Below are positions 1-43,392 of a stretch of 43,392 nucleotides of DNA, in pieces (position 1 is the stretch's first letter; each line of letters starts with the position of its first letter). Source of the DNA: Sedimentisphaerales bacterium (GTDB lineage Bacteria; Planctomycetota; Phycisphaerae; Sedimentisphaerales; SG8-4). The notes under the pieces are model-generated. The model was not told the origin of the DNA, made no database searches, and was given only the letters and a program-made list of their open reading frames with translations. The stretch is from positions 1 to 43,392 of the forward strand of contig JAFGCA010000191.1 of the NCBI GenBank assembly GCA_016932895.1. Reading direction: 5' to 3'. The translations under genes and the position numbers were made by a program.

Positions 1-196
1 CATCAAGCGGGCCAAGGACGCGCTGAAGAACGACCCCTTCGTGCGGCACTACAAGGCCTGGCAGAGCTCGATTCAGCAGTTGCTCGACATGGGCGTCAGG
101 GCCGAGCAGCAGGCGTTTGCCGTGCACGACCTGAACTTTGTGATGTCCCACTATCTGCCCGCCAAGCTGGCGGCGACGAAGTCGTTTTTACCATAG
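1..196 (+). CDS. top6A: DNA topoisomerase VI subunit A, C-terminal end (partial)
   Basis: The 5' end lies outside the window; the reading frame starts at base 2 and ends at TAG 194-196, giving 64 residues. The tail reads NDPFVRHYKAW, then LLDMGVRAEQQAFA, then NFVMSHYLPAKL. This matches what I recall of the conserved C-terminus of the Spo11-like A subunit of type IIB topoisomerase (Topo VI), where a 'GVRAEQQA..' helix and a 'YLP.K' ending are typical. Topo VI is an ATP-dependent A2B2 enzyme that passes duplex DNA through a double-strand break. The catalytic Tyr and Toprim domain are upstream and cannot be seen, so the call rests on the tail alone. A B subunit would be expected further upstream. 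Confidence 0.7.
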   Translation, partial: IKRAKDALKNDPFVRHYKAWQSSIQQLLDMGVRAEQQAFAVHDLNFVMSHYLPAKLAATKSFLP

Positions 197-286
197 GGCG
201 ACGCGGCGCCGACGGGACGGGACGGTAACCTGGTGACGTGCGCGGGCAGGAGGATTCGTGTATAAGGCATCGCCAAGGGAGGTGGC

Positions 287-2362
287 ATGAGATCGGTCCT
301 ATGCGGCGTCACGCTTGTCGTTCTGACGTTCTCACAAGTGCAGACGGCCGGAGATGCGGCGGAGCGCTCCGGCTGGGTGGAGGCCATGGCGCCCGTGCAT
401 GCGCGCTTCACCGGGGAAAAAGGAACCTGCGCTCATTTCGGCGACTCGATCACGGTCACCATGGCCTTCTGGGCCCCGCTGTCGCATGCGGTACGAAACG
501 CGCCCGAGGACATGGAGCGGGCGTTGCGCCGGGTCAAAGGACACCTTCGCCCTGAATGCTGGCAGGGCTGGAAGGGACCTCAGTTTGGAAACGAAGGGGG
601 ACGGACGGCTCGCTGGGCCTGCGACAACGTGGCCGGCTGGCTCGAGCGTATGAACCCGGAGACGGCCCTGATTATGTTCGGGACCAACGATCTCGGTGGG
701 GTATCCGTGGCGCAGTACGGCCGCCAGATCCGCACGCTGGTCGACAAGTGCCTCGACAACGGGACGGTCGTAATTCTCAGCACGATTCCGCCGCGCCACG
801 GGTTTGTCGAGAAGGCGGCGGCCTATGCGCAGGAAGTCCGGGACATCGCGCGCGAGAAGCGTGTCCCTCTGGTGGATTTCCACGCCGAGATTCTCAAACG
901 TCGTCCGGCGGATTGGGACGGAGCGGGCCCTGAGTTCTCCGCGTACACCGGTTACAACGTACCAACGCTGCTGGCGCGGGACGGTGTGCATCCAAGCCAT
1001 CCGCAGAAGTATCAGAACGATTATTCCGAAGAAGCTCTGGACCGGTGCGGTTTTTCGCTGCGCAATTACCTGGTACTGTTGAAATACGCGGAAGTGATGG
1101 AGGCACTCGGTTGGGTCCGTGGCGAGAGCGGGCCGGTCTCTGTTGAAGTGCCCGGCGTTTTACGCGGGTTTTCCATTGATCCGCCCGTGCAGAGCTGGTT
1201 TCCGAAGGCCCCGCGCCGGCCGGAGCCGCCGGACCGGGCCGTCAAGGTTTCGAACGTGGGCGAATTGGTGGGGGCTCTTGGAGAAGCGACGGCGGGCCAG
1301 ACGATCCTCGTCGCGGACGGTCATTATCTGATGCCGCACTACGTCGAGATCCGGGCCAATGACGTGGCCCTGCGCGGCGCGTCGGGGCGCCGCGAACGCG
1401 TGGTGCTGGATGGGGCCCAAAGTCGCGACGGCGAGTTGCTGGGTTTTCGGGCCTGCTCCGGCGTGACCGTCTCCGATCTGACGATTCAAAACGTCCGGTG
1501 GAACGGTTTCAAGATCAACTCGGAGACCAACGTCCAACGGCTGACCATCACCAACTGCATCATCCACAACATCTGGCAGCGCGGCGTCAAGGGCGTGAAG
1601 GTTCCACCCGAGAACCGCGAGATCATCCGCCCGCGAAAGTGCCGGGTCCAGTACTGCCTGTTCTACAACGACCGGCCGAAGCGCCTCAGCGACGACCCGG
1701 CGGATATCGCCAAGGGCAACTACATCGCCGGCGTCGACGTGATGTACGCCAGGGACTGGGTCATCAGTGACAACGTGTTTGTGGGGATCCAGGGCCGCAC
1801 GCACGAAGGCCGGGGGGCGATCTTCCTCTGGTTCGACGCGCGAGACTGCATCGTCGAGCGTAACATCATCATCGATTGCGACGTGGGCTTGCAACTCGGC
1901 AATCCGCACCGCGCCGACGGAGTGCAGGACCATTGCGTCGATTGCATGGCCCGCAACAATTTCATCACGAGGGCCCCGGAGGCCGGGATTGTCACGACGT
2001 ACACGAAGGACTGCAAGATTCTCCACAACACGATTCACGACCCGGAAAGCCGACTGGGCCGGCTGATTCGTACGGTTTTCACGAACGAGGGTCTCGTGGT
2101 CGCCAACAACCTTCTCAGCGGCCCCAGGATGAGCAATGAGTCCGACAGCAGTATCCGATTCGTCAAGAATCACATCGGGGAGATGACAAGTGTTCTGAAA
2201 GATCCGGGCCGTGGGAATTTGCATCTGACCGACGCTGCGGCCGGGTTGCTCGACCGAGCGGTCGCGCTGCCTGAAGTGACAGAGGACGTCGACGGACAGC
2301 CGCGCGGCGTCCGGCCGTACATCGGCGCTGATGAATTGGCCCCCGACGGCGCCAGCCGCTGA
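287..2362 (+). CDS. Secreted SGNH/GDSL hydrolase fused to a right-handed beta-helix domain
   Basis: 691 residues. The start is set by an AAGGGAGGTGG ribosome site just upstream. Residues 1 to about 24 form a Sec signal peptide. An SGNH esterase domain follows: block I FGDSIT (GDS 52-54), block III GTND (132-135) and block V DGVHPS (D232, H235). From about residue 310 the protein becomes a parallel beta-helix with repeated short strands, as in pectate lyase or chondroitinase B-like proteins. It ends with the DVDGQPR...IGADE signature common in bacterial polysaccharide-lyase-like beta-helix proteins. It probably deacetylates or de-esterifies a polysaccharide and binds or cleaves it with the helix domain. 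The substrate cannot be read from sequence. It starts a plus-strand run of catabolic genes. Confidence 0.85.
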   Translation: MRSVLCGVTLVVLTFSQVQTAGDAAERSGWVEAMAPVHARFTGEKGTCAHFGDSITVTMAFWAPLSHAVRNAPEDMERALRRVKGHLRPECWQGWKGPQFGNEGGRTARWACDNVAGWLERMNPETALIMFGTNDLGGVSVAQYGRQIRTLVDKCLDNGTVVILSTIPPRHGFVEKAAAYAQEVRDIAREKRVPLVDFHAEILKRRPADWDGAGPEFSAYTGYNVPTLLARDGVHPSHPQKYQNDYSEEALDRCGFSLRNYLVLLKYAEVMEALGWVRGESGPVSVEVPGVLRGFSIDPPVQSWFPKAPRRPEPPDRAVKVSNVGELVGALGEATAGQTILVADGHYLMPHYVEIRANDVALRGASGRRERVVLDGAQSRDGELLGFRACSGVTVSDLTIQNVRWNGFKINSETNVQRLTITNCIIHNIWQRGVKGVKVPPENREIIRPRKCRVQYCLFYNDRPKRLSDDPADIAKGNYIAGVDVMYARDWVISDNVFVGIQGRTHEGRGAIFLWFDARDCIVERNIIIDCDVGLQLGNPHRADGVQDHCVDCMARNNFITRAPEAGIVTTYTKDCKILHNTIHDPESRLGRLIRTVFTNEGLVVANNLLSGPRMSNESDSSIRFVKNHIGEMTSVLKDPGRGNLHLTDAAAGLLDRAVALPEVTEDVDGQPRGVRPYIGADELAPDGASR

Positions 2363-2402
2363 TACCAACACGCACATTTGAGAACGGGGTGAAATACCTG
2401 GG

Positions 2403-2891
2403 ATGGACGTGAAAGACAAACAGCAAGCGTACGATCTTGTGTTGCCTCGAATCCGAGAGCTGATTGCGGGCGAAACGGATCGGATTGCCGTGATGGCAAC
2501 CGTTGCTTGCGAGCTTCACCACGCTTTCGACTACTACGATTGGACGGGCTTCTACCGGGTCGTCGAACCGGGCTTGCTCAAGGTCGGTCCGTATCAGGGG
2601 TCGCACGGGTGTCTGACGATATCCTTCGACCGGGGCGTCTGCGGGGCGGCGGCGCGCCTGCGCCAAACACAGATCGTGCCTGATGTCCATGCGTTCCCGG
2701 GACACATTGCCTGTTCGGCCTCGACGCGCTCGGAGATTGTCGTCCCCGTAATGGCTCGCGACGGGACTCTCATAGCCGTGCTGGACGTTGATTCGGACCG
2801 GCCCGGCGCCTTCGATGAGATTGACGGGACGGGTCTCGAAGAGGTCTGTGCAATGGTCGGTACCGTCGGACAGGCGACAGACGCGGGATGA
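2403..2891 (+). CDS. msrC: Free methionine-(R)-sulfoxide reductase (GAF domain)
   Basis: 162 residues, a single GAF domain, close to the usual size of fRMsr. The three redox cysteines are all present: C70 (GSHGC), C80 (GVCG) and C104 (HIACS). Their spacing of 10 and 24 is the same as C84/C94/C118 of the E. coli enzyme. The SEIVVPV and GVLD-like (AVLDVDSD) strands are also characteristic. It reduces free Met-R-sulfoxide in the cytoplasm with thioredoxin as donor. There is no signal peptide, unlike its neighbours. It lies 40 bases after the beta-helix gene and may simply be co-transcribed. Confidence 0.92.
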   Translation: MDVKDKQQAYDLVLPRIRELIAGETDRIAVMATVACELHHAFDYYDWTGFYRVVEPGLLKVGPYQGSHGCLTISFDRGVCGAAARLRQTQIVPDVHAFPGHIACSASTRSEIVVPVMARDGTLIAVLDVDSDRPGAFDEIDGTGLEEVCAMVGTVGQATDAG

Positions 2892-2951
2892 CTTGTTAGA
2901 ATGTCCCCGTACGTGTGAGAGCACTGTTGCTTCCAAATCAGGAGGTTTCTC

Positions 2952-4583
2952 ATGATGAAGTCTGCGTTCTCGATCATGTCGTTGCTTCTGCTCATCGCGT
3001 TTTTTTCGTTGCCGGCGCGCGCCGATACCATCACCGTAACCGGTGAGGTGGTCGATGCGGACACCGGGGCTGCTCTGGCGTGTCGAATCTACATTCGTGG
3101 CGAAGACGGCCGGTGGCACTTTGCCCGGTCCGCAGCGCTGGCCGGCTCGGCCGTCGCCTACCAGAAGCAAAACTGGAACAACAAGGAATCCGTGGAGATG
3201 CACACGACACTGTCGGCCCACGGATTTGCCGTGGACCTGCCGCCGGGCGAATACGACATGACTGTGGAACGCGGCAAGGAGTATTTCCCGGCCACCAACA
3301 CGGTAACCGTGGGCACCGAGCCGATGACGCTGCGATTCAAACTGAAACGCTGGGTCGATATGGCCGAGCTTGGCTGGTACTCCGGCGACACGCACGTGCA
3401 CCGCAGCCTGGCGGAACTGCCCAACGTGCAGCTTGCGGAAGACCTGAATGTGTCTTTTCCGCTGCTGTACTGGGTCACCCATGCCTTCAAGCCACCCAGT
3501 ACAGGCGACAAGAGCACGGGAGGGCCCGTCGTACCGCGTCTGATCCATATCGATAAGACACACGTCATCTACCCGATGAACACCGAGTATGAGCTATTCT
3601 CCGTCGGTGGCAAGCGCCACACGTTGGGGGCGTTCTTCATTTTGAACCACAAATCCGTTTTCACCCGTGGGGTTCCGCCGGTGACACCGATCGCCGAGGT
3701 CGCCCGGCGCGAAGGCGCCTTGCTGGAGCTGGACAAGCACAATTGGCCCTGGTCCATGATGCTCGTTCCCGTCATGGACATCGATTTGTTCGAGCTGGCC
3801 AACAATCACATGTGGCGCACGCAGTTCGCTTTCACGAAATTTGGCGAGGCTCCGGCGGATTACATGGACGTCGATACGGACGAGAAGGGATTTACGGAAC
3901 GGGGCTGGATCGGATACGGCTTCCAGAATTACTATGCGCTTTTGAGCTGCGGGTTTCGCTTGCGTCCGACGGCCGGGACGGCCTCCGGCGTTCATCCGGT
4001 TCCGCTGGGGCATGGACGCGTGTACGTGAAGCTCGAAGGCGGCTTCGACTACGATGCCTGGATGGAGGGGCTGGACAAGGGCCGCAGCTTTGTTACTACC
4101 GGGCCGATGCTGTTTGCGCAGGTCAACGGCTTTTTGCCGGGGCACGCCTTCCAGCAGTCTGGTGAGCGTGTCACTGCTTATTCCATCACAGGCTCCGTAA
4201 GGTCCGCACACCCGTTGGAGAGCATCGAGATTGTGGTCAACGCGGACGTGAGCAGGACGGTCCGGCCGCAAAACAAACGGATGGAATCGGGAGCATTCCT
4301 GAACGAGATCGACGAGGACGTTCCCGTGACGGCGTCGTCGTGGCTGGCGGTGCGCTGCTTCGAGCAGGCGCCCGAGAATCGCGTGCGTTTCGCTCATACG
4401 GGCCCGTTTCACATCGAGGCCGACGGCAAACCGCTGTGCCCTCGGAAAGAGGAAATTGAGTTTCTCATGCAACGGGTGCAGGAACAGATCGAGCGCAATA
4501 AAGACGTTCTGCCGCCGGATGCCATCCAGGAATACCGCAGCGCCCTTGACGCCTATCGCGAGATAGCCGCGTCGAGCCGGTGA
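2952..4583 (+). CDS. Secreted CehA/McbA-type metallohydrolase (PHP-like)
   Basis: 543 residues; a GGAGG ribosome site lies ten bases before ATG 2952 (a second in-frame ATG follows at once). The signal peptide ends near PARA (about residue 24). Residues 25-133 look like a carboxypeptidase-regulatory-like beta domain (VTGEVVDADTGAAL). The motif SGDTHVH (H148, H150) opens the PHP-like metal centre found in CehA/McbA proteins, with later candidate ligands in LELDKHNWPW and FELANNH. CehA and McbA are carbaryl hydrolases, but most family members have unknown substrates; a phosphoester or carbamate/ester in the periplasm is plausible. A C-terminal helical tail ends the protein. It sits between exported hydrolases, which suggests a catabolic role. 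Confidence 0.8.
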   Translation: MMKSAFSIMSLLLLIAFFSLPARADTITVTGEVVDADTGAALACRIYIRGEDGRWHFARSAALAGSAVAYQKQNWNNKESVEMHTTLSAHGFAVDLPPGEYDMTVERGKEYFPATNTVTVGTEPMTLRFKLKRWVDMAELGWYSGDTHVHRSLAELPNVQLAEDLNVSFPLLYWVTHAFKPPSTGDKSTGGPVVPRLIHIDKTHVIYPMNTEYELFSVGGKRHTLGAFFILNHKSVFTRGVPPVTPIAEVARREGALLELDKHNWPWSMMLVPVMDIDLFELANNHMWRTQFAFTKFGEAPADYMDVDTDEKGFTERGWIGYGFQNYYALLSCGFRLRPTAGTASGVHPVPLGHGRVYVKLEGGFDYDAWMEGLDKGRSFVTTGPMLFAQVNGFLPGHAFQQSGERVTAYSITGSVRSAHPLESIEIVVNADVSRTVRPQNKRMESGAFLNEIDEDVPVTASSWLAVRCFEQAPENRVRFAHTGPFHIEADGKPLCPRKEEIEFLMQRVQEQIERNKDVLPPDAIQEYRSALDAYREIAASSR

Positions 4584-4611
4584 CGTCAATTGTACTTGTG
4601 AGGAATCTATC

Positions 4612-5697
4612 ATGGTGAAAGACGGGGACGAAGTGTCGAGTTTCGAGAATCACTCCAGTGAATCCTCAAATCGACGCAGCTTTCTTCGGTCGTCCGGGTT
4701 GGTGGCTGCGGGTCTTTTAGGCGTGGCGATGCCGGGGTCATGGAACGCGGCCGAGGCCGGCGACGAACGGCCTCGGGCAACGCCGCCGGCGCGCAAGGCT
4801 GCCCTCGGGCGGAAGAAAGAAGCCGCCAGGATTACCCTGGTGCAACTGACCACGAAAGGTGGTCCCGAATCCGCTATCGACCGGATGCCTGATTTCTTTG
4901 CCCAAGCCGCCGAGTACGGCTCCGATTTGATTGTCTTTCCGGAGTACGTTCTCGGTTCACATATCGCTGTCGAGCACGAGAGGGTGCAGCGATTTTTCGC
5001 CTTGGCCCGGCAGCACCGGATGTACGCGATCGCGGGGCTGGTGGAGACCCACGGCAACCGCTGGGCCACGACGGCCCTGGTGGTGGACAGGGCGGGCAAC
5101 CTGTTGGGCCGGTACCTGAAATCGCATCCCGCCAGTGGTCCGCCGCCCCATTTCTGGCCGCCTGTCAAAGGACAGGATCATGAGGCCCGCGGCGTTCTCG
5201 GCAGCCAGTTCAAGGTCTTTCACCTGGATTTCGGTCCTGTCGGTATACTGCAATGCTACGACGGCTACTTCCCCGAGGCGTGGGGCTGCACCTCGTACTC
5301 CGGGGCGGAGATCATCCTTTGGATCAACGGCCGCAAGGGAATGATCGAGGATTCCCACTGCCTGATGGCCGCGCAGGCGTACGGTTGCGTGGTCGGTGCG
5401 AACATCACCGACGGCAAGAACACCGGTTTTGCCGGCCCGGGTTGCATTCAAGCCAGGGGTGTCCCCGAGGAGAGCCGCCTGTTCCCGCGCATCAAGGAAC
5501 CGGGTGACGCGTGCGTGCACGCCACGGTGAACCTGGCGCGACTTCGGTGGAGGCGCAAGCACCTGCGGACCATGCATCAGCGCCGTCCGGAGATGTACGG
5601 CCTGCTGACGCGGGATGTGAAGATGTGGCAAGATTACCCGGACATTCCGTGGGACTATCCCGAATGCGAAGAGCTGGTGAACAAGGCCCAGCTCTGA
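4612..5697 (+). CDS. Tat-exported carbon-nitrogen hydrolase (nitrilase superfamily)
   Basis: 361 residues. The N-terminus carries a twin-arginine motif NRRSFLRSS (R21, R22) and a hydrophobic stretch ending near AEA. The mature part is a nitrilase fold with the complete catalytic triad: E111 (FPEY), K170 (RYLKSHP) and C215 (LQCYDGYFPE). Family members hydrolyse nitriles, amides or N-carbamoyl groups; the substrate here is unknown. Nitrilase-superfamily enzymes are usually cytoplasmic, so Tat export is unusual and suggests an extracytoplasmic amide substrate, for example on an aminosugar or a peptide. It lies 28 bases after the CehA-like gene and is probably in the same transcript. Confidence 0.9.
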   Translation: MVKDGDEVSSFENHSSESSNRRSFLRSSGLVAAGLLGVAMPGSWNAAEAGDERPRATPPARKAALGRKKEAARITLVQLTTKGGPESAIDRMPDFFAQAAEYGSDLIVFPEYVLGSHIAVEHERVQRFFALARQHRMYAIAGLVETHGNRWATTALVVDRAGNLLGRYLKSHPASGPPPHFWPPVKGQDHEARGVLGSQFKVFHLDFGPVGILQCYDGYFPEAWGCTSYSGAEIILWINGRKGMIEDSHCLMAAQAYGCVVGANITDGKNTGFAGPGCIQARGVPEESRLFPRIKEPGDACVHATVNLARLRWRRKHLRTMHQRRPEMYGLLTRDVKMWQDYPDIPWDYPECEELVNKAQL

Positions 5698-5717
5698 AAG
5701 GTCGTTCGGCTTACTGT

Positions 5718-5745
5718 TTGACAATGACGAGAATCATCGTACATT
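5718..5745 (+). promoter_or_regulatory. Candidate sigma-70 promoter for the isomerase-like gene
   Basis: TTGACA (5718-5723), a 16-base spacer and TACATT (5740-5745) lie in the 139-base gap after the nitrilase-like gene. The -35 is perfect and the -10 matches 4 of 6. It would give a leader of about 85 bases before the ATG at 5837. Found by eye only. Confidence 0.4.
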
Positions 5746-5836
5746 GGCTACTGTGGGGCATGGTAGGGCCCTGCTGCGCTAACAACAGTCCGCGGCTCGA
5801 ACGGCGGCGGACGAGTCAGTTTTATGGAGGTCGATC

Positions 5837-7402
5837 ATGAGGACACGTGAAGTCATTTCCGGATGTTCGTGCTGCAGAGTAAGTCGCCGGCGTTTTCTGG
5901 CGGCCGGGTGCGCTACCTGCGCGGGCGCGGCGGGCCTGCTGAGCCGTCCGAGCCGGATCCCGGCGGCTTCGAGCACCGGCAAGGTGAGAATTCGCATTGT
6001 GTATTCGCTCCACGGTGCGCAGCAGGCGGGTCCGGACTGGCCCAACAAGGGGTTTGATTTCCGTCCGGTCATGGAGCGGATCAATACCGGCTTGGCCCAG
6101 CGGTGTCCGGATTTTGAGTTTGTATCGTCGCTGGCAAACGGGCCGGATCAGGCCAAGCAGATCCTGGAGGCGGACAAGGCAGCGGACATCGACGGCTACC
6201 TCGTTTACCAGATGAACTGCTGGAACCAAGTGGTCCAGACGATGGCGACCTCGGGCAAGCCCGTGCTTTATGCCGATTTCCAGTACGGCGGCAGTGGTGG
6301 CTTCCTCGTCTATACGGCCGGCTTCCTCCGCAGTCAGACGCCCAACGTCGGTTTCGTCGCCTCATCGCGGTTCGACGACCTGGTCGAGGCGGTGAAGTGC
6401 TTCGCGCTGGTGAAGAAGGGCGGCTCGGTATCCGATTTCGTGGCGGCTACGGTCCGCATAAGAAGCAAGCGGACACCGAAGGCCGGCGATCTTGCCTGCA
6501 AGCCGGATGCGTTGAGGACCATCTCGGCGGACGAGTGTATTCGCCGCATGAAAGCCGCGAAGATTCTGGCCGTTCGAGATCAGAATTCCGGGCCGGCCGC
6601 TTCGCTCGTGGGCATTCCGATGGAGCGCGTCTCGTTTGCGGAGGTCAACGAGGCCTGGAAAGCCGCCGACAAGGACGAGTCCCGCGCCGTGGCGGATCGT
6701 TGGCAGAACAATGCCACGGCCGTCATCGACGTTTCGCGCGCGACCCTCGAAACGTCGGCCGCAATGTACCTTGGCATGAAGGCCGTGTTGAAGAAGCACG
6801 ACGCCAACGCCATCACGATCAACTGTCTCGGCGGCTTCTACGGCGGGCACATTCACGCCTATCCCTGCCTGGGCTTTCATGAGTTGAACAACGAGGGTCT
6901 GATCGGCGCCTGCGAATGCGACGTGCGCTCCACGGCAACGATGGTTACGCTGACGGCTCTGACACAGGGCCGCCCCGGCTACATTTCCGATCCGGTCATC
7001 GACACGTCCAAGCGACAGATCATCTACGCCCACTGCGTGGCATCGAACCGGGTCTTCGGGCCGCAGGGCAGCACGAATCCCTTCGCGATCATGACCCACT
7101 CCGAAGATCGGCAGGGGGCCTCGGTCCGCTCCGTCTTGCCGCTGGGCTACATGACGACGACGATCGAAATCGATCAGGGGCGCAAGGAGATTCTTTTCCA
7201 TCAGGGCAAGTCAGTCGAGAACGATCCGGACGACCGGGCGTGCCGAACGAAGCTGGCCGTCGAGCCCGTCGGTGACATTGAGAAGCTCTTTTCCATGTGG
7301 GACCAGTGGGGCTGGCACCGCGTGACGTGCTACGGAGATCTGAAGGAGCCGGCCTTCGCTCTTGGCGATGCCCTGGGGTACAAGGTTGTCGAGGAGGCGT
7401 GA
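5837..7402 (+). CDS. Tat-exported L-fucose/L-arabinose isomerase-like protein
   Basis: 521 residues. The start is supported by GGAGGTCG a few bases before the ATG. The N-terminus holds a twin-arginine motif, SRRRFLAAG, preceded by an unusual CSCC cluster. The rest resembles the N-terminal Rossmann-like and C-terminal domains of fucose/arabinose isomerase-fold proteins. It shows a DGYLVYQMNCWN strand-loop, an ELNNEGLIGACECD segment (where metal-binding acids lie in the family) and a C-terminal barrel with HCVASNRVFGP. True L-fucose isomerases are cytoplasmic, so this may be a secreted paralogue or a non-catalytic sugar-binding form. Ligand residues could not be aligned with certainty. It stands between the nitrilase-like and sulfatase genes. 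Confidence 0.65.
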   Translation: MRTREVISGCSCCRVSRRRFLAAGCATCAGAAGLLSRPSRIPAASSTGKVRIRIVYSLHGAQQAGPDWPNKGFDFRPVMERINTGLAQRCPDFEFVSSLANGPDQAKQILEADKAADIDGYLVYQMNCWNQVVQTMATSGKPVLYADFQYGGSGGFLVYTAGFLRSQTPNVGFVASSRFDDLVEAVKCFALVKKGGSVSDFVAATVRIRSKRTPKAGDLACKPDALRTISADECIRRMKAAKILAVRDQNSGPAASLVGIPMERVSFAEVNEAWKAADKDESRAVADRWQNNATAVIDVSRATLETSAAMYLGMKAVLKKHDANAITINCLGGFYGGHIHAYPCLGFHELNNEGLIGACECDVRSTATMVTLTALTQGRPGYISDPVIDTSKRQIIYAHCVASNRVFGPQGSTNPFAIMTHSEDRQGASVRSVLPLGYMTTTIEIDQGRKEILFHQGKSVENDPDDRACRTKLAVEPVGDIEKLFSMWDQWGWHRVTCYGDLKEPAFALGDALGYKVVEEA

Positions 7403-7488
7403 GCCGGTGGGCGAGCGTGCATCGTTGCGTGTTTTGAAGGCTGCGTCCGGCAGCCGTGACGAAGGTCTCTGAGGATGAGAGTATTGCG

Positions 7489-8910
7489 ATGAAAAAGAAA
7501 GGTGTCACGCGGAGGCGTTTTCTTCGGTCGATGGGAGCGATGGCGGCGGCTGCATCGCTGCCGTCCGCTCTTGTGCGCGGAGGAGGACAGGCAAGCAAGC
7601 CGAACATCATTCTGTGCATGGCCGACGATTTAGGCTGGGGTGATCCGGGCTTCAACGGCAATGATGTAATCAAGACGCCGCATCTGGATGCCATGGCCCG
7701 GGTGAGCCTGCGGTTTACGCGGTTCTATTCCGGCGCCCCTGTGTGTTCGCCCACGCGAGGGAGTTGCCTGACCGGCCGCCATCCGTATCGCTACGGGATC
7801 TATTTCGCCAACGTGGGGCATCTGCGCCGGGAGGAAGTCTCGCTGGCCGAGGCGCTCAAGACCCAGGGCTATGCCACGGGGCATTTTGGCAAGTGGCATC
7901 TCGGGACGCTGTCGCCCGATTATTCAGGCAAGGGGCGCGGACGCAACCCGGCGAAGAACTACATGACGCCGGGGATGAACGGCTTTGACGAGTGGTTTTC
8001 CACTGAGTATGCGGTGGCGACCTGGGACCCGTACGATCCAGCCAATGCGCACGGCAAGAAGCACGACGTGCGAAATCTGTACTGGCACAACGGCACCAAC
8101 GTCACGGAAGAACTCCAGGGCGACGACAGCCGCATTATCATGGATCGCGTGCTGCCGTTTGTTCGCAGAGCCGTCCGGGACGCGAGGCCGTTCTTGGCCG
8201 TGGTGTGGTTTCACGCGCCGCACGCACCGGTGGTGGCGGGGCCTGAGTACCGACAGATGTACTCGACGTACAGTGAGGACGAGCAGCATTACTACGGCTG
8301 CATCACGGCGATGGACGAGCAGATCGGCCGCCTCCGCGCGGAACTGCGTCGCTTGAACGCGGCCGAGAACACGATGCTGTGGTTCTGCAGCGACAACGGT
8401 CCGGAAGGCAAAGACGGCAAAACCGGACGCTATCGAGGCTCCGCAGGTCCGTTTCGTGGGCGCAAGCGCAGCCTCTTTGAAGGGGGAACGCGCGTGCCGG
8501 CGCTGCTGGAATGGCCCGCACGCATCGACGGCGGTCGCGTTACGGACGTGCCCTGCAGCACGCTGGATTATTTCCCCACCGTCCTCGACGTGCTCGGATT
8601 CCAGATGGCCGGACAGCCCGAGCCCATCGACGGTGTCAGTTTGCTGCCGGTTGTCGAGACCGGGGCCAGCGCGCGAGCGGTTCCCATCGCATTTGAATCC
8701 GGCAAACAAGTTGCGCTGACGGACAACCGCTACAAGATTTACAGTAAGGACGGTGGGTCAAGCTACGCGCTGTTCGATCTGATCGCCGATCCCGGCGAGA
8801 CAGTCGACCTGGCGGCGGAGAACCCCGATGTTCTGGCCGAGATGAAAGCGAAGCTCGAGGCGTGGCGGGCCTCGTGCAAGCGCAGCGACGCGGGTCGGGA
8901 CTATCGATAA
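7489..8910 (+). CDS. Tat-exported sulfatase (arylsulfatase A-like, S1 family)
   Basis: 473 residues from ATG 7489. An upstream in-frame GTG at 7456 would add 11 residues but is less likely, because the Tat motif TRRRFLRSM then sits near the N-terminus as expected. The formylglycine signature CSPTR places the modified Cys at residue 86. Metal ligands are visible as ADD (46-47) and CSDNGPEG; GKWHLG and HAPHAP are the usual substrate and metal loops. The stretch GPFRGRKRSLFEGGTRVPAL is typical of arylsulfatase A/GALNS-like enzymes. It hydrolyses sulfate esters outside the cytoplasm after maturation by a formylglycine-generating enzyme, which is not in this window. It is the first of three sulfatases on this strand. 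Confidence 0.93.
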   Translation: MKKKGVTRRRFLRSMGAMAAAASLPSALVRGGGQASKPNIILCMADDLGWGDPGFNGNDVIKTPHLDAMARVSLRFTRFYSGAPVCSPTRGSCLTGRHPYRYGIYFANVGHLRREEVSLAEALKTQGYATGHFGKWHLGTLSPDYSGKGRGRNPAKNYMTPGMNGFDEWFSTEYAVATWDPYDPANAHGKKHDVRNLYWHNGTNVTEELQGDDSRIIMDRVLPFVRRAVRDARPFLAVVWFHAPHAPVVAGPEYRQMYSTYSEDEQHYYGCITAMDEQIGRLRAELRRLNAAENTMLWFCSDNGPEGKDGKTGRYRGSAGPFRGRKRSLFEGGTRVPALLEWPARIDGGRVTDVPCSTLDYFPTVLDVLGFQMAGQPEPIDGVSLLPVVETGASARAVPIAFESGKQVALTDNRYKIYSKDGGSSYALFDLIADPGETVDLAAENPDVLAEMKAKLEAWRASCKRSDAGRDYR

Positions 8911-8943
8911 CAGAAGAGACCCCTCCGGGGAAAAGGGCAGGCA

Positions 8944-9783
8944 ATGGCAAAAGCAGATCGGACCATCGTGGGCAGCCCCCTGACGGTGGGGTTGTTGGCG
9001 GACCTGGGTGCTGTGGCGGACCAATGGACTTCTTTCGGTCCTTTCGATCCGCAGGCCAGTTGGACGCACAGATATCGCATCTGGACGTGTCACGGCTATC
9101 GCGAAACGGGCAATCAGGACGTCGGCTTTCTCCGGATTCGCAGGGACAGCTCCTCGGGAGAAGGCACGTTTCAGCTCCGCGTGGAGCAGGTGGTTGTCGA
9201 GACAGATGCCTTGCTGAGCCGGATCGAGGCGGAGATCCTCTGTCGCGATGATGAGCGCGCCTCGCCATTGAAGTGGCGGTTGTCGAGCCGCTTCTTTGGC
9301 CCCGACGGGGAGGAACTGGGCGATCTGGCTCTGGCGGAGGCCGTTTCTGTACAGGCAGACACGTTGGTTGTCGAGACGCCGGGGCCAGCGCGGCGCAGGC
9401 AAGTCCCCGTGCCTGTGACGTCGGATTGGTCTCTTTTTGAGGCCATCCAGCGTCTGGACGTTGGCGCCGGCCGCAAATGGGAGGTCAATTTGCTGGAGGG
9501 CCTGAGCGTTCTCAAGCCGGACCAGGAGATTTCCTACCGAGGGCTGTCGCAGGAGAAGCTCGGGGATCAGACGGTATCCCTGCATTGCTTTCAGCAGTTG
9601 GGCCAGGGAGCGTTGCCGACTGAGTACTGGCTCGACCGGGACCGTCGTCTTCTGGCGGTGGTTTCCATGAACAAGGCGTATATCCTGGACGACCAGGCCG
9701 AAGATGCAATCGAACGCAGGCAGCGGGCGGTTCAGGAATCCTATCGTAAAGCTCAGATGCGTCGAAGGCAGCCGGGACAATGA
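8944..9783 (+). CDS. Protein of unknown function between two sulfatases
   Basis: 279 residues, not recognised. No signal peptide or membrane segment is visible from ATG 8944, which follows a GGGCAGG ribosome site. It is rich in predicted beta strands (TFQLRVEQVVVET, EQVVVET and similar), with several acidic and aromatic patches and a charged C-terminal helix (ERRQRAVQESYRKAQMRRR). Its stop overlaps an upstream ATG of the next sulfatase (ATGA at 9780), so the two are probably translationally close. The setting suggests a role in sulfated-glycan use, but this is only context. Cytoplasmic location is likely if the start is right. Confidence 0.7.
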   Translation: MAKADRTIVGSPLTVGLLADLGAVADQWTSFGPFDPQASWTHRYRIWTCHGYRETGNQDVGFLRIRRDSSSGEGTFQLRVEQVVVETDALLSRIEAEILCRDDERASPLKWRLSSRFFGPDGEELGDLALAEAVSVQADTLVVETPGPARRRQVPVPVTSDWSLFEAIQRLDVGAGRKWEVNLLEGLSVLKPDQEISYRGLSQEKLGDQTVSLHCFQQLGQGALPTEYWLDRDRRLLAVVSMNKAYILDDQAEDAIERRQRAVQESYRKAQMRRRQPGQ

Positions 9784-9797
9784 GAGGGGAAACTGGA

Positions 9798-11204
9798 ATG
9801 AACGAGCGATCCACGATGAATCGGCGGGAATTCATAAAACTCGGCGGCAGCGCCGTAGCACTCGCTACGCACGGAGCAACGGCCGCACGGCCACGGGCCG
9901 CTGCGCAGAGCCGACCGAAGCCGAAGAACATTCTTCTGATCATTACGGACCAGCAGCATATCGACACGATCCAAGCCGGGGGCTGCGCACACGTTCGCAC
10001 GCCGGCCCTGGATCGGCTCAAACGCCGGGGTGTCAGCTTCATGCAGTCGTATTCGGCCAATCCGGTGTGCAGTCCGGCTCGCAGCGCGATCTTTACCGGG
10101 CGAACGAGCAGCGAGGCGGCGGTCCCCGTCAACGGCCGGCCCATTCGCTCGGAGCTGCCCAACCTGGGCCAGTGGTTCTCCGCGCACACCGACTGCGAGA
10201 CGTTCTACGCCGGCAAATGGCATCTGCCGCGAACGTACACCAGTGACATCCCGGGTTTCAAGGTGCTCCACACGGGCATCGGCGGTTTCGGCTATTTGTG
10301 CGACACGGTCATGTCCCGGGCGTGTGAAGGATTTCTGCGGAACCGGTCGCGCGGTAAGCCGTTTTTGCTGGTGACTTCCTTCATGCAGCCCCACGATATC
10401 TGCGAGTGGCTGCGTTTGAACACCGAAGACCCGGGCCGTCTGCGGTATCCCGAGCTGGAGGGAAAGTTGCCTCCGCTGCCGGAGAACTTCGACTTCGACA
10501 AAAGAGAACCCGAGATTGTCAGTCGCGGGCGGGCCTCGAACGAGCCTTTCAAGACCGGCTGGAGCCGCAGACAGTGGCGCTATTATCTGTGGAGCTACTA
10601 TCGCAACATCGAATACGTGGACGGGGAGATCGGTCGCGTTCTACAGACGCTGGATGACTGTGGTTACGCCAAGGACACGCTCGTCATATTCACGGCCGAC
10701 CACGGTGAGGGACTCGCCCATCACCAGATGGTGCGCAAGAACACGCTGTACGATGAGGCCGTCCGGGTTCCGCTGATCGTCTCCTGGCCGGGGCACATTC
10801 CGCAGGATCGTACGGAGACCACCCATCTGGCCTGGGGCCTCGATATCATGCCGACCTTGTGTGCGTATGCCGGTATCGCTGCGCCGGGGCACACCCGGGG
10901 CAGTGATCTCCGGTGCGTGCTGGAAAACGGCACCCCGGCGCATGATTTTATTGTGTCGGAGGTCGCTGGCAATGCGGGGCGAATGGTGCGCAGCGAACGC
11001 TACAAATACGTTGCCTATGCAGGCGACTCGACGGAACAGCTCTTTGACATGAAGAACGACTGCGGAGAGACCCGGAACCTGGCCGCCGAGGCACGCTACG
11101 CCTCAGCCGTGGCCGAGCACAGGGATTTGTTGAGGCAGTGGGAGTCGCGACTGGATGTCCCGGACACGGTTTCGCACCGAGACGCGTGGTGGTATACTCG
11201 TTGA
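9798..11204 (+). CDS. Tat-exported sulfatase (S1 family, second copy)
   Basis: 468 residues from ATG 9798, which has AGAGGGG at good spacing. ATG 9780 overlaps the preceding stop and is less well placed. A Tat motif NRREFIKLG is followed by a hydrophobic stretch. The formylglycine signature is CSPAR (C91). The metal motif is TDQQ instead of DD, as in iduronate/choline-sulfatase-like branches; FTADHGEGLAHH gives the other metal ligands and GKWHLP the usual lysine/histidine pair. It is quite diverged from the first sulfatase, so the two probably act on different sulfate positions or sugars. The C-terminal part has SERYKYV, typical of the small sulfatase subdomain. Confidence 0.92.
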   Translation: MNERSTMNRREFIKLGGSAVALATHGATAARPRAAAQSRPKPKNILLIITDQQHIDTIQAGGCAHVRTPALDRLKRRGVSFMQSYSANPVCSPARSAIFTGRTSSEAAVPVNGRPIRSELPNLGQWFSAHTDCETFYAGKWHLPRTYTSDIPGFKVLHTGIGGFGYLCDTVMSRACEGFLRNRSRGKPFLLVTSFMQPHDICEWLRLNTEDPGRLRYPELEGKLPPLPENFDFDKREPEIVSRGRASNEPFKTGWSRRQWRYYLWSYYRNIEYVDGEIGRVLQTLDDCGYAKDTLVIFTADHGEGLAHHQMVRKNTLYDEAVRVPLIVSWPGHIPQDRTETTHLAWGLDIMPTLCAYAGIAAPGHTRGSDLRCVLENGTPAHDFIVSEVAGNAGRMVRSERYKYVAYAGDSTEQLFDMKNDCGETRNLAAEARYASAVAEHRDLLRQWESRLDVPDTVSHRDAWWYTR

Positions 11205-11282
11205 CGTTGGATTTTGCCGGAGAGTGCGACAGAATTCTGAAGTGTCTGTGGCTTTCCTGATGCAGTTCGAAAGGAGTTGGAT

Positions 11283-12824
11283 ATGAGGCAGCACACGAGA
11301 AGAGAGTTTCTAAAAGCGATGGGGCTCGTCGCTGGAGCGGCTGGAGGGGTGTCGTTCTTGCCCGGTTGCAGCGGTCTGGGGCGGGCGAGCGCAGCCGAAC
11401 CGGCCAGGCGGCCGAATATCATTTACATCATGACCGACGATCACGCCTCCCACGCGGTGAGCTGCTATGGAAGCAAGATCAACGAGACACCCAACCTGGA
11501 CCGAATCGCCCGGGAAGGGATGCGCCTCGATAACGCTTTCTGTACGAATTCGATCTGCGCCCCATGTCGGGCGGTCGTTCTCACGGGCAAGTACAGCCAC
11601 CTCAACGGCGTGACCGACAATCGTCTGAAATTCGACGGTTCGCAGCAGACGTTCCCCAAACTTTTGCAGGCGGCCGGCTACGAGACGGCCATGGTCGGGA
11701 AGTGGCATCTCAAAACCGATCCCACGGGCTTTGACTATTGGAACGTCCTCCCGGGGCAGGGGGCCTACTACAACCCGGTGATGATCGAGATGGGCGAGCG
11801 AAAGAAATATACCGGCTACGTCACGGACATCATCACCGACCACTGTCTCAACTGGCTCAAGGGCCGGCAAGGTGACAAGCCCTTCTGCCTGATGTACCAT
11901 CACAAGGCGCCGCACCGCCGCTGGGAACCCGGCCCGAAGTATCTGACGATGTACGACGACCGCGAGATTCCCGAGCCGGCGACGCTCTTTGACGACAATT
12001 CGGGCCGGGGTACCGCCGCCAAAGAGCAGGATATGAGCATCGAGAAAACGATGACACAGAATGACCTGAAACTGACGCCGATGAAGAACCTTACGCCGGA
12101 GCAGAAGAAGGCGTGGGACGCGGCGTACGGCCCCAAGAACGAGGCCTTCAAGAAGGCGAACCTTCAAGGTAAGGAGCTGATTCGGTGGAAATACCAGAGA
12201 TACATCAAAGACTACCTGCGATGTATTGCGTCGGTGGACGACAACGTCGGGCGGTTGCTGGATTACCTCGATGAGTCGGGCCTGGCCCGGGATACCGTCG
12301 TCGTGTACACCTCCGATCAGGGCTTCTACCTGGGCGACCATGGCTGGTTCGACAAGCGGTTCATGTACGAGGAATCGCTGAAGATGCCGCTGCTCGTGCG
12401 GTATCCGCCCGAGATTCGGCCGGGCTCGGTGAGCAAGGACATTGTTTTGAACCTGGACTTTGCCGAGACCTTTCTCGACTACGCGGGCGTTCCAGCGCCG
12501 GCGGATATGCAGGGCCGTTCTCTGCGTCCGGTGTTGCGCGGCCGCACGCCCAAGGACTGGCGCAAGTCGATGTACTATCACTACTATGAATACCCCGCCG
12601 TCCACAGCGTCAAGCGGCATTACGGTGTGCGCACTCGACGCTACAAGCTCATCCACTTCTACCACGATATCGACGAGTGGGAGCTCTACGATCTGAAGAA
12701 GGACTCCGAAGAGTTGAAGAACGTATGCGGCGACCCGAAATACGCCGGAGTCGTCAAGGAGCTGAAGGCCGAATTGAAAAAACTGCGCGCTGCGTACAAG
12801 GATTCGACCGGAAAGCCCGTGTGA
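11283..12824 (+). CDS. Sulfatase resembling N-acetylglucosamine-6-sulfatases, possible Tat lipoprotein
   Basis: 513 residues; AAGGAG sits six bases before ATG 11283. The signal has a twin-arginine motif (TRREFLKAM) and then FLPGC at residues 25-29, a plausible lipobox, so the enzyme may be exported by Tat and lipid-anchored. Metal ligands TDDH (51-54), formylglycine signature CAPCR (C92), GKWHLK and [17 protein letters not shown] are all present. The C-terminal region ([21 protein letters not shown]) is the DUF4976-type tail seen in GNS-like (S1_11-like) enzymes. It probably removes 6-O-sulfate from an aminosugar or related residue, though specificity is inferred. It ends the plus-strand block and is followed by a strong hairpin. 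Confidence 0.92.
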
Positions 12825-12877
12825 CGTTCACGGGATTGTGAACGTTCGGGGCGCCGTTTGCTGATGTCGGAATGAAG

Positions 12878-12912
12878 AAGAGAGGCAGAGCCTGCATCGC
12901 TCTGCCTCTCTT
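12878..12912. terminator. Bidirectional hairpin terminator
   Basis: A perfect 14-bp inverted repeat (12878-12891 with 12899-12912, arms AAGAGAGGCAGAGC) closes a 7-base loop. It lies between the converging sulfatase and tetrahaem cytochrome genes. Short T-rich runs flank it on both strands, so it can end both transcripts. Confidence 0.75.
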
Positions 12913-12923
12913 GCATTATGCGT

Positions 12924-13505
12924 CTACTTGAGTATCTCTCCGGTGGCTTTGTTCCAGCGGACGGTGCGGACCTGCATGCGATGGTCGGGGCCGTGACAAT
13001 CGGTGCAGTACTTGGCCGCATGTCCGGCTTCCTCGCTGGGTTCCTCGCTTTCGAAGATGCTCAGGCCCGTCTCCAGGATAGGTTGGTGATCCTCGACGTG
13101 CCGAATGTCGTGCCGGGGATGGCACATCATGCACGTGGGGTTGATTCGTTCCTTGGGGTACATGAGTTGCGGCGGGGTGATATTCCCCTCGTCGGAACGA
13201 TGCCGTAACGATTCTCCGTGGCAGCGTTCGCAGCCGATGCCCGCCAATTCATGGTTCAATGCCAGTTCGTCCTCGTCGAAATCCAGGTGGCACGCCTTAC
13301 AGAAAGAGTTGGCTACAAAAGTCTTCTCTTGTGCGTAATAGTCGTCAGCGGGCGACTCCTGTCCGGCCGGCTCGTTTGCTTCCGCCACGGTCGCCGTGCC
13401 CAGACGGGACAAGTCGACCAATGAGCAGTTTGCCAGCCACACCAGCAGCAAACTGCTCGTTCCCATCGTCGCCCACGCAAAAAACGCCTTGCGAATGATC
13501 CCCAT
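12924..13505 (-). CDS. Membrane-anchored tetrahaem cytochrome c
   Basis: 193 residues; GGAAGG precedes the ATG. A hydrophobic segment at about residues 8-26 acts as signal or anchor. Four CxxCH haem sites follow: CKACH (69-73), CERCH (92-96), CMMCH (125-129) and CTDCH (167-171). Extra histidines (H85, H140, H162, H175) could serve as distal ligands. It should carry electrons in the periplasm. It is the last gene of a minus-strand group behind a TIM-barrel protein and a Tat aldo/keto reductase-like protein, with a 69-base gap to the latter, so it may accept electrons from an exported oxidoreductase. The exact cytochrome subfamily is not recognised. Confidence 0.9.
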   Translation of the reverse strand: MGIIRKAFFAWATMGTSSLLLVWLANCSLVDLSRLGTATVAEANEPAGQESPADDYYAQEKTFVANSFCKACHLDFDEDELALNHELAGIGCERCHGESLRHRSDEGNITPPQLMYPKERINPTCMMCHPRHDIRHVEDHQPILETGLSIFESEEPSEEAGHAAKYCTDCHGPDHRMQVRTVRWNKATGEILK

Positions 13506-13574
13506 ATTCCTTCCTGTTATCGCATCTTCTTCTTGAGGCGAGTGTTCCTTCGACGTCTTGCTGATCGTTGTCGA

Positions 13575-14699
13575 TTAGACGTATTCCCAGTCCCTGAGCC
13601 ACTCGTAATCGGTGGGCAGTTGGGCCCAGGCTTTGTCCATGGCCTCTTCCAGCTCCTTGGCTTCAGCCATGTCGAGCTCGCGTCGTTCCTGCACGGCCTT
13701 GGCCATGTTCTCCACCTGGTGCGGATTGATCATGCCCGGGATGGGGGCGGTGACGGCCGGATTGTTCAGGATGTAGCGGATAGCCATGCGGGCGAGTTTG
13801 TCATCTTCGGTCGCGTGGGGGCTGTCAGGCGAGCTGTCGCCCTTGAACAGATGGGTGCCGGAGAAGGGCTTGATGCCGAACATGCCTACATCGTGCTGCT
13901 TGAGGGCGTCGAAAATGCTGTCTCGCGGCAAGACCTTGCTCTTGGCCGTGTACGGTGTGACCACTGCTTGAACGATCTCGGGATAGGTTTCGATCATCCA
14001 CTTGATGTGGGGACGGTCGTGCGACGAGAAACCGGTGAAGCGGCACTTGCCTTGCTTCCTGGCCTTCTCGAGAGCCTTCATCATCTCGTCCACTTCCGCC
14101 TTGGAGTGTTGCCCGCTTTGCTCGTGCATGGTGGGACGCCACAGATCGACGTAGTCGAGCTTGGCCGCTCGCATTCCCTTGTCCAGGGTGGCCAGAAGGG
14201 CGTTGGCCGTACGGAATTTGGGATTGCGCATTTCTTCCTGGTACCACGAAAAGCCCAGGAACATCGAGTCCCGCCGGCCCCGGAGCGCTTCGGAGTAGGC
14301 CAGGATTTCTTCTCTGGTGCAAGCATCGATGTAGTTGACACCACATTCGATACACTTGGTGACAACATCCCGGCGGTTTTTCTGAAAGCCCTGGTTCTCC
14401 AGGTCGGCGCTGAGCCAGCTGCGGGCTTTGAAGACGCCGGGGACCATTTTATCGACGCGCTTCCAGTGTCCGCCCAGGCACACCACCGAGACCCACAATT
14501 CGGTCTTGCCCAAGCGGCGGTATTCCATATTGGGATTGTAGCTGCGCGTCTTTTCGATATGCTCAGCGGCCTCGGCTTGTTGAGCGGCGAGCGCCGTGAG
14601 TCCGGCGGCGAACCCGGCCGCCGCGGAGGCGCCGTCGCGCATGAATGCACGCCGGGTCAGGTCGTTGCCCTGGGTGGCTTTCTGGCTGTCGTTTTTCAT
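13575..14699 (-). CDS. Tat-exported aldo/keto reductase-like protein
   Basis: 374 residues. Tat motif LTRRAFMRDG (R16, R17) and a hydrophobic Ala-rich region precede an AKR (beta/alpha)8 barrel: YRRLGKTELWVSVVCLGG at the start, CGVNYIDAC at strand 2, YVDLWRPTMH, then the phosphate-binding end IPGMINPHQVENM. The usual catalytic Lys of the D-Y-K-H tetrad is not visible where expected: the strand reads RRDSMFLGFSW instead of the usual 'v.i.tK'. The Tyr context (AYSEAL) is also shifted. It may therefore not be a standard NAD(P)H reductase, which would suit a periplasmic protein. It is flanked by a TIM-barrel isomerase and a tetrahaem cytochrome, probably in one operon. Confidence 0.82.
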   Translation of the reverse strand: MKNDSQKATQGNDLTRRAFMRDGASAAAGFAAGLTALAAQQAEAAEHIEKTRSYNPNMEYRRLGKTELWVSVVCLGGHWKRVDKMVPGVFKARSWLSADLENQGFQKNRRDVVTKCIECGVNYIDACTREEILAYSEALRGRRDSMFLGFSWYQEEMRNPKFRTANALLATLDKGMRAAKLDYVDLWRPTMHEQSGQHSKAEVDEMMKALEKARKQGKCRFTGFSSHDRPHIKWMIETYPEIVQAVVTPYTAKSKVLPRDSIFDALKQHDVGMFGIKPFSGTHLFKGDSSPDSPHATEDDKLARMAIRYILNNPAVTAPIPGMINPHQVENMAKAVQERRELDMAEAKELEEAMDKAWAQLPTDYEWLRDWEYV

Positions 14700-14738
14700 G
14701 GTGCTCTCCTTATGAGGGGTCGTTTGGTCTCAAAGCCG

Positions 14739-15641
14739 TCAGGCTTTCGGTTTCTTGCTCGTGCGATCGTAACAGTCTTTCAGGTAGTCGCGGGCGGTGG
14801 CAAGGTTGGCTCGCATGACGTTGGTCGGCGGATGTCCGTGCATGAAGGGATTCACGTAGCCACGATAGTCGATCTCAGCCAGGGCTTGAATCCACGGCGT
14901 CATGTCCGTCGTACCTACACCGGGGAGTTGTTTGGACTCGGGCTCGCGTTGCCAGGCATAGAAGAACAACAGTTGCTTGCCGCAGATGCGGATGGCCTGC
15001 GGTACGGAAGCTTTCAGCCCCTGGATGTGGTAGGGGGCCAGGGCGATCCCCAATCTGGGCGACGTGTTGATATCGACGAACGCCTTGAGGGAGTCAAGCG
15101 AATTGAGCAGGGCGTTCCCGTGATTTTCAATGGCCAGGTAGGAGTCGTGCTTCTCCGCCAATTCAGACAGAGGTTTGAGTCCCTCGATAAACTGTCGCAT
15201 CCGCGTGCTCAGCTCCTCCGGCTTGCACGGGCCGGCACTGCCCTGGATGGCGACACCGCCGCCGACTCGGCCCAGCAGTTCCGCGTACCGGGCGTAGCCG
15301 CCGCTATACACGGAAAACGCAAACAGCTTAAGCTTGTGCTGGCGCAGCACTGCCTTGAGGCCGTCAGGCCCCAATCGCTTGGCTACGTCGTCGAGATGAG
15401 GGCAGCCTTCGTGGGCGGACCAGATGTCGATGGCCTCGAAGCCCAGAGCGGCGATTTGCTCGCAGGCGCCCTCAATGGGCAGTTCCATGAAGTGTATCGA
15501 AGAGGTGGAAAGCTTCATCTTCCAGGGACGCGGAGGTTCGGAGGTGGGCGTGGCAGCATGTGCTGGCCCGGGAAGAGCGTGCGAAGCCGCCGCTGCCCCC
15601 ATCAGCCTCAGGAAACCGCGTCGAGCGATCTTTGCATCCAT
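14739..15641 (-). CDS. Exported sugar isomerase/epimerase-like TIM-barrel protein
   Basis: 300 residues. Two in-frame ATGs exist: 15650 lies directly against AGGAG, while 15641 has it nine bases away and is the better start. The N-terminus IARRGFLRLMG is a Tat-like motif followed by a hydrophobic stretch ending AHA. The mature protein is a xylose isomerase-like (AP endonuclease 2 family) barrel: MKLSTSSI, LGFEAIDIW, LAIENHGNALL (Glu metal ligand candidate) and GYVNPFMHGH near the end. The usual 'D.gH' of strand 6 reads LAPYH here, so the metal site may be altered. It probably opens the operon with the AKR-like and cytochrome genes (39-base gap). Confidence 0.8.
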   Translation of the reverse strand: MDAKIARRGFLRLMGAAAASHALPGPAHAATPTSEPPRPWKMKLSTSSIHFMELPIEGACEQIAALGFEAIDIWSAHEGCPHLDDVAKRLGPDGLKAVLRQHKLKLFAFSVYSGGYARYAELLGRVGGGVAIQGSAGPCKPEELSTRMRQFIEGLKPLSELAEKHDSYLAIENHGNALLNSLDSLKAFVDINTSPRLGIALAPYHIQGLKASVPQAIRICGKQLLFFYAWQREPESKQLPGVGTTDMTPWIQALAEIDYRGYVNPFMHGHPPTNVMRANLATARDYLKDCYDRTSKKPKA

Positions 15642-15974
15642 GGGACGCATCTCCTACGAGCGTTGCCGTGCAAAGGCCGGAATTCCCGTACAAGGGCCTC
15701 TTCCGTGTCGTGCGGGGCGGTCCGTCTGCCGCCCGGTCGCAAAACAACCTTACCAAATTAACAAAAGGGCCCAGCCTTTGCAACCGTCGGTTTGGGGAAT
15801 CTCGGTTTACCGTACCGGGTCACGTTGCTATAAAAAGTATGTCGGCACGGAGCAGTCGGAAACGTGAATATGTTGGCCACCGTGCCTGTCTCAGTCGAAT
15901 TCGTCGCGGCTTCTGGGCTCGGGCGCCTTGGCTCGCCGGGCGGGCTCGCCGCAGAGAAGGGAGAGTCTCCACAG
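15642..15974. other. Divergent intergenic region with a candidate promoter
   Basis: A 333-base region between the divergent TIM-barrel and MBL genes. On the plus strand TTTACC (15806-15811), a 17-base spacer and TATAAA (15829-15834) form a fair sigma-70 promoter. In-frame GTG 15864 and ATG 15870 could give the MBL gene a 35-37 residue extension, but that part looks unlike the family. No minus-strand promoter was recognised. Confidence 0.45.
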
Positions 15975-16739
15975 ATGAAACAGGACAGTGATTCAGCCAG
16001 GGCCCCCATGCTGAAGGATCTCACCATCAAGGTCCTCCACGACAACAACCCGTGCGCGAAGGGGCTGAAGACGGCCTGGGGATTCTCGGCCCTGGTGACG
16101 GGAGCCGCCAGGACGATTCTCTTTGACACGGGCAGTGACGGGGAACTCCTGTTGGACAATATGGCCAGGCTGGAGGTCGAACCCAACGCCATCGACACCG
16201 TCGTCCTGTCACACGTCCATGGAGATCACACGGGAGGGCTGACGGGATTTCTGAGAGAGAATCCTCATGTCGAGGTTTTTCTGCCGGCGGCAATCCCGGA
16301 GCGATTCAAGGATACGGTGCGGGGCTACGGCGCGACCGTGGTTGAAGTCGAGGACTCTCGAGAGATTTGCCAGGACGTCTACACGACCGGGGAAATGGGT
16401 ACGCTTATCAAGGAGCAGGCGCTGGTCGTTCGGACGCAGCGCGGCCTGGTCCTTTTGACGGGCTGCGCCCATCCGGGCGTGACGAAGATGGTGGACCGAG
16501 CGGCCAGTTCGTTCGCGCAGGATGACATCCTTCTCGTCATGGGTGGATTCCATCTCGAATGGGCTACGAGACGCAGGATCGGGAAGATCATCACGGCCTT
16601 TGAGAGTCTCGGTGTCGGTTATGCGGCTCCCACACATTGCACAGGTGACAACGCGCGGGAGTTATTCCAACAGCGTTTTGGGGATCGCTACGTTGAAGTT
16701 GGCGTGGGCAGGACCGTGACCCTCAGCGACTTGAAGTAG
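15975..16739 (+). CDS. MBL-fold metallohydrolase (dihydropterin/RFAP synthase-like branch)
   Basis: 254 residues from ATG 15975, which has AGAAGGGAGAG upstream. The zinc-binding motif SHVHGDH, the LTGCAHPG loop and GGFHL, and a closing PTHCTGD, are all in place. This set is typical of the MBL branch annotated as 7,8-dihydropterin-6-methyl-4-(beta-D-ribofuranosyl)aminobenzene 5'-phosphate synthase-like. In bacteria the true substrate is mostly unknown. No signal peptide is visible from this start, so a cytoplasmic enzyme is expected. Nothing nearby suggests a pterin pathway. It converges on a Met-rich secreted protein gene and a hairpin separates them. Confidence 0.85.
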   Translation: MKQDSDSARAPMLKDLTIKVLHDNNPCAKGLKTAWGFSALVTGAARTILFDTGSDGELLLDNMARLEVEPNAIDTVVLSHVHGDHTGGLTGFLRENPHVEVFLPAAIPERFKDTVRGYGATVVEVEDSREICQDVYTTGEMGTLIKEQALVVRTQRGLVLLTGCAHPGVTKMVDRAASSFAQDDILLVMGGFHLEWATRRRIGKIITAFESLGVGYAAPTHCTGDNARELFQQRFGDRYVEVGVGRTVTLSDLK

Positions 16740-16760
16740 CATCCCGCCGGATGAACGATC

Positions 16761-16795
16761 CGGCGTCCGGTCGGCGTTGGACCGGCCGGACGCCG
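16761..16795. terminator. Hairpin between convergent genes
   Basis: A perfect 10-bp stem, CGGCGTCCGG (16761-16770) with CCGGACGCCG (16786-16795), in the 70-base gap between the MBL gene and the gene ending at 16810. No T run follows on either strand, so it is terminator-like, not a classic intrinsic terminator. Confidence 0.5.
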
Positions 16796-16809
16796 AGGAA
16801 AACTCGCGA

Positions 16810-18624
16810 TTACATCTGGCCTTGACTTTGCTGCATCTTCTGCTGTTGCATCTTCATGAAGACCATCATGACCTCAAGCACGTGTTGTTTGGGCACGGCC
16901 ATTTCCAGCTTGAAACCGCCGTTGCCGACGGTGCCGGCCATGGCGATGTTGCTCTGGGTCGGTATGTCCATCTGTGGCATCGGCATCGGCATCATGGCCG
17001 TGACCATTTGCATCAGCCGCAGATAGTTGTATGTGGCGAAGAAGTCGGCCTTTTCAGCTCCGGGGATGAGCTGCATGGCGGCCTGCACTTCCGATGAAGT
17101 CTGTTTGGGGCCGCCCGCCTTGGCCTGATCGATAAGATCGCGAATCCCCTTGTCGCAGTCGCCGCCGATGGCCTGCACGCACAGGCCGTTGACCAGCGCC
17201 AGTCGACCTTCGAATCCCTCGCCGTACATGTTGGCGATCATCTGACCCTGGGGCGACTCCGTGTCGGTCGACTTCAGGGCAAACTTCACGCTGTCGATCG
17301 CAACGCCCTGGTAGCTGTCGCTTTTGCGCGTCATCGCGTAGCTCATCTCCAGGCCCATTTGCTTATAGAACTGGGTCAGCCCGCCGGCCGTCATCCACTC
17401 GGTCATCTTCTCCATGCTGTCGTAGAACTTCTCTTTGTCTTTTACAGCCAGGACGTACTTCATGGCGAAAGGAGGTTTGGTCTTTGGGTTTGCGGCCATT
17501 GAGAAGACGATCGGCCCGCCCATGGCGTCCATCATGTTCGTTGTGAGCGTCTTGAGCTTCTGCGCCTCTTCCTCCGGAATGTCACCTCCGGTCAGGGACG
17601 AGATCAGATTCGTGTATTCGATGCCAAATTCACGCATGGCCGGGTAGTCTGCCCGAAGCTGGAAATTCATCATCGCGCCGTCCTGCAAATAGCCTCGCAG
17701 ATCGGCTCCTTGCTGGGTCGCGGCGCCCCCGGCGAGCATTTTGGCCATATCTGTGCCGGGCATGGCGGCAGCGACAAACGCCAGCCGAATCATGTTGGCG
17801 CTGGGCTCAAGCGAGAGGCTGACGAACTTCGTTTCTTTCATCATGGTATCGATCAGGCCGGCGTACATGTCCATGACACCGCCCAGGTTGCCCATCATCG
17901 GCCCGCCTTGTTCCTTCATTTCCTCGAAGCCTTGCTTGGCTTCCTGGAGCTTGGCCTGAATCAGGGGTCCAAACATCTGGCCTGCCAACTGGACGTTGGC
18001 GTAGGCCCATACGGGAGCGGTCTGGGCGCGTTTGAGCTCGGCCGCGTCGAGCTTTGCCGCCAGCCCTGCCGTTGTGCCTGCCACCGACTTCTTCATGTCC
18101 ACCAGCGCCTGTTCGTTGCCCGGCGTGCTGGCCAGGGCGTAGCCGCCGACCGGGATGGTCGCGAGGATCGGGCCGCCGGAAACGTTGATTTTGGATATCC
18201 CCATCGCGTCGGCGTCGCTCACGTTGGGGTTGCCTCCGACGAACTGTTGATAATCGCTGACGGGGATCAGTATGCCGATGCGGGTTGGATCGGGGCCGGC
18301 CCCGCCGGGAAGCGGACCGAACAGAACGATGTTGCCCGCCATGTTGAGCCCCTTGGCATCCGGGCTGCCCAGAACCTGTCCCAACTGGGCCTTCGCCATC
18401 ATGGAGACCCCCATCGGGAGCAGACCCGTCAGAAACAGATCGACTTGTCCCATCGCGGCATCCGGATTGTTGATGCGCACGCAAAACAGGCAGTTGTCGG
18501 GCACCATTTTCAACGGGTCTTCGGCCGCTTGCGCACCGGGAGCCAATCCCAGTTCTCCGAGGCAAAATGCCAACAGCAAGACGGACAGAGCGAGTGTTTT
18601 CCTGGAACTTCTTGGTTGCCTCAT
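16810..18624 (-). CDS. Secreted Met-rich protein of unknown function
   Basis: 604 residues, with AGGAGG before ATG 18624. A clear Sec signal peptide ends near AQA (about residue 33). The mature protein has no motif I recognise with confidence. It resembles large secreted planctomycete proteins of the DUF3352-like type, with alternating strands and helices (for example PDNCLFCVRINNPDAAMGQV at the start, and repeated 'GP.L..I' segments). Methionine is unusually frequent, especially near the C-terminus (MMPMPMPQMD; MKMQQQKMQQ), which is also Gln-rich. A copper- or redox-related role for the Met clusters is conceivable but unproven. It appears to be a single-gene transcript. Confidence 0.75.
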   Translation of the reverse strand: MRQPRSSRKTLALSVLLLAFCLGELGLAPGAQAAEDPLKMVPDNCLFCVRINNPDAAMGQVDLFLTGLLPMGVSMMAKAQLGQVLGSPDAKGLNMAGNIVLFGPLPGGAGPDPTRIGILIPVSDYQQFVGGNPNVSDADAMGISKINVSGGPILATIPVGGYALASTPGNEQALVDMKKSVAGTTAGLAAKLDAAELKRAQTAPVWAYANVQLAGQMFGPLIQAKLQEAKQGFEEMKEQGGPMMGNLGGVMDMYAGLIDTMMKETKFVSLSLEPSANMIRLAFVAAAMPGTDMAKMLAGGAATQQGADLRGYLQDGAMMNFQLRADYPAMREFGIEYTNLISSLTGGDIPEEEAQKLKTLTTNMMDAMGGPIVFSMAANPKTKPPFAMKYVLAVKDKEKFYDSMEKMTEWMTAGGLTQFYKQMGLEMSYAMTRKSDSYQGVAIDSVKFALKSTDTESPQGQMIANMYGEGFEGRLALVNGLCVQAIGGDCDKGIRDLIDQAKAGGPKQTSSEVQAAMQLIPGAEKADFFATYNYLRLMQMVTAMMPMPMPQMDIPTQSNIAMAGTVGNGGFKLEMAVPKQHVLEVMMVFMKMQQQKMQQSQGQM

Positions 18625-18833
18625 CGCTAAACCTCCTGAGATACTCTTCGGTTGATGTTAACTCCAGTTGTTCCCGATACGGACAGAGTATACGGGTCGG
18701 TTTTACGCCTGAACAGAAAAAAGCGGCGAATTCTCCGTGTACTGGGAGGGCCGCGTCGCCATAGGGCTGCTCTGGCAGGGATCGTTGTCATGCTTTCGAG
18801 TCGTTGAAAGACGGTTCTTGCGCCCCGCGCGGC

Positions 18834-19295
18834 TCACTGCCTCTTGTATTTGCCCATGAGTTGCCCCTGGGCGAGGATGTGGCCTTCCATGGCGCCGAGC
18901 AGTTCGGCCTTTGTGGTGCCCGCCGAGAGCTCGACCGGGGCGTCCAGGGCGTAGATCTTGAAGAAGTAGCGATGGGTCCCGCCAGGGGGGCAGGGGCCCC
19001 CGTAGCCGGTGGTGCCGAAGTCGCTCGTACCCTGCTTGGCCCCGTTCGGCAAGGTCGCCTCGGCCGGCACGCTCTCGGGCAGTTCCCTGGCATCGGCGGG
19101 CAGGTCGTACAGGACCCAGTGAACGAACGTCCCCATGGGAGCGTCCGGGTCATCGCAGATCAAGGCGATGCTCTCGGTCCTCTCGGGAACGGACTCCCAC
19201 TGCAAGGGCGGCGAGACGTCCTGGCCGTCGCAGGTGTATTTGGGCGGAATCATCCCCGACTCTGCAAATGCAGAGCTTGTTAGCTGGATGTCCAT
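18834..19295 (-). CDS. YbhB/YbcL family (PEBP-like) protein
   Basis: 153 residues from ATG 19295, which follows GAGGTG at six bases; the open frame extends 28 codons further but without family similarity. It shows the PEBP fold signatures: YTCDGQDVSPPLQW, ALICDDPDAPMGTFVHWVLYDLP and GGPCPPGGTHRYFFKIYALD. Bacterial homologues (E. coli YbhB/YbcL) bind small anions or phospholipid-like ligands; their cell role is poorly defined. No signal peptide is present. The gene stands alone on the minus strand and diverges from the beta-barrel gene. Confidence 0.92.
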   Translation of the reverse strand: MDIQLTSSAFAESGMIPPKYTCDGQDVSPPLQWESVPERTESIALICDDPDAPMGTFVHWVLYDLPADARELPESVPAEATLPNGAKQGTSDFGTTGYGGPCPPGGTHRYFFKIYALDAPVELSAGTTKAELLGAMEGHILAQGQLMGKYKRQ

Positions 19296-19675
19296 GATTT
19301 CACCTCGCATCACTTGGGTTCCTTTGGGAAAACAAGGAAACGGATCCACGTTTACCACCGAGCCCTTTCTCGATTTCACTCACTTGTTGCTTGTAATACC
19401 CCGGTTGCGCCGGTGCAAGTGTTTTCGGCTGGCTGCCTGTCTGGCAAGGCCCAAATATCTCACGAATTTCCTTGACATTTTTTTGGTGTTTTGGAAAATC
19501 CGTCTGGATCGATGGCGTTATGCAGTGGAACCAGGGATGATACCATGACTAACGCTTCACGGGGACGCATACGTTTTCTGACATCCTTCTCGCGAGCATG
19601 AGAAACCACAGACAGCAGGCGATGCGCATCGCAAGCCTGCGGGTACAGAGGCTGTGAACGGACAGGGAGTGCGAC
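19296..19675. other. 380-base divergent gap with palindromes
   Basis: This separates the YbhB-type gene from the beta-barrel gene. It contains a perfect 14-bp palindrome (GCGATGCGCATCGC, 19619-19632) nested in a GCAGGC/GCCTGC stem (19615-19640), and a weaker hairpin CACTTG/CAAGTG (19381-19421) followed by TTTT. TTGACA at 19472-19477 is a possible -35 for the plus strand, but I see no good -10. No gene is supported here. Confidence 0.4.
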
Positions 19676-20548
19676 ATGAAGCTGGGATCGGGCGTAGCAG
19701 GCAGCGAGAGGCATGGGCTATTCAGGAATATGGCTGGATCGGCTTGGCGGGTTCTTTTTGCCGGCGCGTTTGCGGCGGCATTCTTGGCGGCGCCCGGGCG
19801 CGCGCAGTTCTTCAAGGTGTACGAGTATAAGACTGCCGATGCCGGCGCGATCGAGTTCAGCCACTGGATGACCTACGTGTCATCTTCCGACGAGCAGATG
19901 AGCTTCTTCGGTCGCGACGTCGATCGCGAGGATCTCTGGGCGCATTCGTTTGAGTTGGAATACGGCCTGTCGCACAAGTTCACGGTGGGCTACTACGTGG
20001 ACTGTCTGGACCCAGAGGATGGGAACTTCAGATACACTCAGTCGAAGCTGCTGGCTCGCTATCGCCTGTTCCAGAAGTACGAGCTGCCGGTGGATATCGC
20101 CTTGTACGGCGAGTACATCATACCGGACGACGACTACCGTGACTCGGAGAAGTTCGAGTTTCGCACCGTCATTGAGAAGGACATCGGCCCCTGGCGTCTG
20201 GCGTTGAACCCGATCCTCGAAAAGAACACCAGCGGAGAGGATATGGAGGAGGGTGTTGAATTTGCCTACGCCGCGGGGATCTACTATGACAACGGGGGCG
20301 ACGGGCTCTGGAACTCCACGAACTGGCATCTGCGGCCGGGAGTGGAGTTTTATGGCGAGACGGGGGAGATCGCCGAAGGCAAGGGTTCCAGCGACCAGGA
20401 CCACTACGTCTTTCCCGTGATCGATCTGTATTATCCGCGCTACGGCAACTGGGCCCTGCGCTGGAACTTCGGCACGGGCTTCGGTCTCGGGGGGCAGGCC
20501 GACGACCTTGTGCTCAAGAGCATTTTGACCGTGGAATTTTTGTTCTGA
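19676..20548 (+). CDS. Predicted outer-membrane beta-barrel protein
   Basis: 290 residues; GGGAG lies before the ATG. A signal peptide follows a longer charged start and ends near GRAQ (about residue 44). The mature part alternates polar and hydrophobic residues in many short strands with acidic turns (FELEYGLSHKFTVGYYVD; VDIALYGEYII). It ends in FLF with a terminal Phe, the usual signature for outer-membrane barrel assembly. Length would fit roughly 12-14 strands. Fold and location are inferences. It lies 50 bases before the pentahaem cytochrome gene on the same strand, so a joint porin-cytochrome role is possible. Confidence 0.7.
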   Translation: MKLGSGVAGSERHGLFRNMAGSAWRVLFAGAFAAAFLAAPGRAQFFKVYEYKTADAGAIEFSHWMTYVSSSDEQMSFFGRDVDREDLWAHSFELEYGLSHKFTVGYYVDCLDPEDGNFRYTQSKLLARYRLFQKYELPVDIALYGEYIIPDDDYRDSEKFEFRTVIEKDIGPWRLALNPILEKNTSGEDMEEGVEFAYAAGIYYDNGGDGLWNSTNWHLRPGVEFYGETGEIAEGKGSSDQDHYVFPVIDLYYPRYGNWALRWNFGTGFGLGGQADDLVLKSILTVEFLF

Positions 20549-20598
20549 TCTCACCGTGGGAAACCGTTTTGCGGTTCAGACAGAGAGGTTGGTCACCG

Positions 20599-22080
20599 AT
20601 GAGGCGAACATTTCAGGCTATTGCGATTGTATCTGTGTGTGGCGGTGTTTTGCTGTTTGCGAGCTCGGCCGACAGCGCCCGCCGGAAGAAGCAGGAATAT
20701 GCCATGCGCCACTGGGAGGACCCCGGCGATTGTCTCGGCTGTCACTACGAGCGGTTCGTCGATTGGTCGTCCTCGCAGATGTCACGCGCGTACACGGGGG
20801 ATTTCTTTCAGGCGCAGTATTTCCAGTATGCCGTCGAGGATTCCAAACGCGACCCGCAGATGAGGGACCTGGCGGGCGACTGCCTCGGCTGCCATTCGCC
20901 CACCGCGTTTTTGACGGGCCAAATTCCGCCGCCCCCGTCCCGGCTGGGCGAGAACTATTGGAACCGGGACTGGACCTGGCTGGGCTCGTTCAAGAGCCTG
21001 GGCCAGCTCAAGAAGGGATTAGACAGCGGGGCTGTGACTCCTCCCTACAGGGACCGCTATCGCAACAGTCTTCCGGCGGACAAGGAGGAGGCCGACCGTG
21101 GCGTCTTCTGCGATTTCTGCCACTCGATTGCGAGCACGACGGGTCGCCAGCCCTTCAACCACAACTATCGTCCCGACGCCGGCCCCGACCGCAACACCAA
21201 GCGGGCCGATCTGGAATTCCCCTGGGCGCCCTATCACGAAACGCAAGTCTCCGAACTCTTTGAAAGCGCCGACCTGTGCGGCATCTGCCATAACGAGCAG
21301 AACACCTTCGGCCTGTGGGTCAAGGCGACGCACCGCGAATGGAGTGAGACGGTGTATGCCGAACGCGACATCGTGTGCCAGTGGTGTCACATGCCGCCGC
21401 GCGAAGGCAAACCGGCCAAGATGGGCCGGGAGCGGCCCTGGAACCATCAGCACTGGTTCGGCGGTGGCTTCACCGGTTTTGTCGAGGGAGCCGCCCGCGT
21501 CAAGCTGCGCTTCCACGAAGAAAGTGTCAAGGCCGGGAGCACCGTGCCTCTCGAAGTGACCCTCAGTGATATCGCTACCGGCCATCTCTTCCCCACCGGT
21601 GCCACGGAGGAGCGGGATGTCTGGCTGCACGTGGCGGTCTACGATGCCGAAGGCCGTGAGCTCCAGCATCTTCGTGTGCCGCCCAACCCCGGTGATCCCA
21701 ACGACCGGTACTTCATCACCTCCAACCGTCCGGAGGCCTATCCTTCGCACAGTTCGTACAGCAAGGCCATCTCCCGCGATTCGCTTCCCGAAGGCGACCG
21801 CATCTACCAGGACGTGTTTCTGGACTCGGATGGGAATCCGACGTTCGGGCAGTGGTACGCCGTTCGCATCGTGGGCAACCGGCTGGAGCCCGGCGAGACT
21901 CGCACGGAAACCTATTCCTGGAATGTGCCCGACTCTCTGGAAGAAGAGCAGGTCCACCTGCGGGCGACACTGTGGTACCGGCGCATGGCCGACTCCCACG
22001 CCGAGATCCTCGGCATTGAGAAACGCCCGCACCTGCTCGTTTCGCAGGATGAAAAGCGAATACAGATCGTGCCCGAGTGA
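20599..22080 (+). CDS. Periplasmic pentahaem cytochrome c
   Basis: 493 residues from ATG 20599 (the frame opens ten codons earlier at a TTG without support). A signal peptide of about 27 residues precedes five CxxCH sites: CLGCH (45-49), CLGCH (95-99), CDFCH (171-175), CGICH (227-231) and CQWCH (260-264). The motif DWSSSQMSRA after the first haem is typical of the cytochrome c-554-like multihaem group. Residues about 300-493 form a beta-rich domain beginning VKLRFHEESVKAG with GHLFPTGATEERDVWL, seen in many large multihaem proteins. Its partner reductase is unknown. It follows a beta-barrel gene and converges on a dockerin protein gene. Confidence 0.9.
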   Translation: MRRTFQAIAIVSVCGGVLLFASSADSARRKKQEYAMRHWEDPGDCLGCHYERFVDWSSSQMSRAYTGDFFQAQYFQYAVEDSKRDPQMRDLAGDCLGCHSPTAFLTGQIPPPPSRLGENYWNRDWTWLGSFKSLGQLKKGLDSGAVTPPYRDRYRNSLPADKEEADRGVFCDFCHSIASTTGRQPFNHNYRPDAGPDRNTKRADLEFPWAPYHETQVSELFESADLCGICHNEQNTFGLWVKATHREWSETVYAERDIVCQWCHMPPREGKPAKMGRERPWNHQHWFGGGFTGFVEGAARVKLRFHEESVKAGSTVPLEVTLSDIATGHLFPTGATEERDVWLHVAVYDAEGRELQHLRVPPNPGDPNDRYFITSNRPEAYPSHSSYSKAISRDSLPEGDRIYQDVFLDSDGNPTFGQWYAVRIVGNRLEPGETRTETYSWNVPDSLEEEQVHLRATLWYRRMADSHAEILGIEKRPHLLVSQDEKRIQIVPE

Positions 22081-22135
22081 TGGCGCAGACAGCCGAGTCC
22101 GCGTCGCGGCGCCGGGATGCCGCTCCTGCGTTTGC

Positions 22136-23512
22136 CTATCTGCCCGGGGGCATGTTGTTGGACGGGGTCGTTGTCTGCGACAGCTCGGGCTCGGTTTCCT
22201 GGAGCCAGCATTCCCCGAGTGCTGCCAGATCGGACAAGTCCACCCGGCAATCCCCGTTGACGTCTCCCATTGGTTTTTCTCCGCAACGGTACACGTCCTG
22301 GCAGGTGGCCGTGGGGTACAGGCACGTCATGACGCCCAGCCAGCGTTGAAAAACGTCGCCGAACTCGCGCAGATCCATGGCCGCCATCCCTTCGGTGTAG
22401 CCGTTCCACGAATTGTAGACCAATCCGTCTTCGCCGCAGTCCCGGACCATAGCGGTTAGCGCACTGATCCAGGTCAGGCTCAGCCCGTACCGCACCGAAT
22501 CCGGAAACACAAGGTGGGCGTCGTAGCCGGGCGAGACGTCCATCAGGAAGGGGATGCCGGTTGAGGCCCACCCGTGGGAGAAGTCGCGTTTCCAGTTGAC
22601 CAGATAGGTTTCGTTCGACGAGCCGACCCAGACCTCAGGAATGAAGCACATGACGCCCAGAATCGATGTGGCGTTCTTCAAATGCGTACCCGTCGATTGC
22701 CAGGCGGGCCTGAACGTACCGGGGGCGAAGGTGTTGGGCGGCAGGGCATCGATGAAGAAGCCGACTTTCACGCCGGTCCGGTCGAACACCGCCTGGGCGA
22801 CCCTGTCGAAGCCGGCCGCGTAGCCGGCGTGGTCGTAAGCAGATAGCCGGTTGGAGGACGCGTGGATGAGAGCCACGGCGTACCGGCCCTCTCCGCTCTG
22901 GTCGTAGACCCGTGCCCATTTGTTGGCCCACTCCGGATGACTGCGATTTTGCACGTAGCGCTCGAGCAGGTGTGCGATCTGGCTGACGGTGCCCGGCGCG
23001 ACTTGCCCCCCGAACGTGGGAAACTCGTCGCGAAACGACCAGTCGGCCCGCGACTCGATGAACGGGACGATCAGGACGTGTTTTCCCACGGCCGCGGCGA
23101 AGAGCTCATCGTGGGCTTGCGGTGCGCACTGCATCGGAGCCCACGGGGCCCAGCCCGTGGTGCACGGAAGGAACGACTCGCCCCACACCGACGTGGCGAC
23201 GACGTTGAGACCGGCGGCGACCATCTGGTCGATGACATACGTTCGATTCGCCCGGCTTTCGGCCCACTTCAGGTGTCGCTCGTCACCGGGGTGGACGGTA
23301 TACAGAAACGTGTTCGCCGGTGCGGCACATTCATACCGACGGCTGCCGTCTTTGGCCTGGCCCGGAAAGAAGAGCGTGGCCTTGATGGCCTGGCCTTCGA
23401 AGCCCGGATTGGCCAACCGGCCCCATACCACATCTCCAAGAGCCGCCTGCGTGGCGCCGGTGAAGTGCGAGACGAGCATCAGGGCGACCCAGTGTCTTGT
23501 CGCTGCGGACAC
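22136..23512 (-). CDS. Secreted TIM-barrel-like protein with C-terminal dockerin repeat
   Basis: 458 residues with a signal peptide ending near TQA. The body resembles GH99/GH71-like or DUF5010-like barrels: LANPGFEGQAIKATLFFPG at the start, VVATSVWGESF, VGFFIDALPP, and SWNGYTEGMAAM near the end, which recalls the 'SWNEW.EG' end of GH99-like domains. No enzyme activity can be assigned. Near the C-terminus GDVNGDCRVDLSDLAALGEC is one type I dockerin-like calcium-binding repeat, of the kind common in Sedimentisphaerales proteins that do not form cellulosomes. It may tether the protein to the surface or to a partner. No cohesin is encoded here. Confidence 0.75.
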   Translation of the reverse strand: MSAATRHWVALMLVSHFTGATQAALGDVVWGRLANPGFEGQAIKATLFFPGQAKDGSRRYECAAPANTFLYTVHPGDERHLKWAESRANRTYVIDQMVAAGLNVVATSVWGESFLPCTTGWAPWAPMQCAPQAHDELFAAAVGKHVLIVPFIESRADWSFRDEFPTFGGQVAPGTVSQIAHLLERYVQNRSHPEWANKWARVYDQSGEGRYAVALIHASSNRLSAYDHAGYAAGFDRVAQAVFDRTGVKVGFFIDALPPNTFAPGTFRPAWQSTGTHLKNATSILGVMCFIPEVWVGSSNETYLVNWKRDFSHGWASTGIPFLMDVSPGYDAHLVFPDSVRYGLSLTWISALTAMVRDCGEDGLVYNSWNGYTEGMAAMDLREFGDVFQRWLGVMTCLYPTATCQDVYRCGEKPMGDVNGDCRVDLSDLAALGECWLQETEPELSQTTTPSNNMPPGR

Positions 23513-23619
23513 GGCATTCCTCCGGAAGCCCCCCAGGGATTCAACGTATACTATTGTACCTTTTGAGGCCCCGAAAACGCAAGCGAAAAGGCGACCTGCG
23601 GGCTGTGCGGTGTGTGCGA

Positions 23620-24189
23620 TTAGCCGATGATCAGCTCTCGAAGCGGGTGTTTAGGGACATGATGGACGCCCTTTTCGTCGCGCCAGTATTTGATGTCGCC
23701 GTCAGGTCCGGGCTCCTCGATCACGACCGTTTCACGGGGCTTGCCGAGAGCTACCACGAGTAGAATTTTATACCGATCCGGTACGTCCAGGGCGGCCCGA
23801 AGGGCCTCTCTGTCGATCGAGCCTATCATGCAGCCGGCCAGGTCCTGCTCGACGGCTCCCAACAGAATGCTTTGCGCCGCGATCCCGTGGTCGCAGCCGA
23901 ACGCATCGCCGATTTCGGTATCGCTGAGGATGACGACGTACGCGGCGGGACGCTCGCCTGCGGCGGGGCCCGGCCAATCCTTCAGGTATCCCGCCCAGGC
24001 GAGGTGCGGGAAGATGCGCGCGTTCTTCTCGGGTGTGCAGGAGAGGATATACCTGAGCGGCTGCAAATTCGCCGCCGAGGGCGACAGCCGCGCCAGGGCC
24101 ACGAGACTTTCCAGCGTGTCACGCGCGACGGTGGACTCTTCGTCGAAGCGGCGACAGCTCCGATTTCGCAGGACAAGGTCCCCTATCAT
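23620..24189 (-). CDS. Nitroreductase family protein
   Basis: 189 residues. An FMN-binding nitroreductase fold is shown by NRSCRRFD at the start, LARLSPSAANLQPLRYIL, and GIAAQSILLGAVEQDLAGCM followed by DRYKILLVVALGKP. The C-terminal segment IKYWRDEKGVHHVPK is common in the small two-domain nitroreductases of anaerobes. It uses NAD(P)H with FMN on nitro compounds, quinones or other acceptors; the native substrate is unknown. It is 38 bases downstream of the GH116 gene and may be read in the same transcript, though no functional link is apparent. Confidence 0.88.
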   Translation of the reverse strand: MIGDLVLRNRSCRRFDEESTVARDTLESLVALARLSPSAANLQPLRYILSCTPEKNARIFPHLAWAGYLKDWPGPAAGERPAAYVVILSDTEIGDAFGCDHGIAAQSILLGAVEQDLAGCMIGSIDREALRAALDVPDRYKILLVVALGKPRETVVIEEPGPDGDIKYWRDEKGVHHVPKHPLRELIIG

Positions 24190-24227
24190 GTCTTGTCACT
24201 CCATGTGAAGGTTCGCATCCTCAACAC

Positions 24228-27200
24228 CTATTTCTGCGTCCGGCGAATCTCCACTACCAGCTTCTGTCCCGCCAACAAGCGTGTCTTGTCGGTCAGCGTG
24301 ATTTCGACACGCGTGCCCTGAAGAGTGGAGGTGCTTTCGACGGTCCTGTCGCTGCACCGAACGGTTGCACCCACGGATTTCCACCGTCTGGGAACGGAGA
24401 AGGCCAGTGTCTTCACATTCAGGTGTCCCCAGCGCAGCTCGATTTGCTCGCTTTGGGTGTTTCTCGTTCGTTTCTGAGCGAAGGTGCCCCATCCCTCGGC
24501 GCCGGTGAAGGCGGCTTGGAAGTCTCTCGGCTCCATGCGCGGCGCAAAGCCGATGTGTCCCTTCGGACCGTGATATTCAAATCCCGCCAAGGCGGTATAG
24601 ACGCCCCAACTGGCCATGGCCCGGGCGTAGTGGTCGCCGCACTCGACTTCGTTGAACGGGTTGTGAGCGGCCGGGTGGTAACGCTGCTCGATCCCATGGC
24701 AGATTGCAAGCCCCTCGTCGAGCATGTCTTCCCAGACCATGTGGCCGGCGACCTGATATTCGATTCCCGTCCAGATCTCGCTCTTGTAGCGTACGCCCTG
24801 AGCCATGTAGTCGCTCTTGGGCCACGTGCAGGTAAACAAGCCGGGCTCTCCCGGCAGGGCGAACCAGCGCTCCGGTGTGTGCACGTCGTTATAGGGGCCG
24901 ACGTCCGGCGTCCAGTTGTATTTCCAAACCGAGCCGAGTGCATCCTGCACGTTCTGCTGCAGGTAGATATAGCCCAAACCGAGCTGGTGGGCCCAGCCCT
25001 GGCCAAAGAGCTGGTCGGAGAGGCATCCTTTTCCATACTGGTACTTAGGATGCTTTTCCAGGTCTACACGTTGAATGAAATACTCGCCGTTCCACAGCCG
25101 CTCGATGGTGAGCTTCCTGCCGCTTTCGAAGATCCGGCGACATCGCTCGGCGAATGGCTCGTCGCCCATTTCCCGGGCCATTTCTTCGCCGGCGCGAAGG
25201 GCGGCCAGATACAGCGAGCCGACGAACGTGTTGGGGCCCTCAAAGTTGATATCGAACGTGTTGTGCTGGCTGGCTTCGATCAGGCCGTCCTCGTTGCCGT
25301 CCTGTCCAATCGAGAACTCCAGGGTCTTCCTGACGCGGGGCCAGGTGCGCCGCAGGAACGAATCATCCGGCGCGCACTGATGCTCTCGATAGGCCTTGAG
25401 CACGGTGCCGCATTGACCGTCGGCGGCGTAGGCGTGGTTGCTGCGAAAGCCGACGAGACCGCTGTCGGAGTGAAAACCCTCGCCAAAGTCCTGCATCTCG
25501 CGAGCGCTGCGTTCCAGTTCGGGGAAGAGCCGTCCTGGCGCGTGGGCGTAGTTCCACACGTGCGTGCAGGTCCCGGGGCAGCAGCCGACGCCTTCCCAGG
25601 CCCAGAACCGGCCGTTACCCCACCACTGGCACGTCCCCGTGGCGAGATTCGCCACCGTCGAGTGGAGCCGAAACAGCAGCCACCGGGGCAGCGTGCTGTC
25701 TTCGTAGAACGTGCGGTGCCATTTCTCCGTTCCGCCGGCGAGCCGGTCGTGGTTGTCCAGGACGTAGTGAGCGACCTGGGCGGCGTCGGCAAAGCGGTTG
25801 GCGTATTCACGCCCCTGATCGTGGTTCGGGAAGAACCACGAAAGGACGAAGACGAACGTTCGTTCGGCGTTCGGCTCGATCTCGACGGCCGGCGCCAGGA
25901 CAACGCCCGCTTTTTCACGGACGGCCGGGTAGACGGCGTTTGCCTCTGCATGGAAGTCAATGTCACTCGGCGCAAAGCGCGGGGGAATCAGACGCCTGTC
26001 AGCAGCGACGTTGCCTTTCCGGGCCGAGGCCAGAACCATCGAGCCGTAATCGGGCAGTTCTTCCAGCGGCCCCGTCAGGCCGGAGCGTGCTACGTCCGAA
26101 AGCTCGATCTGGTCGACGTTGATATGCCCCCAGCCGCCGCTGGCGTTGTCCACGATCTGCATTTGGGCTTGCTTGCCCTCAAAGTCTGCGATGGACCAGA
26201 AGTGCCACTCGAGCCTCTCGTTGTCCTTGCCGACGGCGCTGCGAACGACCTTGCCGTCGATGAGGAGGTTGATGCAGGTCTTCTCGACCTGGTTGCCGCC
26301 GCCGATGAGGAAGTTGATATATTTGCGGTTAATTTGGAAGGTGGGCGAGGTCAGCGTGCCGTGGGGCCCGTCGCCGCCCAGGAAGGTGTTGGCAAGGCCT
26401 TGGCCCTGGAAGCCGCTGACTTTTTGCTGACCGGACAGCGTCCCGCGCGCCGGTTGTTTTCCGAAGGCTTCGCCCATGGCTTGCCACGGGTGGTAGTCGT
26501 CGCCCTCGAAATCCATCAGGATGATTTTCTCGCGTGGCGCTGCTGTCTCTTTCGGCGGGGGGGCCTTCTCGGCGGTGTGCACAACGAGCGTCCGGCCGCG
26601 TTCGTCGAGGATGCGTGTCCGGCGATTGGCGTTGATCGCCTTGGCCGAGTGGAAACACACGGCATTCTCAAGCCAGCCCAACACACTTGCCGTCACGGTC
26701 TTCTCCGACGTGTTTTTCAAGGTGAGATGAAACAATGTCGCCGGCAGCGCCGAATCCTTTGCGTTCAGCGGAATGAATGGCGAAAACGCTTCCATCTCGA
26801 CGGCAACGGGAAAATCGTCCGCCTGGTAGCGAACCAGGCCGATAGGATATTCGCCGGCAAACTCGACGGTGCCGAAATCCTTGTCCAGTACTCTGGTCAG
26901 AGGTTTCCCATCGGATTCAACCGCCACGGCGAATCCCGAATCGACCGGGGAATCGGGCCGGTAGGTTCGGTAGCAGTCGCGGCCGTAGCCGGTGAAGACG
27001 TGTTTGTTGAAGATTTGCCAGAGACCGAGCGTGCCGTCACCGCGGAGGTACAACTGGCCCGCCGCGATGCCGCCGACCGGCATTCCGATCGTTTCGAGAT
27101 CGTCACCGGCGTAAACGGCGCGTTCGCCGCGCGCGCGGAGCTTCTGCAAATACTCCTTCGAGAGCCCTTTGTCGGCGGGTACGAGATGTTTCTCGTTTGC

Positions 27201-27266
27201 GATGGCACAGGCGCCGAAGACGAAGACACCGAATGCGACGACCCCAAAGACTACGTGCTTACTCAT
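24228..27266 (-). CDS. Secreted GH116 family glycoside hydrolase with inserted beta-sandwich
   Basis: 1012 residues. A signal peptide covers about residues 1-23. The N-terminal GH116 beta domain begins IGMPVGGIAAGQLYLRGDG (60-78). Residues about 248-391 form an inserted domain (LMDFEGDDYHPW to GGWGHINVDQIELSD) that resembles the C-terminal beta-sandwich of GH32 levanase-like proteins. The (alpha/alpha)6 catalytic part shows GCCPGTCTHVWNYAHAPG and SQHNTFDINFEGPN, where GH116 enzymes keep catalytic acids. Family activities include beta-glucosidase, beta-xylosidase, glucosylceramidase and N-acetylglucosaminidase. It is 51 bases downstream of the GH172-type gene, most likely one operon. Confidence 0.9.
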   Translation of the reverse strand: MSKHVVFGVVAFGVFVFGACAIANEKHLVPADKGLSKEYLQKLRARGERAVYAGDDLETIGMPVGGIAAGQLYLRGDGTLGLWQIFNKHVFTGYGRDCYRTYRPDSPVDSGFAVAVESDGKPLTRVLDKDFGTVEFAGEYPIGLVRYQADDFPVAVEMEAFSPFIPLNAKDSALPATLFHLTLKNTSEKTVTASVLGWLENAVCFHSAKAINANRRTRILDERGRTLVVHTAEKAPPPKETAAPREKIILMDFEGDDYHPWQAMGEAFGKQPARGTLSGQQKVSGFQGQGLANTFLGGDGPHGTLTSPTFQINRKYINFLIGGGNQVEKTCINLLIDGKVVRSAVGKDNERLEWHFWSIADFEGKQAQMQIVDNASGGWGHINVDQIELSDVARSGLTGPLEELPDYGSMVLASARKGNVAADRRLIPPRFAPSDIDFHAEANAVYPAVREKAGVVLAPAVEIEPNAERTFVFVLSWFFPNHDQGREYANRFADAAQVAHYVLDNHDRLAGGTEKWHRTFYEDSTLPRWLLFRLHSTVANLATGTCQWWGNGRFWAWEGVGCCPGTCTHVWNYAHAPGRLFPELERSAREMQDFGEGFHSDSGLVGFRSNHAYAADGQCGTVLKAYREHQCAPDDSFLRRTWPRVRKTLEFSIGQDGNEDGLIEASQHNTFDINFEGPNTFVGSLYLAALRAGEEMAREMGDEPFAERCRRIFESGRKLTIERLWNGEYFIQRVDLEKHPKYQYGKGCLSDQLFGQGWAHQLGLGYIYLQQNVQDALGSVWKYNWTPDVGPYNDVHTPERWFALPGEPGLFTCTWPKSDYMAQGVRYKSEIWTGIEYQVAGHMVWEDMLDEGLAICHGIEQRYHPAAHNPFNEVECGDHYARAMASWGVYTALAGFEYHGPKGHIGFAPRMEPRDFQAAFTGAEGWGTFAQKRTRNTQSEQIELRWGHLNVKTLAFSVPRRWKSVGATVRCSDRTVESTSTLQGTRVEITLTDKTRLLAGQKLVVEIRRTQK

Positions 27267-27317
27267 CGTTTGAGCCCCTTTTCACCGGCTTTGTATGATT
27301 GGAATAATGGCATCTGT

Positions 27318-30300
27318 TCAATTGTTGCTTCCGGTTACGCCCAGCTTGAGGGCGAGCAAAGTGGGTTCGACGATGTGCAGGTTGTTCAGAAGGGGTTCGG
27401 TGTATTTGATGTCGCCGTATTCGGCCTCGTCGAAATGGTGCTGCTTTCCGACGTGGTTGTTCCAGTCTACGCCTTCGGTCAGAAAGCCCGTGTCGCGCTG
27501 GTGATGGCGGGCGGCGGCGCGGAGGATGGTCAGGCCGTCGCGCTTGTACTGCTCGTTGTGTGTGTCCTGGTAGGCTTCGAGATAGGCTAGGGCCGCCTCG
27601 GCGTTCTCCCAGAGGTAGGAGGTGTCCCAGCTTTTCTCCATGTAGAGCAATCCCTTGGTTTGCACGCCGTTGCGGTCTTCGATCATCTTGAATTCGTCCA
27701 GACCGGCTAAGCATGTGTCGAAGGCAAACCGACGGATCGCCTCGTCGTCGAGAAGTCTGGCTGCCTGGCGGAGCGTGCGGAACGCCACGGAGTAGGCGAC
27801 GTTCTCGTGCTCGTCGTAGGTGTCGTGGTTGATACTGCCGAAGAAACCTCCGGCGTCCATGAAGGTTTGCACCTTTTGTTGGATTTGACGCGTGTAGTCG
27901 GCCATGTCACGTTGGGTCAAAGCGGTATTGAGCTGGATGATAAAGAGTCCGTCGCCGCTTTTTTCGAAGAGGATGTCACTATCGCCATAGGCGTTTTGCG
28001 GGTAGTGCTGCCCGTCGGGCCGGCAGCGGCGCGGGTACCAGCCGTTGGGCGGGGCCTCGACGTACGTGTCGATCCATTCGGCGGTCCTGGCAGCGACCCA
28101 TCGCATCGCGCTCTGACGCGGCTCGGGCACCAGGTCGCTGAAGATCAGAAGCTGGTAGGCAATCTTGGCCATCGAGCCGGGACAGAACCAGTTGTCCTTA
28201 TGCTGGTAGTTCAGGCAGAAGCGGTCGGTGGTCGTCTCGCGGTATCCGGTGATGAAGCCCGTTTCGTAGTCGATGAAGCCATGGTTCAGCACGTGGTCCA
28301 GCAGGCGGACGGCTGTGTCCTGGAGGTCGGGGTCGCCGATGTGTTGCCCGAACGCAAACAGTTCGTAGGCCCCGCCGGCGGCGTTTGCCGCCCAGCCGGG
28401 GCCCTCCAGGTTGCCGAAATCATGCCAGCCCATCACGTTGCCGTCCTTGTCCACGAAGCTGGACTTGCAGGCCAGATGTCCCTTGTATTCCGCCAGCGTG
28501 CGCTCGATGGTGAAGCGCACGGAATCCTTGGCCGAATCCAGAATGGTGTAGTCGGGGTCCTCCGGAAGGAAGAACCCCGACGTAACGTTTTCCAGCTTGA
28601 TGTAGTCTATGCCGAACATGTAGCCCTTGACGGCCTTGTCGTTGGCGCCCAGGATCTCGACTCTCAGCGTGTGATCGCCTTTGCTGAGTTCGTGGATGCC
28701 CATGTCCAGGACGCCCGTGGCGACGACGCCGTTGTTGAACAGATCGATGGGCTCGCCGAGCTTCTTGCCGTCGAGGTAGAGCTGGACGATGCCGTAATCG
28801 ATAGCCTTGGTGAGCTGCATCTTCAGGCGGTACGTTGCCGCTTTTTGCACGGGGATGACCAGGTCGAGCGTGTCCTTCGGCCTGGCGTCGGTCCACCAGA
28901 GGTGAGCTTCGTTGCTCCACTGGCCTTCGTAGCCGTACATTTCCTGGGTCCTTGCATTGCCCGCCGTCTTGCCCGTGATCTCGAGCTTCTCGCCTTCGAG
29001 AGCACCCTTGACGCGGAACACCTCGATAGGCGTCCAGTAGCCCTTGCGCTGGCTCACCGGCACGATCTCATAAGGGTCCTTCTGGCCGGCCGCCTGATAC
29101 CAGTAGGCGATGGAGGCGTAGAGCGTGGGCTTCTTGTTGGGATAATATTTCTCGATGGCGGCCTCGAACGAGTCCTGGAAGGGGACGTTGTCGGTGATGT
29201 GCCAGCGATTGACGGAGATGTGGCCGCGGTTGTTCATGCTGATCGTCTGGTTGTGGTAGCAGTTCTGAAACAGACCCGGATCGCACCAGGCGTAGCCGAA
29301 GTAGTCCTCCGAGCCGGTGCCGAAGGTGGAGGGGAACTTTTCGCCGTCGACGAAGAACTTCTCGTCGCCTTCGCCCCACCAGCCGCCGCGCGGGTTCCAC
29401 ACGTGCAGCATGACGCCGCAGAACCGGCCCCGGCCCTCGGTCTTGAGCATCGTCCAGTCGATGGCTCGACGTTCGGCATCCTCGGGTAGGAACGCATCTC
29501 GGTGCCACTTGGCATGGAACCGTCCGAGGCTCTCGATTGGTTTGGTTACTGGAGCGTGACTGATGCGAAACTGGAGGGTACGCTCCGTGTCACCGTCGTT
29601 GGTGAGCTTGATCTCGGCGCCGTTTTTGAAGGGCATATACCAGCGGCTGTAGAATCCACGCTCGGTGAGGCCCAGAGGCAGTGACGTGTACTGGTTGGCG
29701 CCCGGTGCCGTGCCGAAGAAGTCGCCGAGAGGAGTCCAAACGCTCGGAGTGGTCTCGCCGTCCCAGTATATGTGCACCGTCAGCTCCCGCAGGATGTCGC
29801 GGTCGTCCGGGGACTCAGGCAATTCCGTCCGCACCGAAAGGCTGGTAATGGCTCTGGTGCCGTCCAGTTGGAGCACGGTGACGGTTTCTCCGGGCTTGAC
29901 CGTCACTGATGTCCTCTCCCTCTCTCGATCGCCGCGCCGGGACGGACGCCTGCTTCGATCCCCGGACAGAAGCTGATCGGCACTGGCGAGTGCCTCCTTC
30001 GCCTCGGAGGAGAGGTCGCGAGTGAACGTTGGTAGCGTCGTGCCCTTGGGATAGGTCGTGTAGGTGAAATGATAGTAGGCGCCCCAGTCCTTGTCGGCGG
30101 TGATTTTGCAGGACTTTTGGAAGGGAATGGGGACGTAGTTGTTTTGGCCGCGGGCGGTCTCGTGGACGAGGGCCGGATACGTGAACGGCTCGTTCTTGCG
30201 GTCGAAGTAGCCGATGAAGGGCAGGTCCACGGCCGGCTTCTCGGCGCCGTCGAGATAGATCCGCACGTGCCCTTGCTTGGGCAGCGCCGACCAGATCCGC

Positions 30301-30644
30301 CAGATCACACCCGGCCCGTCGATCTCGGCGAAGACGAACTGGTCGCCTTCCTTGCGAATGAACCCGCCCCCGTCGCCGTTGGCGGCCCAATCGATATACC
30401 GGTCGTTGGCCTGGTCGTACTTGCTGCGTCGATCCCAGCTCGCCCATTGGGCGCATTTCTCGCCCGGCGCCGGCAGGGTCGCAAGATGCTCCAGGTCGGT
30501 CAGGCGATTGACCAGGTCGGTGTAGGTCAGTTTCTCGGCCGCTGCCGCGCCGGCCTGATGGACCGCCGGCAGGAGCAATGCCAGGGTGCAGCCGATGAGG
30601 AAGTGGATCGTTGGTCGCGTGGACCAGTGTGTGTTGTCCTTCAT
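27318..30644 (-). CDS. Secreted GH172 (DUF2961) enzyme with extra C-terminal domains
   Basis: 1108 residues; signal peptide to about residue 35. The DUF2961 part spans roughly 60-560 and includes GPGVIWRIWSALP (111-123), GWWGEGDEKFFVDGEKFPST (421-440) and FGTGSEDYFGYAWC (441-454), which hold the conserved acids of GH172. Known GH172 members act on fructosides and arabinofuranosides. Residues about 600-670 form a carbohydrate-binding-like beta domain (VQLYLDGKKLGEP...LRVEILG). The remainder to 1108 is helical and may be an (alpha/alpha) barrel. A low-complexity Arg/Ser insert (about 228-246) interrupts the N-terminal part. It leads the GH116-nitroreductase group. Confidence 0.87.
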   Translation of the reverse strand: MKDNTHWSTRPTIHFLIGCTLALLLPAVHQAGAAAAEKLTYTDLVNRLTDLEHLATLPAPGEKCAQWASWDRRSKYDQANDRYIDWAANGDGGGFIRKEGDQFVFAEIDGPGVIWRIWSALPKQGHVRIYLDGAEKPAVDLPFIGYFDRKNEPFTYPALVHETARGQNNYVPIPFQKSCKITADKDWGAYYHFTYTTYPKGTTLPTFTRDLSSEAKEALASADQLLSGDRSRRPSRRGDRERERTSVTVKPGETVTVLQLDGTRAITSLSVRTELPESPDDRDILRELTVHIYWDGETTPSVWTPLGDFFGTAPGANQYTSLPLGLTERGFYSRWYMPFKNGAEIKLTNDGDTERTLQFRISHAPVTKPIESLGRFHAKWHRDAFLPEDAERRAIDWTMLKTEGRGRFCGVMLHVWNPRGGWWGEGDEKFFVDGEKFPSTFGTGSEDYFGYAWCDPGLFQNCYHNQTISMNNRGHISVNRWHITDNVPFQDSFEAAIEKYYPNKKPTLYASIAYWYQAAGQKDPYEIVPVSQRKGYWTPIEVFRVKGALEGEKLEITGKTAGNARTQEMYGYEGQWSNEAHLWWTDARPKDTLDLVIPVQKAATYRLKMQLTKAIDYGIVQLYLDGKKLGEPIDLFNNGVVATGVLDMGIHELSKGDHTLRVEILGANDKAVKGYMFGIDYIKLENVTSGFFLPEDPDYTILDSAKDSVRFTIERTLAEYKGHLACKSSFVDKDGNVMGWHDFGNLEGPGWAANAAGGAYELFAFGQHIGDPDLQDTAVRLLDHVLNHGFIDYETGFITGYRETTTDRFCLNYQHKDNWFCPGSMAKIAYQLLIFSDLVPEPRQSAMRWVAARTAEWIDTYVEAPPNGWYPRRCRPDGQHYPQNAYGDSDILFEKSGDGLFIIQLNTALTQRDMADYTRQIQQKVQTFMDAGGFFGSINHDTYDEHENVAYSVAFRTLRQAARLLDDEAIRRFAFDTCLAGLDEFKMIEDRNGVQTKGLLYMEKSWDTSYLWENAEAALAYLEAYQDTHNEQYKRDGLTILRAAARHHQRDTGFLTEGVDWNNHVGKQHHFDEAEYGDIKYTEPLLNNLHIVEPTLLALKLGVTGSNN

Positions 30645-30877
30645 GCTGGGCCTCCTTCATTTTGCATGGCCATTGACTATCAGGCGGACGGCACGAGAGC
30701 CGCGCTCCGCCAAGGCCGGTATTGTAATGAGAAACGCCCTCCCACGCCAGCGCTTCATGCGAAGTGAAATCCGCCGGCGTGGGAGAGCCTGCGTGCTCGC
30801 GCGACCCGTTGCCTGCAAAATGTCTTGTGTTGGATGGTCGATTCGAAAGATCGGCCAGGTTGCAGTCAAGCGACGGC

Positions 30878-31869
30878 CTACTCTTGCGATGGTGTCACGC
30901 TCTTCTTGAGCTTCTCGAGCTCCTCCGCTGTGACCCATTGAATGTGCCCATCGCCGAAGAGCACGTTCGTGCCCTTGCCGTCCTCCCGTCCGAGAAGGGA
31001 TTTGCAGTACAGGATCGGCGTACGACTCGCCTCGCTCGATTCGAAGTCCTCGCGTCTCAGCGACGGGAATCCATCGGTTCGGAAATACCCTGCGGACGTC
31101 ACATACTGCAAAGGTGATACACATACTGAATCTTCCAGCGGGAACTTTAACAGCCAGGGCCTTTTGGGCAATTCGGCCCCGACGTTTTCCTTGAGGTAGC
31201 GGACGCAGGCTGCATGGAAGGCTCGCAATACTCGCGCGGACTTGTCGCGCGCAACGTCGGTATCGACTTTGGATTCGTTCCGCTCTTCGTTGTCATCGGT
31301 CCGATGGGGTTCCGTTGTGATAATCTCCATCTTCTGTATCTTGCCCGCGCAGAGGGACACGTTGTTAAACTGAACGCACATGTAGGGACGCGTCTGCAGG
31401 TTGAAGGCGGCAACGTCGTCAAGCGGGAGATCAAAATCCAGCGTCACCTGCTTGAAGCCGGCCGACGTCCATAGGCCGCTGACGTGCTCCGACGGAGACC
31501 GATGTTCAACGTTGTTGACGTCCAAAGCGATCAAGCGAACGTCACAGTCGTTTGATCTGTGAGCGGCGTAGGTGACCGTGGCGTACGTTCTGCCTTCTCT
31601 TTCATAAGGCACCGAGAATATCATCGCGCTTATCGTCGCCCCGCCGTTTGTTCTGGCGTTCCATCCGGCCGCCACCAATCGTTGGTGCCCGTTTTGCGGA
31701 CGCCGATCAGCTCGATGGTGCCGCCGCCGGGCAGGGTCACTTTGAAGGCATCGCTGGATGGCTCTTTGTTGGCCCCGTGGATGGAGGCCATCGGCAGGAC
31801 ACAGCCGAGCATCAGGACGCTGACGATGGCTACGAGAGTCCGGCGCAGCCGGGCGTGTCGCCAGGTTTC
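30878..31869 (-). pseudogene. Detached, frameshifted 3' half of the M56-type receptor gene
   Basis: This follows directly, in the same frame, the TAA that ends the M56 peptidase gene. Between 31869 and about 31640 it encodes a membrane segment (TLVAIVSVLMLGCVLPM) and then FKVTLPGGGTIELIGV and WWRPDGTPEQ, a domain usual behind planctomycete M56 peptidases. No start codon precedes the membrane segment. Near 31640-31665 the coding frame shifts by one base and continues as SAMIFSVPYEREGRTYATVTYAAHR to the stop at 30878. That end carries GTNVLFGDGHIQWV, like the H-X9-DG type C-terminus but with Asp instead of the first His. A nonsense change plus a frameshift explains the pattern; a reading error is the alternative. 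ATG 31624 could restart the last 248 residues. Confidence 0.65.
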
Positions 31870-32919
31870 TTACTGGAGCCATTGGAGGCGGACGGGGAGC
31901 CAGCCGGAGTTCTCGAACAGGCCGAGAAGCCCCAGGCCGGGATCGACCGGTCGCGCGAGCAGCGCTCTGCCTGTCGTCAGCAAGGTCTCGCGATACGCGG
32001 CGGTTTGCTCCTTGAGGTGCCGGGCGACGGTGGCGTCGCAGCAGAGTTCTCGCAGGTTCTGGACGTGCTTCCGGATCAGCCACAGCAGGGGGTTGAACCA
32101 GTACACCGTTGCCAGGACCATGCAGGCGGCGTTTGCGAGCAGGTCGCCGCGCTTGATGTGGGCCAGCTCGTGCAGCAGGATGTGGCGGGTTTGCTCACGC
32201 GTCATCGAGAGTTGATCGGCCGGGAACAGGAGAACGGGTCTGAGCACGCCGAATACGGCCGGGCAACCGATCCGCTCGCGGAAAACGACGTGCGGCGCTC
32301 GCTGCAACCCGAGCTCAGCGGCGGTTTCTGAAACGAGAGTCTCAAACCACGCGGGTCCATCTTGCTTCCGGGCTATACGATGCTCTGCGCCAATCTGCCT
32401 CAGGCGAAGAAGCAACCCCACAGCGAGTGTCACCGCCCCGGCAAGCCAGATGCCGAGCGCATACACGGCCCAAGACAGGGCGGGCGCTACGGCGCCGATG
32501 GAGCCGGCCCCAGCCTCTGCCGATTGGCTTTTTGCGGGCCGAGTATCTGCGGTTTCTGCGTCGATCGCCTGTACGGACATGGGCTCTTCGGCGGCTACCA
32601 GGATGTTTGATTCGGCAGATATCGCGGGTGCACTTTGCTCGTCGGCAGGATGAGGCTCGATTTGTGTTCGGGCCTCCACCGCTCTCTGTGTCAACGCCGG
32701 GATGTGTGACGTGAGGCTCAGTGGCGACGCCAGGGTCGGTGGCAAGACGAGCTTGACGAAGACCAGAAGCCATAACGTGTATCGCAGTTGCAGCCACGCT
32801 CGCTTGCGGATCAGCCGGTCAATCACGGCGACGATGCCGATCAGGACAGCCGTTTGCCACAGCATGGCCCATTGCCAGTTGAACCAGACCTCCGCGACTC
32901 TATTGATTGTCTCTACCAT
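31870..32919 (-). CDS. M56 family (BlaR1-like) membrane metallopeptidase, truncated
   Basis: 349 residues. Hydrophobic segments lie near residues 18-33, 47-60 and 150-172. The cytoplasmic-facing zinc protease motif is HELAH (H250, E251, H254) with the third ligand E291 in LRELCCD. As in BlaR1/MecR1, it should cleave the BlaI-type repressor encoded just upstream when a signal is sensed. Its ATG overlaps the repressor gene by 20 bases, implying coupled translation. The protein stops after LPVRLQWLQ at a TAA, beyond which an extracytoplasmic sensor-like part continues in the same frame. It is therefore probably missing its sensor, but the peptidase core is intact. Confidence 0.85.
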   Translation of the reverse strand: MVETINRVAEVWFNWQWAMLWQTAVLIGIVAVIDRLIRKRAWLQLRYTLWLLVFVKLVLPPTLASPLSLTSHIPALTQRAVEARTQIEPHPADEQSAPAISAESNILVAAEEPMSVQAIDAETADTRPAKSQSAEAGAGSIGAVAPALSWAVYALGIWLAGAVTLAVGLLLRLRQIGAEHRIARKQDGPAWFETLVSETAAELGLQRAPHVVFRERIGCPAVFGVLRPVLLFPADQLSMTREQTRHILLHELAHIKRGDLLANAACMVLATVYWFNPLLWLIRKHVQNLRELCCDATVARHLKEQTAAYRETLLTTGRALLARPVDPGLGLLGLFENSGWLPVRLQWLQ

Positions 32920-33298
32920 TTCTTTGCCCTCCTCTTCTGTTGGGTTGTTCCTGAAGCGCCTCGGACAGAACCTGACGCTGCCTGGCGGTCAGGCTGTGAT
33001 CATTGACCAGAAAGTGCATGAGCGGGCCGTATGCCCCGTCGAACGCCTGGTTGACCAGCGTCTTGAGGGCACTGCGTCGGGCGTTTTCACGACTGAGGAT
33101 TGGCTCGTACAGGCTCGTATTGCCCTCCTTGTATTCGTGGACCGCGCCCTTTCCCACGAGTCGAGCCAGCAGCGTGCGGATCGTTGTGTAGGCCCATTTG
33201 ACCTCGGCGGGAAGACGTCCGGCAATCCCTCGCGCCGTTGCCGGATGCTTCTCCCAGAGGCAGTTCATTACGTGCCATTCCGCGTCGGTAAGCCTCAT
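32900..33298 (-). CDS. BlaI/MecI/CopY family transcriptional repressor
   Basis: 132 residues with AAGGAGG eight bases before the ATG. The winged-helix domain is clear: LTDAEWHVMNCLWEKHPATA, then VKWAYTTIRTLLARLVGKGA, then the wing around YEPILSRENA. A C-terminal dimerisation and protease-sensitive region follows. The family represses its own operon and beta-lactamase, copper or other stress genes, and is inactivated by the partner M56 peptidase, whose gene overlaps the end. Two ACTACA-containing sites lie just upstream and are likely operators. No beta-lactamase is present in this window, so the regulated targets lie elsewhere or consist of this operon alone. Confidence 0.92.
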   Translation of the reverse strand: MRLTDAEWHVMNCLWEKHPATARGIAGRLPAEVKWAYTTIRTLLARLVGKGAVHEYKEGNTSLYEPILSRENARRSALKTLVNQAFDGAYGPLMHFLVNDHSLTARQRQVLSEALQEQPNRRGGQRNGRDNQ

Positions 33299-33315
33299 TG
33301 GTGGACCTCCTTATT

Positions 33316-33353
33316 TACTACAACTGTGGCCCATCGCACTACAAGCGTAGTAG
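33316..33353 (-). promoter_or_regulatory. Paired candidate BlaI-type operators
   Basis: TACTACAACTGT starts at 33316 and CACTACAAGCGTAGTAG at 33337. The second contains a perfect ACTAC-4-GTAGT palindrome (33338-33351). The ACTACA cores are 21 bases apart, two helical turns, so two dimers could bind side by side between promoter and ribosome site. BlaI/MecI operators have TACA/TGTA cores, which fits. The promoter itself was not pinned down. Confidence 0.55.
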
Positions 33354-33487
33354 ATGTGCAAGTGGAAAAATGGGTAAAATGAAAAAAATTTGAGGGGCGC
33401 GCGAGCCGCGACAGGTAGGTCGGCGGATGGCCTCCCTTTTCACCCTGTCGACAGGATGAGAAGGGCGTAGTGCAAGCCGCAAATGAA

Positions 33488-33527
33488 CCGAGGGTGCGCA
33501 GCGGAACGCCGCAATGCGCACCCTCGG
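33488..33527 (-). terminator. Hairpin terminator after the redoxin gene
   Basis: A 13-bp perfect stem, CCGAGGGTGCGCA (33488-33500) with TGCGCACCCTCGG (33515-33527), has an inner GCGG/CCGC stem closing AACG. On the minus strand it is followed by TTCATTTGC, moderately T-rich. It starts 24 bases past the redoxin stop. Confidence 0.65.
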
Positions 33528-33550
33528 GGTGAGTCGCTCAGATGCCTTCG

Positions 33551-34465
33551 CTACCGGTCGGCGTACTTGACGGAGCAGCCGTACGGAGACGTGGCGGGCG
33601 TGCTGACGTTCTGGCCCGAGGTCAGTTCCGCAAGGGCCTTGTCAACGTAGTTGATCTTGCCCGCTTCGCCCTTGACTTGTCCCAGCGGGGCGGTGTCAAT
33701 AGCTCCGTTGTAGGCGATGTACCCCTCCTTGTCGATGATGATGATGTGCGGAGTGGTGCGGGCGGCATAGGCCCGGCCCACTTTCCCGGACGTGTCGTTC
33801 AGGATCGGATAGGGCACCTTGTGTTTCTTGGCGAATTCCCGGTTGGCAGCGGCGGTCGTGTGGCTCGTACTGTTGACGGCAAACCAGACAACGCCCTTGT
33901 CTTTGTATTTCTTGGCCAGGTCCGCCATCGTGCTGGCTTTCTCATAATGGTACCGTGAGAAGGGGCACTCGAAGTTGAACCACTCCAGGACAACGATTTT
34001 GCCTTTGTGCTCGCTGAGCTTGACCTTCTGGCCGTCGAAGCTGCTCAACTGGAACTCCGGGGCCTGTCGACCGCGGCGTTGCGGTCGCGCGGTTTGCCCG
34101 GCTCGGTCGCGCCCGGCCCGGCGCAGCCGCTGCTGTTGCTGTTGCAACTGGCTCAACCGTGCCTGGAAAGTCCCCTGACGCCGGCTGATGAGCGTCTCGA
34201 CCTTCTCGGCGGTTCCCGTGGCTTTTTCTTTGACCGCCGATTCGTGAATCGCCCGCAGCTCGGCGATCAATCCTTCGTGGGCGGCTTTCAGTTCGTCGAT
34301 CTGCTGCTGGAGCCGCTGCGCCAATCGTTGCATCCCTTCGCGCTGGCCCGCCGGGGCCTGGCCGCGCACAGGTCGAGCAGGCCTTTCGGTCTGTTGTCCC
34401 AGCCCTGCAGACGTCGCCAAGAAAAGTACCAGACACATCGTTGTGAGGGTAGCTGTTCGTCTCAT
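33551..34465 (-). CDS. Exported thioredoxin-fold redoxin with N-terminal coiled coil
   Basis: 304 residues from ATG 34465. GGAGG sits eight bases before it; ATG 34471 is too close to that site, and the GTG at 34501 has no support. A signal peptide ends near SAGLG. Residues about 40-125 are Gln/Glu/Arg-rich and form a likely coiled coil. The AhpC/TSA-type domain starts at GRQAPEFQLSSFDG, with the active-site strand VLEWFNFECPFSRYHYEK (C167) and no CxxC. A second Cys, C297, lies in the conserved tail SPYGCSVKYAD. This is a peroxiredoxin-like or thiol-reductase protein of the cell envelope; the real substrate is unknown. The coiled coil may drive oligomerisation. Confidence 0.85.
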   Translation of the reverse strand: MRRTATLTTMCLVLFLATSAGLGQQTERPARPVRGQAPAGQREGMQRLAQRLQQQIDELKAAHEGLIAELRAIHESAVKEKATGTAEKVETLISRRQGTFQARLSQLQQQQQRLRRAGRDRAGQTARPQRRGRQAPEFQLSSFDGQKVKLSEHKGKIVVLEWFNFECPFSRYHYEKASTMADLAKKYKDKGVVWFAVNSTSHTTAAANREFAKKHKVPYPILNDTSGKVGRAYAARTTPHIIIIDKEGYIAYNGAIDTAPLGQVKGEAGKINYVDKALAELTSGQNVSTPATSPYGCSVKYADR

Positions 34466-34683
34466 TGCCATGTCCTCCAAACAAACCTTGTAAAGAACCA
34501 CATCTTTTCTTCAAAACGATTCCATTCAGGGCGACCAACGTAATCGAGTTGACGGCCTGATTCAAAGGTTCTTACCGCTTCGGCGCCGGGAAAGTTCGCC
34601 CCAGTGGCAGAATCGCCTGCGGGAAATCTTTTGGCTGCCTGGGCATACGCCTCCTGCTGCGTTTTCCTTCGCCGGTCTCTTTC

Positions 34684-35487
34684 TCAGGTGGTGAGAGCGG
34701 TTCTGACATCGCGGAGGAAAGCCGTGATCTCCTGGATGGCCTGCGTTGGGTCGTCGAGGTGGTCCTCAATCATTGCCACCAGTTTCGAGCCAACGATGAC
34801 ACCGTCGGCGCCGGCACCGGCTATGGTTCGAGCGTGTTCGGGCGTGCTGACCCCGAAACCTACGCATACAGGCACGTCCGCCAGGGATTTCAACTGACCG
34901 ACCAGCCCTTCGACGGAGTCCGAGAGGGTGTTGCGACTGCCGGTCACGCCGAGTACAGAGACGGTGTAGATGAATCCGGTGGTCTTGCCGGCGATTCGCT
35001 TCATGCGTTCGGGTTCCGTGTTGGGCGTGACCATGAAGACGGTGTCGAGACCGGCGGCGGTGGCCGGTCCGATGATTTCGTCGGCGTCGTCGATGCTCAC
35101 GTCCGCGATGAGGACGCTGTTGACGCCCGCGTCGTGGACGTTGTTGAAGAAGCGGTCGATCCCGTAGTGATGGACAAGGTTGTAGTACATGAGAAGGCCG
35201 ATGGGGATATCCTTGTAGCTCTTGACTTCCTTGATGAAGTCCAGGGCCTTTTGGACGTTCATCCCGCGGCGCAGGGCGCGCACGTCGGCCTTCTGGATTG
35301 TGGGGCCGTCGGCGATGGGATCGGAGAAGGGGATGCCCAACTCCAGGATGTCGGCGCCGGCATCGACGGCCGCCTTCACCACGGCCAGGCTCGTATCGTA
35401 ATCGGGGTCGCCAATCACAAAGAAGGGGATCAGGGCCGGCCGCTTCTGCCGGCTCAGTTCGGAGAATACATCACGATATGATTGCAT
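34684..35487 (-). CDS. trpA: Tryptophan synthase alpha chain
   Basis: 267 residues. The catalytic acids fall at the same numbers as in the enteric enzyme: E49 (ILELGIPFSDP) and D60 (ADGPTIQ). VGFGVSTPEHARTIAGAGAD and GVIVGSKLV form the phosphate-binding end of the barrel. It cleaves indole-3-glycerol phosphate to indole and glyceraldehyde 3-phosphate and passes indole to TrpB through the complex tunnel. It is the last gene of the trp operon. A repeat-rich spacer of about 64 bases separates it from trpB, an unusually long gap for a pair that is often overlapping. Confidence 0.98.
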   Translation of the reverse strand: MQSYRDVFSELSRQKRPALIPFFVIGDPDYDTSLAVVKAAVDAGADILELGIPFSDPIADGPTIQKADVRALRRGMNVQKALDFIKEVKSYKDIPIGLLMYYNLVHHYGIDRFFNNVHDAGVNSVLIADVSIDDADEIIGPATAAGLDTVFMVTPNTEPERMKRIAGKTTGFIYTVSVLGVTGSRNTLSDSVEGLVGQLKSLADVPVCVGFGVSTPEHARTIAGAGADGVIVGSKLVAMIEDHLDDPTQAIQEITAFLRDVRTALTT

Positions 35488-35516
35488 GGTTGTCTACCCT
35501 GTCTTGGCTGTTATTG

Positions 35517-35556
35517 AATAGGTCCTATAGGTCTGATAGGTCCAATAGGACCTATT
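35517..35556. repeat. ATAGGTC tandem/inverted repeat between trpB and trpA
   Basis: Four near-identical 9-10 base units (ATAGGTCCT, ATAGGTCTG, ATAGGTCCA, ATAGGACCT) follow each other. The ends form a perfect 12-bp inverted repeat, AATAGGTCCTAT (35517-35528) with ATAGGACCTATT (35545-35556). The repeat runs into the last codon and stop of trpB (stop 35552-35554). Confidence 0.85.
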
Positions 35557-36727
35557 CCACCGGTCGGTTCCGCTCCACGATGGAAACGTCTTTGTCGCCT
35601 CGGCCCGAGAGGTTCACTACGGCGGTCGTCTCGGGAGGCAGCTTGCCTTTCTGGCTGATGACGTACGCCAGGGCGTGTGAACTCTCCAGCGCCGGGAGAA
35701 TTCCCTCCTTTTTCGTGAGCAGCTCGAAGGCGTCCAGGACTTCGGCGTCGTCGGCTGCGACGTACTGGGCTCTGCCGGTATCTTTGAGTAGACAGTGTTC
35801 GGGGCCTACGGCCGGATAGTCCAGGCCGGCACTGATCGATTCGGTCTCAACGACCTGGCCGTCTTCATCCTGGAGCAGGTAAGAACACGCTCCGTGCAGA
35901 ACGCCCACCTTGCCGGCAACCAGAGTGGCCGCATGCTTGCCCGTGCTGACGCCTTCTCCCCCGGCCTCCACGCCGACGAGCCTGACGTCCGTGTCATCGA
36001 GGAAGCTCGCGAACGCGCCGATCGCATTGCTGCCGCCGCCGACGCAGGCGACGACCATGTCAGGGAGCCGGCCGATCTGTTCGAGGCACTGTTGTCGGGC
36101 CTCTTTGCTGATGCAACTCTGGAAATGCTTGACGATCGTCGGGTACGGGTGCGGTCCGGCCGCCGAGCCGAACAAATAAAACGTGTCGGTTACATGCGCG
36201 GTCCAGTAGCGAAGGGCGTCGTTGATCGCGTCCTTGAGCGTACCCGTTCCGCCTTCGACGGGGACCACCTGGGCGCCGCAGAGCTTCATCTTGTGGACGT
36301 TTACGCTCTGTCGCTCGACGTCCGTGACACCCATGAAGATCTTCGTCTCCATGTCAAGCAAAGCGCCGATCATGGCGGTGGCCAGGCCGTGCTGGCCGGC
36401 CCCGGTCTCGGCGACGAGCTTGGTCTTGCCCATGTGTTTGGCGAGCAGGCCCTGGCCGAGGGTGTTGTTGACCTTGTGGGCGCCGCCGTGCAGCAGATCC
36501 TCGCGCTTGAGGTAGACCTGAAAGCCCACGTGCTCGCTGAGCCGCTCGGCATGGTAAAGCGGTGTGGGCCGGCCCGCGTAGTTCTTCGACAACCGGTTCA
36601 GCTCCGTCACGAACGTTGGGTCCTGATAGAAGCGGTAGAACGCTTCCTCCAACTCTTCCAGTACCGGGATCAAGACTTCCGGTACGTAGTAGCCGCCGTA
36701 GCGGCCAAATCTGCCTTGGTACTTCAT
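35552..36727 (-). CDS. trpB: Tryptophan synthase beta chain
   Basis: 391 residues, the usual TrpB1 length. The PLP-binding Lys is K85 in HGGAHKVNN, and the phosphate loop [10 protein letters not shown] is present. [13 protein letters not shown] at the start and [10 protein letters not shown] are signature segments. ETGAGQHG holds the catalytic Glu. It condenses indole from TrpA with L-serine to give tryptophan. The ribosome site is a moderate AAGGCAAGAG. The gene lies between trpF and trpA; its stop is embedded in a repeat shared with the spacer. This is the TrpA-dependent form, consistent with the adjacent trpA. Confidence 0.98.
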
Positions 36728-36757
36728 GTTCTCTTGCCTTTATTCAAAGTGCCTGTA

Positions 36758-36779
36758 TGACTGAGCAAATGCTCGGTCA
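36758..36779. repeat. Small hairpin at the trpF end
   Basis: TGACTGAGC (36758-36766), loop AAAT, GCTCGGTCA (36771-36779) form a 9-bp stem with one G-T pair. It overlaps the trpF stop and may slow or protect the transcript in the trpF-trpB gap. There is no T run. Confidence 0.45.
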
Positions 36780-37400
36780 TGCTCGTAAATGTCGAATGTT
36801 GTCGAATAGGGTTTTCATTTTGCCATGGTCTTTCCGGCCCGGTTCGGCTTCGATGCCGCTGCAGACATCGATGCCGTAGACGCCCAGCTCCATGGCGGCC
36901 ACGGCGTTCTCCGGATTGATCCCGCCGGCGAGAAAAATCCGCTTGCCGATGTGCCCGATGATATTCCAATCGAACGTCAGTCCCGTCCCGCCGTATTTCC
37001 TGGGGTCGTACGCATCCAGCAGGATGGCGTCGGTGAAATAGTTGTCCGCATCGTCGATGTCTTCGGCCTTCTTGACGCGGATGGCTTTCATAGTCTTGAT
37101 GCTGTCGTAGGCGAGCCAGCGACAGAACTCGGGATGTTCATCACCGTGCAACTGTACCCAGTCGAGCTGGCATTGACTGGTGATCTCGCGAACCTCTTCC
37201 AGCGGGCTGTTCACGAAGACGCCGGCGATGTCGATAAAAGCGGGCAGCTTGTTGACGATGGCCTCGGCTTTTTCGGGGGGGACGTACCGCGGGCTGTCGG
37301 GATAGAAGTTGAAACCGAGCAGGTCCGCTCCCATCTGCAGCGCCGCGGCGGCGTCCTCATGATTCGTAATCCCGCAAATTTTCACTTTTGGTATCAGCAT
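36777..37400 (-). CDS. trpF: Phosphoribosylanthranilate isomerase
   Basis: 207 residues from ATG 37400 (MLIPKVKICGIT, the normal family start). An in-frame GTG at 37427 directly after the trpD stop would add nine residues of unlike sequence. VKICGIT carries the catalytic Cys; VQLHGDE and LAGGINPENA are the other family motifs, with the catalytic Asp in the LLDAYDP strand. It converts N-(5-phosphoribosyl)anthranilate to the carboxyphenylamino-deoxyribulose phosphate. The product needs TrpC (indole-glycerol-phosphate synthase), but no trpC gene lies between trpD and trpF, where enteric-type operons carry a trpC-trpF fusion. Confidence 0.95.
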   Translation of the reverse strand: MLIPKVKICGITNHEDAAAALQMGADLLGFNFYPDSPRYVPPEKAEAIVNKLPAFIDIAGVFVNSPLEEVREITSQCQLDWVQLHGDEHPEFCRWLAYDSIKTMKAIRVKKAEDIDDADNYFTDAILLDAYDPRKYGGTGLTFDWNIIGHIGKRIFLAGGINPENAVAAMELGVYGIDVCSGIEAEPGRKDHGKMKTLFDNIRHLRA

Positions 37401-37427
37401 CAGCTCTACTCTCACACTACGGCGCAC

Positions 37428-38447
37428 TTACGCCCGGTTTGAAACTTCGATCAGCTTCTCCAGACAGTGTAATGCTTTTCCTTCATCAATAGAAGCCTTT
37501 GCCAGCGGCAGGGCCTGCTCGAAACGATCGGCCCGCCCGGCTACGATTATGGCGGCGGCGGCGTTGAGAACGACGATGTCACGACGGGGCCCCTGGTCCC
37601 GGCCCGTCAATATGTCACGCACGATGGCGGCATTGGCGATGGCGTCGCCGCTTTCCAGGGCGTCCAGGGATGCGCCGGAGAAGCCGAAGTCGGCCGGGTC
37701 CAGTTCGCTCGAAGTGACCTGGCCGTCGCGCAATTCCACGATCCGGGTCTTGCCGAGCAGGCTGATTTCGTCCATCCCCTGACCGTGCACGACCATGGCC
37801 CGTTTGGCCCCGAGGATCCGCAGCGTCTCCACGATTCGGTCCAGCAGGTGCGCGTCGGCAACGCCCATGACCTGCGCTTTGACGCCGGCTGGATTGGCGA
37901 GCGGGCCCAGAATGTTGAAGGCCGTGCGGAAGTCCAGGCTTTTGCGGATGGGTTGCACGAAACGCATGGCCGGATGAAACTTCGGGGCGAACATGAATCC
38001 GATGTGCGCCTCCCGGATGCATTTGGCGACGACGTCGGGCCCCGGATCGATGTTGACGCCGAGTTCGCTGAGCACGTCGGCTGAGCCGCACTTGCTGGTG
38101 ATGCCGCGGTTGCCGTGCTTGGCTACGTAGGCGCCGGCGCCGGCGGCCACGAGCGCCGCTGTGGTTGAGACGTTGAAGGTCTTGACGATCGCTCCGCCCG
38201 TGCCGCACGTGTCGATCATGTTGTCGATATCGACCTTGACCGGCACGGCGTGATTCCGCAGCGATTGCGCCAGCCCGGCGATCTCGCCGGCGGTGGCCCG
38301 CTTCATCCGCATCATGGCCAGAAACGCCGCGATCTGCACTTCCGTGACCTCGCCTTCAAAGATCGTGTCCTGTAACGCCTTGGCCTGATCGAACGTGAGG
38401 TCATTGCCTTCCAACAGAATTTCGAGGTACTCGCTGATGGTTGCCAT
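37428..38447 (-). CDS. trpD: Anthranilate phosphoribosyltransferase
   Basis: 339 residues. The PRPP-binding loop is CGTGGAIVKTFNVST, followed by KHGNRGITSKCGSADVLSELG, both diagnostic; the GHG... region (VVHGQGMDEIS) completes the active site. It joins anthranilate to phosphoribosyl pyrophosphate. It starts three bases after the trpG stop, with a GGAG site inside the trpG end, so translation is tightly coupled. In enteric bacteria trpG and trpD are fused; here they are separate but adjacent in the same order. Confidence 0.98.
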   Translation of the reverse strand: MATISEYLEILLEGNDLTFDQAKALQDTIFEGEVTEVQIAAFLAMMRMKRATAGEIAGLAQSLRNHAVPVKVDIDNMIDTCGTGGAIVKTFNVSTTAALVAAGAGAYVAKHGNRGITSKCGSADVLSELGVNIDPGPDVVAKCIREAHIGFMFAPKFHPAMRFVQPIRKSLDFRTAFNILGPLANPAGVKAQVMGVADAHLLDRIVETLRILGAKRAMVVHGQGMDEISLLGKTRIVELRDGQVTSSELDPADFGFSGASLDALESGDAIANAAIVRDILTGRDQGPRRDIVVLNAAAAIIVAGRADRFEQALPLAKASIDEGKALHCLEKLIEVSNRA

Positions 38448-38450
38448 TTG

Positions 38451-39062
38451 TCAGCTCCCTACCGATTGTCTTCGACTGGTGGCGATGTGAAGAACGTTTT
38501 GGATAATCTTGCCGCCGGCGGGCGTAAGAATGCTTTCCGGATGAAACTGGACGCCGTAGATGGGTAGCTCTTTGTGTTCCACGGCCATGACGATCCCCTC
38601 AAACTCGCCCGTTCTCTCGAGGCAACCGGGCAGTTCCTGGGCCATGAGACTGTGGTACCGGCCCGCCTGCAGCGGATTCTCCACGTCGCGGAAGAGGCCC
38701 GTTCCAGTGTGGCTGATCCGGGAGGGCTTCCCGTGCATGGGCTCCGGCGCGTGGCCGATCCTGCCGCCGAAGTACTGGACGATGACCTGGTGTCCGAGGC
38801 AGACGCCGAAGATCGGTAGCCTATCCTTGAACGCGTCCACGGTTTCGAGCGAGACGCCGGCCGTGCTTGGGTTGCCCGGCCCCGGCGAAATTACCAGGAG
38901 ATCCGGGTCGAACGCGTCGGCGACGGCCCGCAGGTCCTCGAGTCCGGTGTCGGCCCGGTACACTTTGGTTTCACAATGCCGCTTGGCGAAATCATCGACG
39001 AGATTGTACGTGAACGAATCAAAATTGTCGATGAACAAAACCTTGTTATGTGTAGCGTCCAT
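38451..39062 (-). CDS. trpG: Anthranilate synthase component II (glutamine amidotransferase)
   Basis: 203 residues. Class I amidotransferase triad: C88 (GVCLGHQ), H174 and E176 (FHPES). IDNFDSFTYNL and ISPGPGNP are the expected N-terminal signatures. It supplies ammonia from glutamine to TrpE. AAGGGG lies seven bases before the ATG, and the trpE stop is 28 bases upstream. The protein could in principle also serve 4-amino-4-deoxychorismate synthesis, as in some bacteria, but the operon position favours tryptophan. Confidence 0.97.
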   Translation of the reverse strand: MDATHNKVLFIDNFDSFTYNLVDDFAKRHCETKVYRADTGLEDLRAVADAFDPDLLVISPGPGNPSTAGVSLETVDAFKDRLPIFGVCLGHQVIVQYFGGRIGHAPEPMHGKPSRISHTGTGLFRDVENPLQAGRYHSLMAQELPGCLERTGEFEGIVMAVEHKELPIYGVQFHPESILTPAGGKIIQNVLHIATSRRQSVGS

Positions 39063-39090
39063 GGTGTTGCCCCTTATGCTGGCGGTCCGG

Positions 39091-40686
39091 TCATTGGCCT
39101 CGAATCGCTCTCAGACACGAGCGTGCCTTGTGTTCGGTTTCCTCGAATTCGGTTTTCGGAACGCTGTCGTGAACGATGCCGGCGCCGACGCGGATGTACG
39201 CGGTGCGGCCCTGCACCTGCAGACTCCGTATGGTGATGCAGCTATCGAACTGGCCGTCGACCGTCAGATACATGACGGCGCCGCCGTAGTAGCCGCGCTT
39301 GTTCTTCTCGAGTTGCCGAATGATCTTCATGGCCTCGATCTTCGGCGCACCTGTGAGTGTGCCCATGTTCATCGTGGCCAAGTAAGCGCTGAGGGCATCG
39401 AGATCGCCCCGGAGCGTGCCCTTGACGTTGCTGACGAGGTGCTGCACCGATTCATATTTCTCGACGGTCAGCAGCTCCGTGACGATCCGGCTGCCCGGAT
39501 CGGCCACGCGGGCGATGTCGTTGCGGGCCAGATCGACGAGCATCATGTGCTCGGCCAGCTCCTTGCGGTCCAGCTTGAGCTCCGCCTCGTAGCGGAAGTC
39601 GGTATCGGCGTCGATCTCGTTTCCGATGCGTCCCCGCGGCTTGGTGCCGGCAATCGGTCGGATCTCCACGTGCCTCGGTCCCGTTCCGCTCACACGAAGG
39701 TTCAGTTCCGGGCTGGACCCCATCAGCACCGTGTTCGGCGTGTTGAGATAGAACATGTACGGCGACGGATTCAGATCGCGCAGACGCTTGTACACGTCCA
39801 GCGGCTCGTCCGGGCAGGGCTCGTTCAGCGTCCGGCTCAGGACCACCTGGAAGATGTCCCCGTCGATGATGTGCTGCTTGGCCTCCCGGACCATCCGTTC
39901 GTATTCGTTCTGAATCGTATCCGTCGAGGCGGCCGGCAGCGCCTCGTCGCAACGCCGGCCCTGGACCGGGTCGAACCGCGCCATGTTGAAATAGTAATCG
40001 AAATTGTCCTGGGCCTCGGCGATGGCGGCCTCGCGGTCGCCGTTGGTGATCATGCAATTGACGACGACGTAACCCTGATTGTGCTCGTGGTCCATGATGA
40101 AGATGTTGTCGGCGAAGTAGAGCTCGTAATCCGGGTTGCCCAGGATGTCCTGCTCGTTGGGGGGAAGCGTCTCGAACTGATCCACAAAGTCGTAGCTAAG
40201 TGCTCCGAGCAGGCCGCAGGTGACCCGGAAAGGTTTGCTGGCCAGTCGAAAGGCGAACGCGACGGCCCGCAGCACGTCCATTTGATTCGTGCTGCGCAGC
40301 CGGGTGCGCTCGTCGACGGTTTCCTGCAAGCGCTTGATCCGCCCGGTAATGGCCTCCGGCCCGCAATCCACGGATTCGCAGAAGGCAAACCGGTCCTTAC
40401 TGGCGGCTAAGTAGCCCAGGATCCGTTTTCCCGTTTTGCTCAACGCCTTGATCGCGAAATCCGACCCGGTGCCCGTGAGGTACAGGGCCGGCCGGGCCGT
40501 ACCGAAACTCAGGGCCCCCGTGCCCGTGAGGTACTCACGGGACTCGAAGAGGCAGGAGTTCTTGCTGCGCCCGTAGTCAGTCAGTTTGCCGAAGAACTCC
40601 AGGGGATCGCCGAAATCGATACGCTTGACGATGGGGACGATTTGTCCGGGTTCAGCGTTTTGTATGATTTGTCGATAATCTTCCAT
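39091..40686 (-). CDS. trpE: Anthranilate synthase component I
   Basis: 531 residues from ATG 40686; the frame stays open to 40734, but that part is the attenuator U tract. The N-terminal CLFESREYL matches the LLES feedback-inhibition motif, so Trp should inhibit the enzyme. The chorismate-binding C-terminal half shows RPIAGTKPRG, DLARNDIARV, NMGTLTGAPK and GAGIVHDS. The segment SFGTARPALYLTGTGSDFAI recalls the long enteric-type TrpE. The ribosome site is weak. It is the first structural gene of the operon and directly follows the terminator at 40733-40773, so its expression depends on read-through. Confidence 0.97.
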   Translation of the reverse strand: MEDYRQIIQNAEPGQIVPIVKRIDFGDPLEFFGKLTDYGRSKNSCLFESREYLTGTGALSFGTARPALYLTGTGSDFAIKALSKTGKRILGYLAASKDRFAFCESVDCGPEAITGRIKRLQETVDERTRLRSTNQMDVLRAVAFAFRLASKPFRVTCGLLGALSYDFVDQFETLPPNEQDILGNPDYELYFADNIFIMDHEHNQGYVVVNCMITNGDREAAIAEAQDNFDYYFNMARFDPVQGRRCDEALPAASTDTIQNEYERMVREAKQHIIDGDIFQVVLSRTLNEPCPDEPLDVYKRLRDLNPSPYMFYLNTPNTVLMGSSPELNLRVSGTGPRHVEIRPIAGTKPRGRIGNEIDADTDFRYEAELKLDRKELAEHMMLVDLARNDIARVADPGSRIVTELLTVEKYESVQHLVSNVKGTLRGDLDALSAYLATMNMGTLTGAPKIEAMKIIRQLEKNKRGYYGGAVMYLTVDGQFDSCITIRSLQVQGRTAYIRVGAGIVHDSVPKTEFEETEHKARSCLRAIRGQ

Positions 40687-40732
40687 GGTCTGGCTTTCGG
40701 ATTCTAAGTTCCATTCGCACGTATCACAACGC

Positions 40733-40773
40733 AAAAAAAAACGCAGCCCGCCGTTTCCGACAGGCTGCGTTTT
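40733..40773 (-). terminator. trp attenuator terminator
   Basis: On the minus strand AAAACGCAGCC (40773-40763) pairs with GGCTGCGTTTT (40748-40738). The stem continues through UGUCG/CGGCG with two G-U pairs to a GAAA tetraloop (40757-40754). Nine T residues follow (40741-40733, partly in the stem). This is a textbook intrinsic terminator 46 bases before the trpE start. Confidence 0.95.
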
Positions 40774-40856
40774 AGACTTTTTCTTGGGGTCTTTCTTAAG
40801 GCAAAATCACCGCTCGCCCGCCGGATATATGTCCGTGGGCCACCACCAAAACAGGT
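40774..40856 (-). promoter_or_regulatory. trp leader antiterminator and pause region
   Basis: After the Trp codons (40848-40840) the RNA can fold a 1:2 hairpin, CCC-A-CGGA with UCCG-GC-GGG (40839-40817). The 3' side UCCGGCGGGC (40825-40816) is also complementary, with two G-U pairs, to GCCUGUCGGA in the 5' arm of the terminator. It copies the terminator's own 3' arm: CGGCGGGC occurs in both. A ribosome stalled at the Trp codons would free it to form the antiterminator. Confidence 0.8.
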
Positions 40857-40878
40857 CGTTGTTATGAAACTGCCTCAT
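40807..40878 (-). CDS. trpL: trp leader peptide with three tandem Trp codons
   Basis: A 23-codon frame from ATG 40878 to TGA 40807. Residues 10-14 read FWWWP, with TGG codons at 40848-40840. It starts a few bases after the expected transcription start of the promoter at 40888-40916, so its mRNA is nearly or fully leaderless and has no ribosome site. Its stop lies 34 bases before the terminator stem. A run of three Trp codons placed this way has no likely role except sensing charged tRNA-Trp: with tryptophan scarce the ribosome stalls, the antiterminator forms and trpE-A are transcribed. The leader and gene order resemble trpL systems of proteobacteria, where WW or WWW runs are used. Confidence 0.93.
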   Translation of the reverse strand: MRQFHNNDLFWWWPTDIYPAGER

Positions 40879-40887
40879 GATTATCGT

Positions 40888-40916
40888 ATTAAACCAGCGT
40901 CACTCGACTTTGTCAA
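40888..40916 (-). promoter_or_regulatory. trp operon promoter (sigma-70 type)
   Basis: On the minus strand TTGACA (40916-40911), a 17-base spacer and TTTAAT (40893-40888). The -35 is perfect, the spacing ideal. Transcription should start near 40881-40880, two or three bases before the trpL ATG. It lies 40 bases beyond the ispD stop, giving the trp genes their own control. No TrpR-like operator was recognised. Confidence 0.85.
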
Positions 40917-40956
40917 GCGGAAAAAGCAGAAATTTTCCGGGTCGCGGTTTCCGGGC

Positions 40957-41697
40957 TCACCACTGCGCCTCGATGTAGGGTCCTAAGGGGCCCTCCGGCT
41001 TGGGCTTCGGCCGCGACCTGATAATCGCTTCGGCAATTGCGATGTCGCACTGAAGCGTAATCTTGATATTTGAAGAATCGGCCTCGACAATGGAAACTTC
41101 GTGCCCCAGAGCTTCGACGAGAAACGAATCGTCGCTGACCTTATCGGGCTCGAGATTCGCAAGGTTCTCGTATGCTTTCTTCAGCAGCGAAGCTTCAAAT
41201 ACCTGCGGGGTCTGGGCTTCAAAGAGGCCGTTGCGGTTTACGGTCTTAGTGATGATGTTGTCCTTGACGTCCTTGATGGTGGCGGTGACCGGGCAGGCGG
41301 GGATGGCCGCTCCGGTCTTGGCGGCGGCGGCGATGACGTCGGCGATGAGTGGTTCGGTCACACAGCATCGACACGCGTCATGCACCGCCACGAGGTCGAT
41401 ATCGTCCTTGAGAAGCTTGAGGGCGTTCTCGATGGTCTCGAATCGCTCCTGGCCACCGAAAAAGGTTTTGACGTTGAAGAACCCCAGCTTCGCGCCCCAT
41501 TTGACGCTGACAATCTCTTCATCCTCCTCCGCGATGCCAAGCAGGATTTGTTTGACGTCGTCCCGGTTGGCGAAGAGCTCGACACTGCGGATGAACACGG
41601 CCCGGCCAGCGACGTCGGTGAACTGTTTCTTGCGTTTGCCGCCGAACCGGCTTCCCGGCCCGGCCGCACAGATGATGGCTGCCACGTTCTTTGACAC
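40957..41697 (-). CDS. ispD: 2-C-methyl-D-erythritol 4-phosphate cytidylyltransferase
   Basis: 246 residues from a GTG start with AAGGAG seven bases upstream. The nucleotide-binding N-terminus is AAGPGSRFGGKRKKQF, and the second motif VHDACRCCVT (D107, R110) takes the place of the usual VHDAARP. PACPVTATIK and AQTPQVF are also characteristic. It makes CDP-methylerythritol in the MEP isoprenoid pathway. The Ala-to-Cys and Pro-to-Cys changes beside the catalytic Asp/Arg are unusual but the key residues remain. It lies 42 bases after the cobO-type gene, so the two may be co-transcribed. Confidence 0.92.
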   Translation of the reverse strand: MSKNVAAIICAAGPGSRFGGKRKKQFTDVAGRAVFIRSVELFANRDDVKQILLGIAEEDEEIVSVKWGAKLGFFNVKTFFGGQERFETIENALKLLKDDIDLVAVHDACRCCVTEPLIADVIAAAAKTGAAIPACPVTATIKDVKDNIITKTVNRNGLFEAQTPQVFEASLLKKAYENLANLEPDKVSDDSFLVEALGHEVSIVEADSSNIKITLQCDIAIAEAIIRSRPKPKPEGPLGPYIEAQW

Positions 41698-41739
41698 GGT
41701 CTTCTCCTTGCAGAACCACGATTTTTCCGCCCGAGGGGC

Positions 41740-42282
41740 CTAATAGTCGATGCCCCTTCGGGCCGGCATGCCGCTGTCAAACGGGTGTTTGACGTTCTTC
41801 ATCTCGGTCACCAGATCGGCCAGATCAATCAGCTCCGGCGGGGCATCGCGACCGGTCAGAACGAGTTCGACGGCCGGGTCCCTCTGCTCGATCAGACGCT
41901 GGATGTCTTCGATACGGGCCAGTCCTTTCGACAGGCAGAAGACGATCTCGTCGAGGACGAGGACGTCGTAGAAACGCTTACGGGCCGTCTCGGTCAGTCT
42001 GCCCAGAACCTCCCCGATCGCTGCCTTCGTGCGCGCGACCTTCTCCTCGTCGGCGAGCGATTTGGCCATGTCCCAGGTTTCTTCCAACGCCTCGACGCGG
42101 ATGCGGACAGCCCCCAACTGCAGGGCGAATCGCTCTCCGACGTCGAGCGAAGGCGGTTTGAGGAACTGAAAGATCAAGACTTTGTTCCCTTGGCCGGCTG
42201 CACGCAACGCTTGCCCGAAGGCCGCCGTCGTCTTGCCCTTGCCGTCGCCTGTATAGAGTTGCACCAAGCCTTTTTCGAGCAT
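41740..42282 (-). CDS. cobO: Cob(I)yrinic acid a,c-diamide adenosyltransferase
   Basis: 180 residues from ATG 42282 (MLEKGLVQLYTGDGKGKTTAA). The P-loop GDGKGKTT covers residues 12-19. FLKPPSLDVGE, YDVLVLDEIVFCLSKGL and VELVLTGRDAP are the signatures of CobA/BtuR/CobO-type transferases, which attach adenosyl to cobalt of corrinoids using ATP. The open frame reaches 42348, but the added part lacks similarity. No cobalamin riboswitch was seen upstream. A hairpin with 8-bp arms CCGGGAGA/TCTCCCGG (42309-42332) lies 26 bases before the start; its role is unknown. Confidence 0.93.
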   Translation of the reverse strand: MLEKGLVQLYTGDGKGKTTAAFGQALRAAGQGNKVLIFQFLKPPSLDVGERFALQLGAVRIRVEALEETWDMAKSLADEEKVARTKAAIGEVLGRLTETARKRFYDVLVLDEIVFCLSKGLARIEDIQRLIEQRDPAVELVLTGRDAPPELIDLADLVTEMKNVKHPFDSGMPARRGIDY

Positions 42283-42386
42283 GGTTCTATCATACGCTGC
42301 ATGTCCGGCCGGGAGAAAACAAAATCTCCCGGAGGATGCCCAGCCCACTTTACGAAGTTCTTTGCACCTCGGATCAAGACGTCGTG

Positions 42387-42599
42387 TTATGAGACCATCA
42401 CGTGAAAATGCCCCTCTTCCATGAGGAGATGAACCGTTGGTTTCGGAATCGCCGTGGATTTGACCGGGTCGGTTGGTTTGTCCTTTGCGGGTGTCTCGAG
42501 ACTGTCCCCCGGGTCTTGCGGACTCGATATTTTACTCAGACAGCAGGCGCGAATGGCCGATAATTCATTGATGGGACTGATTTTACCGTCTATTGTAAT
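42387..42599 (-). CDS. Possible small protein with non-standard ATT start
   Basis: A 70-codon frame ends at TAA 42387. Its composition looks coding: an Asp/Ile/Ser-rich start (DGKISPINELSAIRACC), a Pro/Lys/Asp/Thr linker, and VHLLMEEGHFHVMVS at the end. There is no ATG, GTG or TTG before residue 60. ATT at 42599 has GGAG seven bases upstream, so a rare ATT start is conceivable; a degraded gene or chance frame is equally possible. It matches no family I know. Confidence 0.28.
   Translation of the reverse strand: MTIDGKISPINELSAIRACCLSKISSPQDPGDSLETPAKDKPTDPVKSTAIPKPTVHLLMEEGHFHVMVS
42568..42596 (+). promoter_or_regulatory. Candidate promoter of the glycosyltransferase gene
   Basis: TTGATG (42568-42573), 17 bases, TATTGT (42591-42596). 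Four of six bases match at each box or better. It would start transcription near 42603, upstream of the palindrome 42616-42627. Confidence 0.45.
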
Positions 42600-42658
42600 A
42601 GCATGGCTCCGGCGTTAGGATATCCTACCTCGGAACGCCTGAGAGAGATTTGGAGAAT

Positions 42659-43392
42659 ATGGCGAACGTGACAGATGACAACAGCGGACCGATGCTTTCG
42701 GTCGTCGTACCGTTGCTGGACGAGCAGGACAATCTTCGCCCCCTGTACGAGCAGCTTACCGATGCGTTGAAAGACAGCGGTCCGTACGAGCTTGTTTTCG
42801 TCGACGACGGCAGTACGGATGCGAGCTTCGAGATCCTGAAGGGTTTTCACGCGACCGACTCGCGCGTCCAAGTGATTCGCTTTCGCAAGAACTTCGGACA
42901 GACGGCCGCCATGAGCGCGGGATTCGCACGCGCCCGGGGCGATGTGGTCGTGGCCATGGACGCGGATCTACAGAACGATCCGGCCGACATACCGATGCTG
43001 GTTTCCAGGCTGGACGAGGGCTACGACGTCGTCAGCGGCTGGCGGAAGAAGCGGCACGACGCCGCCCTGACGCGCCGGCTGCCTTCGCGCATCGCCAACG
43101 GGTTGATCTCCGCCATCACGGGCGTCAAGCTGCACGATTACGGCTGCACGCTCAAGGCCTACCGGCGGGAAGTGCTGGCCGAGACCCGGCTCTACGGCGA
43201 GATGCATCGGTTCATCCCGGCCCTGGCCAGTTGGAGCGGGGCCCGCATCGCCGAGTGCGTGGTCAATCACCGGCCCCGCACGGCCGGCAAGGCTAAGTAC
43301 GGGCTGCAACGCACCTTCAAGGTTGTCCTCGACCTGATCACGGTCAAGTTTCTGGGCTCCTTCTCCACCAAGCCCATTTACATCTTCGGCGG
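42659..43392 (+). CDS. GT2 family glycosyltransferase, DPM1/ArnC-like (3' end cut off)
   Basis: 244 residues are visible before the window ends. GGAG precedes ATG 42659. LSVVVPLLDEQDNL opens a GT-A fold; VFVDDGSTD and MDADLQNDP give the nucleotide-sugar and metal-binding acids (D-x-D). KNFGQTAAMSAGFARARGD and DYGCTLKAYRREV are typical of polyprenyl-phosphate mannosyl/glucosyl transferases; VNHRPRTAGKAKYGL and the final hydrophobic FLGSFSTKPIYIFGG lead into membrane segments. It probably moves a sugar to undecaprenyl phosphate for cell-envelope glycans. Confidence 0.92.
   Translation, partial: MANVTDDNSGPMLSVVVPLLDEQDNLRPLYEQLTDALKDSGPYELVFVDDGSTDASFEILKGFHATDSRVQVIRFRKNFGQTAAMSAGFARARGDVVVAMDADLQNDPADIPMLVSRLDEGYDVVSGWRKKRHDAALTRRLPSRIANGLISAITGVKLHDYGCTLKAYRREVLAETRLYGEMHRFIPALASWSGARIAECVVNHRPRTAGKAKYGLQRTFKVVLDLITVKFLGSFSTKPIYIFG

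Follow-up and report, generated by a model that had tools for sequence, protein, structure and literature searches.

The leader of the trpEGDFBA operon in the window (by which is meant the whole stretch of DNA that was analysed, 43,392 nucleotides in length) is very probably a working, classical ribosome-mediated transcription attenuator, as judged from its sequence and from those of its relatives. The mechanism itself is classical and known, and the novelty lies in the phylum, in the family of RNAs and in a near-leaderless layout that is strictly kept. Leader-peptide attenuation would in this way be extended to the Planctomycetota, with strong comparative support and in the form of an RNA family that lends itself to testing.

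Leader and operon

An earlier note on this DNA had described a promoter, a 23-codon leader with three TGG codons, a segment able to pair with one arm of a terminator, and a 16-bp GAAA-capped hairpin with nine Ts, and every one of these parts is to be found on the minus strand where it had been placed. They are given here together with the genes of the operon.

40911..40916, minus strand: -35 box TTGACA, read directly from the sequence
40888..40893, minus strand: -10 box TTTAAT, 17-nt spacer after the -35 box, read directly
40881, minus strand: predicted transcription start, placed by spacing at an A three nt upstream of the leader ATG
40807..40878, minus strand: leader ORF trpL, 23 codons, translating as MRQFHNNDLFWWWPTDIYPAGER and a stop (ATG at 40878, TGA ending at 40807)
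40840..40848, minus strand: three consecutive Trp codons, TGGTGGTGG, read directly
40832..40840, minus strand: segment 1, GCCCACGGA, pairing with segment 2 in the fold
40811..40825, minus strand: segment 2, UCCGGCGGGCGAGCG, with segment 1 or segment 3 as alternative partners; conserved in the 77-sequence alignment
40757..40769, minus strand: segment 3, CGCAGCCUGUCGG, with which segment 2 can pair and which forms the terminator's 5′ arm
40738..40773, minus strand: 16-bp hairpin of the intrinsic terminator (segments 3:4), closed by a GAAA loop
40733..40741, minus strand: nine-T tract of the terminator, read directly
39091..40686, minus strand: trpE, 531 aa, for component I of anthranilate synthase; it passes the cut-off of NCBIfam PRK13564 and is called E. 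coli-type here
34684..39062, minus strand: downstream genes trpG, trpD, trpF, trpB and trpA, by NCBIfam matches

Upstream of a trp gene there is thus a short ORF that carries Trp codons in tandem, and an intrinsic terminator lies between this ORF and the first structural gene, the last T of the terminator and the trpE ATG (40686) being 46 nt apart. Segment 1 begins at the last Trp codon and its partner within segment 2 is UCCGGCGGGC; segment 2, together with a GAGCG tail, also pairs with segment 3. In the window the leader stop codon is directly 3′ of segment 2, while in 39 of the 77 aligned loci described below it ends 12 nt past the Trp run, which by alignment is near the 1:2 loop.

Upstream of the leader, ispD ends at 40957, 40 nt before the -35 box, and given that the hairpin is a good terminator it might be supposed that it simply closes ispD and that the Trp ORF is incidental. 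This is most improbable, however, as promoter-like sequence stands between ispD and the leader, and as the Trp run, its frame and segment 2 are all kept in relatives; a leader belonging to the trp operon is much the better reading.

The gene order after this leader is trpE, trpG, trpD, trpF, trpB, trpA, and of the trp operon ORFs tested against NCBIfam (window 34684-40686) not one proved to be trpC. In the relatives G002, G003 and G004, trpC lies outside the trp operon, and an IGPS match is absent from G001 (the source of locus L010, titled as a chromosome). Among solved structures the window TrpE has its best relatives in two anthranilate synthases, 1i7q and 1i1q, from Serratia and Salmonella. 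As to the host, the earlier note had supposed a probable planctomycete, and the named close relatives of TrpE bear this out, being Planctomycetes, Phycisphaerales, Sedimentisphaerales or Anaerobaca lacustris; the window TrpE has 93% identity to the nearest database protein and 85% to that of Anaerobaca lacustris. The titles of the 80 loci used below likewise give Planctomycetota or groups within it, with the exception of L042 (“uncultured bacterium”); one of them, L068, is from Kuenenia, a planctomycete. Going by these names, the order to which the contig belongs is most likely Sedimentisphaerales. Lateral transfer of the operon together with its leader was considered, and pairwise identities do not settle the choice between inheritance and transfer.

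Conservation in close relatives

Relatives were collected by a contig scan for TrpE, from which the best 80 of 157 were kept to give, with the window, 81 sequences; since these 80 loci were picked by TrpE similarity (69-88% identity), the counts of conservation that follow speak for the close clade only. Two of the sequences (L015 and L077) come without upstream DNA, so that 79 of the 81 were assessable, and a Trp run is present in all 79. In 77 of them a WW-bearing ORF and a T-run were found by script, and the other two were recognised separately, namely L028, which is partly masked (leader ORF start included) and in which WWWPAG and the hairpins are visible, and L073, where the WWW leader lies about 420 nt upstream of trpE. 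In the latter locus terminator and trpE stand about 310 nt apart, with palindromic repeat-like stretches between them, and longer gaps at this position are seen also in L001, L049, L059, L065, L068 and L076.

Loss of the WWW frame and of the stems in close relatives was what the earlier note had named as speaking against its own reading, and no such loss was seen. Besides the universal Trp run, the hairpin and T-run pass a test in 78 of the 79 sequences if no ATG is demanded (76 of 79 with the ATG rule), the sole failure of the hairpin test being L023, in which the terminator stem is imperfect. Among the 77 scored leaders the run comprises three Trp codons in 49, two in 27 (i.e. WW instead of WWW) and four in one. 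The same signature, scanned for as a short WW-bearing ORF followed by a hairpin and T-run, gave 77 matches in 76 of the 81 sequences. Every match lies at most 420 nt upstream of trpE, and the rest of the 1,659,762 bases covered (both strands of the window and the 80 loci) gave none.

The reading frame can be assessed through the ATG that is located by the promoter, which was found in 75 of the 77 leaders (the exceptions being L079, with none in range, and L080, with no promoter). In all 75 its frame leads into the Trp codons with no stop between, a count slightly biased by the fact that the 77 leaders had been preselected for some ATG in frame with WW; the distance from this ATG to the Trp run takes seven values, from 10 to 26 codons. 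Finally, a covariance model built from the 77 leaders (R1) scores L028, L073, L081 and L085, all outside its training set, at 93.6, 77.5, 47.2 and 42.1 bits respectively.

Folding and covariation of the stems

The terminator of the window folds with -27.9 kcal/mol (z -7.5) and the whole leader with -54.9 kcal/mol (z -3.75), none of 200 shuffles being as good in either case. The 2:3 fold with its linker (-27.6 kcal/mol) was equally unmatched in 200 shuffles, and 8 of 200 were as good as the 1:2 fold (-16 kcal/mol). Terminator-like sites as such occur at chance level in positions 34000-43392 (nine found, 9.8 expected), that of the trp leader being by far the longest of the nine.

A search of relatives for compensatory changes in the stems, which the earlier note had proposed, gives a favourable result for the terminator and for 1:2, both of which covary, and a mixed one for 2:3, where pairing is kept and covariation is weak. 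In the alignment from which the stem counts were taken (A2, 77 sequences), 92.7% of the 1188 cells of the 1:2 and 3:4 stems are paired, and 86 cells carry two-sided changes, as against 30.8 +/- 5.9 after shuffling, with none of 500 shuffles reaching 86. These changes are mostly in the terminator, where they occur in 8 of the 11 pairs counted, and 1:2 contributes 12; approximately the same 1:2 and 3:4 pairs are predicted by RNAalifold. For 2:3, 920 cells were counted and 88.2% of them hold a standard pair, as against 19-44% in slid controls. Two-sided changes number 19 cells here (10.1 +/- 2.9 when shuffled, 5 of 500 shuffles having as many), the number of 2:3 pairs that show them is at chance level (5, against 4.4 shuffled; 238 of 500), and in 38 of the 77 sequences the innermost pair does not form, so that the covariation of 2:3 taken alone is weak. 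The sharing of one segment by two alternative helices presumably limits the freedom with which it can covary.

Ribosome position and proposed mechanism

In the mechanism proposed, RNA polymerase would start some 3 nt upstream of the leader AUG, so that ribosomes would load practically at the bare 5′ end. Were charged tRNA-Trp scarce, the ribosome would stall at the WWW codons and cover segment 1, leaving segment 2 to pair with segment 3, in which case the terminator would be blocked and trpE transcribed; were it plentiful, the ribosome would reach the stop codon and cover segment 2, whereupon segment 3 would pair with segment 4 and transcription would stop at the T-run. We infer the response to charged tRNA-Trp, the stalling, the termination and the start site from the arrangement of the leader and its conservation.

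The central step was examined in silico by folding the RNA outside the ribosome, before segment 4 is made and with a fixed 12-nt downstream footprint. Upstream RNA mostly holds segment 3 in 77 of 77 leaders when the ribosome stands at the Trp codons; with the ribosome at the stop codon this is so in 25 of 77, and with no ribosome in 34 of 77, the window included (0.69). Segment 3 is held in 194 of 385 cases when the linkers are shuffled, so that this test of ribosome position discriminates only moderately. In the model, then, the starved and fed states would separate as required in most leaders, from a high shuffled baseline, while the untranslated state is ambiguous and is not predicted cleanly, the window being a case in point.

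The earlier note had read the combination of Trp codons and mutually exclusive hairpins as attenuation of the E. coli type, and the 1:2, 2:3 and 3:4 pairings, together with the kept frame and the kept stems, support that reading; the antiterminator in particular is conserved as a pairing, weakly covarying as it is, and in silico it depends on where the ribosome stands. Attenuation works only if ribosomes closely follow the polymerase, and a conserved attenuator would therefore imply coupling of transcription and translation at least in Sedimentisphaerales.

Promoter and 5′ end

A search that accepted only -35 boxes matching at five of six positions or better gave a promoter in 75 of the 77 leaders, and under that rule the -35 box is TTGACA in full (6/6) in 67 of the 75; relatives keep both TTGACA and the 17-nt spacing. 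Of the 75 -10 boxes, 41 read TTTAAT and 12 read TCTAAT. A generic promoter scan did not list the TTGACA/TTTAAT promoter, because that scan demands an A at the second -10 position.

In the window nine nt separate the -10 box from the leader ATG, and among the relatives the box likewise ends 9 nt before the ATG in 53 of 75 and 6-10 nt before it in 74 of 75. Transcription starts at a characteristic spacing from the -10 box, for which seven nt downstream was used here. Position -3 from the leader ATG lies seven nt beyond the -10 box in its most frequent place, and it is an A in 72% of the leaders and an A or G in 87% (n = 75). A start at 40881 would leave a 5′ UTR of 3 nt, and the mRNA is accordingly predicted from the sequence to be almost leaderless; such a start would leave no space for a Shine-Dalgarno site.

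Comparison with known trp leaders

The trpL leader of E. coli and the Enterobacteria similarly combines a short ORF, in which Trp codons stand in tandem close to the end, with segments 1-4 and a terminator before trpE, and the window TrpE is of the E. coli type as well. It differs from the planctomycete leader, which is almost without a predicted 5′ UTR, in having a longer one, and in its place in Rfam, where it is the family Trp_leader: a search of the whole window against Rfam gave no match, Trp_leader and T-box included, and in 40600-40950 no family reached its cut-off, the best weak matches being 23S-methyl (E 0.08) and Thr_leader (E 0.1). The same result bears on the idea that the terminator is set by some other sensor, such as a T-box, a TRAP-type protein or a ligand-binding RNA, systems which do regulate trp genes in other phyla; with no Rfam family reaching the cut-off, very little credence can be given to it, and sensing by the ribosome is preferred.

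The trpL of Sinorhizobium meliloti has a WWW run. In PMC7298713 its leader ORF (rnTrpL/peTrpL) is described as leaderless, as standing ahead of trpE(G) and as released by attenuation, and by analogy of layout this would make it the closest described parallel found for the near-leaderless arrangement, the likeness being one of layout and to another phylum. Since the same paper reports a role in trans for rnTrpL and peTrpL, it might be asked whether the planctomycete leader RNA or peptide acts also (or mainly) in trans, with attenuation as a by-product. This is unlikely, as it is the Trp run and the three segments that are chiefly conserved, whereas the N-terminal part of the peptide varies among relatives; attenuation in cis is the reading retained. 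In PMC1262725, actinobacterial trp attenuators (Corynebacterium, Streptomyces) are likewise credited with double or triple UGG codons and with GC-rich U-tract terminators upstream of trp operons, a likeness by description and again to another phylum.

More widely, PMC4833913 reports short leader genes close to the start codons of genes in many phyla, Planctomycetes among them, and PMC2965389, concerning 302 genomes, gives leader-peptide attenuation in Proteobacteria, Actinobacteria and one Firmicutes case. No report of a Trp-attenuator leader in Planctomycetota was found in the open-licence literature, in agreement with the earlier note, which had known of none described for this phylum.

Other Planctomycetota

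Genomes of Planctomycetota (392, drawn from across the phylum) were scanned for TrpE, and among the matches listed 13 align from residue 28 or earlier; these are called E. coli-type here, a label to be read with the fact that, of three proteins compared with PRK13564, that of the window passes its cut-off (for the TrpE of G162 and G132, PRK13564 is the best family but below cut-off). Seven of the 13 are close (TrpE 68-86% identity). The full leader is present in one of these, G001, and of the six other close genomes four have WW leaders and two a single Trp codon (L084 and L086). These two (from G213 and G161, with TrpE at 68-69%) read YWRRPQA before the stop, as compared with YWWRPQA in L083; possibly, to go by their sequence, the sensor has decayed or been retuned.

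The six distant genomes of this type are G162, G132, G190, G069, G168 and G195. In G162 there is a leader ending SNGWWWPRT, and in G132 one ending CRWWWSAPT, each with a hairpin; G190 has a WRW leader with a hairpin, and the T-run is short or broken in G162 and G190. With R1 the G132 leader (L092) scores 31.5 bits (E 5.5e-5) and that of G162 (L090) 20.8 bits (E 0.01). The trpE of G195 is inside an open frame of 1603 aa, and G195 was left out of the leader calls. In G069 and G168 (L087 and L088) trpE is directly behind a gene read by eye as DAHP synthase (only L087 was translated), an order that suggests a joint aromatic operon.

The other form of TrpE, which does not align from the N-terminus, is present in at least 188 genomes, of which 57 were examined. 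A leader ending WWIP, with a terminator, precedes it in two of the 57 (L120 and L123, from G121 and G285); the other 55 are without a leader/terminator pair, five of them having a short WW or WxW ORF and no terminator. R1 finds neither L120 and L123 nor the WRW leader of L089 (E up to 10). Trp-rich ORFs lying inside genes in the wider-phylum loci were discarded by eye.

A broader proposal, to which we would give somewhat less than even weight, is that Planctomycetota use Trp leader-peptide attenuation more than once, as an RNA family in the sampled Sedimentisphaerales, in similar form beside the same TrpE type in G162 and G132, and as a distinct leader, ending WWIP, ahead of the other type of TrpE in G121 and G285; and that in Sedimentisphaerales, with their nearly fixed distance from promoter to ATG, ribosomes load directly on the emerging 5′ end and the switch is timed by this loading. 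If so, transcription and translation would be tightly coupled in a phylum where coupling is disputed; in PMC5287468 and PMC5394234, cell compartments in planctomycetes such as Gemmata are both claimed and disputed.

Leaders of comparable kind were also sought elsewhere in G001-G004. None with His, branched-chain, Phe or Trp runs and a terminator was present in the 16 loci examined, which surround hisG, trpC and genes like that of acetolactate synthase. With R1, by which 150 of about 960-1460 candidates were scored in each genome, the trp leader was the single good copy in each; a further match in G004, with E 7.6, was taken as chance. The promoter-to-ATG pattern has six matches in G001 and G003, two of which are the trp leaders. 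At about position 1500 of L163 (G001) this layout opens a 14-codon ORF overlapping a gene that resembles dehydroquinate synthase II in its first residues, and on this sequence another gene of the aromatic pathway may have a short leader ORF.
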